Source: Promethearchaeota archaeon (lineage in GTDB: Archaea > Asgardarchaeota > Lokiarchaeia > Sigyniarchaeales > SOKP01). Taken from it: 64,000 nucleotides of DNA. A model generated the notes under the pieces. The model saw nothing but the letters and a program-made list of their open reading frames with translations, was not told the DNA's origin and ran no database searches. The stretch is from contig JAEOTH010000151.1 of assembly GCA_016839915.1 (NCBI GenBank), positions 1 through 64,000 of the forward strand, given 5' to 3'. Positions 1 to 64,000 of the stretch are shown piece after piece; positions within the stretch are counted from its first letter, which is position 1, and each line of letters begins with the position of its first letter. A program made the translations under genes and the position numbers.

Positions 1-1342
1 CTCGGTTTGCTGTAGCGTATGCTAATCCTGTTATCTTAGCAGCCCTACTATCATAACAGGGAAGTTCTAAACCTTTAACTTGCATAGCAAACTTTATAGA
101 ATCATTTCCAAGTTTTTCTGCCATTTCTCTTGTTCCTAGAGCTAGTAAATCCCCAATACCTTCTCTTTTACCTATCTTAGGCACAAGATCTACAATAAGA
201 TCAGCATCGCCAAAAGTAAGCACTAATCCATCTGTATCTTCTTTTTTTAATATACCTTTCTCATAACATTCTATAGCAAATCCAATAGTATTTCCAGCAG
301 AAATTACATCAAGTCCAAATTCATTGCACAGAAAATGGGCTAAAGTGATTGCCTCTAAATTGTCAATACCACACATAGATCCAAAGGTTCCTATTGATTC
401 AAATTCTGGACCTTCTCCAATACTCTTATATTTGCCTTCCTTAATTTCAGCAATCCGTCCGCAAGCTATTGGACATGCAAAACAAGGTTTACGTGCTGCG
501 AGAATAGTTTCATTGAGTGCTGTGCCATTTATTTTTTCTAAATTTGGGAAAACTCCAGTTTGCCAATTTCTCGTTGGTAATCCTCCTTTAACACCTACTA
601 AATCAACCATAGTAGCTGTTCCAAATACTTCAAGAGTCATTTTTAATAAACTTTGGTTAACCCAATCATATCTTTGTTTAGCTTCTGTTTTAAATTCATC
701 TGGATTTGCCACTTCAATTTTTGTATTACCCATTGATGCTATAGCTTTAACTTTCTTTGCGCCCATTACAGTACCCATACCACAACGTCCTGCAGCTCTA
801 CCATAGTATGGTTTGTCACAATCATTCATGATTGCAGCGTATTTTACTAAGTTTTCCCCACCAATACCTATACAAGCCACATTGAACTTATCACCTAGCT
901 CTTCTTTAATTATCCTAGTTGTTTCGGAAGTATTTTTACCCCAAAGATGTGTTGCATCTCTAAGTTCAGCATTTCCATTTTCTGTCACAAGATATACCGG
1001 TTTTGGTGAAATGCCTTCGAATATCACTCCATCAAAACCTGATCTCTTAAGATCTCTCCCCCAAAAACCAGCGGAATTTGCTTGCCCCCAGATACCAGTA
1101 AGAGGAGATTTAGCCACTACACTGTACCTGCCTGTACTTGGGGAAGGGGTTCCCGTTAATGGACCAGTCATAAAAATTAATTTATTTTCTGGTCCTAACG
1201 GATCTATCCCTTTAGGTACTTCATCAATTAAATATTTGGTAGCTAATCCTGCGCCTCCTAAATATAATTTTAACGTCTCTTCATCAGGAAATTCTTCATT
1301 GATTTTACCATTTGTCAAATCAATTCTTAGAATCTTTCCCAT
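1..1342 (-). CDS. Aldehyde:ferredoxin oxidoreductase (tungsten AOR family), 3' end truncated by window edge
   Basis: Reverse-strand translation from ATG at 1342: MGKILRIDLTNGKINEEFPDEETLKLYLGGAGLATKYLIDEVPKGIDPLGPENKLIFMTGPLTGTPSPSTGRYSVVAKSPLTGIWGQANSAGFWG..., typical AOR N-terminal domain, with a later Cys-rich ARKPCFACPIACGR. Absent from the ORF track because there is no stop inside the window. Confidence 0.93.
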   Translation of the reverse strand, partial: MGKILRIDLTNGKINEEFPDEETLKLYLGGAGLATKYLIDEVPKGIDPLGPENKLIFMTGPLTGTPSPSTGRYSVVAKSPLTGIWGQANSAGFWGRDLKRSGFDGVIFEGISPKPVYLVTENGNAELRDATHLWGKNTSETTRIIKEELGDKFNVACIGIGGENLVKYAAIMNDCDKPYYGRAAGRCGMGTVMGAKKVKAIASMGNTKIEVANPDEFKTEAKQRYDWVNQSLLKMTLEVFGTATMVDLVGVKGGLPTRNWQTGVFPNLEKINGTALNETILAARKPCFACPIACGRIAEIKEGKYKSIGEGPEFESIGTFGSMCGIDNLEAITLAHFLCNEFGLDVISAGNTIGFAIECYEKGILKKEDTDGLVLTFGDADLIVDLVPKIGKREGIGDLLALGTREMAEKLGNDSIKFAMQVKGLELPCYDSRAAKITGLAYATANR

Positions 1343-1566
1343 ATAACCGTAAATTTTCTTTTCACCTCAAAATTAATTTTAACTTATTTTGCTATTTTAA
1401 ATTTCAAGTAATTTAAAAAATTCAATTAATTAATTTTATTCCTTTAATAATAAAATGGTTTCTATTTTTCAAAAAAACAAATTAATATAATTAACTTTTA
1501 GATTTTAATTAAGAATTCATAAATTTGAAAAGAGATAGAAGGAATAATTCAAAAAAGAAATAAAAA

Positions 1567-2706
1567 TTATACTCCAATTCCTATTGTATTACCAATGCCG
1601 GCAATAATTATTGTCGATCCTTTTTCTGTTCGCTTTCGGATAGCCATTTTTATTTTTTCGACAAATTTTGGAACAGATTGAGTTATAGGACGTTTCATAG
1701 TCGTAATTGCATCTTCTAATGACTGTTTGCAAATTAGGGCATCTATAGGGATCGATTTCCCTGTTGTTGACTCCTCGATGTAATGCTTTTCAATTCCTAT
1801 GCCGCCTATAGCTGCTCCGACTCCGACTGCTATTGATCCAGTCTTATCTCCTGTAAGTTTTAATCCCGCATCAATCATAATTATCCTTGATATATTATCT
1901 CCATATTGATCAACTAAATTTTTAATAGCTTTACCTGGTTTTCCAACTGTTCCACCTGGACCTTTAGCTCGAACAATATATATTTTTCTCTCTTCAAAAT
2001 TTATTTCTTGTACAATGGTATCTCTTACTGTTTCATTAGCAGAGACTTCTCCGTTTGTTACACTCCTTATAAAACTTGCTGCTACTAACGGTCCAAGCCC
2101 ATCTCCAATTGGACTACCTTCAGAAAAAGCTTTAGCAGCGTGATAATAAGCTTTAGCCATACTCATAATAAGTCCTAATTGATATGAAATCTGGACTAAT
2201 AGGATCATTGATTTTGATTTCTTCCCTAATATAAGATAATGTCGAATTAGTCTATAAATAAAATCTATTGCCATAGTAGCTTCCACCAAGTTTTCCAAAT
2301 TAGCTCTTTGAACAGTATCTGCATTTGGGGCTAATAATTCTACTTCTTCTTTGAATCTATTGTCTCGAACATCAACAACATGATCAAATTTAGAAATAAT
2401 TCCATATGGATCGAGAGAAACAGGAGAAATAGTGACGAAAGTAATGAAATCTTCAAGTTGGAACATTAAATCTTTCTGAGTTTTCTTTTTATCAGCAAAT
2501 TCTTTGAAATTTGTGATTAATATTTCTTTACATTCATCATTCCATTTTTTTAATTTTTCTAAACCAGTTTGGATTTCCTTAGACGCCTTCCATGCCTGTA
2601 ATTTTTGTCCATAAAACATCGAAATAAAGATAAGCACGAACCACAATAAAGAGATAATAAGAGAAATTGGATCTGTACCTGTACCTGTTTGATAAATATT
2701 ATTCAA
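1567..2706 (-). CDS. DUF1512-like archaeal membrane-anchored protein
   Basis: 379 aa, N-terminal TM segment, then conserved SPIGDGLGPLVAASF and GPGGTVGKPGKAI segments resembling archaeal DUF1512 proteins. Confidence 0.7.
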   Translation of the reverse strand: MNNIYQTGTGTDPISLIISLLWFVLIFISMFYGQKLQAWKASKEIQTGLEKLKKWNDECKEILITNFKEFADKKKTQKDLMFQLEDFITFVTISPVSLDPYGIISKFDHVVDVRDNRFKEEVELLAPNADTVQRANLENLVEATMAIDFIYRLIRHYLILGKKSKSMILLVQISYQLGLIMSMAKAYYHAAKAFSEGSPIGDGLGPLVAASFIRSVTNGEVSANETVRDTIVQEINFEERKIYIVRAKGPGGTVGKPGKAIKNLVDQYGDNISRIIMIDAGLKLTGDKTGSIAVGVGAAIGGIGIEKHYIEESTTGKSIPIDALICKQSLEDAITTMKRPITQSVPKFVEKIKMAIRKRTEKGSTIIIAGIGNTIGIGV

Positions 2707-2725
2707 CTCTTTTTAAAATTGGTTT

Positions 2726-3265
2726 ATGTTTGAAAACTTTAACCTATTAAATTTTTATAATAAAAAAATTTATTTATTCTTTTCGATTATAAAGCATAGA
2801 AAAGAAGAAATTACGACATATCCTATGATTGAAGAAGAAGACGATGAGGAAATATTAAAAAAAGGAATTACGTTAAAAAGCTTTCTAAAGAATATTTTCT
2901 TTATTTTATTAATCATTTTAGGAGTATTACTGATATATGTAGATATTGGGGTTGATCAATTAACGAGTTGGTCAATTGGCTTTATGTTAATTTGCTTTGG
3001 AGCTACACTTATTCAATTCCAGAAAAGTCCAGCAGAACCGATAAGACAGACACTAACAATTCTAATCTGTAAGTTATGTGGTCTTACTAAAGTCAGAAAT
3101 TATGAGAAAGGAGATTTCGTGTTTAAAAGGTTAGATAAGTGTGAAAAATGTGAAGATTTAATGGAGATCAAACAAATTTATTCTGTAAAATTAAAAAACC
3201 CTACTGAAAAGACCAAAACCCAAGAAGGTAAGAAAGAAAGTTTAAAAGTAAAAAAACAAAAATAA
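2726..3265 (+). CDS. Hypothetical protein with two TM segments and a Cys-rich C-terminal region
   Basis: ORF with hydrophobic helices (NIFFILLIILGVLLIYVDIG; WSIGFMLICFGATLI), then CKLCGL...CEKCEDL. Real start may be the internal ATG of MIEEEDDEEIL (~2825). Confidence 0.55.
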   Translation: MFENFNLLNFYNKKIYLFFSIIKHRKEEITTYPMIEEEDDEEILKKGITLKSFLKNIFFILLIILGVLLIYVDIGVDQLTSWSIGFMLICFGATLIQFQKSPAEPIRQTLTILICKLCGLTKVRNYEKGDFVFKRLDKCEKCEDLMEIKQIYSVKLKNPTEKTKTQEGKKESLKVKKQK

Positions 3266-3301
3266 ATAATATCATTCTATACTTAGTAGGGTGGTTTTTA
3301 G

Positions 3302-3751
3302 ATTCTTAAAAAGGTTGGGTTAGGTGGAACATTCGATCATCTCCACGAGGGGCATAAACTCTTATTGAAAACTGCTTTATCTATCTCTGAATTTGTTGAG
3401 ATTGGATTAACTTCTCAGGATTTATTAAAAAATAAACAATATTCCTCAAAATTAGAAGATTATCAAACCAGAAAAGAAAATTTAACAAATTATGTTAGCT
3501 CGATTACTGAATTAGATTGTGTTAATATTGTTGAAATAAAAAATTGGGATGATATGGATAAATATGCTCAAGATCCTGAATACGATGGACTAATTTTAAG
3601 TCAAGAAACATATGAAAATGCTTTAAAATTAAATGAAAACAGAGAAAAAAAAGGATTAACACCACTTATATTGATTGTGATTCCTCTAATCAAAGATAAA
3701 AACAATAACAAAATTAGTTCTACTTCAATAAGAGAAAAAATGAAAAAATAA
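3302..3751 (+). CDS. coaD: Phosphopantetheine adenylyltransferase, archaeal type
   Basis: Reading upstream of the tracked TTG gives ILKKVGLGGTFDHLHEGHKLLLKTALSISEFVEIGLTS, the nucleotidyltransferase GGTFDxxHxGH motif. In-frame stop TAG at 3299-3301. C-terminal STSIREK matches the ISSTxIR motif. Confidence 0.85.
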   Translation: MLKKVGLGGTFDHLHEGHKLLLKTALSISEFVEIGLTSQDLLKNKQYSSKLEDYQTRKENLTNYVSSITELDCVNIVEIKNWDDMDKYAQDPEYDGLILSQETYENALKLNENREKKGLTPLILIVIPLIKDKNNNKISSTSIREKMKK

Positions 3752-3758
3752 GAAGGTA

Positions 3759-4680
3759 TTAAAATTTGATTTTTAATTTTTTCTTGATAAGGATTGCTGA
3801 AATAACACCTATAATACCTAATAGTATAAATAAATGATATCCTGGAATTCCTGGTTCAGATGGTTCTGGTACTAGTATGACTATAATCGAATTTTCAGTC
3901 TCAATATGTCCAACCATATCTATTGCTTGATAAGTAATCTCATAGACATCATAATTATATGCAGATAAATTGAATGGATTTGTATAAGTAATCCAGCTTG
4001 AATCATTGATTTTATATCTTATCAGTGAAACTCCTGAACCCAAACCATCATCAGCAGTTATCGTAAAATCCGTTGATTTAAGTATAACATTCGATTCTCT
4101 GTAAGGAGTAAAAGAAATCATTGATACAGGAGGATTAATGTCAACTGAAAAATATCTCAATTTTGATTGGTAAAATGTGCCAATAGAGTTATTCCCAAAC
4201 ACCTGAATTGTATGTGATCCATCATAAGTAGGGAAAGGTATTGTAGTATTTCCTAATAATGTTTTAATTAATTGACTATCTAATGAATACCCAATCCAAT
4301 CTGTTGTAAAACTTGTATCAAAGCTAAGTAAAATTCCCTCATTCATATTATCTCCAATATTATAATTCGGGTCCCAAGAATATCCAATAGCATCCCAAAA
4401 AACCATCTATCCATCCTGGTGCCGTTTGACCTATAATTGCATCATCAAAACTATATGTTCCTGGATAATACCCACTCATTGGTGATGTGTAAGTTATGTT
4501 CTCAGGTGTAGTAATGTTAATTTGTGGTCCGCTAACTCTGAGATCAAATATTTCAATAGTTGTATCCGGACGATTCATACCATTAGAATCAAAATTAAAT
4601 GAATTTGAGAATAAAGTAATATTGAAAGCAATAAATAAGGACATCAATAGAAGATAAACAAAAGATTTTTTTCTTAACAT
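3759..4680 (-). pseudogene. Frameshifted secreted/surface protein with signal peptide, Ig-like region and C-terminal membrane-anchor tail
   Basis: Two overlapping minus ORFs (4360..4680 with signal peptide; 3759..4406 ending PGIPGYHLFILLGIIGVISAILIKKKLKIKF). They join as APGWIDGFWDAIGYSWDPNYN if one base is removed from the A6 run at 4397-4402. Confidence 0.6.
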
Positions 4681-4988
4681 AAGTTAAATTCGACCACTTT
4701 TTTTTGTCTAATTTGTAGTAAAAAATTATAGTTTAAGGGATAATTTAAAGCTTATTTTTCTTTTAATGATTTAGGAATTAGTAATTAACAATTACAGCTA
4801 AAATTTCAAAAATACTAGTTATAAAGAGATTTTAAAGAGAAAAAGCTAAAGTTTTTTACTAAAGTTTTGCATTTATATAAATAGGAAATGGATTCTTGCT
4901 GCATGATCATAATGGAATTATATCTACAGATAACTTGTTTGAAAGAAGAAGTCTATCAAGATTCATTTTTTCCAATTTTCTTTAATCT

Positions 4989-5030
4989 GCCAAGGGAATA
5001 ATATATATATAATGAAATTAGTCTCTTGGC
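4989..5030 (+). other. Hairpin-forming inverted repeat in the pheS leader
   Basis: GCCAAGGGA (4989-4997) pairs with TCTCTTGGC (5022-5030) with one G-T pair; followed by a T-rich stretch. Confidence 0.35.
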
Positions 5031-5204
5031 TACGGATTTTTTAGTTTTGTTTGTATTGAAATCGATATTTTTAGTATTTAAATAACATTAATCTTTCCAA
5101 TTCGAGATCGGGCGATTTTTAATGACTAAATCCACGAAAGATTTAAATAAATTAGAGATTATAGAAGATATAATAAGAATTGAAAAAAAAATTAGTTATA
5201 GTAA

Positions 5205-6740
5205 ATGACAATTAAACTAAAAAAACAAACAATCGAAATTTTAAAAGTTTTAAAGAAGAAGCCTGATGAGATATTAGCAAAAGATCTTACAAAAGAATTG
5301 AAAATTGATTATATCGTACTCATGTCATCAACTAATGATTTAATTGAACATGATTTAGGTGGGTTTAAAGAAAAAGAGATATATCAAATTTCTCTGAATA
5401 ATGAAGGTGTTGATTATTTAACAAATGGGCTTCCTGAACGTCAATTACTCAATATTATGTTAAAAAGTGATATTAAAGAAATAGGTATTGAAGAATTACT
5501 TAAAAAATCAAAATTACCAAAAATTATTTTTTATGTTGGTATCTCAAATTTGAAGAAAAACAAATGGATTGCTCAAAGCAAAGCTTCTGGAGAAAGTAAA
5601 ATTTATCTCATTTCAGAAAAGTATCCTCAAACAGAAATGGAATTATTCCTGCAAAAATTTGAAAAAAATAATATCATTGATTATTCTTCATTATCGAAAG
5701 AGGAAATAAAGCAAGTAGATCTGTTAAACAAACGAAAGTTGGTTAGGAAAAATCGCAAAACTCAGAGAATCATATATTTAACTGAAAAAGGGAAAAATTT
5801 ATTAATTTCTGAAATTAAAGAATTAGGGCAAATCAGTAAGATCACTCCAGAAATGCTTAGATCAGGAACTTGGAAAAATTATGAATTAAAAACTTTTGAT
5901 GTTTCTAAACCAGGACCTCTATTGAAAGCAGGGAAATTTCATCCTATGATCAATTTAATCAATGAAATCAGAGAAATTTTCTTATCAATGGGTTTCACTG
6001 AGATTAGAGGTCCTATTATAGAAAGTGCGTTTTATAACTTTGATGCATTATTTCAACCGCAAGATCATCCCGCGCGAGAAATGCAAGACACATTTTATTT
6101 GAACAATCCAAAAGTTGCTAAATTACCTGAAAAGAATAGAGTTCAAGCGGTTAAAGAAACTCACGAAAACGGAGGAAATTCTGGATCAATTGGATGGGGT
6201 TATGAATGGGATGTCGACATAGCGAAAAAGACAGTTTTAAGGACTCATACTACTGCTACTACTATTAGGAGATTGGCACGGTTTTATAGAAATAACGAAA
6301 AAGTACCAGTCAAAGTGTTTTGTATTGATAGAGTGTTCAGAAATGAAAAAGTAGATAGATCCCATTTAGCAGAATTTACTCAAGTTGAAGGAATAGTTAT
6401 TGATGAAAATGTAACTCTCTGTGATTTAATTGGATTATTATCAGAATTCTACAGAAAATTAGGATTCAATAAAATTATTACTAGACCAGGATTTTTTCCT
6501 TACACAGAACCAAGTATGGAAGTTTCGGTCTACTATGATAAAATAGGAGAATGGTTAGAGATGGGAGGTTCCGGGATTTTTAGACCAGAAGTCACATATC
6601 CGTGGGGAATCAAAGATCCAACTCGGGTTTTAGCATGGGGTCAAGGACTTGAGAGAATAGCTATGTTGTATTTTGATAGGAAAGATATTAGAGATTTATA
6701 TATAAATCCAATTAAATGGTTAAGGAGTCAATCTTACTAA
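5205..6740 (+). CDS. pheS: Phenylalanyl-tRNA synthetase alpha subunit
   Basis: 511 aa with archaeal-type N-terminal winged-helix domains; class II motifs (HPMINLINEIREIFLSMGFTEIRGP, FNFDALFQPQDHPAREMQDTF, RVFRNE, WGQGLERIAML). Confidence 0.97.
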   Translation: MTIKLKKQTIEILKVLKKKPDEILAKDLTKELKIDYIVLMSSTNDLIEHDLGGFKEKEIYQISLNNEGVDYLTNGLPERQLLNIMLKSDIKEIGIEELLKKSKLPKIIFYVGISNLKKNKWIAQSKASGESKIYLISEKYPQTEMELFLQKFEKNNIIDYSSLSKEEIKQVDLLNKRKLVRKNRKTQRIIYLTEKGKNLLISEIKELGQISKITPEMLRSGTWKNYELKTFDVSKPGPLLKAGKFHPMINLINEIREIFLSMGFTEIRGPIIESAFYNFDALFQPQDHPAREMQDTFYLNNPKVAKLPEKNRVQAVKETHENGGNSGSIGWGYEWDVDIAKKTVLRTHTTATTIRRLARFYRNNEKVPVKVFCIDRVFRNEKVDRSHLAEFTQVEGIVIDENVTLCDLIGLLSEFYRKLGFNKIITRPGFFPYTEPSMEVSVYYDKIGEWLEMGGSGIFRPEVTYPWGIKDPTRVLAWGQGLERIAMLYFDRKDIRDLYINPIKWLRSQSY

Positions 6741-6758
6741 AATGGGGGTTTAAAAGAA

Positions 6759-8435
6759 TTGCCAACATTAGAGCTTAAACTTGAAAGATTAGAAAAACTA
6801 GTTGGAAAAAAATTAGATATAAAAGAATTGGAATATGATTTACAATGGATTGGCTTAGATTTAGAAGGTATAAACGAAGAAGAACAAAAAATTAAAGTTG
6901 AATATAATCCAAATAGACCTGATTACTCTAGCCCAGAAGGTATTGCCAGAACTCTTAAAGGATATTATGAAATTGAGTTAGGAATTCCTTCCTTTGAAAT
7001 AGTACCTGGAAAAATTGAATTAAATGTTGATCCGAGCGTTAACAAAGTTAGACCGTATATAGTTTGTGGAGTAATTAGAGATATTGATTTGGATGAAGAT
7101 GAGGTTGCCACTTTAATGACCATCCAAGAACACCTACACTGGGCAATAGGACGAGATAGAAAAAAAGTAGCAATAGGTGTTCATGATCTTGATAAAATTA
7201 CACCTCCTTATCGATATACAGCTGTTAAACCAGATTCTGTAAGTTTTATTCCATTACATGGTGATGGTTATCCTATGAATTTAGAAGAAATCTTATTATT
7301 ACATGAGAAGGGGATTGAATATGCCCATATTTTAGAAGGAAAAGAAGTGTATCCTATAATTTTTGATAGTAATGATGAGGTTTTATCCTTTCCTCCGGTT
7401 ATAAATGGAGTAATCACAACAGTTACAGATGATACCAAAAATCTATTTTTAGATTTAACTGGAACAGATTTTAAAGCTGTCAATTTAGCCTTAAATATTT
7501 TATCAACGACTTTAGCAGATATGGGAGCTAAAATTGAAAGTGTTAAAGTAAATTATGAGAAAGAGAAGGAAATTGTTACCCCCAATCTTAATCCTGAGAA
7601 GTTGCAAGTTGGGATTGATTACATTAACGATTATATAGGAATAAGTTTATCATCTAAGGAAATGATAAAATGTTTTAATAAAGTTAGATTAGATGTTAGA
7701 CAATCTGCTAAAAAAGGATATTTAAATGTCTGGGTTCCTGCTTTTAGGGGGGATATAATGCATATCGTCGATTTGACTGAAGAATGTGCTATTGGATACG
7801 GATATGATAAATTACCACGAACTATTAGAGAAGGGTGCATTGGAGAATATCATCCAATTCAAACTTTTTTAAATAAGATTCGAACTATAATGATAGGGGC
7901 AGGATATTTAGAAGTTTTGAACTTTATTTTATCAAACTCTGAGAAGCATTACAATTATATGAGGCATGAATTTGAAGAATCAAACCATGTACAGATTTTA
8001 AATCCAGTTTCAAAAGAATATAATACTACAAGAACAAGTATACTACCAAAATTATTGGAAACTCTTCTAAATAACCGTTCTGAGGAAAAACCGATAAGAC
8101 TTTTTGAAGTAGGTGATATTCTTTTGCTAGATGATAGTGAAGAAACTGGTGCAAAAAGAGAAGTTCATCTTTCTGTTGTGACTTATCATGAAGATGCTGA
8201 TTTTACAGAAATAAGATCTACATTAGATTTCATAATGACGTCGCTTGGACTTTATAGTGATTTTGAGATTAAAACTGGGAAGAATGCTAGTTATATTAAT
8301 GGTCGATATGGGGAAATTTATTGGAAAGGAATAAAAGTTGGAGAGATCGGTGAAATCCACCCTGATGTTTTATTAAATTTCAAATTGGAATTCCCTGTTG
8401 CCGCAATGGAATTGAATCTAGAAAAACTTTTTTAA
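6759..8435 (+). CDS. pheT: Phenylalanyl-tRNA synthetase beta subunit
   Basis: 558 aa archaeal PheT (EYNPNRPDYSSPEGIARTLKGY; ECAIGYGYDKLPRT; GEIGEIHPDVLLNFKLEFPVAAMEL). TTG start directly downstream of pheS. Confidence 0.96.
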   Translation: MPTLELKLERLEKLVGKKLDIKELEYDLQWIGLDLEGINEEEQKIKVEYNPNRPDYSSPEGIARTLKGYYEIELGIPSFEIVPGKIELNVDPSVNKVRPYIVCGVIRDIDLDEDEVATLMTIQEHLHWAIGRDRKKVAIGVHDLDKITPPYRYTAVKPDSVSFIPLHGDGYPMNLEEILLLHEKGIEYAHILEGKEVYPIIFDSNDEVLSFPPVINGVITTVTDDTKNLFLDLTGTDFKAVNLALNILSTTLADMGAKIESVKVNYEKEKEIVTPNLNPEKLQVGIDYINDYIGISLSSKEMIKCFNKVRLDVRQSAKKGYLNVWVPAFRGDIMHIVDLTEECAIGYGYDKLPRTIREGCIGEYHPIQTFLNKIRTIMIGAGYLEVLNFILSNSEKHYNYMRHEFEESNHVQILNPVSKEYNTTRTSILPKLLETLLNNRSEEKPIRLFEVGDILLLDDSEETGAKREVHLSVVTYHEDADFTEIRSTLDFIMTSLGLYSDFEIKTGKNASYINGRYGEIYWKGIKVGEIGEIHPDVLLNFKLEFPVAAMELNLEKLF

Positions 8436-8475
8436 ATTTTATTTCAGATTTAACCATTTTTTATGGTGATTATAA

Positions 8476-8757
8476 TTGAAAGAAAGCAATGTTTTTGAAA
8501 AAGAATTGGAAGCATATAGAAAAGAGATTGATAAGATTGATAATAAAATTATTGAACTCCTAAATAAAAGAGGGATAATTGCACAAAAAATTGGCAACCT
8601 TAAATATCAAATGAAAAAGGATTTATCTCAACCTCAAAGAGAAAAAGATATCATCGAACGAATAAAGGATAATTCAGGAATTTTAAAATCTGTGAGCATT
8701 GAAGCAATATGGAAGGAAATTATAAATGCGTGCAAGCTCATCCAAGATACTCCATGA
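8476..8757 (+). CDS. Chorismate mutase, AroQ type
   Basis: 93 aa: LEAYRKEIDKIDNKIIELLNKRGIIAQKIGNLK...QPQREKDIIERI, typical AroQ helical fold. Confidence 0.88.
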   Translation: MKESNVFEKELEAYRKEIDKIDNKIIELLNKRGIIAQKIGNLKYQMKKDLSQPQREKDIIERIKDNSGILKSVSIEAIWKEIINACKLIQDTP

Positions 8758-8831
8758 ATTGTTTAATCTATTTCTAAAAATTAGTTAAGGATTGATTTAC
8801 TCAATATATTACATGAGTCTGATGCATTATA

Positions 8832-9626
8832 TTAAATCTCCATTATACCTACTTTAGCTTTATAGTTATAGGCATGTTTTTTATATTTTTCAGCAAATTT
8901 AACAAATGCATCATTCCAATTAATATCATCAGCAATAATTATTCCTCCTTTTTTTAGAGACTTAATAACTTCATTAAATTCAAACCACATACAATCAAAA
9001 GAATGTTCACTATCATGGAAAAAAAGGTCAATAGATTTCAATTGCTTTAATAAACTTGGTAACTTTTCTTGACTTCTGCCTATGATTAATTTCCAATTTA
9101 ATCTTAAATACTCCGGTATAATCCAGCCTGACTCTTTTCCCATTGGAACCGCCGCTCCCTTCTTTCCTTCCCAAAAATAGTTTGTATCATATTTTTTTTC
9201 TGTAAATTCAGGTAAATCAATGGAATATAATTTACCTTTTTCATTAATATATAAAGCATATAAAATAATCGCAGAAGAAACACCATTACACACTCCCGTT
9301 TCAACAAGAATTTCTGGTTTTCTTTTTCTTATGAGTGCATATATAACCTCCATTTCCTCATATTTCATTGATCCAAATCCATACAAATTACCCCTAACAG
9401 TCTTTCCTTCAACATTTTTATAAAACCATTCTTCTTTTGACTTCAATTCGTCTATTAAACCACTTTCATATAATTCTTTTTTGAATTTCCGAAATTCATT
9501 TTTATTAAAGAAATTTGAAAGGATCTGGATCTTATCTTTATATATAGTACATTCTTTCTTAAAATATTTAAAAACTATAAAGGGATTTTTGATAACTTTT
9601 TTGATAGTTTTTAAATTTAATAACAT
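8832..9626 (-). CDS. SAM-dependent methyltransferase, CmcI/cephalosporin hydroxylase-like
   Basis: PEILVETGVCNGVSSAIILYAL ... DLFFHDSEHSFDCMWFEFNEVIKSLKKGGIIIADDINWNDAF. Confidence 0.75.
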   Translation of the reverse strand: MLLNLKTIKKVIKNPFIVFKYFKKECTIYKDKIQILSNFFNKNEFRKFKKELYESGLIDELKSKEEWFYKNVEGKTVRGNLYGFGSMKYEEMEVIYALIRKRKPEILVETGVCNGVSSAIILYALYINEKGKLYSIDLPEFTEKKYDTNYFWEGKKGAAVPMGKESGWIIPEYLRLNWKLIIGRSQEKLPSLLKQLKSIDLFFHDSEHSFDCMWFEFNEVIKSLKKGGIIIADDINWNDAFVKFAEKYKKHAYNYKAKVGIMEI

Positions 9627-10004
9627 ACGAGGGAAAGTTAGTCAATATATATAAATCTATCTCTTCTTTAATTAAACATCAAAATATTTACGATCATGAT
9701 TCGAAATCAGGAGTTGGCTATTGATTTACGGATTAATCGATTCAGAGTCTGGATTTTTTTTCTATTATGTGTTTTAAAAAGCAGGAAAAAAGTAAATAAT
9801 CTAAAATAAATGAAAGAAATCAATTATTTACATATTTTTTTTTAGAAAAAGCTTGAATATATACATAGTATGTGATATTATGATATTATTTGATAATTGG
9901 TTTATAACCAACTAAATAAATTATTATAATACCTAATAAATTATTATAATTTAGTATATAATCAAGCAATTTTTAATAATAAAAAACACCTTTGTGAGAG
10001 TTTC

Positions 10005-10784
10005 ATGAAAATTATTAAGAAATTTGAGAAATTGATAAAACATTCATTTTTCAAAATTTTAAAGATTTTAAATATTTATGATAAAGAATATGAAATCTTT
10101 AAGAGAGAATTTAGAGAGGAAAAACAGTTTAGGATAATTTATGAAAAATGTAAAGCTTATACTATGACTTCAATATTTAGAATGTACTCATTATATAAAT
10201 CGATAGAATATATAGTAAAAAATAAGATTCCTGGAGATATTGTCGAATACGGAGTATGGAGAGGAGGAAGTATGATGGTATGTGCTTTATCTTTATTGTA
10301 TTTCAAAGATATAAATAGAAAAATATATTTATATGATACTTATGAAGGACATGTAGAATCTACAATAAAGGATGTTAGTTATCGCTGTAAAGATGCAATA
10401 GAACTAGTAAAGCCTTCTTAAGGAAAAAAATGGCAAATTTTTGTATATATCTTTAACAGAAGTGAAAAAAAATTTATATTCGACGGGTTATCCCAAAGAA
10501 AATCTAATTTTTATTAAAGGAAAAGTAGAAGACACAATTCCCAAGACTATTCCCAAACAAATTTCATTACTTCGTTTAGATACTGATTGGTATGAATCTA
10601 CATACCATGAATTAACTTATTTTTCCCTAAATTAGTATTAAATGGAGTATTGATCATAGATGATTATGGAGCTTGGAAAGGTGCAAGAGATGCAACCAAT
10701 CAATACTTAAAAGAAAATCGTGTAACGCTTTATCTAAATAGAATTGATTTACCTGGAAGATTGGGTATAAAAACGCATAATTAA
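10005..10784 (+). pseudogene. Frameshifted TylF/MycF-family (macrocin O-methyltransferase-like) methyltransferase
   Basis: Three consecutive reading-frame segments form one TylF-like protein: GDIVEYGVWRGGSMMVCALSLL / SLTEVKKNLYSTGYPKENLIFIKGKVEDTIPKTIPKQISLLRLDTDWYESTYHEL / PKLVLNGVLIIDDYGAWKGARDATNQYLKENRV. Confidence 0.8.
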
Positions 10785-10978
10785 TTGTTGATTTAATAAA
10801 ATTTCTAATTTATTTTCTTTCCTCTATTTTTAAAATAGATTGAGAATATACTTTAGAAAGTTTTTTACCTTACTCAAAATATATTAATATTATTTAATTT
10901 GATAACAGTATAAGACATGATTTTAAACTAATAGAGTAATACAGAAAATATATGATATAATATTGGGGTACGGGTTAG

Positions 10979-11695
10979 ATGCTAAGTAAAGCTAGACTTG
11001 ATGGACGAAAATTTAATGAAATAAGAAAAACTGTTATCCAGAGGAATTATCTTAAATTTCCCGAAGGTTCAGTGTTAATATGTCAAGGAAATACCAAAAT
11101 TATAGTAACAGCTTCAGTTATTGAGTCAGTTCCTCGATTTTTAGTTGATACTGGAGCAGGCTGGATTACTGCTGAATATTCAATGTTACCAAGAGCAACA
11201 CAAATAAGAAATCAAAGAGAAAAGTATAAGGGGAGATCAGTTGAGATCCAACGACTAATTGGTCGAAGTATAAGAGCAGCTTTCAATTATGAAAAACTTG
11301 GTGAGCGTACAATAAAAATTGATTGTGATGTGATACAAGCAGATGGTGGAACGAGATGTGCATCAATAACAGGCGCATTTGTAGCAGTTTTTGACGCTAT
11401 TAATCATCTTTATAATGAACAATTAATTTATGAGTTTCCAGATTATAAAGTTATTGCAGCAGTTTCTTTAGGAATAAAAAACAATCAGATTTTATTAGAT
11501 TTAGATTATAATGAAGATTCAAAAGTAGATGTTGATTTCAATTTTGTGATGAATGAAGATTCTGAAATTATTGAAATCCAAGGAACAGCAGAAGGGGCTA
11601 CGTTTAGTAAGGAGAAATTATATGAAATTTTAGATTTAGGGGAAAATGGCATTTTAGAATTAATCAAAATTCAAAAGAAAGAATTAAATTTATAA
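10979..11695 (+). CDS. rph: RNase PH (bacterial-type)
   Basis: R.DGR...; GWITAEYSMLPRATQIRNQREKYKGRSVEIQRLIGRSIRAAFNYEKLGERTIKIDCDVIQADGGTRCASITGAF closely follows the bacterial RNase PH core rather than archaeal Rrp41. Confidence 0.9.
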   Translation: MLSKARLDGRKFNEIRKTVIQRNYLKFPEGSVLICQGNTKIIVTASVIESVPRFLVDTGAGWITAEYSMLPRATQIRNQREKYKGRSVEIQRLIGRSIRAAFNYEKLGERTIKIDCDVIQADGGTRCASITGAFVAVFDAINHLYNEQLIYEFPDYKVIAAVSLGIKNNQILLDLDYNEDSKVDVDFNFVMNEDSEIIEIQGTAEGATFSKEKLYEILDLGENGILELIKIQKKELNL

Positions 11696-11735
11696 TTTTA
11701 TTAGTTAGAATTTAAAAGATTTAACTTTCACTGTT

Positions 11736-13193
11736 TTACTTTGTTTTATTTAAATTTGACATTCCAATAGCTTTAATAATTTTTGATTGTTCATGAGATG
11801 TAGTGGTTGTCTTCTCAAGATGATATTCTTTTATTATTCTAAATTCCTCTAACTTCTCGGGATTTTCCCCTATCAAATTATTTTTTTCTTTAGGATCCGA
11901 TTTCAAATTAAATAAGAATTCAGCTTCTTTTTCCTCATCAAAAATATATTTCCATTCATGCTTTCTTATAGCAAACAAAATTAAACCTTCCTTACGGTTC
12001 CTTTTCATAAGTCTATTTTTCTGATAACATTCTGATATAATTACTTCCTTTCTTATTGGATTCTCTCCTTTAATTATTGGTATTAAACTGCTTCCTTGAA
12101 AATTCTCAGGAATATCTATTCCAAAATAATCTAAAATTGTTGGTGCAATATCCATAATTTGAACAACATCTTTTATATCTTTTTCAATTGGTTTTTTACC
12201 CAATTCAACAATTATGAGTGGAATTTTCAAGATTTCATCATAAACACTCCCCTGGTGCCCAAATAACCCATGCTCATAAAAACTTTCTCCATGATCAGCA
12301 GTTATAATCACTAGACAATTATCTTTAAATCGATTTTTTATTAGTTCTATAAGTTTTTTCAAATATTCATCTACAAAATGAATTTCGGCATCATAAAGAA
12401 TTTTTAGATCCTCAATCATTCTAGAAGTTGTTTTAACTTCAAGAGACATTGAATAAACTTTATTTGTTAAAAACTCCCTCTCAGAAATACTAAAATCTTT
12501 TTCTCTAAAATTTATAACATTTTTAGCTGGTGGATTATAAGGACTATGAACATCCATGAAATGAGCCCACAGGAAAAATGGTTTTTTAGAATTGTTTAAA
12601 AATGAAATTACTTTGCTAACAATATAAGGAGCATTATACGCAATAGGAGTAAACGGGAGTAAAATCTCAGTTAGGAAAGGTATTTTTTTTCTCAGCCACA
12701 ATTTTATTTTATTAAATCCTTTGAGTCTATATATTAACTTACTCGATAATCTATTTGAATCCAAGATCTTTTTTACATGATAACTTAGAAGTTGTTTAAT
12801 ACTATCATTTGATTTTCTTTTGTATCTCTCACCATCTAAAAACACATCAAATCCTCGATCATAGTTGAATATTCTCCCCAAATTAGGATTACTATGAATT
12901 GAATATGTAAAAATTCTATTTTCTCTTAAAAGCTGAACCAATGAAATCTTTTGTGATGGTAATGGACTATATCCACCATCTAAAAATGGCAAAATTGAAG
13001 TAAAAAGCGATGAAAAAGCAGTAGGTGTTTCAGGTCCATTTGTTATCGTATTTAAAAAGATTTTTCCCTCTTCAGCAAATTTATTTAAATTTGGAGTAGT
13101 ATTTCGGTGATACCCATAGCATTTTAGATGATCAGCTCTTAAAGCATCAATAGTTATTAATATTACTGCTTTTCTATGTAGATCCTTATTCAT
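11736..13193 (-). CDS. Sulfatase-fold (alkaline phosphatase superfamily) enzyme with Thr at the nucleophile position
   Basis: ILITIDALRADHLKCYGYHRNTTPNLNKFAEEG; ETPTAFSSLFTS; ITADHGESFYEHGLFGHQG; TILDYFGIDIPENFQGSSL. Confidence 0.88.
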   Translation of the reverse strand: MNKDLHRKAVILITIDALRADHLKCYGYHRNTTPNLNKFAEEGKIFLNTITNGPETPTAFSSLFTSILPFLDGGYSPLPSQKISLVQLLRENRIFTYSIHSNPNLGRIFNYDRGFDVFLDGERYKRKSNDSIKQLLSYHVKKILDSNRLSSKLIYRLKGFNKIKLWLRKKIPFLTEILLPFTPIAYNAPYIVSKVISFLNNSKKPFFLWAHFMDVHSPYNPPAKNVINFREKDFSISEREFLTNKVYSMSLEVKTTSRMIEDLKILYDAEIHFVDEYLKKLIELIKNRFKDNCLVIITADHGESFYEHGLFGHQGSVYDEILKIPLIIVELGKKPIEKDIKDVVQIMDIAPTILDYFGIDIPENFQGSSLIPIIKGENPIRKEVIISECYQKNRLMKRNRKEGLILFAIRKHEWKYIFDEEKEAEFLFNLKSDPKEKNNLIGENPEKLEEFRIIKEYHLEKTTTTSHEQSKIIKAIGMSNLNKTK

Positions 13194-13290
13194 TAAAATA
13201 AATAATAAAATTGATTAATTAAAATTTTGGAATATTTTAGAATAGAAAAACTTCCTAATAAGAAAAAGCTTAAAAGAATTAAGAAATTCT

Positions 13291-14442
13291 TTAGTGTGCT
13301 TCAATTCCTAACTGTTCTGGATGTTCCTGAAAGTATTTAACTCCTTCTTTTATAATATCTATAATCGATCTTACAGGTTGCCATCCAGTATGATTTATAA
13401 TTTTATCATTTCTACCTATTAATAAGGGGACTTCACTAGGACGTATCCTACTAGAATCTACATATACTTTAACAGATATATTAAAGATATTTCTAGCTAA
13501 TTCAATATAATCAGCGATCGTAATCCCTTTTCCAGAACATACATTATAAGGTTCAGCGTAATTCCTTTTTTCACTTAATAAAATGTAGGCATTTACTGTA
13601 TCTTTTACATGAGTAAAATCTCGAATTGCATTTGGATTTCCTACAACAAAATAATCCCGTTGTTTATTTAGAATCTCAACTATTTGCCTATGGATAACAC
13701 TTGTAACAAATTGGATTCCTCGACGAGGTCCAGCGTGGTTAAATCCCCGCGTGATTATTGAAGGAACATCATATGCTTCATGATAGAGCCAAGCTATCTG
13801 TTCTGTAGCACACTTAGTAATCCCATAAACACTTCGAGGACGAAAAGGATTTATCTTCAAATCTTCAATTACAGGTACTTCTGAGGGGTTTACTAATCCA
13901 TATTGCTCACTACTACAAGCTACGTGAACAGATTCTAATTCATCATCAAATCTCCTAGCAGCTTCAAAGATTTTAATCGTCCCAACTATATTATTAGTAA
14001 TTACTCTCGCAGGTTCTCTAAAAGATGTAGGTACAAAAGATTCTGCGGCTAAATGAAATACAGCATTTGGTTGAATTTGTTCAAATACTCTAAATATTCG
14101 CTCCGCACTTGTAATGTCTGCTTCATGAAGTTTTATCTTTCCTCTCAGATGTTCAATATTTTCGTGCATTGGGACTGCATGTCGACGTATAGTTCCATGA
14201 ACTTTGCATCCTAAATCTAATAATTGTTCAGCTAAATGACTTCCAGCAAAGCCACTTATTCCTGTTATAAGAACACGTTTTTCCTTCCAATAATCTTCTT
14301 TTGGTAACCTAGTAGTCCGATTTTTGAATTCCTCTAGATATTCATCAATTCTTTCAGGTTTAATTATAAATCCTTGGTTTTCAAGCGCTTTGACTCTAAC
14401 ATTTTCTTTTATAACTTTCTCAATTGGTATAAGATCATCCAT
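13291..14442 (-). CDS. NAD-dependent epimerase/dehydratase, GDP-mannose 4,6-dehydratase-like
   Basis: LITGISGFAGSHLAEQLLDLGCKVHGTIRR; YGITKCATEQIAWLY; GFNHAGPRRG. Confidence 0.85.
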   Translation of the reverse strand: MDDLIPIEKVIKENVRVKALENQGFIIKPERIDEYLEEFKNRTTRLPKEDYWKEKRVLITGISGFAGSHLAEQLLDLGCKVHGTIRRHAVPMHENIEHLRGKIKLHEADITSAERIFRVFEQIQPNAVFHLAAESFVPTSFREPARVITNNIVGTIKIFEAARRFDDELESVHVACSSEQYGLVNPSEVPVIEDLKINPFRPRSVYGITKCATEQIAWLYHEAYDVPSIITRGFNHAGPRRGIQFVTSVIHRQIVEILNKQRDYFVVGNPNAIRDFTHVKDTVNAYILLSEKRNYAEPYNVCSGKGITIADYIELARNIFNISVKVYVDSSRIRPSEVPLLIGRNDKIINHTGWQPVRSIIDIIKEGVKYFQEHPEQLGIEAH

Positions 14443-14649
14443 AATAGTATTTTATATTAATAAACAATTCATTTTTAAGTTATCTATTAAATATTTTTAA
14501 AATTTTTAATAAATGATGAATTTTTTTGATAGAAACTTGGATAAATTAATTATCGAAAGATAATTCCAGCAATTAAGAAGATTTGTTCTTTAAATTTTTG
14601 AAATATATTATTTTTGAGATAAATTTTTTTTAATGGTATTAGATTTTCT

Positions 14650-15924
14650 TCAACTTGAATTTATTAAATTCTTGAATTGTTTAATGTATTCATGTACAAT
14701 TGAATTCCAGTTAAAGTATTTGATTACTCTTTCATGACCTTTTTCTCCCATTACTCTACTTGCTTCTCGATCATTATACATAATTAATATTTTGTGAACT
14801 AAATCTTCAATATTTTTTTCTTTCACTAATAATCCTGTTTCTTGATCTAAAATCGCTTCGGTAATCCCTCCTGAATATGTACCTATAACAGGGCACTTGA
14901 AAAAATTAGCCTCGATATATACTATTCCAAAACCTTCAATAGACTCTTTTTCAAGAGAGGATGGCATAATAAATAAGTCAGAAAGCTTATAAAATTCATT
15001 TCGGGTTCTTTTTGATGTAAATCCGAGAAATCTAATTTCATCAAGTAAATTCAACTCATTTGTTAAATTTTTAAGATATAAAGTAGTTTCTCCTTCTCCG
15101 ATTAAGCAATATTTGATTTCTGCATTAGGTATTCTATCTTTAATAATTCGAATAGCTTTAATAACTAAATCAAAATTTTTTCTAGATACATGACGACCGA
15201 CGCTTAGCAATACAAAATCTTGTTTAGAAATATTATGATTTCTTCGTAATTTATCTTTATTCTCTTTAATTTCATAATCCTCAAAAATCAAGCCATATCG
15301 AATAACTTTTATTCGGTTTTCTTTGATAGGATGGATTTTTTTAATTAAATCTTTTAAAGCATATGTGCCTAAAAAGATTAAATTTAAATTCCTTATATAA
15401 TAAGATTGTAGGGAAAACTTTGACTTAACAAGAAAATCATTCCCGTATGTTAAGCAACAAACCTTTTTTTTTAGTAATTTTGATAAAATGAAAACTAAAG
15501 GTAAAATCTTTTCTGTTGTTGCTCCACCTAAAATAATATCTATATTTAATTTTTTTAAAAAGAAATAAACTCTAACTAAATTATCTATTGTGTTTAATAG
15601 AATATTAGGTTTAATAAGAAAGTAAAATAAGATCCTAATTTTATCAGGGAAATATGTTTTTTTATCAAATATTATCTTTGATATCGAAAGTATGAGTATT
15701 TTTAATTTTTTTTTATCTCTTACTAATGATAAAATTTCAGAAAACTTGTACTTGTGAATTTTGTTTAGTTTGAATGTTAGTTTTCCTTTATAATAGGGAT
15801 TGAAGAAATAAAGCTTATGGTTTGTATGTTCAAAAGATCTATAAAGAGAATCTAAAACATAGCCAGTTCCCCCTTCTTTAGCAGGATTCCCAAAATAAAA
15901 AAGAGCAATTCTCATATTCATCAA
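14650..15924 (-). CDS. Glycosyltransferase family 4-like
   Basis: LLSVGRHVSRKNFDLVIKAI...LIGEGETTLYLKNLTNELNLLDEIRFLGFTSKRTRNEFYKLSDLFIMPSSLEKESIEGFGIVYIEA. Confidence 0.9.
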   Translation of the reverse strand: MMNMRIALFYFGNPAKEGGTGYVLDSLYRSFEHTNHKLYFFNPYYKGKLTFKLNKIHKYKFSEILSLVRDKKKLKILILSISKIIFDKKTYFPDKIRILFYFLIKPNILLNTIDNLVRVYFFLKKLNIDIILGGATTEKILPLVFILSKLLKKKVCCLTYGNDFLVKSKFSLQSYYIRNLNLIFLGTYALKDLIKKIHPIKENRIKVIRYGLIFEDYEIKENKDKLRRNHNISKQDFVLLSVGRHVSRKNFDLVIKAIRIIKDRIPNAEIKYCLIGEGETTLYLKNLTNELNLLDEIRFLGFTSKRTRNEFYKLSDLFIMPSSLEKESIEGFGIVYIEANFFKCPVIGTYSGGITEAILDQETGLLVKEKNIEDLVHKILIMYNDREASRVMGEKGHERVIKYFNWNSIVHEYIKQFKNLINSS

Positions 15925-15975
15925 GTCTAATAATTTTTTGTTATTCTAGATTCATTAGTAAAAATAGTCTTTCTT

Positions 15976-16992
15976 TTAAAGATCTTTTAATGTATTTTGC
16001 CAATTTGATGTCTTATCCATTAATTGAAAGATAAATTTATCATCTCTTTTTCTATAAGTTTGAATTATCTTTCGGTATTTTAATAAAGATTTTAAATGGT
16101 ATAAATTCCATAAAAATGATTTTAGATGAGTTGTTATAAATAGTAAGGTATCTTTTTCACCTTTAAGGGCATTTCTTATTACAACTCCAATTCTTTTCAT
16201 AATATATATTGGTAGAATATATATGATACTCTTTATTTCATAATTCTTTAAAAGAGTTCTTAATTTATTTCTTTCGAGTAAAAATTTTTTTCTTGGATTT
16301 TTCTTTCCTAAAATCTCTCCCGTTTTATGATAAATAAAAGATTTTGGAGCATAAATTACATTGTATCCCGCAATCCATACTCTCCAACTAAGATCAAGAT
16401 CTTCAGCAAAAGCATAATAGTATGGATCAAATAATCCAATTTTTTTGTATAAATTTCTTCTTAATAAAGCAGCGGCAAAACAGGCATAAAAAGTTTTTAA
16501 TTGAATATTTAATAATTTATGGTCTCTTTTATTAAGTCCAATATGATGTGATTTTAGGAATTTGTCACTACTGCTACCCGCAAAATTAATTAACTCCTTA
16601 TCATAGTAATAATAATGTTTACTAACAACAATTCCAATTTTCTCTGAAATCTCTGCTACTTTGACTAACTCTATCAACCAATTTGTGTCTACTATTGTAT
16701 CTATGTTTAATAATGCTATATATTTTCCCCTTGCATGTGAAGCCGCAATATTATTTGCTCTCGAAAACCCTAAATCCGTTTCATTTTGAATAATTTTAAC
16801 AGAACTATAATTTTTTTTGACAAAATCAACACTTTTATCTTTTGAATTGTTATCAATAAAAATTATCTCAAAATTACTATAATTTAAATTATAAAGCGAA
16901 TTAAAGCATTCTTCTAAATGTTTAAGACCGTTAAAATTACTTAAAATAATAGAGACTAATGGCTCTTCCAATTTAATCACCAGATTATACAC
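15976..16992 (-). CDS. Glycosyltransferase family 2 (rhamnosyltransferase-like)
   Basis: VSIILSNFNGLKHLEECFNSLYNLNYSNFEIIFIDNNSKDKSVDFVKKNY...FAEDLDLSWRVWIAGYNVIYAP. Confidence 0.92.
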   Translation of the reverse strand: MYNLVIKLEEPLVSIILSNFNGLKHLEECFNSLYNLNYSNFEIIFIDNNSKDKSVDFVKKNYSSVKIIQNETDLGFSRANNIAASHARGKYIALLNIDTIVDTNWLIELVKVAEISEKIGIVVSKHYYYYDKELINFAGSSSDKFLKSHHIGLNKRDHKLLNIQLKTFYACFAAALLRRNLYKKIGLFDPYYYAFAEDLDLSWRVWIAGYNVIYAPKSFIYHKTGEILGKKNPRKKFLLERNKLRTLLKNYEIKSIIYILPIYIMKRIGVVIRNALKGEKDTLLFITTHLKSFLWNLYHLKSLLKYRKIIQTYRKRDDKFIFQLMDKTSNWQNTLKDL

Positions 16993-17029
16993 ATAAATTT
17001 AATAATTAAACATTTAAAAATTAAATTTG

Positions 17030-17890
17030 TTATTTTTCAGAATCTTCAAGAATTTGCTTCAATTTTTCATTATTTCCCCAAAATGCCTTGGGTTCATAAT
17101 CGGGATAATCATAATAGCCTAAATTTAACTTTATGCTTTTATTTCTCTCTTTTAAGTAATATTCGACTAGATATTTTATTGAAATTGGTACTCCACTACA
17201 GCAATTAATTATTCCGAAAATTTTTTCTTGAAGAGAAATCTTTACAATATATTCTGCTACTTTCTCAACTTGAAGATAATCTCTCAATTGATCACCCTTA
17301 GACATATTAAATATTTCCTCATTATTCTCCAAAGCTTGATCTAATTGAGGTAATAATGATTTTGGGTTTTGACCTTTACCGTAAATATAGAATAGTCTTA
17401 TCCATTTGATGATAAAATCAAAATTTTTCTTTAAATGTTCTATAAATTTCCGTAATGTATCTTTTGCTAAACCGTACGACGTTACAGGATTAGTTACCAT
17501 ATCTTCAGATAAAGATCCTTCCTGCAGTCCATATTCTAAGCATGTTCCTATTATATTTAGATCTCTTAATCCATTTTTTATCATATTTTTAATGAAATAA
17601 TAATTATTAAAGAGATTTCTTTCAATATGAAATAAACCTTTATAATTGGGTAAATCTTGCCATGATAAATGAATTAATTTATCTGGACTTTCAAAAAAAG
17701 TGAAGTAATTCTCTTTAGGTTCATTTAAATCCTGAAATATATATTTAACATTATTAAACCAATCAAAAGTTTTTACTTTTTCAAGTGGATCAATTGAAGT
17801 AGCAAATATTTTATATTTATCCTGTTTAACAAGTTCTCTTATTACATAATTTCCAATGAATCCAGTTGCTCCAGTTACTAATATTTTCAT
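17030..17890 (-). CDS. NAD-dependent epimerase/dehydratase (SDR)
   Basis: MKILVTGATGFIGNYVIRELV; YGLAKDTLRKFI; overlaps the upstream gene by 4 nt. Confidence 0.85.
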   Translation of the reverse strand: MKILVTGATGFIGNYVIRELVKQDKYKIFATSIDPLEKVKTFDWFNNVKYIFQDLNEPKENYFTFFESPDKLIHLSWQDLPNYKGLFHIERNLFNNYYFIKNMIKNGLRDLNIIGTCLEYGLQEGSLSEDMVTNPVTSYGLAKDTLRKFIEHLKKNFDFIIKWIRLFYIYGKGQNPKSLLPQLDQALENNEEIFNMSKGDQLRDYLQVEKVAEYIVKISLQEKIFGIINCCSGVPISIKYLVEYYLKERNKSIKLNLGYYDYPDYEPKAFWGNNEKLKQILEDSEK

Positions 17891-19113
17891 AAAATTTCCA
17901 TCTTGGGGATTGGTATTATAAATTTACAATTCCATTCATTTACATAATCTAATTGCTTTATAATTTCATCTTTAATATTCCAAGGGAGAATAATAATATA
18001 ATCAGGTTTAAGCTCCTTAATCTTTTTTTCATTAACAATTGGAATATGGCTCCCTGGTAAATATTTTCCCTGTTTATAGGGAGATCTGTCTACAACAAAT
18101 TCAATTAAATCTGATTTTATCCCACAATAATTTAAAAGAGTATTTCCCTTAGCAGCGGCTCCGTATGCGATAATTCTTTTTTTAGCTTTTTTTTGTTTAA
18201 TTAAAAATTCAACTAATTCGTACTTTATTTTATTTGCTTTTTTTTGAAAACCATTATAATAGTCAATGGTATTCATCTTTTTAGAGATTTCTACATTAAT
18301 AAGGTCTTGTACATTACTAGATTTCTCTTTAGAATCGTCCTCTTTATGTCTAGCATAAATTCTTAGAGAACCCCCATGTGTAGATAGTTGATCAACATCA
18401 AATACTTCAAGCCCATGTGATTCAAATATTGATTTGACTGTTAAAAATGATAAATATGAGAAATGCTCATGATATATGGTGTCAAACTGATTGTTTTCTA
18501 TTAATTGCATTAAATGTGGGAATTCCATAGTTATCACACCACTTTCACTTAAATATAACTTTAATCCTCTAACAAAATCATTAATGTCTGGTACATGAGC
18601 TAATACATTATTTCCAAGTAATAAATCCGGTTTTTTTGTTTTCAAAGACAATTCTTTTGCCAGACGAACCCCAAAAAAATCTTCAATAACATCAATACCT
18701 CTTTTCTTTGCAGCAGCAGCTGTATTCAAAGCAGGTTCAATTCCCAAACAAGGAATGTTTAATTTTTTAAAATATTGTAATAAATAACCATCATTAGAAG
18801 CGATTTCAACTACAAAAGAGTTTTCATTTAATTTTAGTCTTTTTGTTATCATACTTACATATTTTTTTGAATGTTCTATCCAGCTTTTAGAAAAAGAAGA
18901 AAAATAAGCATATCTTTCATTAAATATCTCGTCTGATTTCTTATATTCGTCAATTTGCACTAAAAAACATTTGTCACACAAGAAGGTTTTTAATGGAAAA
19001 TAAGTTTCTGGCTCATTTAGTTCTTTATTTGTTAAAAATGAATTTGACGGTGGAGAACTTACTAAATCAATAAATTTAATTGTTAAATTATTATTACAAA
19101 ATCTACACTTCAT
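17887..19113 (-). CDS. Sugar C-methyltransferase-like protein with N-terminal zinc-binding region (TylCIII/NovU-type architecture)
   Basis: N-terminal CRFCNNNL...FPLKTFLCDKCFLVQ zinc-binding region, SAM motif VVEIASNDGYLLQYFKKLNIPCLGIEPA, C-terminal IIAYGAAAKGNTLLNYCGI. Confidence 0.85.
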   Translation of the reverse strand: MKCRFCNNNLTIKFIDLVSSPPSNSFLTNKELNEPETYFPLKTFLCDKCFLVQIDEYKKSDEIFNERYAYFSSFSKSWIEHSKKYVSMITKRLKLNENSFVVEIASNDGYLLQYFKKLNIPCLGIEPALNTAAAAKKRGIDVIEDFFGVRLAKELSLKTKKPDLLLGNNVLAHVPDINDFVRGLKLYLSESGVITMEFPHLMQLIENNQFDTIYHEHFSYLSFLTVKSIFESHGLEVFDVDQLSTHGGSLRIYARHKEDDSKEKSSNVQDLINVEISKKMNTIDYYNGFQKKANKIKYELVEFLIKQKKAKKRIIAYGAAAKGNTLLNYCGIKSDLIEFVVDRSPYKQGKYLPGSHIPIVNEKKIKELKPDYIIILPWNIKDEIIKQLDYVNEWNCKFIIPIPKMEIL

Positions 19114-19661
19114 ATTTCTATTCCTATAAAATCATTTGATAGCAATTCGTAACTATAATCTTTTTTGGATATATCAGTTATTTTAAGTGGCCATTGAATG
19201 TTAATTAAAGGATCATCATATCTTATACCTCCTTCATGTTGTGGGCTATAAAATTCGGTGTGGAAATATAATAACTCTGAATTTTTCTTTAATGTTTGGA
19301 AACCATGAGCAAATCCTTTAGGTATGTACATCATTTTCAAATTTTCAGCAGATAAAATTTCGCCATGCCATTGTAAAAAGCTAGAAGACGTTTTCCTTAA
19401 ATCAATTGCTACATCATATACTGCTCCAGAAAGGCATTTAACCATTTTGATTTCTGCCATAGGAGGATATTGGAAATGCATTCCTCTAATTGATCCTTTT
19501 TTCATGGTTTTTGATTGATTAATCTGGACAATATTTTCTTTATGTCCGATTTCATTCATTTCATTTTTACAAAAAACTCTATAAAATTTACCCCTTTCAT
19601 CCTGAAACGATTCAAATTGAACAATATATAAATCCTTCAAATTGGCTTTAATAAATTTCAT
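19110..19661 (-). CDS. rfbC: dTDP-4-dehydrorhamnose 3,5-epimerase-like protein
   Basis: FQDERGKFYRVF; QSKTMKKGSIRGMHFQYPPMAEIKMVKCLSGAVYDVAIDLR; IPKGFAHGFQTL. Confidence 0.9.
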   Translation of the reverse strand: MKFIKANLKDLYIVQFESFQDERGKFYRVFCKNEMNEIGHKENIVQINQSKTMKKGSIRGMHFQYPPMAEIKMVKCLSGAVYDVAIDLRKTSSSFLQWHGEILSAENLKMMYIPKGFAHGFQTLKKNSELLYFHTEFYSPQHEGGIRYDDPLINIQWPLKITDISKKDYSYELLSNDFIGIEI

Positions 19662-19672
19662 CCATATAAAGA

Positions 19673-20752
19673 CTATATTTTAATTTTTTTAAAATAATTA
19701 TTTATTTGCTTTACATCAAATTCATAATTAACCTCTTCTTCCATATACCATTTACATAAAAACTTAATTGTATCATCAATAGAAAGTTCAGGTTTCCAGT
19801 CTAAGTATTTTCTAGCTTTATTACTATTAATTATTAACATTTTTGTTTCATGAAAATTATCAGAATTTTGATTTGAAGGAGTTTCATATCGCCCTTTACC
19901 AAAAAATTTAATAATTTTAGTAATAATATCTCTAACTGTAAAAATTTGATTTTTAGTGGGCCCAAAATTCCAAGCACTTGAAAAAAGGGGGTCACCATCC
20001 CACATCTTAACAGTAAGCATGAGTAATCCTCGAATTGGTTCTAGAACATATTGCCAAGGTCTAATATAATCAGGATTTCTTATTAAAATATCCTGATCTA
20101 CAAGAATAGCTCTCATGCAATCAGGAATTAACCGATATTTTTGCCAATCTCCTCCACCAATAACGTTTCCACATCTTACTGATGATATATATTTAGGATC
20201 AAGATTCTTTTTAGGATTAAAGAAAGAGTTTCGATAAGCACCAGTAATTAATTCAGAACATGCTTTACTTGAACTATAAGGATCAAATCCTCCAAGTTTA
20301 TCCTCTTCACTATATCCTCTTTCTATTTCAAAATTCTCATATACCTTATCAGTTGTAAAATTGATTAATAATTTTGACGAATTTGATTTTCGAAAGGCTT
20401 CAAAAATATTAACAGTTCCTCCAATATTAATTTCATATGTTTCCTTTGGAATTTCATATGATTTTCCAACAATTGGTTGAGCAGCTAAATGAAAAACAAT
20501 ATCTGGTTTATGATTTTTAAATATGGCTTTTACTTTATCAAAATCTCTTACATCTCCAAGAATATGAACAATTTTTTCTGCGAGATTTGTAACTACAAAA
20601 TTATCTTTAACGCTATAGGGAGGAAGAGCGTATCCAATAACTTTAGCAGATAATTCATTTAGAATAATAGCCAACCAAGAACCAATGAATCCTGTGTGTC
20701 CTGTTATTAAAACCTTTTTTCCTTTAAAAAAATCTTTAAAATATTTATTCAT
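19673..20752 (-). CDS. rfbG: CDP-glucose 4,6-dehydratase
   Basis: FFKGKKVLITGHTGFIGSWLAIILNELSAKVIGYALPP; YSSSKACSELITGAYRNSFF; VRCGNVIGGGDWQKYRLIPDCMRA; RPWQYVLEPIRGLLML. Confidence 0.93.
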   Translation of the reverse strand: MNKYFKDFFKGKKVLITGHTGFIGSWLAIILNELSAKVIGYALPPYSVKDNFVVTNLAEKIVHILGDVRDFDKVKAIFKNHKPDIVFHLAAQPIVGKSYEIPKETYEINIGGTVNIFEAFRKSNSSKLLINFTTDKVYENFEIERGYSEEDKLGGFDPYSSSKACSELITGAYRNSFFNPKKNLDPKYISSVRCGNVIGGGDWQKYRLIPDCMRAILVDQDILIRNPDYIRPWQYVLEPIRGLLMLTVKMWDGDPLFSSAWNFGPTKNQIFTVRDIITKIIKFFGKGRYETPSNQNSDNFHETKMLIINSNKARKYLDWKPELSIDDTIKFLCKWYMEEEVNYEFDVKQINNYFKKIKI

Positions 20753-20755
20753 TAC

Positions 20756-20905
20756 CTAATCTTCCCAATTACTTGATTATTATTCCATAATTTATTCAAA
20801 TTACATTTTTTCATTTTTTACCAATGATTTCAGAATTAATTCAGTTTGGCGCCCCAGTTAAGTACCCCATCCTCCAGCTAAAATTATAACTTTCAATATA
20901 ACTTC
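20756..20905 (-). pseudogene. Relic of a second glucose-1-phosphate cytidylyltransferase (rfbF) gene, both termini present with interior deleted
   Basis: Reverse translation gives (I)KVIILAGGWGT*LG, matching MKVIILAGGWGTRLG of 23495..24268, then LNKLWNNNQVIGKI*, matching the LNKLWNNNQAFWKIW C-terminus. DNT-level similarity is visible on both sides. Confidence 0.82.
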
Positions 20906-21059
20906 ATTTTTACTATAATGATTTTACTTAATATAATATTCCCTTAATTATATTAGTTACATCAATTTTCTTTATGATTTTATAAATAAAGAAAAATTCT
21001 TTGTGTAAACACTCATTAGTGCCTTTGTTAGGAAAAAGAATTTTTAGATCATAACTAAA

Positions 21060-22121
21060 ATGAAAGAAAAATCAATTGATAAAGTAAAAAATGAAGATCT
21101 TGTTCGAATTTACGAAATGCAAAATGCATTATTAAAATCCCGAAAAGAAATTCTACCATCTAAATATTGGATTATGATAAATAAACGAAATATTGAACAA
21201 CTAAAAAAATTTGGCTATAAAAATTTTAAAATAACTTTAGCAAGAAATTATTTTACCTGGATATCTGCGGGAAGAAAATTCTGGAAAGAAGATCAATTTG
21301 ATTTTTTATTATCAAAACTTCCTCGTCATTTAATTTTTATTAATTTTTTCCGTAGTTTTCGATCATTTTTTAAGATTGGCAATAAAAATTTATCATCCCT
21401 TAAAACGTTTAAATATATTTTATTAACTTATATGATTTGGGAATTTGTTTCAAGAAATGGTGGCGAAAATATTTTTAATAAATTGGATGAACCATTAGAG
21501 GGAAATCCTATAAAACTTTTTAGAAAGAAAAAGTTAATTACTCAAGATCTTGCTAATTCTGTATTAGAGTATAAATCGGTTATGGATCATATTAAAAAAG
21601 ACGAGATTAACTCTATTTTGGAATTAGGCTCAGGGTATGGGCGCACCGCTTATGTTTTTTTAAAATTATTACCGAATATAAAATATATATTTGTTGATAT
21701 ACCCCCTGCTCTATTTATAGCTGAAAAATATATTTCGAATCAATTTAAAAATGAAGTAGTTTTTAAATTTCGAACATTTAATTCGTATAACGAGATCAAA
21801 GGTGAATTTGAGAAATCTCGCATAGCATTTTTTCTACCTAATCAACTTGATTTACTTCCTCCAAAAAGTGTCAATTTATTTATTAATATATCTTCTTTCC
21901 ATGAAATGCGACCTGATCAAATTAATTATTACTTTAGTTGTATAGACAAATTGATTAAGAAATATATATATATAAAACAGTGGAAGTTTACAAAAGTTCC
22001 ATATGAAAACATAACATTGACAGAAAAAGACTACCCTATTCGAAAAAATTGGAAAAAAATTTATTGGAGAGAATGTAAAGTACAAACTAGGTTTTTCGAA
22101 GCACTTCTCCATATACAATAA
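21060..22121 (+). CDS. Putative sugar O-methyltransferase
   Basis: SILELGSGYGRTAYVFLKLLPNIKYIFVDIPPALFIAEKYI; LFINISSFHEMRPDQINYYFSCIDKL. Confidence 0.72.
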   Translation: MKEKSIDKVKNEDLVRIYEMQNALLKSRKEILPSKYWIMINKRNIEQLKKFGYKNFKITLARNYFTWISAGRKFWKEDQFDFLLSKLPRHLIFINFFRSFRSFFKIGNKNLSSLKTFKYILLTYMIWEFVSRNGGENIFNKLDEPLEGNPIKLFRKKKLITQDLANSVLEYKSVMDHIKKDEINSILELGSGYGRTAYVFLKLLPNIKYIFVDIPPALFIAEKYISNQFKNEVVFKFRTFNSYNEIKGEFEKSRIAFFLPNQLDLLPPKSVNLFINISSFHEMRPDQINYYFSCIDKLIKKYIYIKQWKFTKVPYENITLTEKDYPIRKNWKKIYWRECKVQTRFFEALLHIQ

Positions 22122-22159
22122 CTCTTGGAATTTTTTTTAAAAGAAACAAATTCACAAAA

Positions 22160-23404
22160 TTAGCTACTTTTCTTTTTAAGTTTTCCTTTGAAAAAAATAT
22201 AATGTATAGGAATTCTGATAATGATAAAAGCATCAATATATAAAAAAAAAATCAATTTTAAAAAAAAGATAAAAGAATACTTCTCATAATTCTTTTTATC
22301 AACTAACGAAATGAAAAATAAAAACTTTCGAATCTTAATCAGATAAAAGTATAAGAGAATTAAAGACCCTATAAAGAATAAACCAAAATCTAAAAAGTAA
22401 AGAAATGGAAATATTAGGATAACTAATGAAATAAAATATAACAAAAAAAACTTGATTAATCTTATTTTTTTATATTTATAAGAATATATAAGAGAGTTTT
22501 CAATCCATATAGTTTTCTGACGTATATATTCATTTATAGTCCCTGAATAATCTACATATATTCTATGACGATAATCTCTTAACTGATATGCTTTATATCC
22601 TTTAGAAAAAGTATCAAAGCCCATTGAGCGGTCGGTAGCTATATTCTGATTTTCTGTAAATAGCCCAATTGATTTTATGATTTCATATTTTAAGCAAAAA
22701 TTTTGACCAGTAATTGTTTTATTATTAGAATATCTTGAATATTTAAATCGAAAAGATGTAAATCTATCGAATAATAAATATTTTACAAAATCATTATTCT
22801 CTTGACTTTTTATAGGTCTAACTCCCCCGACTACGAGATCTTCATTAAGATTAATTATCGGATAGATTACTCTTAATAAAATTTCATCATTTAGATAACT
22901 GTCTGCATCAATAAAATATACTATCCCTTCATTGATATATTTAATACATTCATTTATTGCTTTTACTTTTCCCAGTGAAGGCCTATCAGCTCCACCTTTT
23001 TGGTGTAAGATAATAAATCTATCAAATTTCTTAAAAGAATTAGCAATTTCAAGGGTTTCTTCATTACCCCCTGCGTTTACAATTATTTTTAAATTGGGAT
23101 AAGATAAATTATTTAATGAGCAAAGACATTCTTTAAATAATTGTCCTTCTTTCCAAGCAGGTATAATAATATTTACTTGAGGTTTACTTTTTAAATCATT
23201 TAATGAGATCGATTCTGGATCATAATATTTCTTAAAAAATCTAAGGTATTTCCTATCTCTTAGAACATATAAAAACAAATGAATAGAAAATATTATAAAA
23301 ATTAATATTAAAATAACATAGATATTTTTTAATAGATTTAATAAACTAATTATAAACTCCAATAAATTAATAGCTAAATCTATAATAAACATCTGAGTTA
23401 TCAA
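22160..23404 (-). CDS. Membrane-associated glycosyltransferase family 2
   Basis: N- and C-terminal TM segments; PQVNIIIPAWKEGQLFKECLCSLNNLSYPNLKIIVNAGG...YFIDADSYL. Confidence 0.85.
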   Translation of the reverse strand: MITQMFIIDLAINLLEFIISLLNLLKNIYVILILIFIIFSIHLFLYVLRDRKYLRFFKKYYDPESISLNDLKSKPQVNIIIPAWKEGQLFKECLCSLNNLSYPNLKIIVNAGGNEETLEIANSFKKFDRFIILHQKGGADRPSLGKVKAINECIKYINEGIVYFIDADSYLNDEILLRVIYPIINLNEDLVVGGVRPIKSQENNDFVKYLLFDRFTSFRFKYSRYSNNKTITGQNFCLKYEIIKSIGLFTENQNIATDRSMGFDTFSKGYKAYQLRDYRHRIYVDYSGTINEYIRQKTIWIENSLIYSYKYKKIRLIKFFLLYFISLVILIFPFLYFLDFGLFFIGSLILLYFYLIKIRKFLFFISLVDKKNYEKYSFIFFLKLIFFLYIDAFIIIRIPIHYIFFKGKLKKKSS

Positions 23405-23494
23405 ATTTTGTGTATTTTTTAATCGTTTCTAAGACTCTTTCTTTTATATCCAAGAAGATTTTGTGCTTTTTTTTATTCAGAAAGATTCTTAGCA

Positions 23495-24268
23495 CTACCA
23501 AATCTTCCAAAATGCTTGGTTATTATTCCATAATTTATTTAAATGATCCAAATCTCTTTCATGATCCATACATGCCCAATTACCTTCATGTTTATAAACC
23601 ATAACTTCTCCCTTGGAAGTTAAATCCTCCAATATCCCATATTCTAAATCACAGTCTTCATCAGGTGTTATATAATCTAAAAATTTATTATTAAAAACCA
23701 TAAAACCTCCATTTATTAACCCAACTGAAGTTTGAGGTTTCTCCTGAAAAGATTTTAATTCTCCATCTTCTTCAGTAAGTTCTCCAAAACGAGCAGGAGC
23801 ATGAACTCCCGTAATGGTAAAGATTTTATTATGAGATTTATGGAATTCGACTAAATTTTTAATGTTTATGTCTGCTACCCCATCTCCATAAGTTACCATA
23901 TTTATATCAGGATTTAAATATTTCTCAACTCTTTTTATTCTTCCACCTTTAAGTGTGTTTATGCCAGTATCTATTAAAGAAATTTTCCAATTTGTTTCAT
24001 CACTATTACTGTAAATTTCAATATTTTTTTTTTTCAGATCTATTGCAAAATCATTGTTATAATATTCATAGTGATAGAAATAGTCCTTAATAATATCTCC
24101 TTTTACACCTAAGCATATAACAAAATCATTGAAACCATAATAAGAATAGATTTTCATGATATGCCATAGCATAGGTTTGTTACCTATTCGTACCATTGGT
24201 TTTGGAATTAACTCTGTTCGACGACCAAGTCTAGTACCCCATCCACCAGCTAAAATTATGACCTTCAA
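23495..24268 (-). CDS. rfbF: Glucose-1-phosphate cytidylyltransferase
   Basis: MKVIILAGGWGTRLGRRTELIPKPMVRIGNKPMLWHIMKIYSYYGFNDFVICLGVKGDIIKDYF; VTYGDGVADINIKNLVEFH; DCDLEYGILEDLTSKGEVMVYKHEGNWACMD. Confidence 0.95.
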   Translation of the reverse strand: MKVIILAGGWGTRLGRRTELIPKPMVRIGNKPMLWHIMKIYSYYGFNDFVICLGVKGDIIKDYFYHYEYYNNDFAIDLKKKNIEIYSNSDETNWKISLIDTGINTLKGGRIKRVEKYLNPDINMVTYGDGVADINIKNLVEFHKSHNKIFTITGVHAPARFGELTEEDGELKSFQEKPQTSVGLINGGFMVFNNKFLDYITPDEDCDLEYGILEDLTSKGEVMVYKHEGNWACMDHERDLDHLNKLWNNNQAFWKIW

Positions 24269-24515
24269 TTCATTTTCCTATTTTTTTATAATTACATATT
24301 AACTAACAATCAAAAATTATCACTTCTTACAAATTCTATAAATTCACTTTTTTTCTTATATTTTTCTCAAATTTAGGATTTTATTTGATTAAAATTCACA
24401 AAAATTAACTTAATAATAAGAAAAAAAGTATTATAGTATAAAATTCTAGTTTTAAAGAAATTAAAAAACAAAATATGATTTTATAACATATTCAAATCAG
24501 GTTGATATCACATCG

Positions 24516-25328
24516 ATGATGAAAGGATATATTAATAAATTTTTAATTACAATCAAAAATGGAAGTTTTAACAATAGATTATTTCGTAATATCGTTGCTA
24601 AAATTAGATTATTAATATTTTATATTCTATCAATTCTTGCCAGTATAGATCTTAAAATAGAAGTATCAAGATGCAAAAACTTTGAAGATTACATTAATTT
24701 AGGTTTATATTACGAGTATACTCCAATTAAAAGATTACTTTTTAAAATTATATTTAGAACATTTCAAAACAAAGAAGAAATAAGCAAATTTATTAAAATT
24801 ATAGCAAAAGAACGCCCAAAATTAGTTCTCGAAATTGGGACTGCCAGAGGAGGTTCTTTATTTTTATTAACAAAATTTTCTAATAGTAATTCACATATTA
24901 TAAGTCTAGATTTACCAGGAGGTATCCATGGAGGTGGATATCCTCGACCATTTAAAATATTTTATAAATCATTTAAACTTAAGAATCAAAAAATCACTTT
25001 TATTAGGAAGGATTCTCATAATCCTTCTACATTATTAAAAGTGAAGAAGATAATAAACAAAAGAAAGATTGATATTCTCTTTATTGATGGAGATCATACA
25101 TATAATGGTGTAAAAAAAGATTTTGAAATGTATAGTCCTCTTGTCAAGAAAAATGGTTTAGTTGCATTCCATGATATTACTGTTCAACAACCTAGATTAA
25201 ATTGTCAAGTACATATATTCTGGAATGAGATAAAAAATAATTTTGATTTTGAAGAAATTATTGGGAGAGAAAAATCTTATACTAGGAATGAAAAAATATA
25301 TGGCATTGGTATTATTAGATTTAAATGA
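24516..25328 (+). CDS. SAM-dependent methyltransferase (CmcI-like), paralog of 45069..45833
   Basis: LVLEIGTARGGSLFLLTKFSNSNSHIISLDLPGG; IDILFIDGDHTYNGVKKDFEMYSPLVKKNGLVAFHDI. Confidence 0.78.
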   Translation: MMKGYINKFLITIKNGSFNNRLFRNIVAKIRLLIFYILSILASIDLKIEVSRCKNFEDYINLGLYYEYTPIKRLLFKIIFRTFQNKEEISKFIKIIAKERPKLVLEIGTARGGSLFLLTKFSNSNSHIISLDLPGGIHGGGYPRPFKIFYKSFKLKNQKITFIRKDSHNPSTLLKVKKIINKRKIDILFIDGDHTYNGVKKDFEMYSPLVKKNGLVAFHDITVQQPRLNCQVHIFWNEIKNNFDFEEIIGREKSYTRNEKIYGIGIIRFK

Positions 25329-25335
25329 AAGAAAT

Positions 25336-26766
25336 TCACTGAATTTTCTTAGTTTTTTTAAGATCTTTAATTATATTACTTATTTTAGTTCTCTCTGTAA
25401 TTTGAGAAAATTTTATTCTTAATAAATCTTTAAAAAGTTTCACAATTTCAGGCTTTTCAGATACTAAATTTTGAATTTCATTTGGATCTTTTTCAAGATC
25501 ATATAATTCTTCAATACCACCATGAATTTTACCACAATACTCACATAAAGCATTCTTTTCTGAATCTGAATAAATATATTTGTATTTTTTTGTTCTAATA
25601 GCTTTTTTTTGTTGTGTATGATATTCTTCGATAAAGATTAACTCCCTCAAATCGTCTACATTTTCAATTACATCTAAAAGAGATTTTCCATCTAAATCCT
25701 GTGTATGTAATATTCCTAGATAATCTAAAAGAGTGGGTGTAATATCAATATGTTGTACAAAATTATCAATAATTTTATGGTTATAGTTAGGAAGTCTAAT
25801 AATGAGTGGAACACGAATGCTCACATCATAAAGACCATGATGATCAAAATAGATTTCGTGTTCTAAAAGACTCTCACCATGATCAGAAGTAATTAAAATT
25901 ATGGTATTATCATATATGTTTTGTTGTTTCAAAATTTTTAATATTTTTCCAATTTCTTTATCAACAAATTTAATACAGGCATCATATCTTAGTAACATCT
26001 CTTTACACGATTTAATACCCGTTGTGAACTTTTTTAATCGTGACTTCCATAAACCATTGATACTTTCTAATATCCAATCGATTGTGCAATCACTTTCATA
26101 AGTCCAATCTTCTAATTCTTTTAAATCATCAATTGGAGGTTCATAAGGCATATGAACACCCCAATAATGTAAGAAAATAAAAAAAGGTGATTTTTTTTTT
26201 GAAAATTCAATTATCTTGTCTTGAGCAATTTTTGTATAATGTATATCCCTTGTATATTTTAATGGTTTATAATTTCTTGATGAATATCCAGATTTAATTC
26301 TAGATTTAACAGCTACCTTTTTAATAAATTCTAATATCTTAGGGGAAAATAATTTAAGCTTTTTTTTAATATTTCCTTTAAAAGATGGATCCTGATATCT
26401 TGACAGAAAATCGTCAAATCCTTCATGGTACATTCTTTTTATAAAATCTATGCAAATTGAATTATAACCTTTTCTAGCTAAAATTTCTTGCAAAAAATCT
26501 GACCTTAATCTATTCAAAACCTCAATTTCTGTATCATCTACTTTATTTCCATGAGATGTTAAACCATGACTACTTGGGTATTGCCCTGTAAGTAGAGAAA
26601 TTAAGGAAGGATCAGTTGTATTAATTGTAGAGAATGCATTCTTAAATACTATATTTTCTGAAGCAAATTTATCAATATTAGGAGTGGTTGATTTATTATA
26701 TCCATAGAATGAAACATTTTTCATTCTCATAGCATCTATTATAATTAAGATAATGTTTGGAAGCAT
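25336..26766 (-). CDS. Sulfatase-fold (alkaline phosphatase superfamily) enzyme with Thr at the nucleophile position
   Basis: NIILIIIDAMRMKNVSFYGYNKSTTPNIDKFASENIVFKNAFSTINTTDPSLISLLTGQYPSSHG; TSDHGESLLEHEIYFDHHG. Confidence 0.9.
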   Translation of the reverse strand: MLPNIILIIIDAMRMKNVSFYGYNKSTTPNIDKFASENIVFKNAFSTINTTDPSLISLLTGQYPSSHGLTSHGNKVDDTEIEVLNRLRSDFLQEILARKGYNSICIDFIKRMYHEGFDDFLSRYQDPSFKGNIKKKLKLFSPKILEFIKKVAVKSRIKSGYSSRNYKPLKYTRDIHYTKIAQDKIIEFSKKKSPFFIFLHYWGVHMPYEPPIDDLKELEDWTYESDCTIDWILESINGLWKSRLKKFTTGIKSCKEMLLRYDACIKFVDKEIGKILKILKQQNIYDNTIILITSDHGESLLEHEIYFDHHGLYDVSIRVPLIIRLPNYNHKIIDNFVQHIDITPTLLDYLGILHTQDLDGKSLLDVIENVDDLRELIFIEEYHTQQKKAIRTKKYKYIYSDSEKNALCEYCGKIHGGIEELYDLEKDPNEIQNLVSEKPEIVKLFKDLLRIKFSQITERTKISNIIKDLKKTKKIQ

Positions 26767-26980
26767 TATTTAATCTACTGTGTTACTTTGAAGTTTTTTA
26801 TGTAGTTTTTAAGGAGATTATTATTTGTTTTATAAAAAAAATTTCTAAAAACCTAAATGAATATTTTCATTTATTCTCTAAAATTGATTAAAACAAAAAT
26901 GTGTTTATAAAAGCTATCTATGTTTATAAAAACCTCTGATTTGATATATTTTAATTTTTAATTCTTACTTAAATGTAATT

Positions 26981-28633
26981 ATGTCAAGTAATGGAAATAC
27001 TAAAGAAAGACGAAAAATTACTGTTGAACAAAGAATTTTAGCTAAAAATTCAGTCCTCTCCTTTATAATTACTTATAGTAATTATTTCTCTTCAATGGTT
27101 ACTTCTTTTATGGTTGCTAGATTAATTACACAGGATGAATGGGGATATTTAATACTAGCTACATCATATTTAATGATAATTTTAACTATATTAGGTTTCA
27201 TACCTCCCGGATTATCTGCTTCTCTAAATTATTATATTCCGAGATATTTAGCTTTAAACCAGAAAGCAAAACTGAAATCCTTTATAAAAAATGCATTCAT
27301 CATTAGGATATCTATTTTAACAGTAGCTTTTGTTATTAGTATAATAGTGTTTATATTCTTCTCTAATTTATTCTCAGTTAATTTATTTAAATATGAACAT
27401 TTATTAGTTTTACTCTCTCCTCTTATCTTAATTGATGGAATTGACAAAATGATCGGTGAAATGAATGTAAGCTTTAATCGATTTAATTTCGTTTTAATTC
27501 TTATTATGATTAAAAATCTTTTCAACATTTTTTTGTTAATATTTTGTATAATTTTCTTTTATGATGTTCAATTAGAGACAATTGTTCTAATTAATATTAT
27601 TACCGCAGCTATACCTTTTATAATTAATGCTCTCGTATCAATTTTTTATTTAAGATCTAAATTTAGAGATGTTGAAGATGAAATACATACTTTGAAAGAA
27701 ACTATAAAGGATATATCTATTTACGGAACTCATTTGAGTATTACAAATTTACTTGATAGATTTGCTGGTGAGATTAGAGTTCAAACAATAGGGATATTTG
27801 GGACTACTGACTTTGTAACTGGATATAATATAGGTAATCATTATAGGGAAGTTTCAACAGGTTCAATTGGAGCATTGAATAAGCCACTAATAATCTCTTT
27901 TGCTGGCTTATACGCTACTAAAAAGCATGATCAAATCGATAGAACTTATAGAGTACTGTTAAAATATATGATATTTATGCAATTAGTAATTACTGGATTC
28001 TTGATATTCTTTACTGATTTTTATCTCTCTTTTATCTATGGTGCATCCTATCTAAAATTTTCATTATTAGTAAAACTGATTTTAATATCAATAGCATTTA
28101 GAGTGCCTGTCACATATTTTTTCAGTCTTTTAAAAGCTAGTGAAAAAGTAAAAAATTTAATACCTATAAATTTTGTTCTTACTATAGCCAGTCTTTCTTT
28201 TTTTTTATTTGGATTAATTTATTTTGGAGTTATAGGGGCAATTGTAGGAATAATTATAATAAATTGTATAACAACAATCTTCATTCTTGTAGCTACTTTA
28301 AGAATTCTTAAAATAAAAGTAGATGCTAAAATGACACTTCTTCAGTTTTCTATTTTTTTCATTGCAGTTATTATTTCTCTAATAATGGAGACCCTATTCT
28401 TAAATAACCTCAATTTAATGATACTTCAAACTTTAAATCTGACTTTTTTTGAAAAATTTAATTTCTTTTCTTTAGGGACATTTCTAATAATTTTTTTAAC
28501 TTTAAACATATTTTTAAAAATACTTACTCGTTCTGACATTGAAAGAATAGAAACTTTTTTTGATAAACCAACATTCAGTCATAGAACAATTCGAAAAGGA
28601 TTAGGCTTTTTAAAAAAAATTTTTAAAAAATAA
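26981..28633 (+). CDS. Polysaccharide flippase / oligosaccharide transporter (MOP superfamily, Wzx-like)
   Basis: 550 aa polytopic protein; SSMVTSFMVARLITQDEWGYLILATSYLMI, TDFVTGYNIGNHYREVSTGSIGALNKPLI. Confidence 0.85.
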   Translation: MSSNGNTKERRKITVEQRILAKNSVLSFIITYSNYFSSMVTSFMVARLITQDEWGYLILATSYLMIILTILGFIPPGLSASLNYYIPRYLALNQKAKLKSFIKNAFIIRISILTVAFVISIIVFIFFSNLFSVNLFKYEHLLVLLSPLILIDGIDKMIGEMNVSFNRFNFVLILIMIKNLFNIFLLIFCIIFFYDVQLETIVLINIITAAIPFIINALVSIFYLRSKFRDVEDEIHTLKETIKDISIYGTHLSITNLLDRFAGEIRVQTIGIFGTTDFVTGYNIGNHYREVSTGSIGALNKPLIISFAGLYATKKHDQIDRTYRVLLKYMIFMQLVITGFLIFFTDFYLSFIYGASYLKFSLLVKLILISIAFRVPVTYFFSLLKASEKVKNLIPINFVLTIASLSFFLFGLIYFGVIGAIVGIIIINCITTIFILVATLRILKIKVDAKMTLLQFSIFFIAVIISLIMETLFLNNLNLMILQTLNLTFFEKFNFFSLGTFLIIFLTLNIFLKILTRSDIERIETFFDKPTFSHRTIRKGLGFLKKIFKK

Positions 28634-28672
28634 ATCAATTACATTCTCAATTCAAATTTAGGTATTTAAATA

Positions 28673-29782
28673 TTGCGAAGCAGTTTGGAAAAGATCATAT
28701 ATATTGGATTTTATAATGAAAATGTTTCTAGAAGTGTTAAATTTGCAAACCTTTTATTGAAAAAAAATGTGGAGGTAATTAAATATCAACTTACTAAAAG
28801 GGAGAGATTTTTCTTTTTAAAAAAGTTTAAAAGAGTTTTTCATAGAATTTTAAAAGAAAGAATAGATGCAATAATTTACTTCTCTGATTTCTTTTCACCA
28901 ATAATTCTTTTTTTAAAATTATTAACAAAACTAAAAAGAATTCCGTTAATAAATAAATTTGACATTTCTGGTCTTTATTTTAAATTAGATCGTAATTATA
29001 ATAAAATTAGCACATTTCAGTATTTGAAATCTTATTTTTATGACAAAATTGAGCTTTTCTTGTCGGATATGATATTTTTTTTAACTCAAGCACAGCTTAA
29101 TCATTTTCAGAAACGGTTTAATGTTAAAAAGAGGAAATGTTATAGTATGTATCTTGGTACTAATGAATCAATCTTTTATCCCAGGAAAAAAGAAAAAAGA
29201 TTTGAATACCCAATTATCGTAGGATATTGGGGATCATACATTCCAATACATGGAGTGGAATATATTGTCGAAGCTGCTAAGATTTTAAAGGATGATGAAA
29301 ATATTAAATTCTTAATGATGGGAAGAGGATCTAAACTTGATCACATTATTAGACAAAAGGAAAAATACAATTTAAGTAACTTAAATATCTTAGGATTTCT
29401 TCCTTTTAAGGAATTTATGGAAAATATGTCGAAAATTGATATTAGTTTAGGGATATTTGGAAATTCAAAAAAATCAAATTGGTGTGTTACTAATAAAGTA
29501 TATGAGGCTCTTGGTATGGGGCTTCCAGTTATAACACGTTTAAGTTCAGCTAATCTTGAATTATTTGGAAAAGAACAAAACATCTATTTCTGCAAACCGG
29601 CTGATCCAAGATCATTATCAAATGCTATTCATAAATTGGCCTATAATCGAGTCATTAGAGAGGAGATCGGGAAAAATGGCTATAATACATTCATTAAAAA
29701 ATGCTCAGATTCAGTTCTTTCAAATGAGTTATATTTTTCTATTGATAATTATCTTAAGGGCAGAAATATTTCAAAACTATAA
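28673..29782 (+). CDS. Glycosyltransferase family 4-like
   Basis: IVGYWGSYIPIHGVEYIVEAAKILKDDENIKFLMMGRGSKLDHII...SNWCVTNKVYEALGMGLPVITR. Confidence 0.88.
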   Translation: MRSSLEKIIYIGFYNENVSRSVKFANLLLKKNVEVIKYQLTKRERFFFLKKFKRVFHRILKERIDAIIYFSDFFSPIILFLKLLTKLKRIPLINKFDISGLYFKLDRNYNKISTFQYLKSYFYDKIELFLSDMIFFLTQAQLNHFQKRFNVKKRKCYSMYLGTNESIFYPRKKEKRFEYPIIVGYWGSYIPIHGVEYIVEAAKILKDDENIKFLMMGRGSKLDHIIRQKEKYNLSNLNILGFLPFKEFMENMSKIDISLGIFGNSKKSNWCVTNKVYEALGMGLPVITRLSSANLELFGKEQNIYFCKPADPRSLSNAIHKLAYNRVIREEIGKNGYNTFIKKCSDSVLSNELYFSIDNYLKGRNISKL

Positions 29783-29920
29783 TTACCTTGTTTTTTCTCA
29801 TAAAAATACAACTGAATTCTGCCAGTAAAAAAAAAGTTTTTTAATGATATATAATTATATTTAATTAAATACTAAATTTATTTTATCAAAAATAAAGAAA
29901 AAAGTAAAGTTGAAATTTAT

Positions 29921-30160
29921 ATGTCTGAGGAAGAAAATAAGGTTGAATATACAACGGTATCGATTCCTAAGCCTCTTGTTCAAAAAATAAAAAACAGGAT
30001 GAAAGGCACTGGTTTTTCAAGTGTTTCTAGCTATGTTACATATGTTCTTAGACAAATCTTATCTTCTATTGAAGAAGATGAACGAACTACAAGTGCCTTT
30101 ACTAAGGAAGAAGAAGAAAAAGTAAAACAACGTCTAAGAGATTTAGGATATATTGATTAA
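29921..30160 (+). CDS. Ribbon-helix-helix-like small protein
   Basis: EYTTVSIPKPLVQKIKNRMKGTGFSSVSSYVTYVLRQILSSIEE: short strand plus two helices; lies directly upstream of sat. Confidence 0.75.
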   Translation: MSEEENKVEYTTVSIPKPLVQKIKNRMKGTGFSSVSSYVTYVLRQILSSIEEDERTTSAFTKEEEEKVKQRLRDLGYID

Positions 30161-30215
30161 AATAAAAATAATCAATTTAAAATATAAAACCAATTAATGA
30201 AAGGGAAAAGAGATA

Positions 30216-31364
30216 ATGATTCAACCGCATGGTGGGACTTTAGTTAATAAAGAATTGCCAAAATTCGAAAAAGAAAGAATTTTAGCAGAAGTTGCTGAAT
30301 TTGAAAAGATAAGCGTCAAACCAGAAACACTAAAGGTGATTAAAAATATATCTTTTGGTGTGTTTAGCCCATTAGAAGGATTTATGAATGAAAATGATTA
30401 CCATTATGTTCTTGAGCACATGTATTTAGAAAACAATGTAGCATGGTCAATTCCGATTACACTGGATGTTTCAGAAGAGGAAATCAAGGATATAAGTGCT
30501 GATGATAAAATAATTCTTACAAACGATAGTGGAACACCTATAGCATTAATGAAGATAGAGTCAATTTATGATTACAATAAAAAAGAATATTCTGATAAAG
30601 TATACGGCACGTTAGATAAGAACCATCCAGGAGTTTACAATGTTTTTAAATATAAGGAAAAATTCATTGGTGGTGAAATATTTTTAATTAACGAACCTAA
30701 ACCAGTTTTTCTTGATTTATACCTGAAACCTATTGAAACAAGAGTATTATTCAAACAGAAAGGTTGGGATAGAGTAGTAGCATTTCAAACAAGGAATCCC
30801 CCTCATTTAGGTCACGAATATGTTCAAAAAGCAGGATTAACTTATGTAGATGGCTTATTTATCAATCCAGTGATTGGAAAGAAAAAAGTTGGAGATTTTT
30901 TGGATGAAGTAATAATAAAATCATATCAAGCTTTAATAAAGGAATACTATCCTAAAGATAGAGTTGTCTTAAGTACATTTGAAACAGAGATGAGATATGC
31001 TGGACCTAAAGAAGCAATCTTTCATGCAATTACTAGAAAGAATTTTGGTTGTGATCATATTATTATTGGACGAGATCATGCGGGAGTCGGTGATTATTAT
31101 GGACCTTATGATGCTCACAAAATATTTGATCTATTCCCTGATCTTGGTATAGAACCAATTAAATTTAGATCATTTTCAAAATGTAATAAATGTAATTCAA
31201 TAGTAAATGATAAAATTTGTCCACATCCACCAGAAATGCAAAGATTCTTTGCTGGAAGAGAAATACGTGCTGCATTACAATCGGGAAAAGCACCGAGCCC
31301 AGAAGTAATGCGTCCCGAAATCGCAGAAGTCATATTAAAATATGAACATCCATTTGTTTCTTAA
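30216..31364 (+). CDS. sat: ATP sulfurylase (sulfate adenylyltransferase)
   Basis: MIQPHGGTLVNKE; VVAFQTRNPPHLGHEYVQKAGL; IIGRDHAGVGDYYGPYDAHKIF; Cys cluster FSKCNKCNSIVNDKICPH. Confidence 0.96.
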   Translation: MIQPHGGTLVNKELPKFEKERILAEVAEFEKISVKPETLKVIKNISFGVFSPLEGFMNENDYHYVLEHMYLENNVAWSIPITLDVSEEEIKDISADDKIILTNDSGTPIALMKIESIYDYNKKEYSDKVYGTLDKNHPGVYNVFKYKEKFIGGEIFLINEPKPVFLDLYLKPIETRVLFKQKGWDRVVAFQTRNPPHLGHEYVQKAGLTYVDGLFINPVIGKKKVGDFLDEVIIKSYQALIKEYYPKDRVVLSTFETEMRYAGPKEAIFHAITRKNFGCDHIIIGRDHAGVGDYYGPYDAHKIFDLFPDLGIEPIKFRSFSKCNKCNSIVNDKICPHPPEMQRFFAGREIRAALQSGKAPSPEVMRPEIAEVILKYEHPFVS

Positions 31365-31409
31365 ATTATATTCCAATTTTAAATTAAAAACTAAGAGCTA
31401 TAGTGAATA

Positions 31410-32798
31410 ATGATCCCAAACAAGAAAAAATTAGTCATTATAGGATTAGATTGCGCTACACCTAGAACATTATTCGAAGATTTCTTTGATGATTGCCCTA
31501 ATATAAAAAAAATGGTAGAAAATGGAGTTTATGGAAAATTAAGATCATGTAATCCACCGATTACTATTCCAGCATGGATGGTTATGTCGACTGGTAAGAA
31601 AGCCGGAACATTGGGATTATATGGATTTAGGCATAGAAAAGAGAATTTATATGATGATTATTGGATTGCTACTTCCTATAATATCAAAGAACCTAAAGTA
31701 TGGGAAATTCTAACAGAAAAAGGTTTAAAATCTTGCATTTTGGGCTTACCTCCAACATATCCCGTTCAACCATTGAATGGCTATCTTGTTTCTGGGTTTA
31801 TTACACCTGATATAACATCAAGCTATACATATCCTCCAATATTAAAAGAAGAAATTAAAGAAAAAGTTGGAAAATACATTTTGGATGTAAATTTCAGAGT
31901 GGAAGATAAAACAATTTTATTGAAAGAAATTTATGAAATGACAAAAGTTCAATTTAAAACCGTTAAATATTTGATGCAAAATAAGGATTGGGATTATTTT
32001 AAATTTGTAATTATTGGATTAGACAGATTTCACCACGCATTTTGGAAATTTTATGATAAAAAACACCCCAAACATGAACCCGGCAATAGATTTGAAAATG
32101 AAATGAGAAAATATTATCAATACTTAGATCAAGAAGTTGGAGAAATCTTAGATTTAACTGATGAAAATACAATTACCATGATTGTATCTGATCATGGCGC
32201 TAAAGCAATGAAAGGTTTAGTATGTGTAAATATGGCTCTTGAAGATTTAGGATTACTAAAATTTAAAGTTAGACCAAAACCAGGAACGAGATTAGCAAAC
32301 GCTGAAATTGATTGGGATAATACTTATGCGTGGGGATGGGGAGGTTACTATGCAAGAATTTTTCTAAATGTTGAAGGGAGAGAACCTCATGGAATTATTA
32401 AAAGAAAAGATTATGAGAAAATGAGAGATGTAATTATAAAAAAACTGAAATCAATAAAAGATAATAATGGTAATCCAATGAATACAATTGTATATAAACC
32501 CGAAGAATTGTTTGAGTCTATAAATGGAAATCCACCAGACTTAATGGTCTATTTTGATAACTTAAATTGGAGATCCGCTGGAACAGTAGGTTATGATTCA
32601 ATGTATTTAGATGAAAACGACACTGGACCTGATGATGCTGTACATGATTGGTTTGGTGTTTATGTTTTATATAACCCTATGAAGAAATTGGGGAATAATT
32701 TAGGAACTAAAAGTATACTTGATATTGCTCCAACATCTCTAAAAATATTAGGTTTTGAAATTCCTAACGATATGGAAGGTACTGTTATAAAATTTTAA
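31410..32798 (+). CDS. Alkaline phosphatase superfamily phosphodiesterase/nucleotide pyrophosphatase-like
   Basis: KLVIIGLDCATPRTLFEDFFDDCPNIKKMVENGVYGKLRSCNPPITIPAWMVMSTGKKAGTLGLYGF; IVSDHGAKAMKGLVCVN. Confidence 0.85.
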   Translation: MIPNKKKLVIIGLDCATPRTLFEDFFDDCPNIKKMVENGVYGKLRSCNPPITIPAWMVMSTGKKAGTLGLYGFRHRKENLYDDYWIATSYNIKEPKVWEILTEKGLKSCILGLPPTYPVQPLNGYLVSGFITPDITSSYTYPPILKEEIKEKVGKYILDVNFRVEDKTILLKEIYEMTKVQFKTVKYLMQNKDWDYFKFVIIGLDRFHHAFWKFYDKKHPKHEPGNRFENEMRKYYQYLDQEVGEILDLTDENTITMIVSDHGAKAMKGLVCVNMALEDLGLLKFKVRPKPGTRLANAEIDWDNTYAWGWGGYYARIFLNVEGREPHGIIKRKDYEKMRDVIIKKLKSIKDNNGNPMNTIVYKPEELFESINGNPPDLMVYFDNLNWRSAGTVGYDSMYLDENDTGPDDAVHDWFGVYVLYNPMKKLGNNLGTKSILDIAPTSLKILGFEIPNDMEGTVIKF

Positions 32799-32811
32799 AA
32801 AAGCAAAGAGA

Positions 32812-33351
32812 ATGAAAATGGAATATAAAGGCTTTACGTTATGGTTTACTGGACTTCCCTGTTCTGGGAAAACTGTGCTTGCAAATGCTGTTGCTGAGGA
32901 TTTAAAAGCAAGAGGGATGAAAGTAGAAAGACTTGATGGAGATATTGTTCGAAAAAGTCTAACAAAAGACTTAGGTTTCACTGAAGAAGACCGAAATATG
33001 AACATTGAAAGAGTAACATTTGTTGCCAAACTTTTAACCCGCAATGGTGTTGCTGTTCTTGCTTCATTTGTATCACCATATAATAAAATTAGAGCTTATT
33101 CTCGAGAAGAGATTGGAGAATATATTCTTGTGTATGTTAAATGTTCTCTTGAAGAATGCGAAAATCGAGATATTAAAGGAATGTACGCAAAAGCTAGAGC
33201 TGGAGAGATCAAAGATTTTACTGGAATTGATCATCCATTCGAGGAACCAGATCATGCGGATATAATAGTCGAAACAGACAAGCAAGCTGTTGAAGAAAGT
33301 AAAAAAATTATTCTGGAAGCTTTAAATGATATGGGATTTTTACCGCACTAA
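32812..33351 (+). CDS. cysC: Adenylylsulfate (APS) kinase
   Basis: GFTLWFTGLPCSGKTVLANAVAEDLKARGMKVERLDGDIVRKSLTKDLGFTEEDRNMNIERV; FVSPYNKIR. Confidence 0.96.
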   Translation: MKMEYKGFTLWFTGLPCSGKTVLANAVAEDLKARGMKVERLDGDIVRKSLTKDLGFTEEDRNMNIERVTFVAKLLTRNGVAVLASFVSPYNKIRAYSREEIGEYILVYVKCSLEECENRDIKGMYAKARAGEIKDFTGIDHPFEEPDHADIIVETDKQAVEESKKIILEALNDMGFLPH

Positions 33352-33378
33352 TTTAAAAACAGAAATCTAATTTAAAAA

Positions 33379-34302
33379 TTAAATAATTTTTTTTATTTGT
33401 TCTATAATTGCATTCTCATTTAAACCGTAAGAATTTAGTAAGACTTCTCTTTTTCCTGATTCACCAAAACAATCATTTATTCCAACGAATTTTATAATTT
33501 TTGGGTTATTATTAGAAACAATTCTAGCGATAATGCTTCCAAAACCACAATAAATATTGTGTTCTTCTATTATAACAATTGCTTTGACAGATTCTATCTC
33601 ATTTAATAGAGATTTTTCATCAATTGGTTTAATAGTTGGAAAATTTATTACTTTAATCGAAGTTTTTCGTTGTTGTTCAATTAATTCTGCAGATTTTAAT
33701 GCTAATAAACTTCCATATCCAGTTCCAATTAAACAAATGTCTTTCCCTTCTTTTATGATATCAGGCTTTCCGAGACAGAATTTATAGTTATCTTCGTGAA
33801 TTTTAGAGAATGAACCTCTGGGTAATCTCACATAAAATGGTTCTTCAGATTTGAATATATATTCTAAAATTTCAACTAATTCAATATTATCTGAAGGGAT
33901 TAAGATATTTAAATTGGGGAGAGATGCCATTATACTTAAATCTTCTAAGGCATTATGCGTACTCCCATCCTCTCCAACAATACCTCCATGTGTAGTTATG
34001 ATCTTAAAATTTAAATTGTCATGAGCCGCAAATCTAATAAATTCCCACGCTCTTCCTGTTGTAAACATAGAAAATCCACTTACTACTGGAATTTTCCCAG
34101 ATATTGCAAAACCTAATGCAGTTCCCAACATATTTTGTTCAGCAATTCCCATATTATAAAATCGATTAGGAAATGCCTTAGCGAATTTAAATGTTCTTGT
34201 AGAGGAGGATAAATCAGCATCTAAAACAACAATATCATTATTTTTTTTTCCTATTTCAACTAAATAATCTCCAAAAGTGTCCCTAAGAGCTGGTTCAGCC
34301 AT
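33379..34302 (-). CDS. Transketolase, C-terminal subunit
   Basis: ALRDTFGDYLVEIGKKNNDIVVLDADLSSSTRTFKFAKAFPNRFYNMGIAEQNMLGTALGFAISGKIPVVSGFSMF. Confidence 0.93.
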   Translation of the reverse strand: MAEPALRDTFGDYLVEIGKKNNDIVVLDADLSSSTRTFKFAKAFPNRFYNMGIAEQNMLGTALGFAISGKIPVVSGFSMFTTGRAWEFIRFAAHDNLNFKIITTHGGIVGEDGSTHNALEDLSIMASLPNLNILIPSDNIELVEILEYIFKSEEPFYVRLPRGSFSKIHEDNYKFCLGKPDIIKEGKDICLIGTGYGSLLALKSAELIEQQRKTSIKVINFPTIKPIDEKSLLNEIESVKAIVIIEEHNIYCGFGSIIARIVSNNNPKIIKFVGINDCFGESGKREVLLNSYGLNENAIIEQIKKII

Positions 34303-35160
34303 TTAATTATCCCCCCTTTTCAATCTTATCTTGATATTTTCTAATTCTTTAAGAGCCGCATTATATTCTTCTGTAGTTGGGGCTTGACCATGGAATTCTT
34401 TAGTATGTTGCATAAATGAAACATCAGAACCTTTAATTAGATAAGATATAATGACTTTTGGTTTACCGATTATAGATTTAGAACTTTCAAATCCATCTAA
34501 CATTTCTTTAAGATTTGACCCATCTGTTTCAATAACCTCCCAACCAAAAGCTTTCCATTTTTCTGCTAATGGTTCTAGAGCCATTACTTCTTCAGTTGAA
34601 CCATCGCTTTGTATTCCATTACGGTCTACGATCGCTATTAAATTATCTAATTTATAATGGCTAGCAGACATTGCAGCTTCCCAAATAGCCCCTTCATTTA
34701 GTTCTCCATCACCTAAAAGAACATATATAAACTTTTGTGTATTATTTAATTTAGCAGCTAAAGCACAACCAACTCCAATAGATAATCCCATTCCTAAAGA
34801 TCCAGTTGATATCTCTACTCCAATTTCTGAATTTTTAACGGGATGGCCTTGTAATTTCGAGCCAAATTGTCTTAATGTGAATAATTCTTCTCTTTTTATA
34901 TATCCTAATTTGGATAAGACTGCATAAAGCGCAGGGGCTGCATGCCCTTTACTTAAAATGAATATATCTCTTTCTTTCCATAAAGGATTTTTGGGATTTA
35001 TTCTCATAATATTGTTATAAAGGAGATAGATTATATTAGCACATGATAACGAACCACCTAGATGGCCTGATTGAGCTTCGTATATCATTCTTAAAATATC
35101 TTTTTTAATATCCAGTATATCAGTTAAGATTGTCTGCTCATCAGCTTTAGATAAATCCAT
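34303..35160 (-). CDS. Transketolase, N-terminal (ThDP-binding) subunit
   Basis: MIYEAQSGHLGGSLSCANIIYLLY; LSKGHAAPALYAVL; GSLGMGLSIGVGCALAAKL; LLGDGELNEGAIWEAAMSASHYKLDNLIAIVDRN. Confidence 0.94.
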   Translation of the reverse strand: MDLSKADEQTILTDILDIKKDILRMIYEAQSGHLGGSLSCANIIYLLYNNIMRINPKNPLWKERDIFILSKGHAAPALYAVLSKLGYIKREELFTLRQFGSKLQGHPVKNSEIGVEISTGSLGMGLSIGVGCALAAKLNNTQKFIYVLLGDGELNEGAIWEAAMSASHYKLDNLIAIVDRNGIQSDGSTEEVMALEPLAEKWKAFGWEVIETDGSNLKEMLDGFESSKSIIGKPKVIISYLIKGSDVSFMQHTKEFHGQAPTTEEYNAALKELENIKIRLKRGDN

Positions 35161-35181
35161 TCTAATACATTAATGAGTTAA

Positions 35182-36180
35182 TTACTTTTTATTCATTTCA
35201 GTTAATACAAAATTATGAAGTTTTTCAGCTTTATAGAATTCAACAGGAGGTAGAGTAGCAGTAAGTGAGGCTGCATAAAGTGCAAGTTTTACTCCATCTG
35301 CAACAGAAATTCCAGATGCTAATGATAATCCTAATACGGCCATAATAACACTACCAACAGCCACATAACTTCTGACTGGTTGTTTTAAAATAGGATTAAA
35401 TTTTTCTACTTTTTCGATTTCACTTGAGAAAAGAAAAGATTCAGTTTCTAAATAATTCAATAGGAGATTTTTACATTTAGATGAGTTTAAAATCCTTTTA
35501 CCAGCAATAGTGATACTTGTTTCATTGCAACAATCGATAGAAAACGTATCCAATGCTTTCTGAAGATTCATCCTAATTAAATCCACATTTTCGTATAGAT
35601 AGTAATTAAATTTAGTAGGACGGGCAATTATAGGTATTTTTTTAAATTTTTCCTTTAAAAAACGTATTAATTTCTGAATAAACAGATCCTCAAAAATACC
35701 TTCTAAGCCATAATCTAAAATTAATATTGCACCTAAATCTTGAGACGCATTAGCAATGAGATCTTTAAATTTGTCTCTTATTTTTTGAGAAAATATACCA
35801 TTATAATTTGTTTCTAAACGTAAAAGATGTTGATTCATAGCTTTTATTCGAGTTATTTGGGGGGTTTTTATCTTTTCCTCTACAATAATTCCAGAAGACT
35901 CTACTTTTAACTCTTCAATCCTTTTTAAAAAAAACTCACCTTCAAAATCATTACCAATAATAGTACAAACTTCAGGAATTCCTCCTAAAGACTTAATATA
36001 TTGTAGTACTAGTCCAATTGCTCCAATATAAACACTAGTATTCTCTATTTTTACATTCGGAACGGGTGCATCAGGAGAGATTCTATCTGTATATCCGATT
36101 ATATACTTATCTATTAAGGCATCCCCAATAACTAACACTTTCTTATTTTTCCATTTAGAAATCCCATCTATAAGAGCCAT
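35182..36180 (-). CDS. PfkB-family/HldE (RfaE) kinase-domain-like protein, predicted catalytically degenerate
   Basis: VLVIGDALIDKYIIGYTDRISPDAPVPNVKIE is RfaE-like, but the C-terminal GAGD region reads SYVAVGSVIMAVLGLSLASG. Confidence 0.75.
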   Translation of the reverse strand: MALIDGISKWKNKKVLVIGDALIDKYIIGYTDRISPDAPVPNVKIENTSVYIGAIGLVLQYIKSLGGIPEVCTIIGNDFEGEFFLKRIEELKVESSGIIVEEKIKTPQITRIKAMNQHLLRLETNYNGIFSQKIRDKFKDLIANASQDLGAILILDYGLEGIFEDLFIQKLIRFLKEKFKKIPIIARPTKFNYYLYENVDLIRMNLQKALDTFSIDCCNETSITIAGKRILNSSKCKNLLLNYLETESFLFSSEIEKVEKFNPILKQPVRSYVAVGSVIMAVLGLSLASGISVADGVKLALYAASLTATLPPVEFYKAEKLHNFVLTEMNKK

Positions 36181-36189
36181 ATTATTTAT

Positions 36190-36846
36190 TCATTTTTTTA
36201 ATTCATTTTGTAATTTTTCCCAATCTTTAAGAAAATCTTCTAATCCTTGATCAGTATTAGGATGTTTGAACATTTTTTCAAGAACAGCAAATGGAATAGT
36301 AGCAATATGAGCTCCAACTTTTGCAGACTCAATAACATGGCGCGTGTTTCTCACTGAAGCAACAATTAATTCAGATTTAAAATCATAAGCATTTAAAATG
36401 TCCATACATTCCCAAAGAAAATCAATTTCATTCTGACCATTATCCATTAACCTTCCTATGAAAGGACTTATATAAGAAGCTCCAGCTTTAGCAGCAATTA
36501 AAACCTGATTCTGCGAAAATACAAGAGTTACGTTTGTCTTAATTCCTTCTGGTTCAAGAATTTTAACAGCTTTAATACCTTCTTTTGTAAAGGGAATCTT
36601 GATCACAATATTGGGGGCAATTTTAGCTAATTCACGAGCTTCTTTAACCATTTCTTCTGTATCCAATCCAATAACTTCTCCACTGACAGGACCATCAACT
36701 AATTCACATATTTTTCTTAGTTGATCAATTGGCTCAGCGCCTTCCCTAGCTAAAAGGGTAGGGTTTGTAGTAACTCCGTCGATTATTCCTAATTCTAGCA
36801 TTTCTTTTATTTGTTTTAAATTAGCAGTGTCTATAAAAAACTTCAT
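36190..36846 (-). CDS. Transaldolase / fructose-6-phosphate aldolase-like
   Basis: [86 protein letters not shown]. Confidence 0.94.
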
Positions 36847-36889
36847 GATATATCACGATTACATTTAGTGAATAAATTAATATTTGATT

Positions 36890-37459
36890 TTATATATTTA
36901 TAGCAAATTCTTTTAAGTTTTTAAATATCATGTCCGGTATTATCTGACCAATTTCGTTTTGTTCCTCTTTCCCATAACCAGTTAAAACTAAAACTTTTTT
37001 ACATTTTGCATTTTTTCCTGTTTGAACATCATTTAAAGTATCTCCAACCATATATGAACTAGTTAAATCAATATTATGTTTTAATACAGCTTTTAAAATC
37101 ATTCTTGGATTTGGTTTCCTACAATCACATGGACCACTAAAATCGGGATGGTGAGGACAATAATAAATATCATCTAATTCAACTCCATTTTGCTTTAATC
37201 TTTTAATCATCTTATCATGTATCCTCTCAAGAGTTTTTTCTGGAAAATACCCCCGTGCTATACCAGCTTGATTGGTAATAACAATAAGTAAAAAACCTTT
37301 CCGCTTTAGAATTTTTAAAGCTTCAATTGATCCCTCAATAAATTCAAAATTTTTTGGACTGGAAAGATAACCTACTTCTTTATTAACTACACCATCTCGA
37401 TCTAAGAAAATTGCCTTCTCTTTTTCACTCTTTTTCATCAGAAAATCTAAGCAATTCAA
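36890..37459 (-). CDS. gmhB: D-glycero-D-manno-heptose 1,7-bisphosphate phosphatase-like HAD hydrolase
   Basis: [79 protein letters not shown]. Likely start at the internal ATG of MKKSEKEK (37438). Confidence 0.9.
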
Positions 37460-38060
37460 TAATTTTATTGGGATCTTGAGCTTTTAAAATGGTGCTTGAG
37501 CTTGTTAAAATATCTGTATTTTTTAATAATTTTGCGTTTGTTAAATTTATTCCACCGTCAATATCAATAATAAAATCATATTTATTCTTATATTCAGCTA
37601 ATTTATTTACCTTCTCTACAGAACTAATTAGAAACTTCTGGCCTGACCATCCAGGTTTTACACTCATCACTAAGATAATATCGATTTTATTTAAGTATGG
37701 TATAATTTCAGAAATGACAGTCCCGGGGTTTATAGCGAGACCAACCTTTTTATTATTTTTTTTTACTTCTTTTATAATGACATCCCTTTTGGTGCCAATT
37801 TCAAAATGAAATAAAAATATATCAATATAAGTTATGATTTTTTTAATATAATCACAAGGGTCAACTACCATTAAATGGGCGATTATAGGAGTATTATAAG
37901 TCTCTTTTATTATTCGAAAAACATGGAGATTATTATTTATATTATTAACAAATTTACCATCCATAACATCTACATGAATATAATCGAAGCCTTCTAATCC
38001 TCTTAAAAGATCTACTGAAAAGTCTTCTAAGGCATGTACAGAAACTGCGATATATTTCAT
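37425..38060 (-). CDS. Ribulose-phosphate 3-epimerase-like
   Basis: [78 protein letters not shown]. Confidence 0.9.
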
Positions 38061-38070
38061 AGATTATCGA

Positions 38071-38637
38071 TTACCCAAAAAGTTCTTCCTCTACTAAATA
38101 ACAAATAATATGACCTACAGTTATATGTCCTTCTTGAATTCGTGGAGTATCTGTGGAGGGTATTTTTAAACAAAGATCAGTTATTTCTTCAATTTTATTT
38201 GGTTTTTGGCCAGTAAAACCTATTGTTATGGCTCCTTTCTCTTTAGCTTTCAATAAACCTTTAATCACATTTGGAGAATTGCCAGAAGTACTAATTCCAA
38301 TAGCAATATCTCCTTCTTCTACAAATGAAGCCACTTGTCTTTCAAATATTATATCATACCCATAATCATTTGCAATAGCAGTTACCACTGATGTATTTGT
38401 ATGAAATGCTAGAGATGGAAGAGATCTACGATCTTTATAGAATTTACCCACAAACTCAGCTGCTATATGTTGAGCATCAGCTGCACTCCCACCATTTCCA
38501 AATAGTACTACTTTTTTTTTTCTTTTATAAGCATTTATTATTTCTTTGGCAATTTTTGTGATAATGGAAGTTTGATTTTTAAGTTCTTCTTTTACTTTAA
38601 TATTTTCCTCTAAAATTGAGATTATTTCGTTTTCCAT
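38071..38637 (-). CDS. gmhA: Phosphoheptose isomerase (SIS domain)
   Basis: KVVLFGNGGSAADAQHIAAEFVGKFYKDRRSLPSLAFHTNTSVVTAIANDYGYDIIFERQV; GISTSGNSPNVIKGL. Confidence 0.94.
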   Translation of the reverse strand: MENEIISILEENIKVKEELKNQTSIITKIAKEIINAYKRKKKVVLFGNGGSAADAQHIAAEFVGKFYKDRRSLPSLAFHTNTSVVTAIANDYGYDIIFERQVASFVEEGDIAIGISTSGNSPNVIKGLLKAKEKGAITIGFTGQKPNKIEEITDLCLKIPSTDTPRIQEGHITVGHIICYLVEEELFG

Positions 38638-38831
38638 AATACTTCTGCCAAAAATACTATTAAGATTTTTTTTTATGGAAATAATTGTTTTTATTTAAAA
38701 TCTTTTACTACATTTTTGAGTAAATAGAAATAAGGAAATATAATATAGTTATTCAAACTTAATTATTAAAGAACTAAAAATTTGACAAATTTAAAGAATA
38801 GAACATATCATTTTTAATTTAAAAGTAGATT

Positions 38832-40157
38832 ATGAAGAAAAAATTCTTAAATAGTCTATTCAGTAATTTTAGACTTATTATTAAAAAAAAAATTAATTTA
38901 AAAGAAAAGCAGAGTACTATTGGAAAAATATTGGTATCCGGCTATTATATCCTATCTAATCTCAAGTTTTTAATTGAAAAAAAATACTTAATGTTAAAGT
39001 TTCGATTAGTATATGGTAAATTATATTTTAAAAAATTATATTGGGTAAATCCCGAAGATTTACAATATTTTTCAGAGATTAGAGTCGATAAATGGAAGAA
39101 TTATAATTGGATACTAAATGGAGATTGGGATTTACCGAAAACATCATTTGAAAACTCTGTTTTCTATCAAGGTTTCAAGGAGAGATTCAAAGAAGGAAAA
39201 AATTGGGAATTGACAAAATACTATAAATTTGAAATGTCAAAAGGTAATGCAAAAGATTTGGATAAGATTAAAAAGAGAATTGTTGAAAAATTTGAAAAAT
39301 TTGAAAAATTATATTATGAAATTAAGAAAAATGGCATTAAACCAAAAAACAAACTTTCTATTTCAAAAGGATGGTTTGCACGAACAGATATAAAAACAAC
39401 TTTAGATAATATATCAATAGATATTGGAAGAGATGGTCAATATTTGATTTGTCACGGTAAAAACAGGCTTTCGATAGCCAAAATGCTTAATTTTCCGGAA
39501 ATTCCAGTAATAATAATTATAAGACATAAAAAATGGATGGATTTTAGAAGAAAACTAATAAAAATTTTCAAAATTCATCAAAGAGACAGTACTAAAATTT
39601 TTTCACACGTTGACCTACAAAATATTTCCTTCAAAAAGGGTGATATACCCTTTGAGATTTTAAAGGAGAATATTCACAATTCTAATGGTACTCTCCTTAA
39701 TATAGGTGCAAGGACTGGATTCTTTTGTCTTAAATTTGAGCAAGAAGGATTTGACTGTTATGCAGTCGAAGAGAATCCAGAGTATTTATATTTACTGAAA
39801 AAAATAAAAAAAGTTGAAAAGAAGAAATTTAAGATTATTCCTGAATCTATTTTGGAATATAACAAAAATCAAGAATTAAAATTCGACATCGTGCTTTTAT
39901 TAAATAGGTTTCATCATTATTTAAGATCAGAAGAATCTTATATGAAATTTTTTGACTTTTTGAGGAGAATCAATATGAAAGAATTACTTTTTTGTTTACC
40001 TCATAAGAAAGAAATTCAATATCCGAAAACATTTCAAGATTTCGATTCAAATCATATAATAAAGATGATAATTGAAAATTCTTGCTTAAGTGAGTCAATA
40101 GTAATAGGTAAAACAAAAAAAGGCCGAGCTATTTATAAATTCTTTGGAAAGACTTAA
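38832..40157 (+). CDS. Fusion protein: ParB-like (IGRDG/RHKKWMDF) domain plus C-terminal SAM methyltransferase domain, paralog 1
   Basis: DNISIDIGRDGQYLICHGKNRLSIAKMLNFPEIPVIIIIRHKKWMDFRRK, then LLNIGARTGFFCLKFEQEGFDCYAVEENPEYLYLLKKIKK. Confidence 0.7.
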   Translation: MKKKFLNSLFSNFRLIIKKKINLKEKQSTIGKILVSGYYILSNLKFLIEKKYLMLKFRLVYGKLYFKKLYWVNPEDLQYFSEIRVDKWKNYNWILNGDWDLPKTSFENSVFYQGFKERFKEGKNWELTKYYKFEMSKGNAKDLDKIKKRIVEKFEKFEKLYYEIKKNGIKPKNKLSISKGWFARTDIKTTLDNISIDIGRDGQYLICHGKNRLSIAKMLNFPEIPVIIIIRHKKWMDFRRKLIKIFKIHQRDSTKIFSHVDLQNISFKKGDIPFEILKENIHNSNGTLLNIGARTGFFCLKFEQEGFDCYAVEENPEYLYLLKKIKKVEKKKFKIIPESILEYNKNQELKFDIVLLLNRFHHYLRSEESYMKFFDFLRRINMKELLFCLPHKKEIQYPKTFQDFDSNHIIKMIIENSCLSESIVIGKTKKGRAIYKFFGKT

Positions 40158-40289
40158 TTGAAATAGCTATCAGAGAAAAAAAAAGTTTGGAAATTAGATT
40201 CTAGTGAAATAATCTTATATTATAACTAAAAAAAGATTTATTTTAATGATTATTAGCATTATTTAATAATTGCTTAGACTATTTTAAAT

Positions 40290-41237
40290 ATGACTGGAGA
40301 AGAACTCCCCAAGAATGGTGTCATTTATTGTGCGACAGGTAAAAAATTATTTTTAGATGAAGCAATAATTTCAGTAAAATCATTACGTCAATATAATAAA
40401 AACATTAGTGTTTCTCTTTTTATTGATGAGAAAAATTATTCTAAAATTGAGCTGGATTTATTCAATTCAGTCCATATAATTAAAAAACCTAAGTATAGTT
40501 TTGCTGATAAAAATTACTCAATGAGAAATTCACCTTATCAAAAAACTATATATCTGGATTGTGACACTATAATAAACGGTGAAATTTCAGAAATATTCTT
40601 AATTCTAAAAAAATTTGATTTAGCTGCAGCTAATGTACCCTTTAAAAACCATAATTATAAACCTACGTACTATCAGGCAGGAGTTGTTGCTTTTAAGAAA
40701 AACAGAAAGATGGAAAAATTCTTTAATATGTGGGACAAGAAATTTGAGCTAAGTATCCTTTATTCGGATCAGCCTTCGTTTCGTAATGTAATAACTTCAT
40801 CTTCAATTTCGATTTTTACTTTACCACCAGAATATAATTTTAGAATTTCAAATGCTTCATATATAAAAAATAAAATAAAGATAATCCATAGTCATGAGAT
40901 AATGTTTATGGATAGTTTAAAAAGAAAAGCTTTAATTGGTTTTCTTAATAAAAGTTCTAAAGAAAGAGTGTGGTTTCCGGGAAGAGGATTCCGAATGCTT
41001 AAAGAAGAATTTAATCTTCAAATAAATTTTTTACTTTTATTTAAAGAAATACTCTTCCATAAAATTAGCAAACTTTTATGGAATAAATTTCTAAATAAAA
41101 ATTTGAAGAAAAAATTAAGGATTAAATTAACTCAATTTTACCTTCCATGGTTAATTAATTTGGTAATTCCTAAGGAATATAAGGAAAGATTATCATTTTC
41201 TTATGAAATGATAAGGACTTTCCAAAAGGAGGTTTGA
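40290..41237 (+). CDS. Nucleotide-diphospho-sugar transferase / GT-A-fold glycosyltransferase
   Basis: GVIYCATGKKLFLDEAIISVKSLRQYNKNISVSLFID; YQKTIYLDCDTIINGEISEIFLIL (DxD); YYQAGVVAFKKN. Confidence 0.75.
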   Translation: MTGEELPKNGVIYCATGKKLFLDEAIISVKSLRQYNKNISVSLFIDEKNYSKIELDLFNSVHIIKKPKYSFADKNYSMRNSPYQKTIYLDCDTIINGEISEIFLILKKFDLAAANVPFKNHNYKPTYYQAGVVAFKKNRKMEKFFNMWDKKFELSILYSDQPSFRNVITSSSISIFTLPPEYNFRISNASYIKNKIKIIHSHEIMFMDSLKRKALIGFLNKSSKERVWFPGRGFRMLKEEFNLQINFLLLFKEILFHKISKLLWNKFLNKNLKKKLRIKLTQFYLPWLINLVIPKEYKERLSFSYEMIRTFQKEV

Positions 41238-42172
41238 AGGAAATGGATTTAGATAAAAATAAAATATATGAAATATGCTCTGATAATCTGCCAGATTTTT
41301 TAAGAGTAATTGACGGTATGACTTATGAAAGCGAAGGCATTTTTAATAGCGAAATGCTATTATTAGTATCCTTAATTAAACATTTTAATGTAAAATTAAT
41401 TATAGAAAGCGGAAGAGCAAATGGACAAAGCACTAAAGTACTTGCAGAATATTTCAAAAATCCTGAGTATAAAATTATTAGCATTGAATTTGTCAAATAT
41501 AGTCCTGAAGTAAAATATTCATATAAAAAATTAAAGAATTATAAAAATCTAAAACTATTATTTGGAGATTCTTTTAACCTAATACCAAATCTAATTACAG
41601 AAGAATGTTGTATTTTAATAGATGGTCCAAAAAGATTAAATGCACTAAAATTAGCATTAAATTCTTTTAAAAATCCTTTAGTTAAAGCGATATTAATACA
41701 TGATATGTATAAGGATTCTCCATTTAGAGAAATCGCTGAAAAACTCTTCCCAAATCATTTTTTTACTGATGACAAAGAATTTGTTAAGAAATTTAGAAGA
41801 ATTGATAAAAAAAATTGGATAGATTTAAGAAAATATAGAGATTTCCGATCCTGGGGGCCATATCGAAGAGGAAAAAAGAAATTTAAAAGTTATAGCTCAA
41901 CTCTAATGGCTGCATTTAACTATTTAGATTCTATAGATATTAACCAATTCATTTCGCATTCTCATTCTAAGAAACTTATGAAAACCAAATGGAGAGTTAA
42001 ATATCTTTTAGGTGGATGGCGTAAAAGAATTAAAAAGTTAATTACTTTCCCAATTTCATATATATTTTATGAAAAAACCATAAATCATGGAAAATCACTG
42101 GATTTAAAACGTTTATTTAAACTTTGGTTTAAACTCGCATATGAAGAATTTAAGGTTATGTTTAAAAAATAG
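41234..42172 (+). CDS. Rossmann-fold SAM methyltransferase-like protein
   Basis: VKLIIESGRANGQSTKVLAEYF...LKLLFGDSFNLIPNLITEECCILIDGPKRLNAL. ATG at 41243 with upstream AGGAGG is the likely real start. Confidence 0.6.
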   Translation: MKEMDLDKNKIYEICSDNLPDFLRVIDGMTYESEGIFNSEMLLLVSLIKHFNVKLIIESGRANGQSTKVLAEYFKNPEYKIISIEFVKYSPEVKYSYKKLKNYKNLKLLFGDSFNLIPNLITEECCILIDGPKRLNALKLALNSFKNPLVKAILIHDMYKDSPFREIAEKLFPNHFFTDDKEFVKKFRRIDKKNWIDLRKYRDFRSWGPYRRGKKKFKSYSSTLMAAFNYLDSIDINQFISHSHSKKLMKTKWRVKYLLGGWRKRIKKLITFPISYIFYEKTINHGKSLDLKRLFKLWFKLAYEEFKVMFKK

Positions 42173-42322
42173 CTAATTTTCTTTTAAAAAAGGTATCTGG
42201 GCTATTTAATTTTTAATAGAATTATTATTTTCATTAAAGTTCCTAAAAAAGGAACTAGTGATATGGAAAATATTAACTATATACTTCAGATAACTTTTAA
42301 GGATTTGAAAAATTAATATTGA

Positions 42323-43648
42323 TTGATCTTGATAATCAGAAAAATAGTTATAAAAATACAGCAGTTAGTTCTTGAAATAGATGATGATTTGCATTTAATA
42401 GGGAAACCGTTAGTTGTTCTATGGAATTTTCTCCATAGATTCAAATTTAAAATAGGGAAAATTCTTATGGAGTTAAGTAAACCATCTAAATATAATATTG
42501 AAAACTTCGATTCAGATGAAATCAATTGGGTAAATCCCAAAAAAATACGATATAAATTAATTAACTCATTTGACAAATTACAAAATTCATCTCTTATATT
42601 AAAAGGAAATTGGGACAAATCAAAGAAAGCAATTCTTAAATCAGAAGTATATGTAGCCTTTAAACAGAGATATAAAGAAGGAAAAAATTGGTATGAAACA
42701 AAATTTTATGAAAAAGCTTTAAGTGAAATTATAAGTGGAATAATTAAATTTGGTTGTAATAGTAAAGAAAAATGGGATCAATTTCTTGAAAGTATAGATA
42801 ATTTATACCATCAAAATTTAAAAAATAGAGTAAAAAATAATCTAAATCATTCCTTTGAACAAATATTTAAAAACTATAATATCTCAGCAAATCTAAACAA
42901 AATTATTGTAAATATTGGAAGAGATGGAGATATGATCTTGGTAAAGGGTGAGTTTTTACTATTATTAGCAAAATTCCTTAATATTCCTAAAATTCCGATT
43001 AAAATTTATATCAGACATAAAAAATGGATGGATTTCAAAAAGGAATTATATTATTTTTCTCGTGCTGGAAAACTTTATCAACAACTTAACCATCCAGACT
43101 TACTAAATTACACTTTTAAATATGGAGATAAACGTTTTGATATGATAAAAGAGAATTTATCTATTTTTAAAGGAAAACTTCTAGATATTGGTGCAAACTT
43201 AGGATATTTTTGCCATAAACTTGAGGATGAGGGTTTCGATTGTTATGCTGTAGAAAGAAACCCATTATATGTTTATTTTTTAAAAAAACTAAAAACTGCA
43301 GAATCGAGATTGTTTAAAGTAATTCCAGGTTCAATATTTCGCTACAAAAAAAATCAAGATTTAAATTTTGATGTTGTATTAGCTTTAAACATATTCCATA
43401 ATTTTATTGTTAGAAAAAAATCCTTTTTAAACTTAATCAAATTATTGAATAGACTTAAAATTAAAGAACTTTTTTTCGGAGCTCATCATCCAAGTGAATT
43501 TAAAAATGCAAAAGTTTATCAAAATTTCACTCCATCCCAATTTGTAAACTTTATAATTCAGAATTCATGCTTAACCGAAGCTAAAATAATTGGTAAAACA
43601 TTGGATGGAAGAATTCTTTACAAACTTACATCTCGAAATTCCCTTTAA
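42323..43648 (+). CDS. Fusion protein: ParB-like (IGRDG/RHKKWMDF) domain plus C-terminal SAM methyltransferase domain, paralog 2
   Basis: NKIIVNIGRDGDMILVKGEFLLLLAKFLNIPKIPIKIYIRHKKWMDFKKEL; LLDIGANLGYFCHKLEDEGFDCYAVERNPLYVYFLKKLK; collinear with 38832..40157. Confidence 0.7.
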   Translation: MILIIRKIVIKIQQLVLEIDDDLHLIGKPLVVLWNFLHRFKFKIGKILMELSKPSKYNIENFDSDEINWVNPKKIRYKLINSFDKLQNSSLILKGNWDKSKKAILKSEVYVAFKQRYKEGKNWYETKFYEKALSEIISGIIKFGCNSKEKWDQFLESIDNLYHQNLKNRVKNNLNHSFEQIFKNYNISANLNKIIVNIGRDGDMILVKGEFLLLLAKFLNIPKIPIKIYIRHKKWMDFKKELYYFSRAGKLYQQLNHPDLLNYTFKYGDKRFDMIKENLSIFKGKLLDIGANLGYFCHKLEDEGFDCYAVERNPLYVYFLKKLKTAESRLFKVIPGSIFRYKKNQDLNFDVVLALNIFHNFIVRKKSFLNLIKLLNRLKIKELFFGAHHPSEFKNAKVYQNFTPSQFVNFIIQNSCLTEAKIIGKTLDGRILYKLTSRNSL

Positions 43649-43695
43649 TTAAACTAATATCTTAAATAATGAGGTTTGTAAAGATTAATTTTTAA

Positions 43696-44706
43696 CTAGT
43701 TAATTTTCCAAACTTGAAGTCCATTAGGATCAAAATTAAAATTAATGATTTTACCACCAATTTTTTCCATCTCTCGCATAACCAAAAATTTTTTTTCAGG
43801 TTCACAAAATAACAGTAAGTGCCCACCTCCTCCAGCACCTAGCAATTTACCTCCTAAGACACCAAATTTTCTTGAAATTAAATAAAATTTTTCAATTTCT
43901 TTTGTAGAGATTTTAGAACTTAGACTTTTTTTAGCTAACCAGCCCTTATGTAACAATTCTCCAAATTCGCTTAGCTTACTAATATCTTTAGATTCAATGA
44001 TACTTTTCATAGAATAAGCAACTTCTTTTAAATCTTGCATTACTTCTAAATAGAATTTCTTCTCAATTTTATATCCTTTTAAAACTTCATCCTGAATATC
44101 CGAAGAAAAATGTGAACCACCTACATAACACAAAATCAATCGGTATTGTAACTCATTTATCATCTCTTTTGTCGTCTCAATTGGAGAGATTTTTACATTA
44201 TTAGAAAATTCTAGGAAATTAAATCCCCCAAAAGAAGCAGCAAATTGGTCTTGATATCCACCTTTCTGACATAATTCAATTCTTTCAATTTCATACGACT
44301 TTTGAGCAATATCATACTTAGAGAGACCTAAATCATAAAATTTATCGATAGCCCCGATAACTGCTACCGTTAAAGAAGAGGAACCTCCCATTCCTGAACC
44401 TTCAGGTAATTCAGAATAAATTATGATATCAAATCCTTTTTTAATATTTAAGAAATTTAAAATACCTTTAAATAGTTCAAATTCATCAGAATAATTTCTA
44501 TCACCGACATTAAATACTATTTGTTTATCTAGATTTATTGAAATGACTCGGATTTTTTTATCTGTTCTTGGTTTTAGAGTAATATACACGTGTCGATTAA
44601 TAGTAGTACTTATTACACATCCTCCATGATCCGTGCAATATGGTGCCATATCAGTACCACCACCTCCAAAACTTATACGGAATGGTGCTTTTGAACGAAC
44701 TATCAT
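43696..44706 (-). CDS. hddA: GHMP kinase, D-glycero-alpha-D-manno-heptose-7-phosphate kinase-like
   Basis: MIVRSKAPFRISFGGGGTDMAPYCTDHGGCVISTTINRHVYITLKPR; LPEGSGMGGSSSLTVAVIGAI; GGYQDQFAASFGGFNFLEF; GGKLLGAGGGGHLLLFC. Confidence 0.9.
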   Translation of the reverse strand: MIVRSKAPFRISFGGGGTDMAPYCTDHGGCVISTTINRHVYITLKPRTDKKIRVISINLDKQIVFNVGDRNYSDEFELFKGILNFLNIKKGFDIIIYSELPEGSGMGGSSSLTVAVIGAIDKFYDLGLSKYDIAQKSYEIERIELCQKGGYQDQFAASFGGFNFLEFSNNVKISPIETTKEMINELQYRLILCYVGGSHFSSDIQDEVLKGYKIEKKFYLEVMQDLKEVAYSMKSIIESKDISKLSEFGELLHKGWLAKKSLSSKISTKEIEKFYLISRKFGVLGGKLLGAGGGGHLLLFCEPEKKFLVMREMEKIGGKIINFNFDPNGLQVWKIN

Positions 44707-45068
44707 AATAATTCACATTAAAAATAAGAATATTAGTGTCATATTCTTTTCATACTAAATCATTAAAAAATTTGATTATAAGAATAATCTATTTTTTTTT
44801 AATCATCATTTCCCTAATTTCAACTTATTTTGAATAATTTAAATCTCTAATTTGAAAAATCTACTTACTACCTGAGGAAATGGTTATTTGGAGACTCATC
44901 TTACTAATTTCTATTTTCATAAAATTTATGAGCCATTTGTTCTATATTTAACTGATTACCAGTTAAAAAAAGATACATAATATATTGCTGATTAAAGGAG
45001 ATATACTAGAGAAGTAGAGATAAAAATCACTAGAAAAAAATCCAAAATAAATCAGATGATAACCCAAT

Positions 45069-45833
45069 ATGTATTTGTTTATAAACAAAAAGCGAGTTTT
45101 GGCACATATTAAGAATAGAGGAATTTTTGGTTTTTTTTTATATCTTTTATCGATAGTGAAAAAGACATTTTATATTTTCTATTTAACATTTAATATCAGG
45201 AAATTAAACAAAAATTATACTGCAGATAGCTTAATTGATTATGTTTATACTAAAAACGAAGGTCTTATTAAACCAATTCAAATTAGGTCAGAAATTCTAA
45301 AATTAATCAAAATCATAAAAAATAAGAAACCGAAAACTGTGATTGAAATAGGAACTGCACAAGGAGGGACATTATTTCTAATCTCGAAGGCAATTCCTGA
45401 AGATTCTCTCATAGTTAGTATAGATTTACCTGGAGGGAGTTTTGGATATGGATATCCAAAAATTAAAATGCGTTTATATAAATCTTTTTCAAGGCCAAAG
45501 CAAAAATTACATCTAATTCGAGCAGATTCCCATAAATTAAATACTTTGAATAAAGTTAAAAAGATATTAAATAATAGAACGGTTGATCTTTTGTTTATTG
45601 ATGGAGATCATACCTATGATGGTGTTAAAAAGGATTTTGAAATGTATAGTCCACTTGTAAATAATACTGGAATTATTGGTTTTCATGATATTGTTATTTC
45701 GAAAAAGAGAAGTAATGTCGGTGTTAATGACTTTTGGATTGAGATAAAAAAAAACTATGAATATGAAGAAATAGTAGAAAATTGGAAGCAATTGAGATGT
45801 GGAATTGGAATTCTAAAAAGGAAAAAAACATAA
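45069..45833 (+). CDS. SAM-dependent methyltransferase (CmcI-like), paralog of 24516..25328
   Basis: TVIEIGTAQGGTLFLISKAIPEDSLIVSIDLPGGSFGYGYPK; VDLLFIDGDHTYDGVKKDFEMYSPLV. Confidence 0.78.
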   Translation: MYLFINKKRVLAHIKNRGIFGFFLYLLSIVKKTFYIFYLTFNIRKLNKNYTADSLIDYVYTKNEGLIKPIQIRSEILKLIKIIKNKKPKTVIEIGTAQGGTLFLISKAIPEDSLIVSIDLPGGSFGYGYPKIKMRLYKSFSRPKQKLHLIRADSHKLNTLNKVKKILNNRTVDLLFIDGDHTYDGVKKDFEMYSPLVNNTGIIGFHDIVISKKRSNVGVNDFWIEIKKNYEYEEIVENWKQLRCGIGILKRKKT

Positions 45834-45959
45834 GATCAATGAATTCTTGTTTTAAATATCTACCCCATTATTAAAACTATATTAAACTCATTATGTTTTC
45901 CATATTTGCATTTTAAATATAGATTCTATTTAAGTATCATAATTCATTAGAAGTAATTT

Positions 45960-47093
45960 ATGACTAAAAGAGTTTTAATTACTGGTGGAGCCGGATTTAT
46001 AGGATCACATTTAGTAGATAAATTAATTGATAAGAAAAGCTATGAAGTATCTGTTCTTGATATCTTAGAAGAGCAAGTTCATGGAAAAATAGACGTTCCT
46101 CCGGATTATTTAAATAAAAAAGTAAAATTTATTCGAGATTCTGTAACCAATCATACAATATTAGAGGATTTAGTTGAAGATAGTGATATTATTATTCATT
46201 TAGCGGCAATGGTTGGTGTAGGCCAATCAATGTATCAAATAAAAAAATATATTGATCATAATATTCTTGGTTTAGCAAATCTGTTTGATGTCTTAGTTAA
46301 TCGTGAACATAATGTAAAAAAGGTTCTTATAGCATCTTCTAACACAGTATATGGAGAGGGTAAATATCAATGTAATGCATGTGGGACAGTATTTCCAGAA
46401 TTAAGACCATTAAATCAATTGAAAAAAAAAGATTGGGAGCTTCATTGCCCTAAATGTGGATCTAAAGTTAAGCCTCTTTTAACTGATGAGAGGTCCCCGT
46501 ATAATTCTAGTTCAATTTATGCTTTTTCTAAACAAGCTCAAGAAAATATAGGTTTAATGATTGGTAATACTTATGGAATAAATACATCTATATTAAGATT
46601 TTTTTTAGTCTATGGTCGAAGGCAAGCTCTTTCGAATCCATACACAGGAGTTTGTACAATATTTAGTACTAGAGCACTATATGGAAAACCTCCAATTATT
46701 TTTGAGGATGGAATGCAATCAAGAGATTTCGTAAGTGTGAATGATGTCTGTCAAGCATTAATTCTTGCTATGGAACAAAATATAGCTAATGGCGAAATTT
46801 TTAATGTTGGTACCGGCGTACCAATAACGATAAAGGAAGTAGCAGAAACAATAACTCAAAAGATCAATCCAGAATTAAAACCAATTTATAATCAGCAATA
46901 TAGAATTGGTGATATAAGACACTGTGTAGCGGATATTTCAAAAATAAGAAATAAATTAGGATATTCACCGAAAATATCTTTTAAAGAAGGAATAGGTAAC
47001 TTAATTGATTGGATCAAGACTCAAAAAGATGACATCAAGAAACCCTCCCAAAGAGCTATGGAAGAATTAAAAGAAAAAGGATTATTAAAATAA
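45960..47093 (+). CDS. NAD-dependent epimerase with an inserted C4 zinc-ribbon (dTDP-L-rhamnose 4-epimerase-like architecture)
   Basis: VLITGGAGFIGSHLVDKL; CNACGTVFPELRPLNQLKKKDWELHCPKCGSKVKP between SSNTVYG and the YAFSK active site. Confidence 0.85.
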   Translation: MTKRVLITGGAGFIGSHLVDKLIDKKSYEVSVLDILEEQVHGKIDVPPDYLNKKVKFIRDSVTNHTILEDLVEDSDIIIHLAAMVGVGQSMYQIKKYIDHNILGLANLFDVLVNREHNVKKVLIASSNTVYGEGKYQCNACGTVFPELRPLNQLKKKDWELHCPKCGSKVKPLLTDERSPYNSSSIYAFSKQAQENIGLMIGNTYGINTSILRFFLVYGRRQALSNPYTGVCTIFSTRALYGKPPIIFEDGMQSRDFVSVNDVCQALILAMEQNIANGEIFNVGTGVPITIKEVAETITQKINPELKPIYNQQYRIGDIRHCVADISKIRNKLGYSPKISFKEGIGNLIDWIKTQKDDIKKPSQRAMEELKEKGLLK

Positions 47094-47126
47094 ATTAGTC
47101 TTAAATTTATCAATTTGTAGTTTCAT

Positions 47127-48158
47127 ATGGAAAAAATACTAATTTCTGGAGTAAATGGTTTTTTAGGGTCACATTTAACTGATTTTTGCATAAATCGAGG
47201 TAAAAAGGTTTATGGTATTGATCTTCCTAATCTTCCTTTCAAGAACTTAAATCATTATACAAAAGGGAAAATGGAAGAGAAATTGGAAGTATTTGATATT
47301 CCCATTCAAATTCCTACTATCAATGAAAATTTAGTATTGTTAGAGTGTGATTTGAATAACCGTGAATTACTTGAAAAAATAATTCGAAATTTTGAACCTA
47401 AGTATACTTTTCATTTTGGAGCACAACCGTTAGTTTTACCTTCATGGGAAGATCCTGTAGCTACTATAGAAACAAATGTAATAGGGACGATAAATATTTT
47501 TGAAGCAATTAAAAAACAAAAAATTAAAACTCGAGTTATAGTTGCATGTACTAGCGCTGAATATGGAACAACAACATCATTAAATAGACCATTGAAAGAA
47601 TCTGATCCATTATTAGCAGTTCATCCTTATGGAATTAGCAAAATAGCGACAGAACTACTTGCTCGACAATATTTTATTAATTTTGATATTGAAATTGTCA
47701 ATCTTAGATTTTTTAATCAAACTGGTCCTAGAAGAATAGGTGATGCAACTTCAGATTTTATAAGAAAGGTTGCCCAAATTGAATTAGGGTTGTCAGAACC
47801 AGTAATTGAAGTGGGAAACCTTAACCCTTATCGTGATTTTACAGGAATAAAAGATTCGCTTAAAGCAATTTGGTTAGCAGCAACAAAGGGAACAGCAGGA
47901 GAAACTTATAATATTTGTTCTGGTAAAAAGATTCAAATTCGCCAAATTTTAGATATTGCTCTAAGCTTTACATCTAAGAAAATCGAAATAAAAGAGAATG
48001 TCTCAAACAAATTAAGAAAAACAGATGAAGATGTCATTCTTGGTGATAATTCGAAAATTAAAAATGAATTAGGATGGGATGTTTCAATTTCTATTAAAGA
48101 GACTCTAAAAGATATGTTTGATTACTGGTTAGATTATTATAAAAAACATGGAGTTTAA
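47127..48158 (+). CDS. NAD-dependent epimerase/dehydratase, GDP-mannose 4,6-dehydratase-like
   Basis: ILISGVNGFLGSHLTDFCINRGKKVYGIDLP; YGISKIATELLARQYF; FFNQTGPRRIGDATSDFIRKVA. Confidence 0.85.
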   Translation: MEKILISGVNGFLGSHLTDFCINRGKKVYGIDLPNLPFKNLNHYTKGKMEEKLEVFDIPIQIPTINENLVLLECDLNNRELLEKIIRNFEPKYTFHFGAQPLVLPSWEDPVATIETNVIGTINIFEAIKKQKIKTRVIVACTSAEYGTTTSLNRPLKESDPLLAVHPYGISKIATELLARQYFINFDIEIVNLRFFNQTGPRRIGDATSDFIRKVAQIELGLSEPVIEVGNLNPYRDFTGIKDSLKAIWLAATKGTAGETYNICSGKKIQIRQILDIALSFTSKKIEIKENVSNKLRKTDEDVILGDNSKIKNELGWDVSISIKETLKDMFDYWLDYYKKHGV

Positions 48159-48176
48159 GTCTACTTAATAAAGAAA

Positions 48177-51100
48177 CTATTTTCTTTTAAAATTAAATCT
48201 TATAGACTTAAGTGTATTTTTCTTGATTTTAGAATTGCAATGTGGACATTCTAATTCAGATTTTTTCTCTAATCTTGAAATTAAATTATCTTTTAAAGCT
48301 GCGGAGCAATCTCTATTTGGACATATATTTAATTTCCCATAGATTTTCTCTTTATCCTCCTTTAATTCTCCAGAAATGATTTCAAGGTTTTCTACATTTA
48401 TTTTATCTGTAATTGTATTTTTGTTTTCAACAAGAAAATCTTTCAAATATTCAGATTCAGTTCCAATTCTCAATACTATCTTTTCTCCAACTTTATATCC
48501 ATGCCTTTTACGAATAAATTGAATGTTTCTTATTAAATCATTTACTAAACGTTCAGACAATAATTGATCATCAACAGAGTCGTCTAAATAAACATTAAAG
48601 AATTTTGATTCGGCTTTGATCAAATGATCTGATGGTTTTACCGATTTTACTATTTCTAATTCTTTTACATTTCCTACTTTCTTAATAATCTCAGGAAATT
48701 CTATTTTTGGCATATCTTCTTTTGATTCTATAAGAATTTTTTTATTTGGCCATCTTAATCTTATTCTATTCTCATCTTTTAATGCTCTCACAATTTCTAT
48801 TAATTCATGTGTAAAATTCATTTGTTCTTCTAAATCTAAGTCGATATTTTGTTCATCGAATTCCGGCCAATCTTGTAAGTGAATACTTTCTGTTTCTTCA
48901 AAACCAATTGATTTCATGTGAGATTTAAACATTTTAAGATAAATATCTTCACTTATCATTGGATTAATTGGTGCTAGAAGTAAAGAAACCTTAAATAATA
49001 CATAATAGAGAACTCCCATTATAAGAAATTTATTCGGATCTTCAGAATAGATGTCAAGTTTCTCTCGATTGAGCATTATATACCATCTGCTTATATCATT
49101 CACAATAAAATCTCTAAGTTCACCTGTTATCCATGGTAATTGATATTCATCTGATAATTCTGTTATCTTTTTAATTGTAGAATTTAATCTTGAAATTATC
49201 CATTTATCTAATTTACTTACCTTTTTTATGTCAAATTTAACTTCTGAAGGATTAAATTCAGCTAAAGTCAATTTCTCGTTGGTATACACATAAACATTCC
49301 ATATTGTGTTAATAATTTTATATGTATCAGTATATTCCTTAAGATTAAAATTGAAATCTCGGCCAGGTTGAGTAACACCTATACAATAAAATCGAAAAGT
49401 TTCTGCACCTTTGATATTAGATAATGCTTTATTCTTCTGCAATGCTGGGACTGTACCATTTATTAAGTCTTCAGGGTTTATTACTGTACCTTTAGATTTG
49501 CTCATTTTAGCTTTTTCCATTAACACCCATCCATGCATATAGCAAGCGTTGTAATTCTTACGACCTGAAGATACCATAGCACTATTTAATAAACTATTGA
49601 ACCATCCTCTTATTTGATCTTTTCCCTCGATTATAAAGTCAGCTGGTACCCAGCTATCATAATGACTTTTCCCATCATATATTTCTTGAGCGGCCCACAT
49701 TACTGAACCAGAATCTAACCAAACATCTAAAATATCAGGAATTCTTTTCTTTGTTCCTTTATTACAATTTTTACACTTCCATGTAATTTGGTCAATCCAT
49801 GGTCTATGCAAATCATTAGGACATTCACCAGCAATCTCATTCAGCTCCTTTCCTGAACCTATTACCGTAATTTCTTCGCAATCTTCATTATCACAGATCC
49901 AAACACTTAGTGGAATACCCCAAAAACGTTGTCGTGAAATACACCAGTCTTTTAATGTGGTGAGCCAGCTTTTGAACCATCTGTTTCCTGCCCAATCTGG
50001 GATCCAATAAATCTCATCGTTTTTTGTCAGTAAATCAGGAATTAAACTTTCAGTTTTAAAAAACCATTGATTAGTCGCTCGATAAACTAATTTTGAATCA
50101 CATCTCCAACAATGTGCATATTCATGTTCAATTTCATTAGTTAAAACGAGTGTTCCTTTTTTCTTTAATAAGTTTAAAATCTCTTCATTAGCATCAAAAA
50201 CATACATTCCCTCAAATTTACCCGCTTCCTTTTTATAAACACCTCTGATACTTACTGGATTGAAAATTGGTATATTATTCGCTATACCAACTTCAAAATC
50301 TTCTGGGCCGTGTCCGGGTGCTGTATGTACTAATCCAACACCTTCTGATGCGGATACATATTCTTCTGAAAGTATAATTGAATGGACTTTTTCACTTTCT
50401 TTAGCAAGTTCTCGTTGGTAGGGAACCTCATTTAATAATGGATGTATATACTTTTTTCCTTCTAGTTCTTCACCAGTAAAATCTTTAACTATTTTATATT
50501 TATAACCAAGTTCCCCTGAAATTAAATGAGTTATTGAATTTTTAGATAATACCCAGTATTCTTTAAGATCCTCTATATATACCTTAGCATACTCTGCAAT
50601 TGGATTAACCATTATTGCAGAATTCGCTACTAATGTCCAAGGTGTAGTAGTCCAAATTATAAAATATGTGTCATCCATATCTGCAGATTTAATTTTCAAG
50701 AATAAGCTAGTATCCTTAATGTTTTTATATTCATGTTCATGTTTAGCTAAAGCAGTTGCACAACGAGGGCAACAGTTTAAAGGTCGATAAAACTTATAAA
50801 GTAAATTATTCTCCCAAGCTTTCTTTAAAGTCCACCAAATTCCCTCAATATAACTGTTTTTAAATGTAATATAAGGATTTTCCCAATCCCAAAAATAACA
50901 ACCCAATCTTTTAAATTGGTCATTCATTATAGCTAAATTTTTTAAGGCAAACTCTTTACAGTTCTTTATGAATTTATCAATACCATATTCTTGTATTTCT
51001 TGTTTGTTCTTAATTCCTAATTCTTTTTCCATTTGTACTTCTATTGGTAAACCATGAGTATCATATCCTGGGGTATCTGTGACTTTAAAACCTCTCATTC

Positions 51101-51323
51101 GTTTATATTTTATTAAGTAGTCTTTTAAAATCTTATTCCATGCTGTTCCTAGATGAATGGACCCTGTAGTATAGGGAGGACCATCAATAAATCGCCAACA
51201 ATTTCTTCCTGTTTCTTTTTTTCGAATCAGTGAGTATATATCTCGGTCTTTCCAGAATTTTATAATTTTTTCTTCTAAATCTGTTAAATTCAACTTTTTA
51301 TCTAAAACTTCCACGAAAACCAT
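48177..51323 (-). CDS. ileS: Isoleucyl-tRNA synthetase
   Basis: 1048 aa; [46 protein letters not shown] region ([20 protein letters not shown]); [16 protein letters not shown]; C-terminal Zn motif. Confidence 0.98.
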   Translation of the reverse strand: [1048 protein letters not shown]

Positions 51324-51510
51324 CTAATGAAAATATGAATGTTTATAATAAGAAGTACAAGTTAAAAAATTTAATTAATTCATCTAAAAACTTATATATC
51401 GGAATTATAATTTTGAAATTTGTATAAAAGCATTCAATAAAAGATTCATTTGGAGAATTGGGAAAACTAAAAGGGATTTAGAAGGTTAAAAGTAGAAAAA
51501 AACTTCAATG

Positions 51511-53151
51511 CTACCTTAGACAGAAACCACATTTACCAAATGATTTTATTGTTTGTTCCCAACAATGATTATGATATGCCCTATTACAATGGGGACATTC
51601 TGCGTGACAGTTATCATCACCAGCAATTTTTTTAGTACAGCTTGGACATTCGATTTTATGGCATATAACACACGAAACTACTGAAACTTCGAAAATTTTC
51701 TTAGAGATAAGATTAAATAAATCGACGAGATAACTAAAAGGTGTCCAATCTTTAAAAAAGTCATCAAATGATGTATGTAAATCATCTTTTATTTTCTCAT
51801 GAGCTTCAAGTTCGAATTCATTTATCACTTTCACATCCGGCATTTTCATAGGATAATCAATTGGTAAAGTAATTTGAAATTCAAAAGTTAGATCTTCAGT
51901 TTTCATTTTTCCTTTCATTTCTACGAGTAATGTAGCAGTTGAGGGGTTGTATTCAATTTTTTTATAATGATCTTTTAATAAATCTATTTCAAAGTTAATT
52001 CTTGAGTTTTTATCAACTAACCAAGAGATTTCCCTTACGATTTCAACAGACTCAGACATATTTTCTTCCCAGTTTTTATAGACTTTTAATTCGGTAACGG
52101 GGACTTGGATAATTTGCTGTAATTCCGGAGATAAATCAATTTTAGGAGGTTTTGGATAAGGCTCTAAATCTATGTTTAAGAAATATTCTTTAAAACCGTA
52201 CGTTAACATATGGACCTTTAGAGCAGTCACACTATCATGTATTTTTTCACATTGATATTCTCCTGATATTTTTTTGGATTGTACTTCAATCTCTTTAAGA
52301 AAAAGCAATTTTTTCTCTAATTCATGTAAGAGATCAACAATATGAGAAGGTTGCTTTGATTTCCACTCCTTTAAAATGTTTAAGATTTTATAGGGCTCTC
52401 CTAAAATTCTTCGTACTTCATTTGGGAAAGTTACAATTGGTTTTTCGGGGTAATTTGTAAAATCTATTTGAATGATAAATGTACTAGTTAAAGTTATCGT
52501 AATATAAATATTGATTTCAGCTTCCTTTGTACCGATTTGGTCATAAGCATATTCTTGTTGGATTAAACTCAACTCTGTATTAATCTCAATGCTAACTGGT
52601 GCACCTTCATCAACGATATCAGATTTAAGAGTGGTTTTAGAATCATCAACAGAATTCTCAGTTATAGAACTTCCGGAATCTTTGGAAGTATAAAACACTT
52701 CATCAGGAGAATCTGATTGTGTAATATATTCCTCATATTCAAAATCTGGGGGGTATGCATCTAAATCAGGTGTTAAAAATTCTTCTTTTTCAGTAGAATT
52801 ATCTTGTCCAATAGGTATTAATTCTTCCTCAGAATTCATTTTTGGCGTCTCTAAAGTTTTTTCTATAATCTCTTTAAGCTCGTATACAATATCAACTACA
52901 TTAGAAGTAGGTGTCCAATTAATTAAGGAATTAAGCTGAAAATCCCCTAATAAGTCTTTAATTACAGAGTGATAAATCAAATTTGGAGGTGTGCTTGGAA
53001 AGTTTTCATCGAATTTAATTTCTAACTCATATTTTTTTTCAGGAGTTTCATAAACATAACCATATAGATGTGCAATCTCTCCTGAAACCATCCAAAATGA
53101 AAATTTTTTTGCGATCTTTTGGGCTTCTTTTAATATTCTTTCTTTATCCAT
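51511..53151 (-). CDS. Protein with four UBC/RWD-like repeats and C-terminal Prok-RING-like C4HC3 zinc domain
   Basis: Repeats at about aa 7-101, 190-284, 288-381, 385-488 share a strand-rich segment, an (F/Y)P..PP-type loop (NFPSTPPN, NYPEKPIV, PYPKPPKI, DYPMKMPD), a W(T/x)(P/x) motif and a terminal helix. C-terminus: CPSC-x13-CPHC-x4-HNHC-W-x9-CGFC. Confidence 0.65.
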   Translation of the reverse strand: MDKERILKEAQKIAKKFSFWMVSGEIAHLYGYVYETPEKKYELEIKFDENFPSTPPNLIYHSVIKDLLGDFQLNSLINWTPTSNVVDIVYELKEIIEKTLETPKMNSEEELIPIGQDNSTEKEEFLTPDLDAYPPDFEYEEYITQSDSPDEVFYTSKDSGSSITENSVDDSKTTLKSDIVDEGAPVSIEINTELSLIQQEYAYDQIGTKEAEINIYITITLTSTFIIQIDFTNYPEKPIVTFPNEVRRILGEPYKILNILKEWKSKQPSHIVDLLHELEKKLLFLKEIEVQSKKISGEYQCEKIHDSVTALKVHMLTYGFKEYFLNIDLEPYPKPPKIDLSPELQQIIQVPVTELKVYKNWEENMSESVEIVREISWLVDKNSRINFEIDLLKDHYKKIEYNPSTATLLVEMKGKMKTEDLTFEFQITLPIDYPMKMPDVKVINEFELEAHEKIKDDLHTSFDDFFKDWTPFSYLVDLFNLISKKIFEVSVVSCVICHKIECPSCTKKIAGDDNCHAECPHCNRAYHNHCWEQTIKSFGKCGFCLR

Positions 53152-53271
53152 CAGAAATCAAATAAAAAATCTATTTTTCTTTATAAAAATGATTAAAGTA
53201 TGATCTTAAAAATATTTATTAAATCACTTAAAATAAAGATAGAATTATTCATAAAAATTAAACATTTTATG

Positions 53272-54420
53272 CTAAAGTGATATCTCACTTAGCATTTCTC
53301 TTATTTTTTTTTGATAGATTTGCTTTGATCGATTTTTTTTTTGAAAATTACTTATGTTAATTGAAATCTTTTTGTATTTATCATAATTTTCATAAACAAA
53401 TTTTATTTTTTCAGCTATTGTATTACTTGTACACTCCTTCAATATTAAATCTTCATTCCCTAAAAATAATGAAACATTATTACCACTATAAGTCGTGATG
53501 ATGATTTTTCCTTTTATTACACCTTCTAGAATTTTTATTGCCACTGCGGAGGGACAGATATTATTTAACATTGGCAAAACAAGGCAGTGATATTGATTGA
53601 TTAAATCTGAAACTTCTCTATGAGGTTTTGAACCTAAAAATATAATATTTTCTTCTAAGTTTTTTTCTTTTACGTTCTTTTCTAAATTTTGTCTGGTGAT
53701 ACCATCTCCTATAAGGAATAATTGAATTTTATAGCTTTGGTCCTTTAACAAAGAGATCGCGTCTATAATGGGGTTCAATAAATCATATAGGCTAAATCTC
53801 CCGGTATAACCAATTCTAAAAGATTCTTTTCCTTTTTCAAAATTAAGAGGTTGGCTTTTAAGAAAATAATCTTCTACATAGTAAGGAATAATTTTAATTT
53901 TTTTTGGATCAGCGCCATAGAAAATTGCCATATTTTTTGCTCGTTGATTTTCAATAATAAATTTATCAGCATGTCGAATAGCATATAACTCTAGATGAGG
54001 TTCAATAAAATAAAACAATCTTTTAAATAGATTCTTACTATATTGAAACTCTGGATTTCTTGCAAAAGCCCTTCTTTCAATAAAGACTACAGGTGTACAT
54101 CCCATCCTTATGACAATTCTATTCTTGAAGATTTTCTTTAATATTACTGGTAAGAGAGCTAATTTTGGTGCTCTAGTAATAAAAATTCTGTTTGATGAGA
54201 CAATTTCATTAATATACCTTATAAAATACTTGAATATAGATTTTTTATCTATTTTATTAACTCCCTTATAATTAGGATAAAGAGCAATTTTCTCATAATC
54301 TGATGGAATTGCTCCAAATAATTTTCTATCATTAACGGAATCTCCTTGATTTCCAGCTTTGAAATCAGAGAATGTACAAAAAATTAATCTTTGTTTAGCA
54401 GTCTTCTTTTTCATAATCAA
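53272..54420 (-). CDS. Glycosyltransferase family 4-like
   Basis: FRIGYTGRFSLYDLLNPIIDAISLLKDQSYKIQLFLIGDGITRQNLEKNVKEKNLEENIIFLGSKPHREVSDLINQYHCLVLP. Confidence 0.88.
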   Translation of the reverse strand: MIMKKKTAKQRLIFCTFSDFKAGNQGDSVNDRKLFGAIPSDYEKIALYPNYKGVNKIDKKSIFKYFIRYINEIVSSNRIFITRAPKLALLPVILKKIFKNRIVIRMGCTPVVFIERRAFARNPEFQYSKNLFKRLFYFIEPHLELYAIRHADKFIIENQRAKNMAIFYGADPKKIKIIPYYVEDYFLKSQPLNFEKGKESFRIGYTGRFSLYDLLNPIIDAISLLKDQSYKIQLFLIGDGITRQNLEKNVKEKNLEENIIFLGSKPHREVSDLINQYHCLVLPMLNNICPSAVAIKILEGVIKGKIIITTYSGNNVSLFLGNEDLILKECTSNTIAEKIKFVYENYDKYKKISINISNFQKKNRSKQIYQKKIREMLSEISL

Positions 54421-54512
54421 ATCTATTATTAAGCAAAATTACATAATTTATATAATTAACTATATGTAAGCAGGGATCTTTTCACTAAAAGATATTATTG
54501 AACACAACTTAA

Positions 54513-55313
54513 TTAGCGTGGCTTTTCCCCCCAGTAAATTACTATCCAAGCAAAACTTTTAAATGGTGACTTATCTAATAAAGGTTTTGTAAGGAAATGA
54601 ATTAACTTAGCAATTGGAATATAAAAAAAACTATGACTAAAAGTACCACCATAAAGTTCTATATTATTAAATCCAACTTGTTTTAACGATTCAATCATGG
54701 ATTTAGGACGAAAAGGTGCCTCTTCTTCAATTTCTCCATAAGGGTTTCTAAAAATTGTTTTTAAAGGTCGAGTTATTGCATTTAAAGGGTAAAAAACAGA
54801 AAAATCTAAGATTGCAATCTTTCCACCAGGTTTCAAAATTCTGTAGAATTCTTTTAAAAAAGGGTGAAATCCAATTTTCATTAAATGATGAAAAAAAAGT
54901 GTACTCGCAATTAGGTCAAAAGTTCTATTAGGATATCCAGATCTTAAAATATCACCTGTTTTTGTTATCATTTTAGGAGGACAGTTCTTTATACATACAG
55001 GGGATAGATCAATTCCATGTATTTCATGAGAAAATTCCTCTAAATATCTATAATCATCCCCTTCGCCACAGGGTGCTATTAAAAGCTTTTCAAGTTTTTT
55101 ATTTTTTAGATGCTGTTCTATAACAGATTTGAACTTATTTTTAGAAAGAGAGTAGCTAAAATAACTTCTTATTGGATCATAAAAAAGTTTCGAATTAAGA
55201 ATATTACTGATTAATCCTTTTTTTTTCTTTTTTCCTTTCCACCACTCTAACTCTCTTTTTTTCTGATCCTCATAATTTATGTTTTTATTCATAAAAATTA
55301 ACTTCCAGATCAA
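54513..55313 (-). CDS. Class I SAM-dependent methyltransferase
   Basis: KLLIAPCGEGDDYRYLEEFSHEIHGIDLSPVCIKNCP...FDLIASTLFFHHLMKIGFHPFLKEFYRILKPGGKIAILDF. Confidence 0.9.
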   Translation of the reverse strand: MIWKLIFMNKNINYEDQKKRELEWWKGKKKKKGLISNILNSKLFYDPIRSYFSYSLSKNKFKSVIEQHLKNKKLEKLLIAPCGEGDDYRYLEEFSHEIHGIDLSPVCIKNCPPKMITKTGDILRSGYPNRTFDLIASTLFFHHLMKIGFHPFLKEFYRILKPGGKIAILDFSVFYPLNAITRPLKTIFRNPYGEIEEEAPFRPKSMIESLKQVGFNNIELYGGTFSHSFFYIPIAKLIHFLTKPLLDKSPFKSFAWIVIYWGEKPR

Positions 55314-55316
55314 TTT

Positions 55317-56522
55317 CTATTTATTCTTTATTACTTCAATTATAGTTTTTTTAAAATCAGTTATAATTTTTGACCATGTATATTTTTTTTTAACTAATTC
55401 ATATCCTTTTTGGCCAATTTTTTTCAAGTTCTCCTTTTGGGGAATTAACTCTCCAATCATTTTAATTAATTCTTGTTGATTTTTAGCAAAGATAAGATCA
55501 CTGTTTTTTTTAAGTTCTAATACTATGGCAGGTAAACTGTTAGTTAAAACAGGTTTTTTCATTGCCATATATTCAATTATTTTAATTGGAGTAATTTTTT
55601 TAGTAATATCATTGATTGCAAAGCTAAGCAGGCATAAATCAGCAAGTTCAATGTACTCTGTTATCTCGGAGTATGGTACTCTTCCTGCTAGAATTACCCA
55701 GTTTGCTTTAGCTTTCTTAATATAGCTTTGTAGAGATTTGTAGATACCACCATCTCCTAAAATTAGAAATTTGAGACTTAAATTATATTTATGGATTCTT
55801 GGATTATAAAAGTCTATTATTTCTTTCAAACCTGCAAACTCATATAAATAACCCATAAAGAATATAACAAAATCGCGATCATTAATCGAATATTTTTTCT
55901 TTAATTGGTTAAATCTATTATTATCTACTATAGTATTTTTGAGAGAGATCCCATCAGGTGATATTTCGATGTCTTTTGGTGAAATCCCTTCATCTATTAA
56001 ATATCTGTATTGAAATTTTGTATGAACTAAAACTTTATCCGAATGTTTTAAAGTAAAATAAGCTAGTAGTCTAGCGAAATTTCTTACATAAGGGATTGGG
56101 ACAAGTTCATGTAAAATATCGATATAAAAAAAAATAAATGGGATTTTAAAGAGTTTCGATAAAGTTAATCCAATAAATCCATTAGTGATTGAAAACCCTA
56201 TGATTATATCTGGTCTATTCTTTCTAAATATTTTAAGAATACCGAAAAAATTAGTAATCAAAGATGAAATTCTTCTGATATACGGAATTTGAAGATGTGC
56301 TGTACGAATTATTTTAATATTAGAATCTTCAAATACTCGATGAATATTCCTAAAAGTTTGTTTTTTAATAATACGTGATTTAAATTTTTGTACTTTGTCA
56401 ATATCATAATCAAAAACTGTGATTTTTAACTTTTTTTTTCTTGAAAGATTCTCAAATATATGATGTTGAGTATGTGGTCCCCGAGTAAGCCAATCTGTTT
56501 CTTGGAGAACGAGAATATTCAT
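55317..56522 (-). CDS. Glycosyltransferase family 4-like
   Basis: RDFVIFFMGYLYEFAGLKEIIDFYNPRIHKYNLSLKFLILGDGGIYKSLQSYIKKAKANWVILAGRVPYSEITEYIELADLCLLSF. Confidence 0.88.
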   Translation of the reverse strand: MNILVLQETDWLTRGPHTQHHIFENLSRKKKLKITVFDYDIDKVQKFKSRIIKKQTFRNIHRVFEDSNIKIIRTAHLQIPYIRRISSLITNFFGILKIFRKNRPDIIIGFSITNGFIGLTLSKLFKIPFIFFYIDILHELVPIPYVRNFARLLAYFTLKHSDKVLVHTKFQYRYLIDEGISPKDIEISPDGISLKNTIVDNNRFNQLKKKYSINDRDFVIFFMGYLYEFAGLKEIIDFYNPRIHKYNLSLKFLILGDGGIYKSLQSYIKKAKANWVILAGRVPYSEITEYIELADLCLLSFAINDITKKITPIKIIEYMAMKKPVLTNSLPAIVLELKKNSDLIFAKNQQELIKMIGELIPQKENLKKIGQKGYELVKKKYTWSKIITDFKKTIIEVIKNK

Positions 56523-56678
56523 CAGAAAACTCTTAAAATTATTTCTTTATTTTGTTTGCATTAATTTTTATTATTAGGTGTATTTAATTTATTAAAAATT
56601 TATTTAAAATTAAAGTCTGAGATTTGAATTAGAGAATTAGGCTCTAAAAACAACTAAAAAATGTTGAATGATTGAGAT

Positions 56679-58067
56679 ATGCCAAAAAAAATTTTAATTT
56701 TAGGTGGACTTGGATATATTGGGAGTGTATTGTTTAAAATTATCAAACAAGAGGAATGGGAAGTTGATATAATGGATAATCATCTTTACAGAGATATTCA
56801 TCCTCTAAATCCTTACATTGAAGCAGATATAAGAAATAAGGATCAGATTGAGAGTATTTTTAAAAATTATGATGTAATTGTAAATTTAGCCGCAATTGTG
56901 GGGGATCCTGCTTGTTTAATAGACACAAATTTAGCAATTGAAATGAATTGTATAGGTGCAAGAAATATAGCTGAAATATGCAAGAAATTAAAGAAATTCA
57001 TAGTTCATATTAGCACTTGTAGCATTTATGGAAGTGAACCCAACAGAATTGTCAAGGAAGAAGATGAGGGGTTCCCTATTGATTTTTATGGTCAAACTAA
57101 ATATACACAAGAACGTTTAATAAGAGAGATATGTAATGATAATCATTGTATCCTAAGACTAGGTACAGCATATGGATTAAGTCCTAGAATGCGATATGAT
57201 TTAGTAGTAAATACTTTTGCAGCTAGAGCACTAAAATTTAAGAAGATAACAATTTTCGGAGGAGAACAAGAGCGTCCATTTGTCCATATTCGTGATATTT
57301 CAAGAGCAATTGTGCATGTTATCAAGTATAATTTACGTGGAATTTATAATGTAAGAGGTGAAAATCTTAGTCTACTAAAGTTAGGGGAAATTGTTAGAGA
57401 TATAACAAATTGTGAAATTGAAATAAATAGAAATATTGTCGATAAGAGAAGTTATATGGTAGATAGTACTAAACTTATAAATACGGGCTTTGAATTCAAA
57501 TACAACATAGATTATGCTGTGAAAGAAATAGTTAATTCTCCCACCGCATTAGAATTTCACAAAGGAATATATTCTAATCTAAAATTAGCTGAAAGAGTAA
57601 AAATAGCAAAAACAATTGGTAAAAGAGATTTACTTTTAATTAATGGAGGTATTGCTGTTGATGATAGAGGAACACTTAATTTTGCCAATGAATTTAATTT
57701 TTATGGCGTTAAACGTTTTTATCAAGTTCAGAATTTTAATACAACAACAATCCGTGCATTTCATGGTCATGTGAATGAAGCAAAATATGTCTATGTTTCA
57801 AAAGGTTCCGCAATTGTTGCTGCTGTTAAATTAGATGACATCAAATCTCCTTCAAAAAATCAAAAGGTTAATCGGTATATACTTTCAGATAGAAACCCAC
57901 AAATATTATTTATTCCACCTAAACATGCTAATGGATTTAAACCCTTAGTAGAGGATACTCGTATTCTTTTCTTTTCAACAAGTTCACTTGAAGAAAGTAA
58001 AGGGGATGATTATCGGTTTCCTGCTGATTACTGGGGAAATGAAATTTGGGAAGTAGAAAATCGTTAA
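56679..58067 (+). CDS. Fusion: SDR NAD-dependent epimerase plus C-terminal RmlC-like cupin domain
   Basis: ILILGGLGYIGSVLFKIIK; YGQTKYTQERLI; then from ~aa 318 GIAVDDRGTLNFANEFNFYGVKRFYQVQNFNTTTIRAFHGHVNEAKYVYVSKGSAIVAAVKLDD...LFIPPKHANGFKPL. Confidence 0.85.
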   Translation: MPKKILILGGLGYIGSVLFKIIKQEEWEVDIMDNHLYRDIHPLNPYIEADIRNKDQIESIFKNYDVIVNLAAIVGDPACLIDTNLAIEMNCIGARNIAEICKKLKKFIVHISTCSIYGSEPNRIVKEEDEGFPIDFYGQTKYTQERLIREICNDNHCILRLGTAYGLSPRMRYDLVVNTFAARALKFKKITIFGGEQERPFVHIRDISRAIVHVIKYNLRGIYNVRGENLSLLKLGEIVRDITNCEIEINRNIVDKRSYMVDSTKLINTGFEFKYNIDYAVKEIVNSPTALEFHKGIYSNLKLAERVKIAKTIGKRDLLLINGGIAVDDRGTLNFANEFNFYGVKRFYQVQNFNTTTIRAFHGHVNEAKYVYVSKGSAIVAAVKLDDIKSPSKNQKVNRYILSDRNPQILFIPPKHANGFKPLVEDTRILFFSTSSLEESKGDDYRFPADYWGNEIWEVENR

Positions 58068-58084
58068 ATTCATAATTAACACAG

Positions 58085-58990
58085 GTGATTAAAATAACAA
58101 ATATTCTAGTTCTTGGCGTAAGTGGAATGTTAGGCTCAATGGTTTTTGATTACTTATCAAGAAATCCTAATTTTGTTGTTTATGGTACTGTTAGAAACTC
58201 TAAATATTTAGAGGAAAAAGTATATTTTTTTGATGCTAATGAAATTGCTCAATTAGAAGAAAAGCAATTTATGGATTTAAAATTAAATTATATTATTAAT
58301 TGTATAGGAATTACAAAACCTTTCTCTAAGGATGATGATCCTGAGGGTGTTAAACGGGCAATTAGTATAAATGCAGATTTTCCATGGAAGTTATCTAGTT
58401 ATGCTAAGAAACATAATATTAGAGTAATTCAAATTGGCACGGATTGTGTATATTCTGGGAAAAGAGGGAGATATTTAGAAAATGATCCGCATGATCCTTT
58501 AGATGTTTATGGAAAATCAAAAAGTCTCGGAGAAGTATTTGATGGAACAATGCTAATAATAAGATGTTCTATTATCGGCCCTGAATTCAAAAAAGAAACA
58601 AGTTTTTTGCTTGAATGGTTTTTAAATCAACCAAATGGAGGAACTATTGGAGGATTTGAACATCATATATGGAATGGAGTAACCACTCTTCAATTTGCTG
58701 AATTATGCGAAAAAATTATATCTTCAAATGCTTATGATCAGTTAGTACAAAATTCTTTTATCCAACATTATGCTCCAAATAATATTGTAAATAAGTACCA
58801 GTTAATGAATATTTTCAATAATATTTTTGAAAAAGACTTAAAAATCAATAGAGTTAATAAGCCAGAACAGAAGGTTGACCGATCACTTGAAACAAGATAT
58901 TCAGATCTGAATAACCTGATAGAAAAAAAGAATATGAAAACTGCTATTTTAGAACTTAAAGATTATATAATGAGAAGTACCAAATTCTGA
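58085..58990 (+). CDS. dTDP-4-dehydrorhamnose reductase-like (RmlD substrate-binding family)
   Basis: NILVLGVSGMLGSMVFDYLS; NCIGITKPFSKDDD; QIGTDCVYSGKRGRYLENDPHDPLDVYGKSKSLGE; RCSIIGPE. GTG start. Confidence 0.88.
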   Translation: MIKITNILVLGVSGMLGSMVFDYLSRNPNFVVYGTVRNSKYLEEKVYFFDANEIAQLEEKQFMDLKLNYIINCIGITKPFSKDDDPEGVKRAISINADFPWKLSSYAKKHNIRVIQIGTDCVYSGKRGRYLENDPHDPLDVYGKSKSLGEVFDGTMLIIRCSIIGPEFKKETSFLLEWFLNQPNGGTIGGFEHHIWNGVTTLQFAELCEKIISSNAYDQLVQNSFIQHYAPNNIVNKYQLMNIFNNIFEKDLKINRVNKPEQKVDRSLETRYSDLNNLIEKKNMKTAILELKDYIMRSTKF

Positions 58991-59017
58991 TAAGAAATAT
59001 TTCTCTTTATACATCTC

Positions 59018-60088
59018 TTATCTTTCTAAATTTTTGTTAAAATTCAAAGAATTACCAATTAAGATATTACAGATCTTTTCTGAGATATTTTCCCCATAAT
59101 GAGATACAGGTTCAATTTTCCGGGATAATGCTAATTCTGCTGCATCAAGCATATGATCAACGTTCATGCCAGTTAGTACGTTTGCACCATGTTCAATTAA
59201 ATCTATTCGCTCTGTACTTTCTCGTATTGTTATGCATGGAGTCCCCAAAATTGCGCATTCTTCTACAACAGTTCCACTATCAGTAAGTACTAATACCGCT
59301 TCTTTTTCCATTCCTAAAAATTCCAGGAAACCTTGAGGCGATATTGGAATAATTCCCTCCGGAAATGATAAATTAAAATTTTCCATCATGTTTTTGGTCT
59401 TTGGCATCAATATAAATTTGATTTCAAGATCTTTTCTTTTATAGAGTTCTTCAAGAAATTTTAATATTTTAATTAGATTTCTCTCATTCTCAGTATTTTC
59501 AGCACGGTGACAAGTAACCAAAAAAAATGGGGTATCTTGTTTAAATTCTGTTTTAACAGCTTGAACAACTTCTATAATAGGATTCCCAACTACCCAGCAT
59601 CGTCGAGGATTTATTCCTTCTCTTATTAGATTTTCTTTATGTTCAGGTAAATAACAAATATTTAAATCAGCAAGATGATCAATGATAACTCTATTTTTCT
59701 CTTCAGGCATGATCCAGTTTTTGCTACGCATTCCGGCTTCAATATGAACTATTGGTATATTTAATTTTGAGGTAGCTAAAGTAAAACCCAAACTACTATT
59801 ATTATCTCCTAAAACCACAACAATTTCAGGTTTCTCCTCAAATAGCGTTTTTTCAAACTCAATCATTAACTTGGCAACTTGAGAAGCATGAGTACCACTT
59901 TTTATATTTAGATTATAATTAGGTATACGAACTCCTAATTGTTCATAAAATATTTTATTTAAGTTGTAATCATAATGTTGACCGCTGTCCACAATAATGT
60001 TTTCAAAATATTTATCTAATTTTTTAATGATCTGGGAAAGCCGAATAATATCAGGCCGAATTCCAATACATGTAATAATTTTTCTCAT
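59018..60088 (-). CDS. wecB: UDP-N-acetylglucosamine 2-epimerase (non-hydrolysing)-like
   Basis: IDSGQHYDYNLNKIFYEQLG-type motif, VVLGDNNSSLGFTLATSKLNIPIVHIEAGMRS, PEEKNRVIIDHLADL, DSGTVVEECAILGTPCITIRESTERID. Confidence 0.92.
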   Translation of the reverse strand: MRKIITCIGIRPDIIRLSQIIKKLDKYFENIIVDSGQHYDYNLNKIFYEQLGVRIPNYNLNIKSGTHASQVAKLMIEFEKTLFEEKPEIVVVLGDNNSSLGFTLATSKLNIPIVHIEAGMRSKNWIMPEEKNRVIIDHLADLNICYLPEHKENLIREGINPRRCWVVGNPIIEVVQAVKTEFKQDTPFFLVTCHRAENTENERNLIKILKFLEELYKRKDLEIKFILMPKTKNMMENFNLSFPEGIIPISPQGFLEFLGMEKEAVLVLTDSGTVVEECAILGTPCITIRESTERIDLIEHGANVLTGMNVDHMLDAAELALSRKIEPVSHYGENISEKICNILIGNSLNFNKNLER

Positions 60089-60147
60089 AGTTTCATAGAA
60101 TTACTGAAATATCAAAAAGTTTTTAGTTTTATTAATAAGAATTAAGA

Positions 60148-61089
60148 CTAAAGATGATTAATTCTCTTTGTCCTTTTAATTGATAGCTTTATTTTTTGAC
60201 GGTAATAGTAAAATAAACAAGAAAAGATTCTTCTAGCTAATTTTGTTAATACAATACTCGAGGAACCATATTCACGTCTATAAACTTTTATAGGGCATTC
60301 TTTTATTTTAAATCCTGATAATGAAATTTTTAAAATTTGCTCCGTACAAAATGCATATCCATGGTATTTAGTATTATCAAAAATAGGAATTATTCTCCTA
60401 TTAAATGCACGAAATCCCGTTTGATTATTCATTATTTTTGGACCAAAAAATATTTGTATCAGTTTTTCTACGAGAACTTCTCCTAATCTAGTTAATATTG
60501 GTAGTTTATAAAAATATGTCCCTTTGTATCTTGAACCTATTGTATAATCAAATTCCCCATCAAATATTGGTTTAACTAGATTAAAGATATCATCAGAACT
60601 ATGTTGACCATCTGAATCCATAGTTACAATAATATCTCCCTTCGCATTTTTTATTCCTGATATGATTGCGTGCCCATAACCTCGATTCGTTTTATGATTT
60701 ATTAATCTAATCTCTCGTTTTAATTTGACTTTTTCAATTTCTTGTAGACTATTATCCGTTGAATGATCATTAACTACAATAATTTCTATTGAGTTATTAT
60801 AAGGAAGATTCTCTAAAATTGGTTTTATTGTCTTCTCTTCGTTATACATTGGTAAGACAATCGATAAAAGGACCTGATCTTCTTTAATCTTAAAATTGTC
60901 GATGTAATTATACAAATCTTGATAAATATCTTCTGTAACAATACCTTTTGTTTCTGATTTATTTGACAAGGTTCTTATTTTCCTTTTTGTACTGAGAGTT
61001 TTCAAAAACAAGGCGCCTTTTATTGGTTCTCTAGTTTTCCATGTTAAGTTTTTTGTCAAGATATTTAGATAAATATTGATATTATACAA
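60148..61089 (-). CDS. Glycosyltransferase family 2 (dolichyl-phosphate mannose synthase-like)
   Basis: LSIVLPMYNEEKTIKPILENLPYNNSIEIIVVNDHSTDNSLQEIEK; RGYGHAIISGIKNAKGDIIVTMDSDGQH; NNQTGFRAFNRRI. Confidence 0.92.
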   Translation of the reverse strand: MYNINIYLNILTKNLTWKTREPIKGALFLKTLSTKRKIRTLSNKSETKGIVTEDIYQDLYNYIDNFKIKEDQVLLSIVLPMYNEEKTIKPILENLPYNNSIEIIVVNDHSTDNSLQEIEKVKLKREIRLINHKTNRGYGHAIISGIKNAKGDIIVTMDSDGQHSSDDIFNLVKPIFDGEFDYTIGSRYKGTYFYKLPILTRLGEVLVEKLIQIFFGPKIMNNQTGFRAFNRRIIPIFDNTKYHGYAFCTEQILKISLSGFKIKECPIKVYRREYGSSSIVLTKLARRIFSCLFYYYRQKIKLSIKRTKRINHL

Positions 61090-61206
61090 TTTAAAATTTA
61101 TTTAATTATTAAATTTTTAAATCATATCAATTTTTAAAGTAGTAATAACTTAATTTGAACCATTTAAATATTATATTATCTAACTTGGAAAGTTTCCTAG
61201 TAATAT

Positions 61207-62178
61207 TCATCTTTTTGATGAATCTTTGACTTGCCATTGATATTGGTTTATTAATCCTTGATCAATATCAATTTTAGGATTGTAATTTAGAACCCTTTTT
61301 GCTTTATTTATATTAGAATGTGTAATATCAACATCTCCTTGTTGTTTATCAATAAATTTAACCTTTTCTTCTTTTTTTGTTATTTTATACATTTTGTTAA
61401 CCAAATTTTTGACACTGATTGGATTTGAAAATCCTAAATTAAAGGTCTCTCCATTTGAAGCTTCAGTTTCACAAACTAATATTAATCCATTTATAATGTC
61501 TGAAATGTATGTAAAATCTCTAAGTTGTTCTCCATTGCCATATATTATTATCTCTTTATCTTTAAGCATAAGACTGTAAAATTTTCTTATCGCCATATCT
61601 GGACGCCCTCTTGGCCCGTAAACAGTATAAAATCTCAATGAGGTAATCGGTAATTTATATTCTCGATAATAATAATTGGCATAGATTTCTCCACATAATT
61701 TTGATATAGAATATGGTGAAATGGGACTTTTTGGATGTTCCTCATCACAAGGTGTATATACTGGATTTCCATATACCGATGAGGATGAAGAATATACTAC
61801 TTTTTGAAGATTATTTTGTTTTAAAGCATATTCAAATATATTAACTGTGCTTAAAATATTATTTTGCGTGACTTCAGCAGCATTATCAATTGAATATCTT
61901 ACACCTGCCTGAGCCGCAAGATGGAAAATATAATCAACTTCTGGCTGAATTTTATTGTAAATTGATTTATTTGTTAGATCACCTCTAATTAAAATAAAAT
62001 CCTTTTTATTTTGATAATTATTGGTTATCTCTTCCAATTGTTCTTCTTTACCCAGATAATACTCATTAAAATTATCAATCAATATCAAAAAATTATTGTT
62101 TTTCAACAATATTTCTGTCAAATGGGAACCGATAAAACCAGCAGCTCCAGTTATTATAATATGTTTATTTTTTAACAT
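61207..62178 (-). CDS. NAD-dependent epimerase (UDP-glucuronate/UDP-glucose 4-epimerase-like)
   Basis: IIITGAAGFIGSHLTEILLKNNNFLILIDNFNEYY; HLAAQAGVRYSI; YSISKLCGEIYANYYYREYKLPITSLRFYTVYGPRGRPDMAIRKF. Confidence 0.92.
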   Translation of the reverse strand: MLKNKHIIITGAAGFIGSHLTEILLKNNNFLILIDNFNEYYLGKEEQLEEITNNYQNKKDFILIRGDLTNKSIYNKIQPEVDYIFHLAAQAGVRYSIDNAAEVTQNNILSTVNIFEYALKQNNLQKVVYSSSSSVYGNPVYTPCDEEHPKSPISPYSISKLCGEIYANYYYREYKLPITSLRFYTVYGPRGRPDMAIRKFYSLMLKDKEIIIYGNGEQLRDFTYISDIINGLILVCETEASNGETFNLGFSNPISVKNLVNKMYKITKKEEKVKFIDKQQGDVDITHSNINKAKRVLNYNPKIDIDQGLINQYQWQVKDSSKR

Positions 62179-62336
62179 GGTTTAAGATAAATTTTAAATT
62201 AAAATTAATATTCTTTTAATGATAAATATTGAATGCTTAATTAAATCTTTTAACGATTGTTAGAGAATAATCTAAAAAACTAATTTCGCTATAAGTATTG
62301 AATTAATCTAAAAATTGACTAAATACGTTTATTAAA

Positions 62337-64000
62337 ATGAAAATTCGAAATCTTAATTTAAATCTTATAATTTTTAACATAAAAATTAGATTTCACTTGC
62401 TAATAATCCTAATATCTTCTATATCTTTGATTTTTATCTTTCTTAAAATTTTAAATTTTAATCTAATTACAAATATCTCACAAATTGCTTTTTTAGATTC
62501 AATCTTTCATTTATTTGTCTATTTTAGTACGGGGTTTACACTTCTATTTTTACCAAGTTATCCAATTTTTTTTATAATCTTTAAAGATAAAAAATTACGT
62601 TTTTTAGAGAAATTAACTATTACTTTCGTATTTAATTTATCATATTATATAATAATTGGGTTTATTGGATTTTATTTAGGTTTTGCGTTAACTAGATGGT
62701 TTTTTTTCTTTGTTTTAGTTATATCTTACTTTCTAATCATACTTTATATTACTATTATCGACTTTAAAAGGGACAAATTTAATATTTTTAAACAAAGATA
62801 TTCTGCTGATTATAAGGAGAGATTTATTAAACAATTTTCTTTTTTAAATTATCTTAAGAGGTTTAGAATTTCGAATTCAGTGTTATTAATTGTTTTCATA
62901 TTTCTGATTTCTATTTTGAGTATTTTTGGAACAAGCATATTCATAGGAACAGATCCTTGGATGCATATATCAATTATTAAATTTATTACAGATATTAATT
63001 CTCTACCAGTAAATGATTATTTTGGTACTTTTGGTTTTCATATTTTTGGAGCTCTAATCTCTTTCTTTTCAGGAGCTAATATAATCTTAATTCCTAAATT
63101 TTTTATTTATTATACTTTACCAATAATCTCTTTGATAGTGTATAATCTGTTTATGAGAATATTTAGAAACAAAAATTTAGCAATACTAGGTATTTTTATT
63201 TTATCAATTTCATCATTAGGATTTTTGAATATCATGTTCCAGTTTTGGCCTACGAGTTTAGCTTTAATTCAAGGGATAACTTTATTTTTTCTTCTATATA
63301 TAAGATTACAATCTTTTACTCGAGAAAAAGAACCGAGTAAAAAACAGATTTTCTCAGGTTCAGGCATTTTTTATTCCTCATTTATTCTGATTTTTATTAG
63401 TTGCCTTTTAGTCCATTCCTTAATTGCTATGATTTTTTTAGTGTCTTTCCTATGGGTTTATTTAATTTACTTTGTAAAAAGTTATCGAAGAGGTAATGAT
63501 ATTATATTACTAGGTGTATGTTTATGCATTTTTTTCATTTTCTATTTCTTAAACATAAGTACAGGGCATTTCATCGTATTTAATAAAATAGGTGGGATTC
63601 CATGGTACTATATTTTATTTGGGATTTTAATCATTGGAACAATGGAAGTATTAGTGCTTTTGCACTATCGAAAGTCGATGATTTTCACGAAAGGAAGATA
63701 TTCTTTAATTATTACGGGAAAAAAACACAAAAATTTGAAAAAAATAGAAGATAAGTTTATACTACCTCTTGTTTTTATTCTAGTTATTGTTTTTATCTGT
63801 GGTTTCACGATTCTGAATATCCTTTTCTTTAAATTTGAGTTGATAAGCATCTTTACGGGAATAGAAATATTAATTATATGCTCATTTGGGATTTGGGGAT
63901 TATTTGTTTTCCAATTCAAGCCTAGAGGAAAACCCTTATTCCTTTGGGGATTAGCATTAGGTATTATTCTACTAGTGGGTTTCTTATTTGATTTCCTCAC
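62337..64000 (+). CDS. Polytopic membrane protein, possible GT-C-type glycosyltransferase, truncated by window edge
   Basis: Open frame from ATG at 62337 to the window end: many hydrophobic helices and a GTDPWMHISIIKFITDINSLPVNDYFGTFGFHIFGALISFFSG segment. Not in the ORF track because it has no stop. Confidence 0.7.
   Translation, partial: MKIRNLNLNLIIFNIKIRFHLLIILISSISLIFIFLKILNFNLITNISQIAFLDSIFHLFVYFSTGFTLLFLPSYPIFFIIFKDKKLRFLEKLTITFVFNLSYYIIIGFIGFYLGFALTRWFFFFVLVISYFLIILYITIIDFKRDKFNIFKQRYSADYKERFIKQFSFLNYLKRFRISNSVLLIVFIFLISILSIFGTSIFIGTDPWMHISIIKFITDINSLPVNDYFGTFGFHIFGALISFFSGANIILIPKFFIYYTLPIISLIVYNLFMRIFRNKNLAILGIFILSISSLGFLNIMFQFWPTSLALIQGITLFFLLYIRLQSFTREKEPSKKQIFSGSGIFYSSFILIFISCLLVHSLIAMIFLVSFLWVYLIYFVKSYRRGNDIILLGVCLCIFFIFYFLNISTGHFIVFNKIGGIPWYYILFGILIIGTMEVLVLLHYRKSMIFTKGRYSLIITGKKHKNLKKIEDKFILPLVFILVIVFICGFTILNILFFKFELISIFTGIEILIICSFGIWGLFVFQFKPRGKPLFLWGLALGIILLVGFLFDFL

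Follow-up and report, generated by a model that had tools for sequence, protein, structure and literature searches.

FANCL is the E3 of the human Fanconi anaemia core complex, where it monoubiquitylates FANCD2 and FANCI. Listerin (LTN1), the E3 of RQC, consists of a long HEAT-repeat body with a C-terminal UBC_like/RWD domain followed by a RING. To our knowledge, a FANCL-like design would not be expected outside the eukaryotes. The domains of FANCL are arranged as ELF, double RWD (DRWD), and RING; the RING recruits the E2, while the ELF and the DRWD bind ubiquitin and the substrate, respectively (PMC4543658). In archaea, a cascade of E1, E2, and RING E3 has been reconstituted from Caldiarchaeum subterraneum, with a minimal small-RING protein as the E3 (PMC5654768). 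RING E3s are known from archaeal ubiquitin operons (PMC5654768), while tandem RWD domains fused to a RING are undescribed for such clusters in the literature that we searched. That search returned no paper on Asgard together with FANCL or on Lokiarchaeota together with an RWD domain, which is weak evidence of novelty, most subscription papers being outside its scope.

The gene described here lies on the minus strand of a stretch of 64,000 nt, referred to as the window, whose positions serve for all coordinates. An earlier interpretation, the sequence-only reading, had proposed four UBC/RWD-like repeats fused to a zinc domain at 51511 to 53151, and the open reading frame, its coordinates, and all of the motifs quoted for it are present. 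Orthologues with 44-79% identity are found in a number of genera and families, and we therefore regard the gene as real and conserved rather than as a chance reading frame. Its parts and its downstream neighbor are as follows.

51511 to 53151, minus strand: whole gene, whose 546-aa product has four UBC/RWD-like repeats followed by a RING-type zinc domain at the C terminus (intact reading frame; orthologues in genus, family, and order; Pfam UQ_con, E = 1.7e-9)
52840 to 53151, minus strand: repeat 1 (R1), aa 1-104, the most E2-like repeat (UQ_con stretch 38-103; hhalign to Asgard E2s, 3e-10)
52585 to 52839, minus strand: linker, aa 105-189, acidic and of low predicted order (AF2 pLDDT 21-38; length varies among orthologues)
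52717 to 52779, minus strand: short island of conservation within the linker, FLTPDLDAYPPDFEYEEYITQ, a candidate docking motif (kept among the orthologues of alignment A1, with variable flanks)
52294 to 52584, minus strand: repeat 2 (R2), aa 190-286, UBC/RWD-like (hhalign; AF2)
51994 to 52293, minus strand: repeat 3 (R3), aa 287-386, UBC/RWD-like, containing C301 (hhalign; Cys positions)
51682 to 51993, minus strand: repeat 4 (R4), aa 387-490, RWD-like, with the RING immediately after it (RWD, 3.9e-4; listerin UBC_like, 1.6e-4; hhalign to Asgard E2s, 5e-5)
51520 to 51672, minus strand: RING-type zinc domain, C494-C544, twelve ligands (ligand conservation in 37 homologues; PDB profile search)
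48177 to 51323, minus strand: ileS, isoleucyl-tRNA synthetase by sequence (at most loci from the family and the order, a member of this homology cluster adjoins the gene)

The repeats belong to the UBC/RWD superfamily, as seen from significant profile matches. In Pfam-A, UQ_con was matched over two stretches of the window protein at 37.9 bits (cut-off, 27), with the RWD and listerin UBC_like matches below cut-off, while an NCBIfam search of the same protein gave nothing meaningful. Within the 15-sequence orthologue alignment, every sequence matched UQ_con (best, 6e-11) and 14 matched RWD (best, 2e-8), and in relatives the RWD model passes its cut-off (33.8 versus 22.8). Profile-profile comparison with hhalign related R2 to R3 (8e-19), R1 to R2 (8e-16), R1 to R3 (3e-12), R1 to R4 (2e-6), and R2 to R4 (2e-4); the comparison of R3 with R4 was not significant. 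An AF2 model built on 15 sequences shows four units in which beta strands lie between two helices, in the order typical of UBC, with a pLDDT of ~70-92 across the repeats. The four repeats of the sequence-only reading were thus confirmed, but it had overlooked that R1 is set apart from R2-R4 by a stretch of ~85-110 residues with a pLDDT below 50. In the hhalign comparison with Asgard E2 enzymes, Q72 of R1 falls at the position of the E2 catalytic Cys. This column holds Q, E, N, H, T, K, R, or a gap and is Cys in none of 37 homologues, which bears out the claim that the E2 catalytic Cys is missing. The only Cys upstream of the zinc domain is C301 in R3, as had also been noted, and it is not conserved. 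Because of the UBC/RWD profile matches and the Q72 column that is never Cys, we consider the repeats to be inactive relatives of UBC. An active E2 enzyme was ruled out, with Q72 in place of the catalytic Cys after the HPN/PP loop and Cys never found there in homologues.

A Foldseek search of the AF2 model against the PDB gave as its top hit the FANCL chain of the Fanconi core complex (9a0j_L, E = 7.6e-6). A BRCA1-A chain that we take to be BRE was second (6gvw_C, 1.7e-5; the BRISC chain 6h3c_C matched at 4e-4), and a further FANCL chain was third (7kzp_L, 9.6e-5). The central domain of FANCL (3zqs) matched at 5e-3, and the other matches included CENP-O, RQC chains that are presumably listerin, and many E2s. 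These results agree with the UBC/RWD fold that had been proposed for the repeats. The TM-score (target) was ~0.5 against E2s and 0.2-0.3 overall on the FANCL chains; the latter values are low, as would be expected when the relative placement of the modules is poorly predicted, and the resemblance to FANCL therefore holds module by module.

Several families of the order contain homologues that span the chain entirely or for the most part. In class-level relatives the protein is shorter, about 370-430 aa, and consists of the core R2-R3-R4-RING without R1. Order- and class-level relatives also have a second paralogue (L053-L060), most copies of which combine three UBC-like repeats with a zinc domain that has the same twelve ligands, and several of which carry a long N-terminal helical stretch. 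Elsewhere, R2-like sequence occurs in other fusions. Two proteins of ~221 aa (L148, G128:C102; L150, G134:C48) combine an R2-like N terminus with a C-terminal Prok-JAB/JAMM domain (7e-7 in L148) and are possible RWD-deubiquitinase fusions. Two others of 532-575 aa (L153, G104:C323; L154, G082:C118) join R2-like, RWD-type segments to ABC-ATPase-like domains, and a separate ABC ATPase gene adjoins that of L154.

The zinc domain contains twelve Cys/His ligands (C494, C497, C502, C505, C515, C519, C522, H527, H529, C530, C541, and C544) in the layout C-x2-C-x4-C-x2-C ... H-x-H-C ... C-x2-C. Eleven of these are invariant in 37 homologues, and H529 is present in 36; the eight cross-brace ligands of a RING finger are present in order. 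When a RING-only profile was compared with the PDB, the RINGs of RCHY1 and RBX1 scored best (6e-4 each), followed by Arkadia-type RINGs, RBX2 (5e-3), and APC11 (0.17), with zinc ribbons and PHD fingers lower. The domain had previously been described as Prok-RING-like; this label gave way to the RBX1/RCHY1 type, since Prok-RING_1 matched the whole window protein weakly and below cut-off (0.039). A plain zinc ribbon, the alternative raised at that time, was also rejected, as the zinc-ribbon models were weak and ranked under the RING models. The domain therefore appears to fit RING better than either Prok-RING or a zinc ribbon. Its assignment to the RING fold rests on sequence because the AF2 pLDDT of the domain was low (below 50 in the full chain and ~60 in an R4-RING fragment) and because Foldseek matched only the UBC part of that fragment, with no match to a RING.

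In RBX1, an extra Cys pair, a lone Cys, and the HxHC motif bind a third zinc. By analogy with RBX1 and from the profile alignment, rather than by structure, the RING-type domain of the window protein probably binds three zincs; an alternative register may apply, as in RCHY1, with C502 and C505 as the first ligand pair. The residues expected to contact the E2 are only partly kept, which weakens the case for ligase activity. The Ile of the C-x-I-C motif (I496) is present in 35 of the 37 homologues. The position of the E2-contact Trp, four residues past the sixth RING ligand, is occupied by T534, and each of the 37 homologues has either Thr or Asn there; the proline of C-P-x-C is replaced by Gly or Ala (G542 in the window protein). 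The Trp position is Met in RCHY1, which ranked at the top of the PDB profile search, and the missing Trp is therefore not decisive against a ligase. In the small-RING E3 of the Caldiarchaeum system, an I30Q mutant was inactive and a W58A mutant was impaired (PMC5654768). The same zinc domain is also found on two unrelated proteins (L061, G103:C32; L062, G104:C498), one of which has a long, repetitive, extracellular-looking region, and we consider the module mobile between architectures on account of these attachments.

Linkage to other ubiquitin-system genes was seen only in class-level relatives and in another Asgard family. In one relative (G084, L076) the family gene is followed on a single strand by genes for E1 (ThiF, 3e-57), E2 (UQ_con, 5e-26, retaining its catalytic Cys), and a JAMM protease (JAB, 4e-14), all by Pfam, with no ubiquitin gene seen in this cluster. 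In two more (G083, L077; G085, L078) the family gene is followed by E1. The nearest PDB match of the cluster E1 is eukaryotic UBA1 (4e-43). The other Asgard family has a protein with two RWD domains and a RING (RWD, 2e-8; zf-RING_2, 1.5e-7; FANCL_C, 7.5e-6) within a ubiquitin-E2-E1 cluster, with a JAMM gene nearby, and this RING is conventional, with Ile and Trp both kept. Close copies of this protein among 231 genomes of the phylum were confined to that family and to one contig in the bin of another order. The contig (L084, G163:C173) carries the ubiquitin cluster of the other family in a Lokiarchaeia-order bin, with the RWD-RING protein at 57% identity, and either bin contamination or transfer would account for its placement. 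Proteins of ~400 aa with a vWA domain and two RING-like zinc domains occur in several Lokiarchaeial genomes (L155, G000:C75; L076:13247-14368; L063), in G084 close to the ubiquitin gene cluster, and are possibly a further E3 family.

In loci of the window's lineage, the gene lies apart from E1 and E2 and adjoins ileS instead. The neighborhood in the window consists of ileS and sugar or glycan genes, with no link to ubiquitin, and ileS is a frequent neighbor for which a functional link is not evident. A genome search for ubiquitin, E1, and E2, suggested at the outset, found ubiquitin-like, E1, E2, and JAMM protease genes in the window's own genome (G000), on contig C208. Two ubiquitin-like proteins there (L098:9248-9580 and 6956-7381; G000:C208) end in Ala-Gly (IPASTAG and IPASIAG) and not in Gly-Gly.

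The cluster-type E2 gene of many Lokiarchaeial genomes contains short inserts with in-frame stops or frameshifts (G000:C53:829-1362 [L146, L099]; L134, L135, L136, L137, L138, L139, L140, L141, and L142). The inserts fall at about four sites, KFPE^NYPF, APP^YAY, GMMH^VEPP, and AGE^QYF. Those at GMMH^VEPP (G000, G118, G151, and G159) differ in sequence, yet they fold with the exon flanks paired (z of -2.2 to -4.0), and of five inserts tested at one site, four fold into an inner hairpin within a helix that the exon flanks close. These modeled folds are suggestive of bulge-helix-bulge (BHB) mini-introns or translational bypass elements.

We predict, with reasonable though not high confidence, that the window protein functions in Lokiarchaeia as a single-chain ubiquitin E3 of the RING type, by a mechanism like that of FANCL. 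The family is probably a ubiquitin ligase because its close relatives cluster with other ubiquitin enzymes. The C-terminal RING would recruit a ubiquitin-charged E2, and the catalytically dead tandem UBC/RWD modules would serve as the substrate-binding arm, possibly also binding ubiquitin or E2 noncovalently; ubiquitin would pass from E2 straight to the substrate, with no thioester intermediate on the E3. R2-R3-R4-RING represents the core, encoded beside E1 in class-level relatives and in one case also beside E2 and JAMM. In the window's order, where the gene is away from the cluster, R1 on its flexible linker would probably be an extra docking module, perhaps gained there. The proposal of the sequence-only reading that inactive UBC/RWD modules and a RING-type zinc domain make up an E3 or scaffold is well supported, the ligase role being a prediction. 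If this prediction is true, dedicated multidomain E3s existed in the lineage nearest to the eukaryotes, and a testable set of E1, E2, JAMM, and E3 from a single organism could address when E3 specificity evolved and what the original role of tandem RWD modules was.

The main rival is a noncatalytic scaffold that holds E2, ubiquitin, substrate, or JAMM without stimulating transfer, in the manner of BRE/BRCC45 in BRCA1-A and BRISC. We regard this as unlikely but worth serious consideration, given the second-ranked BRCA1-A match and the BRISC match in Foldseek, a weak BRE Pfam match in relatives (2.7e-3), a RING without the E2-contact Trp and Pro, and the JAMM gene in the G084 cluster. However, we know of no RING in BRE, the 37 homologues keep the twelve zinc ligands as well as the Ile of C-x-I-C, and the two-RWD protein of the other Asgard family keeps a conventional RING, all of which speak against such a scaffold. 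It is quite improbable that the zinc domain is instead a treble clef or cross-brace of another kind (Rubicon-homology, PHD, or C1-like) acting in membrane traffic or another nonubiquitin role, with the RWD modules as protein-binding arms. RH_dom did match one class-level relative (4.6e-5), PHDvar_NSD and C1_1 were weak matches of RING-only sequences, and other Asgard proteins join RWD-type repeats to ABC-ATPase-like domains; yet RING families dominated the PDB profile search, no Rubicon chain was among the sequences that it listed, and E1, E2, and JAMM are linked to the gene in relatives. Finally, R1 could act as a UEV-like cofactor that pairs with an active E2 and steers chain linkage, as Mms2 pairs with Ubc13, with the RING secondary; despite the similarity of R1 to Asgard E2s and its matches to E2 structures in the PDB, this is very improbable, since the class-level relatives that are linked to E1 lack R1, which is thus unlikely to be the core function.

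A FANCL-like ligase in Lokiarchaeia would also bear on the origin of the eukaryotic enzymes. It is possible, though we lean against it, that true homology connects this family with the eukaryotic RWD-RING ligases (FANCL and listerin), that the combination of tandem RWD and RING arose in Asgard ubiquitin clusters before the eukaryotes, and that FANCL-type ligases descend from the archaeal ubiquitin system.

Like the Caldiarchaeum subterraneum operon (PMC5654768), the clusters described here link genes for E1, E2, a JAMM/Rpn11 protein, and a RING protein, but the Lokiarchaeial RING protein carries three or four UBC/RWD modules. The zinc domain resembles the three-zinc RING-H2 domains of RBX1, RBX2, and APC11 in its profile match and in its C-x2-C-x4-C-x2-C...H-x-H-C layout with twelve ligands, although it departs from them in the E2-contact Trp and in its final pair of ligands, and the window RING is fused to its own substrate arm, whereas those RINGs are bound to a cullin. 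The architecture had seemed unrecognizable, but its last two domains have a counterpart in listerin, where a UBC_like/RWD domain likewise directly precedes the RING. The listerin UBC_like model gave hits in 16 genomes, all under cut-off, and in 15 of these the hit was R4 of the window family. Membership in the listerin family was ruled out, with this match weak and the 546-aa chain of four tandem modules lacking the HEAT-repeat body.

The counterpart of the whole is FANCL, with its ELF, double RWD, and RING. By profile, orthology with FANCL is unsupported: FANCL_d2 matched 1 of 15 orthologues (5e-4) and none over cut-off in 231 genomes, and FANCL_C was matched below cut-off in the two-RWD relatives only. 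Because these Pfam models fail their cut-offs, the family is filed as FANCL-like and not as FANCL. The window protein further differs in its four modules and long flexible linker and in a RING that probably binds three zincs. Both proteins nevertheless place tandem UBC-like modules without a catalytic Cys ahead of a C-terminal RING, and FANCL is the top structural match in the PDB. The E1-linked version, at about 370-430 aa, compares with FANCL chains of 370-373 aa, and its R2-R3-R4-RING core has the same order of three tandem UBC-like modules and then a RING, the RING being assigned by sequence.
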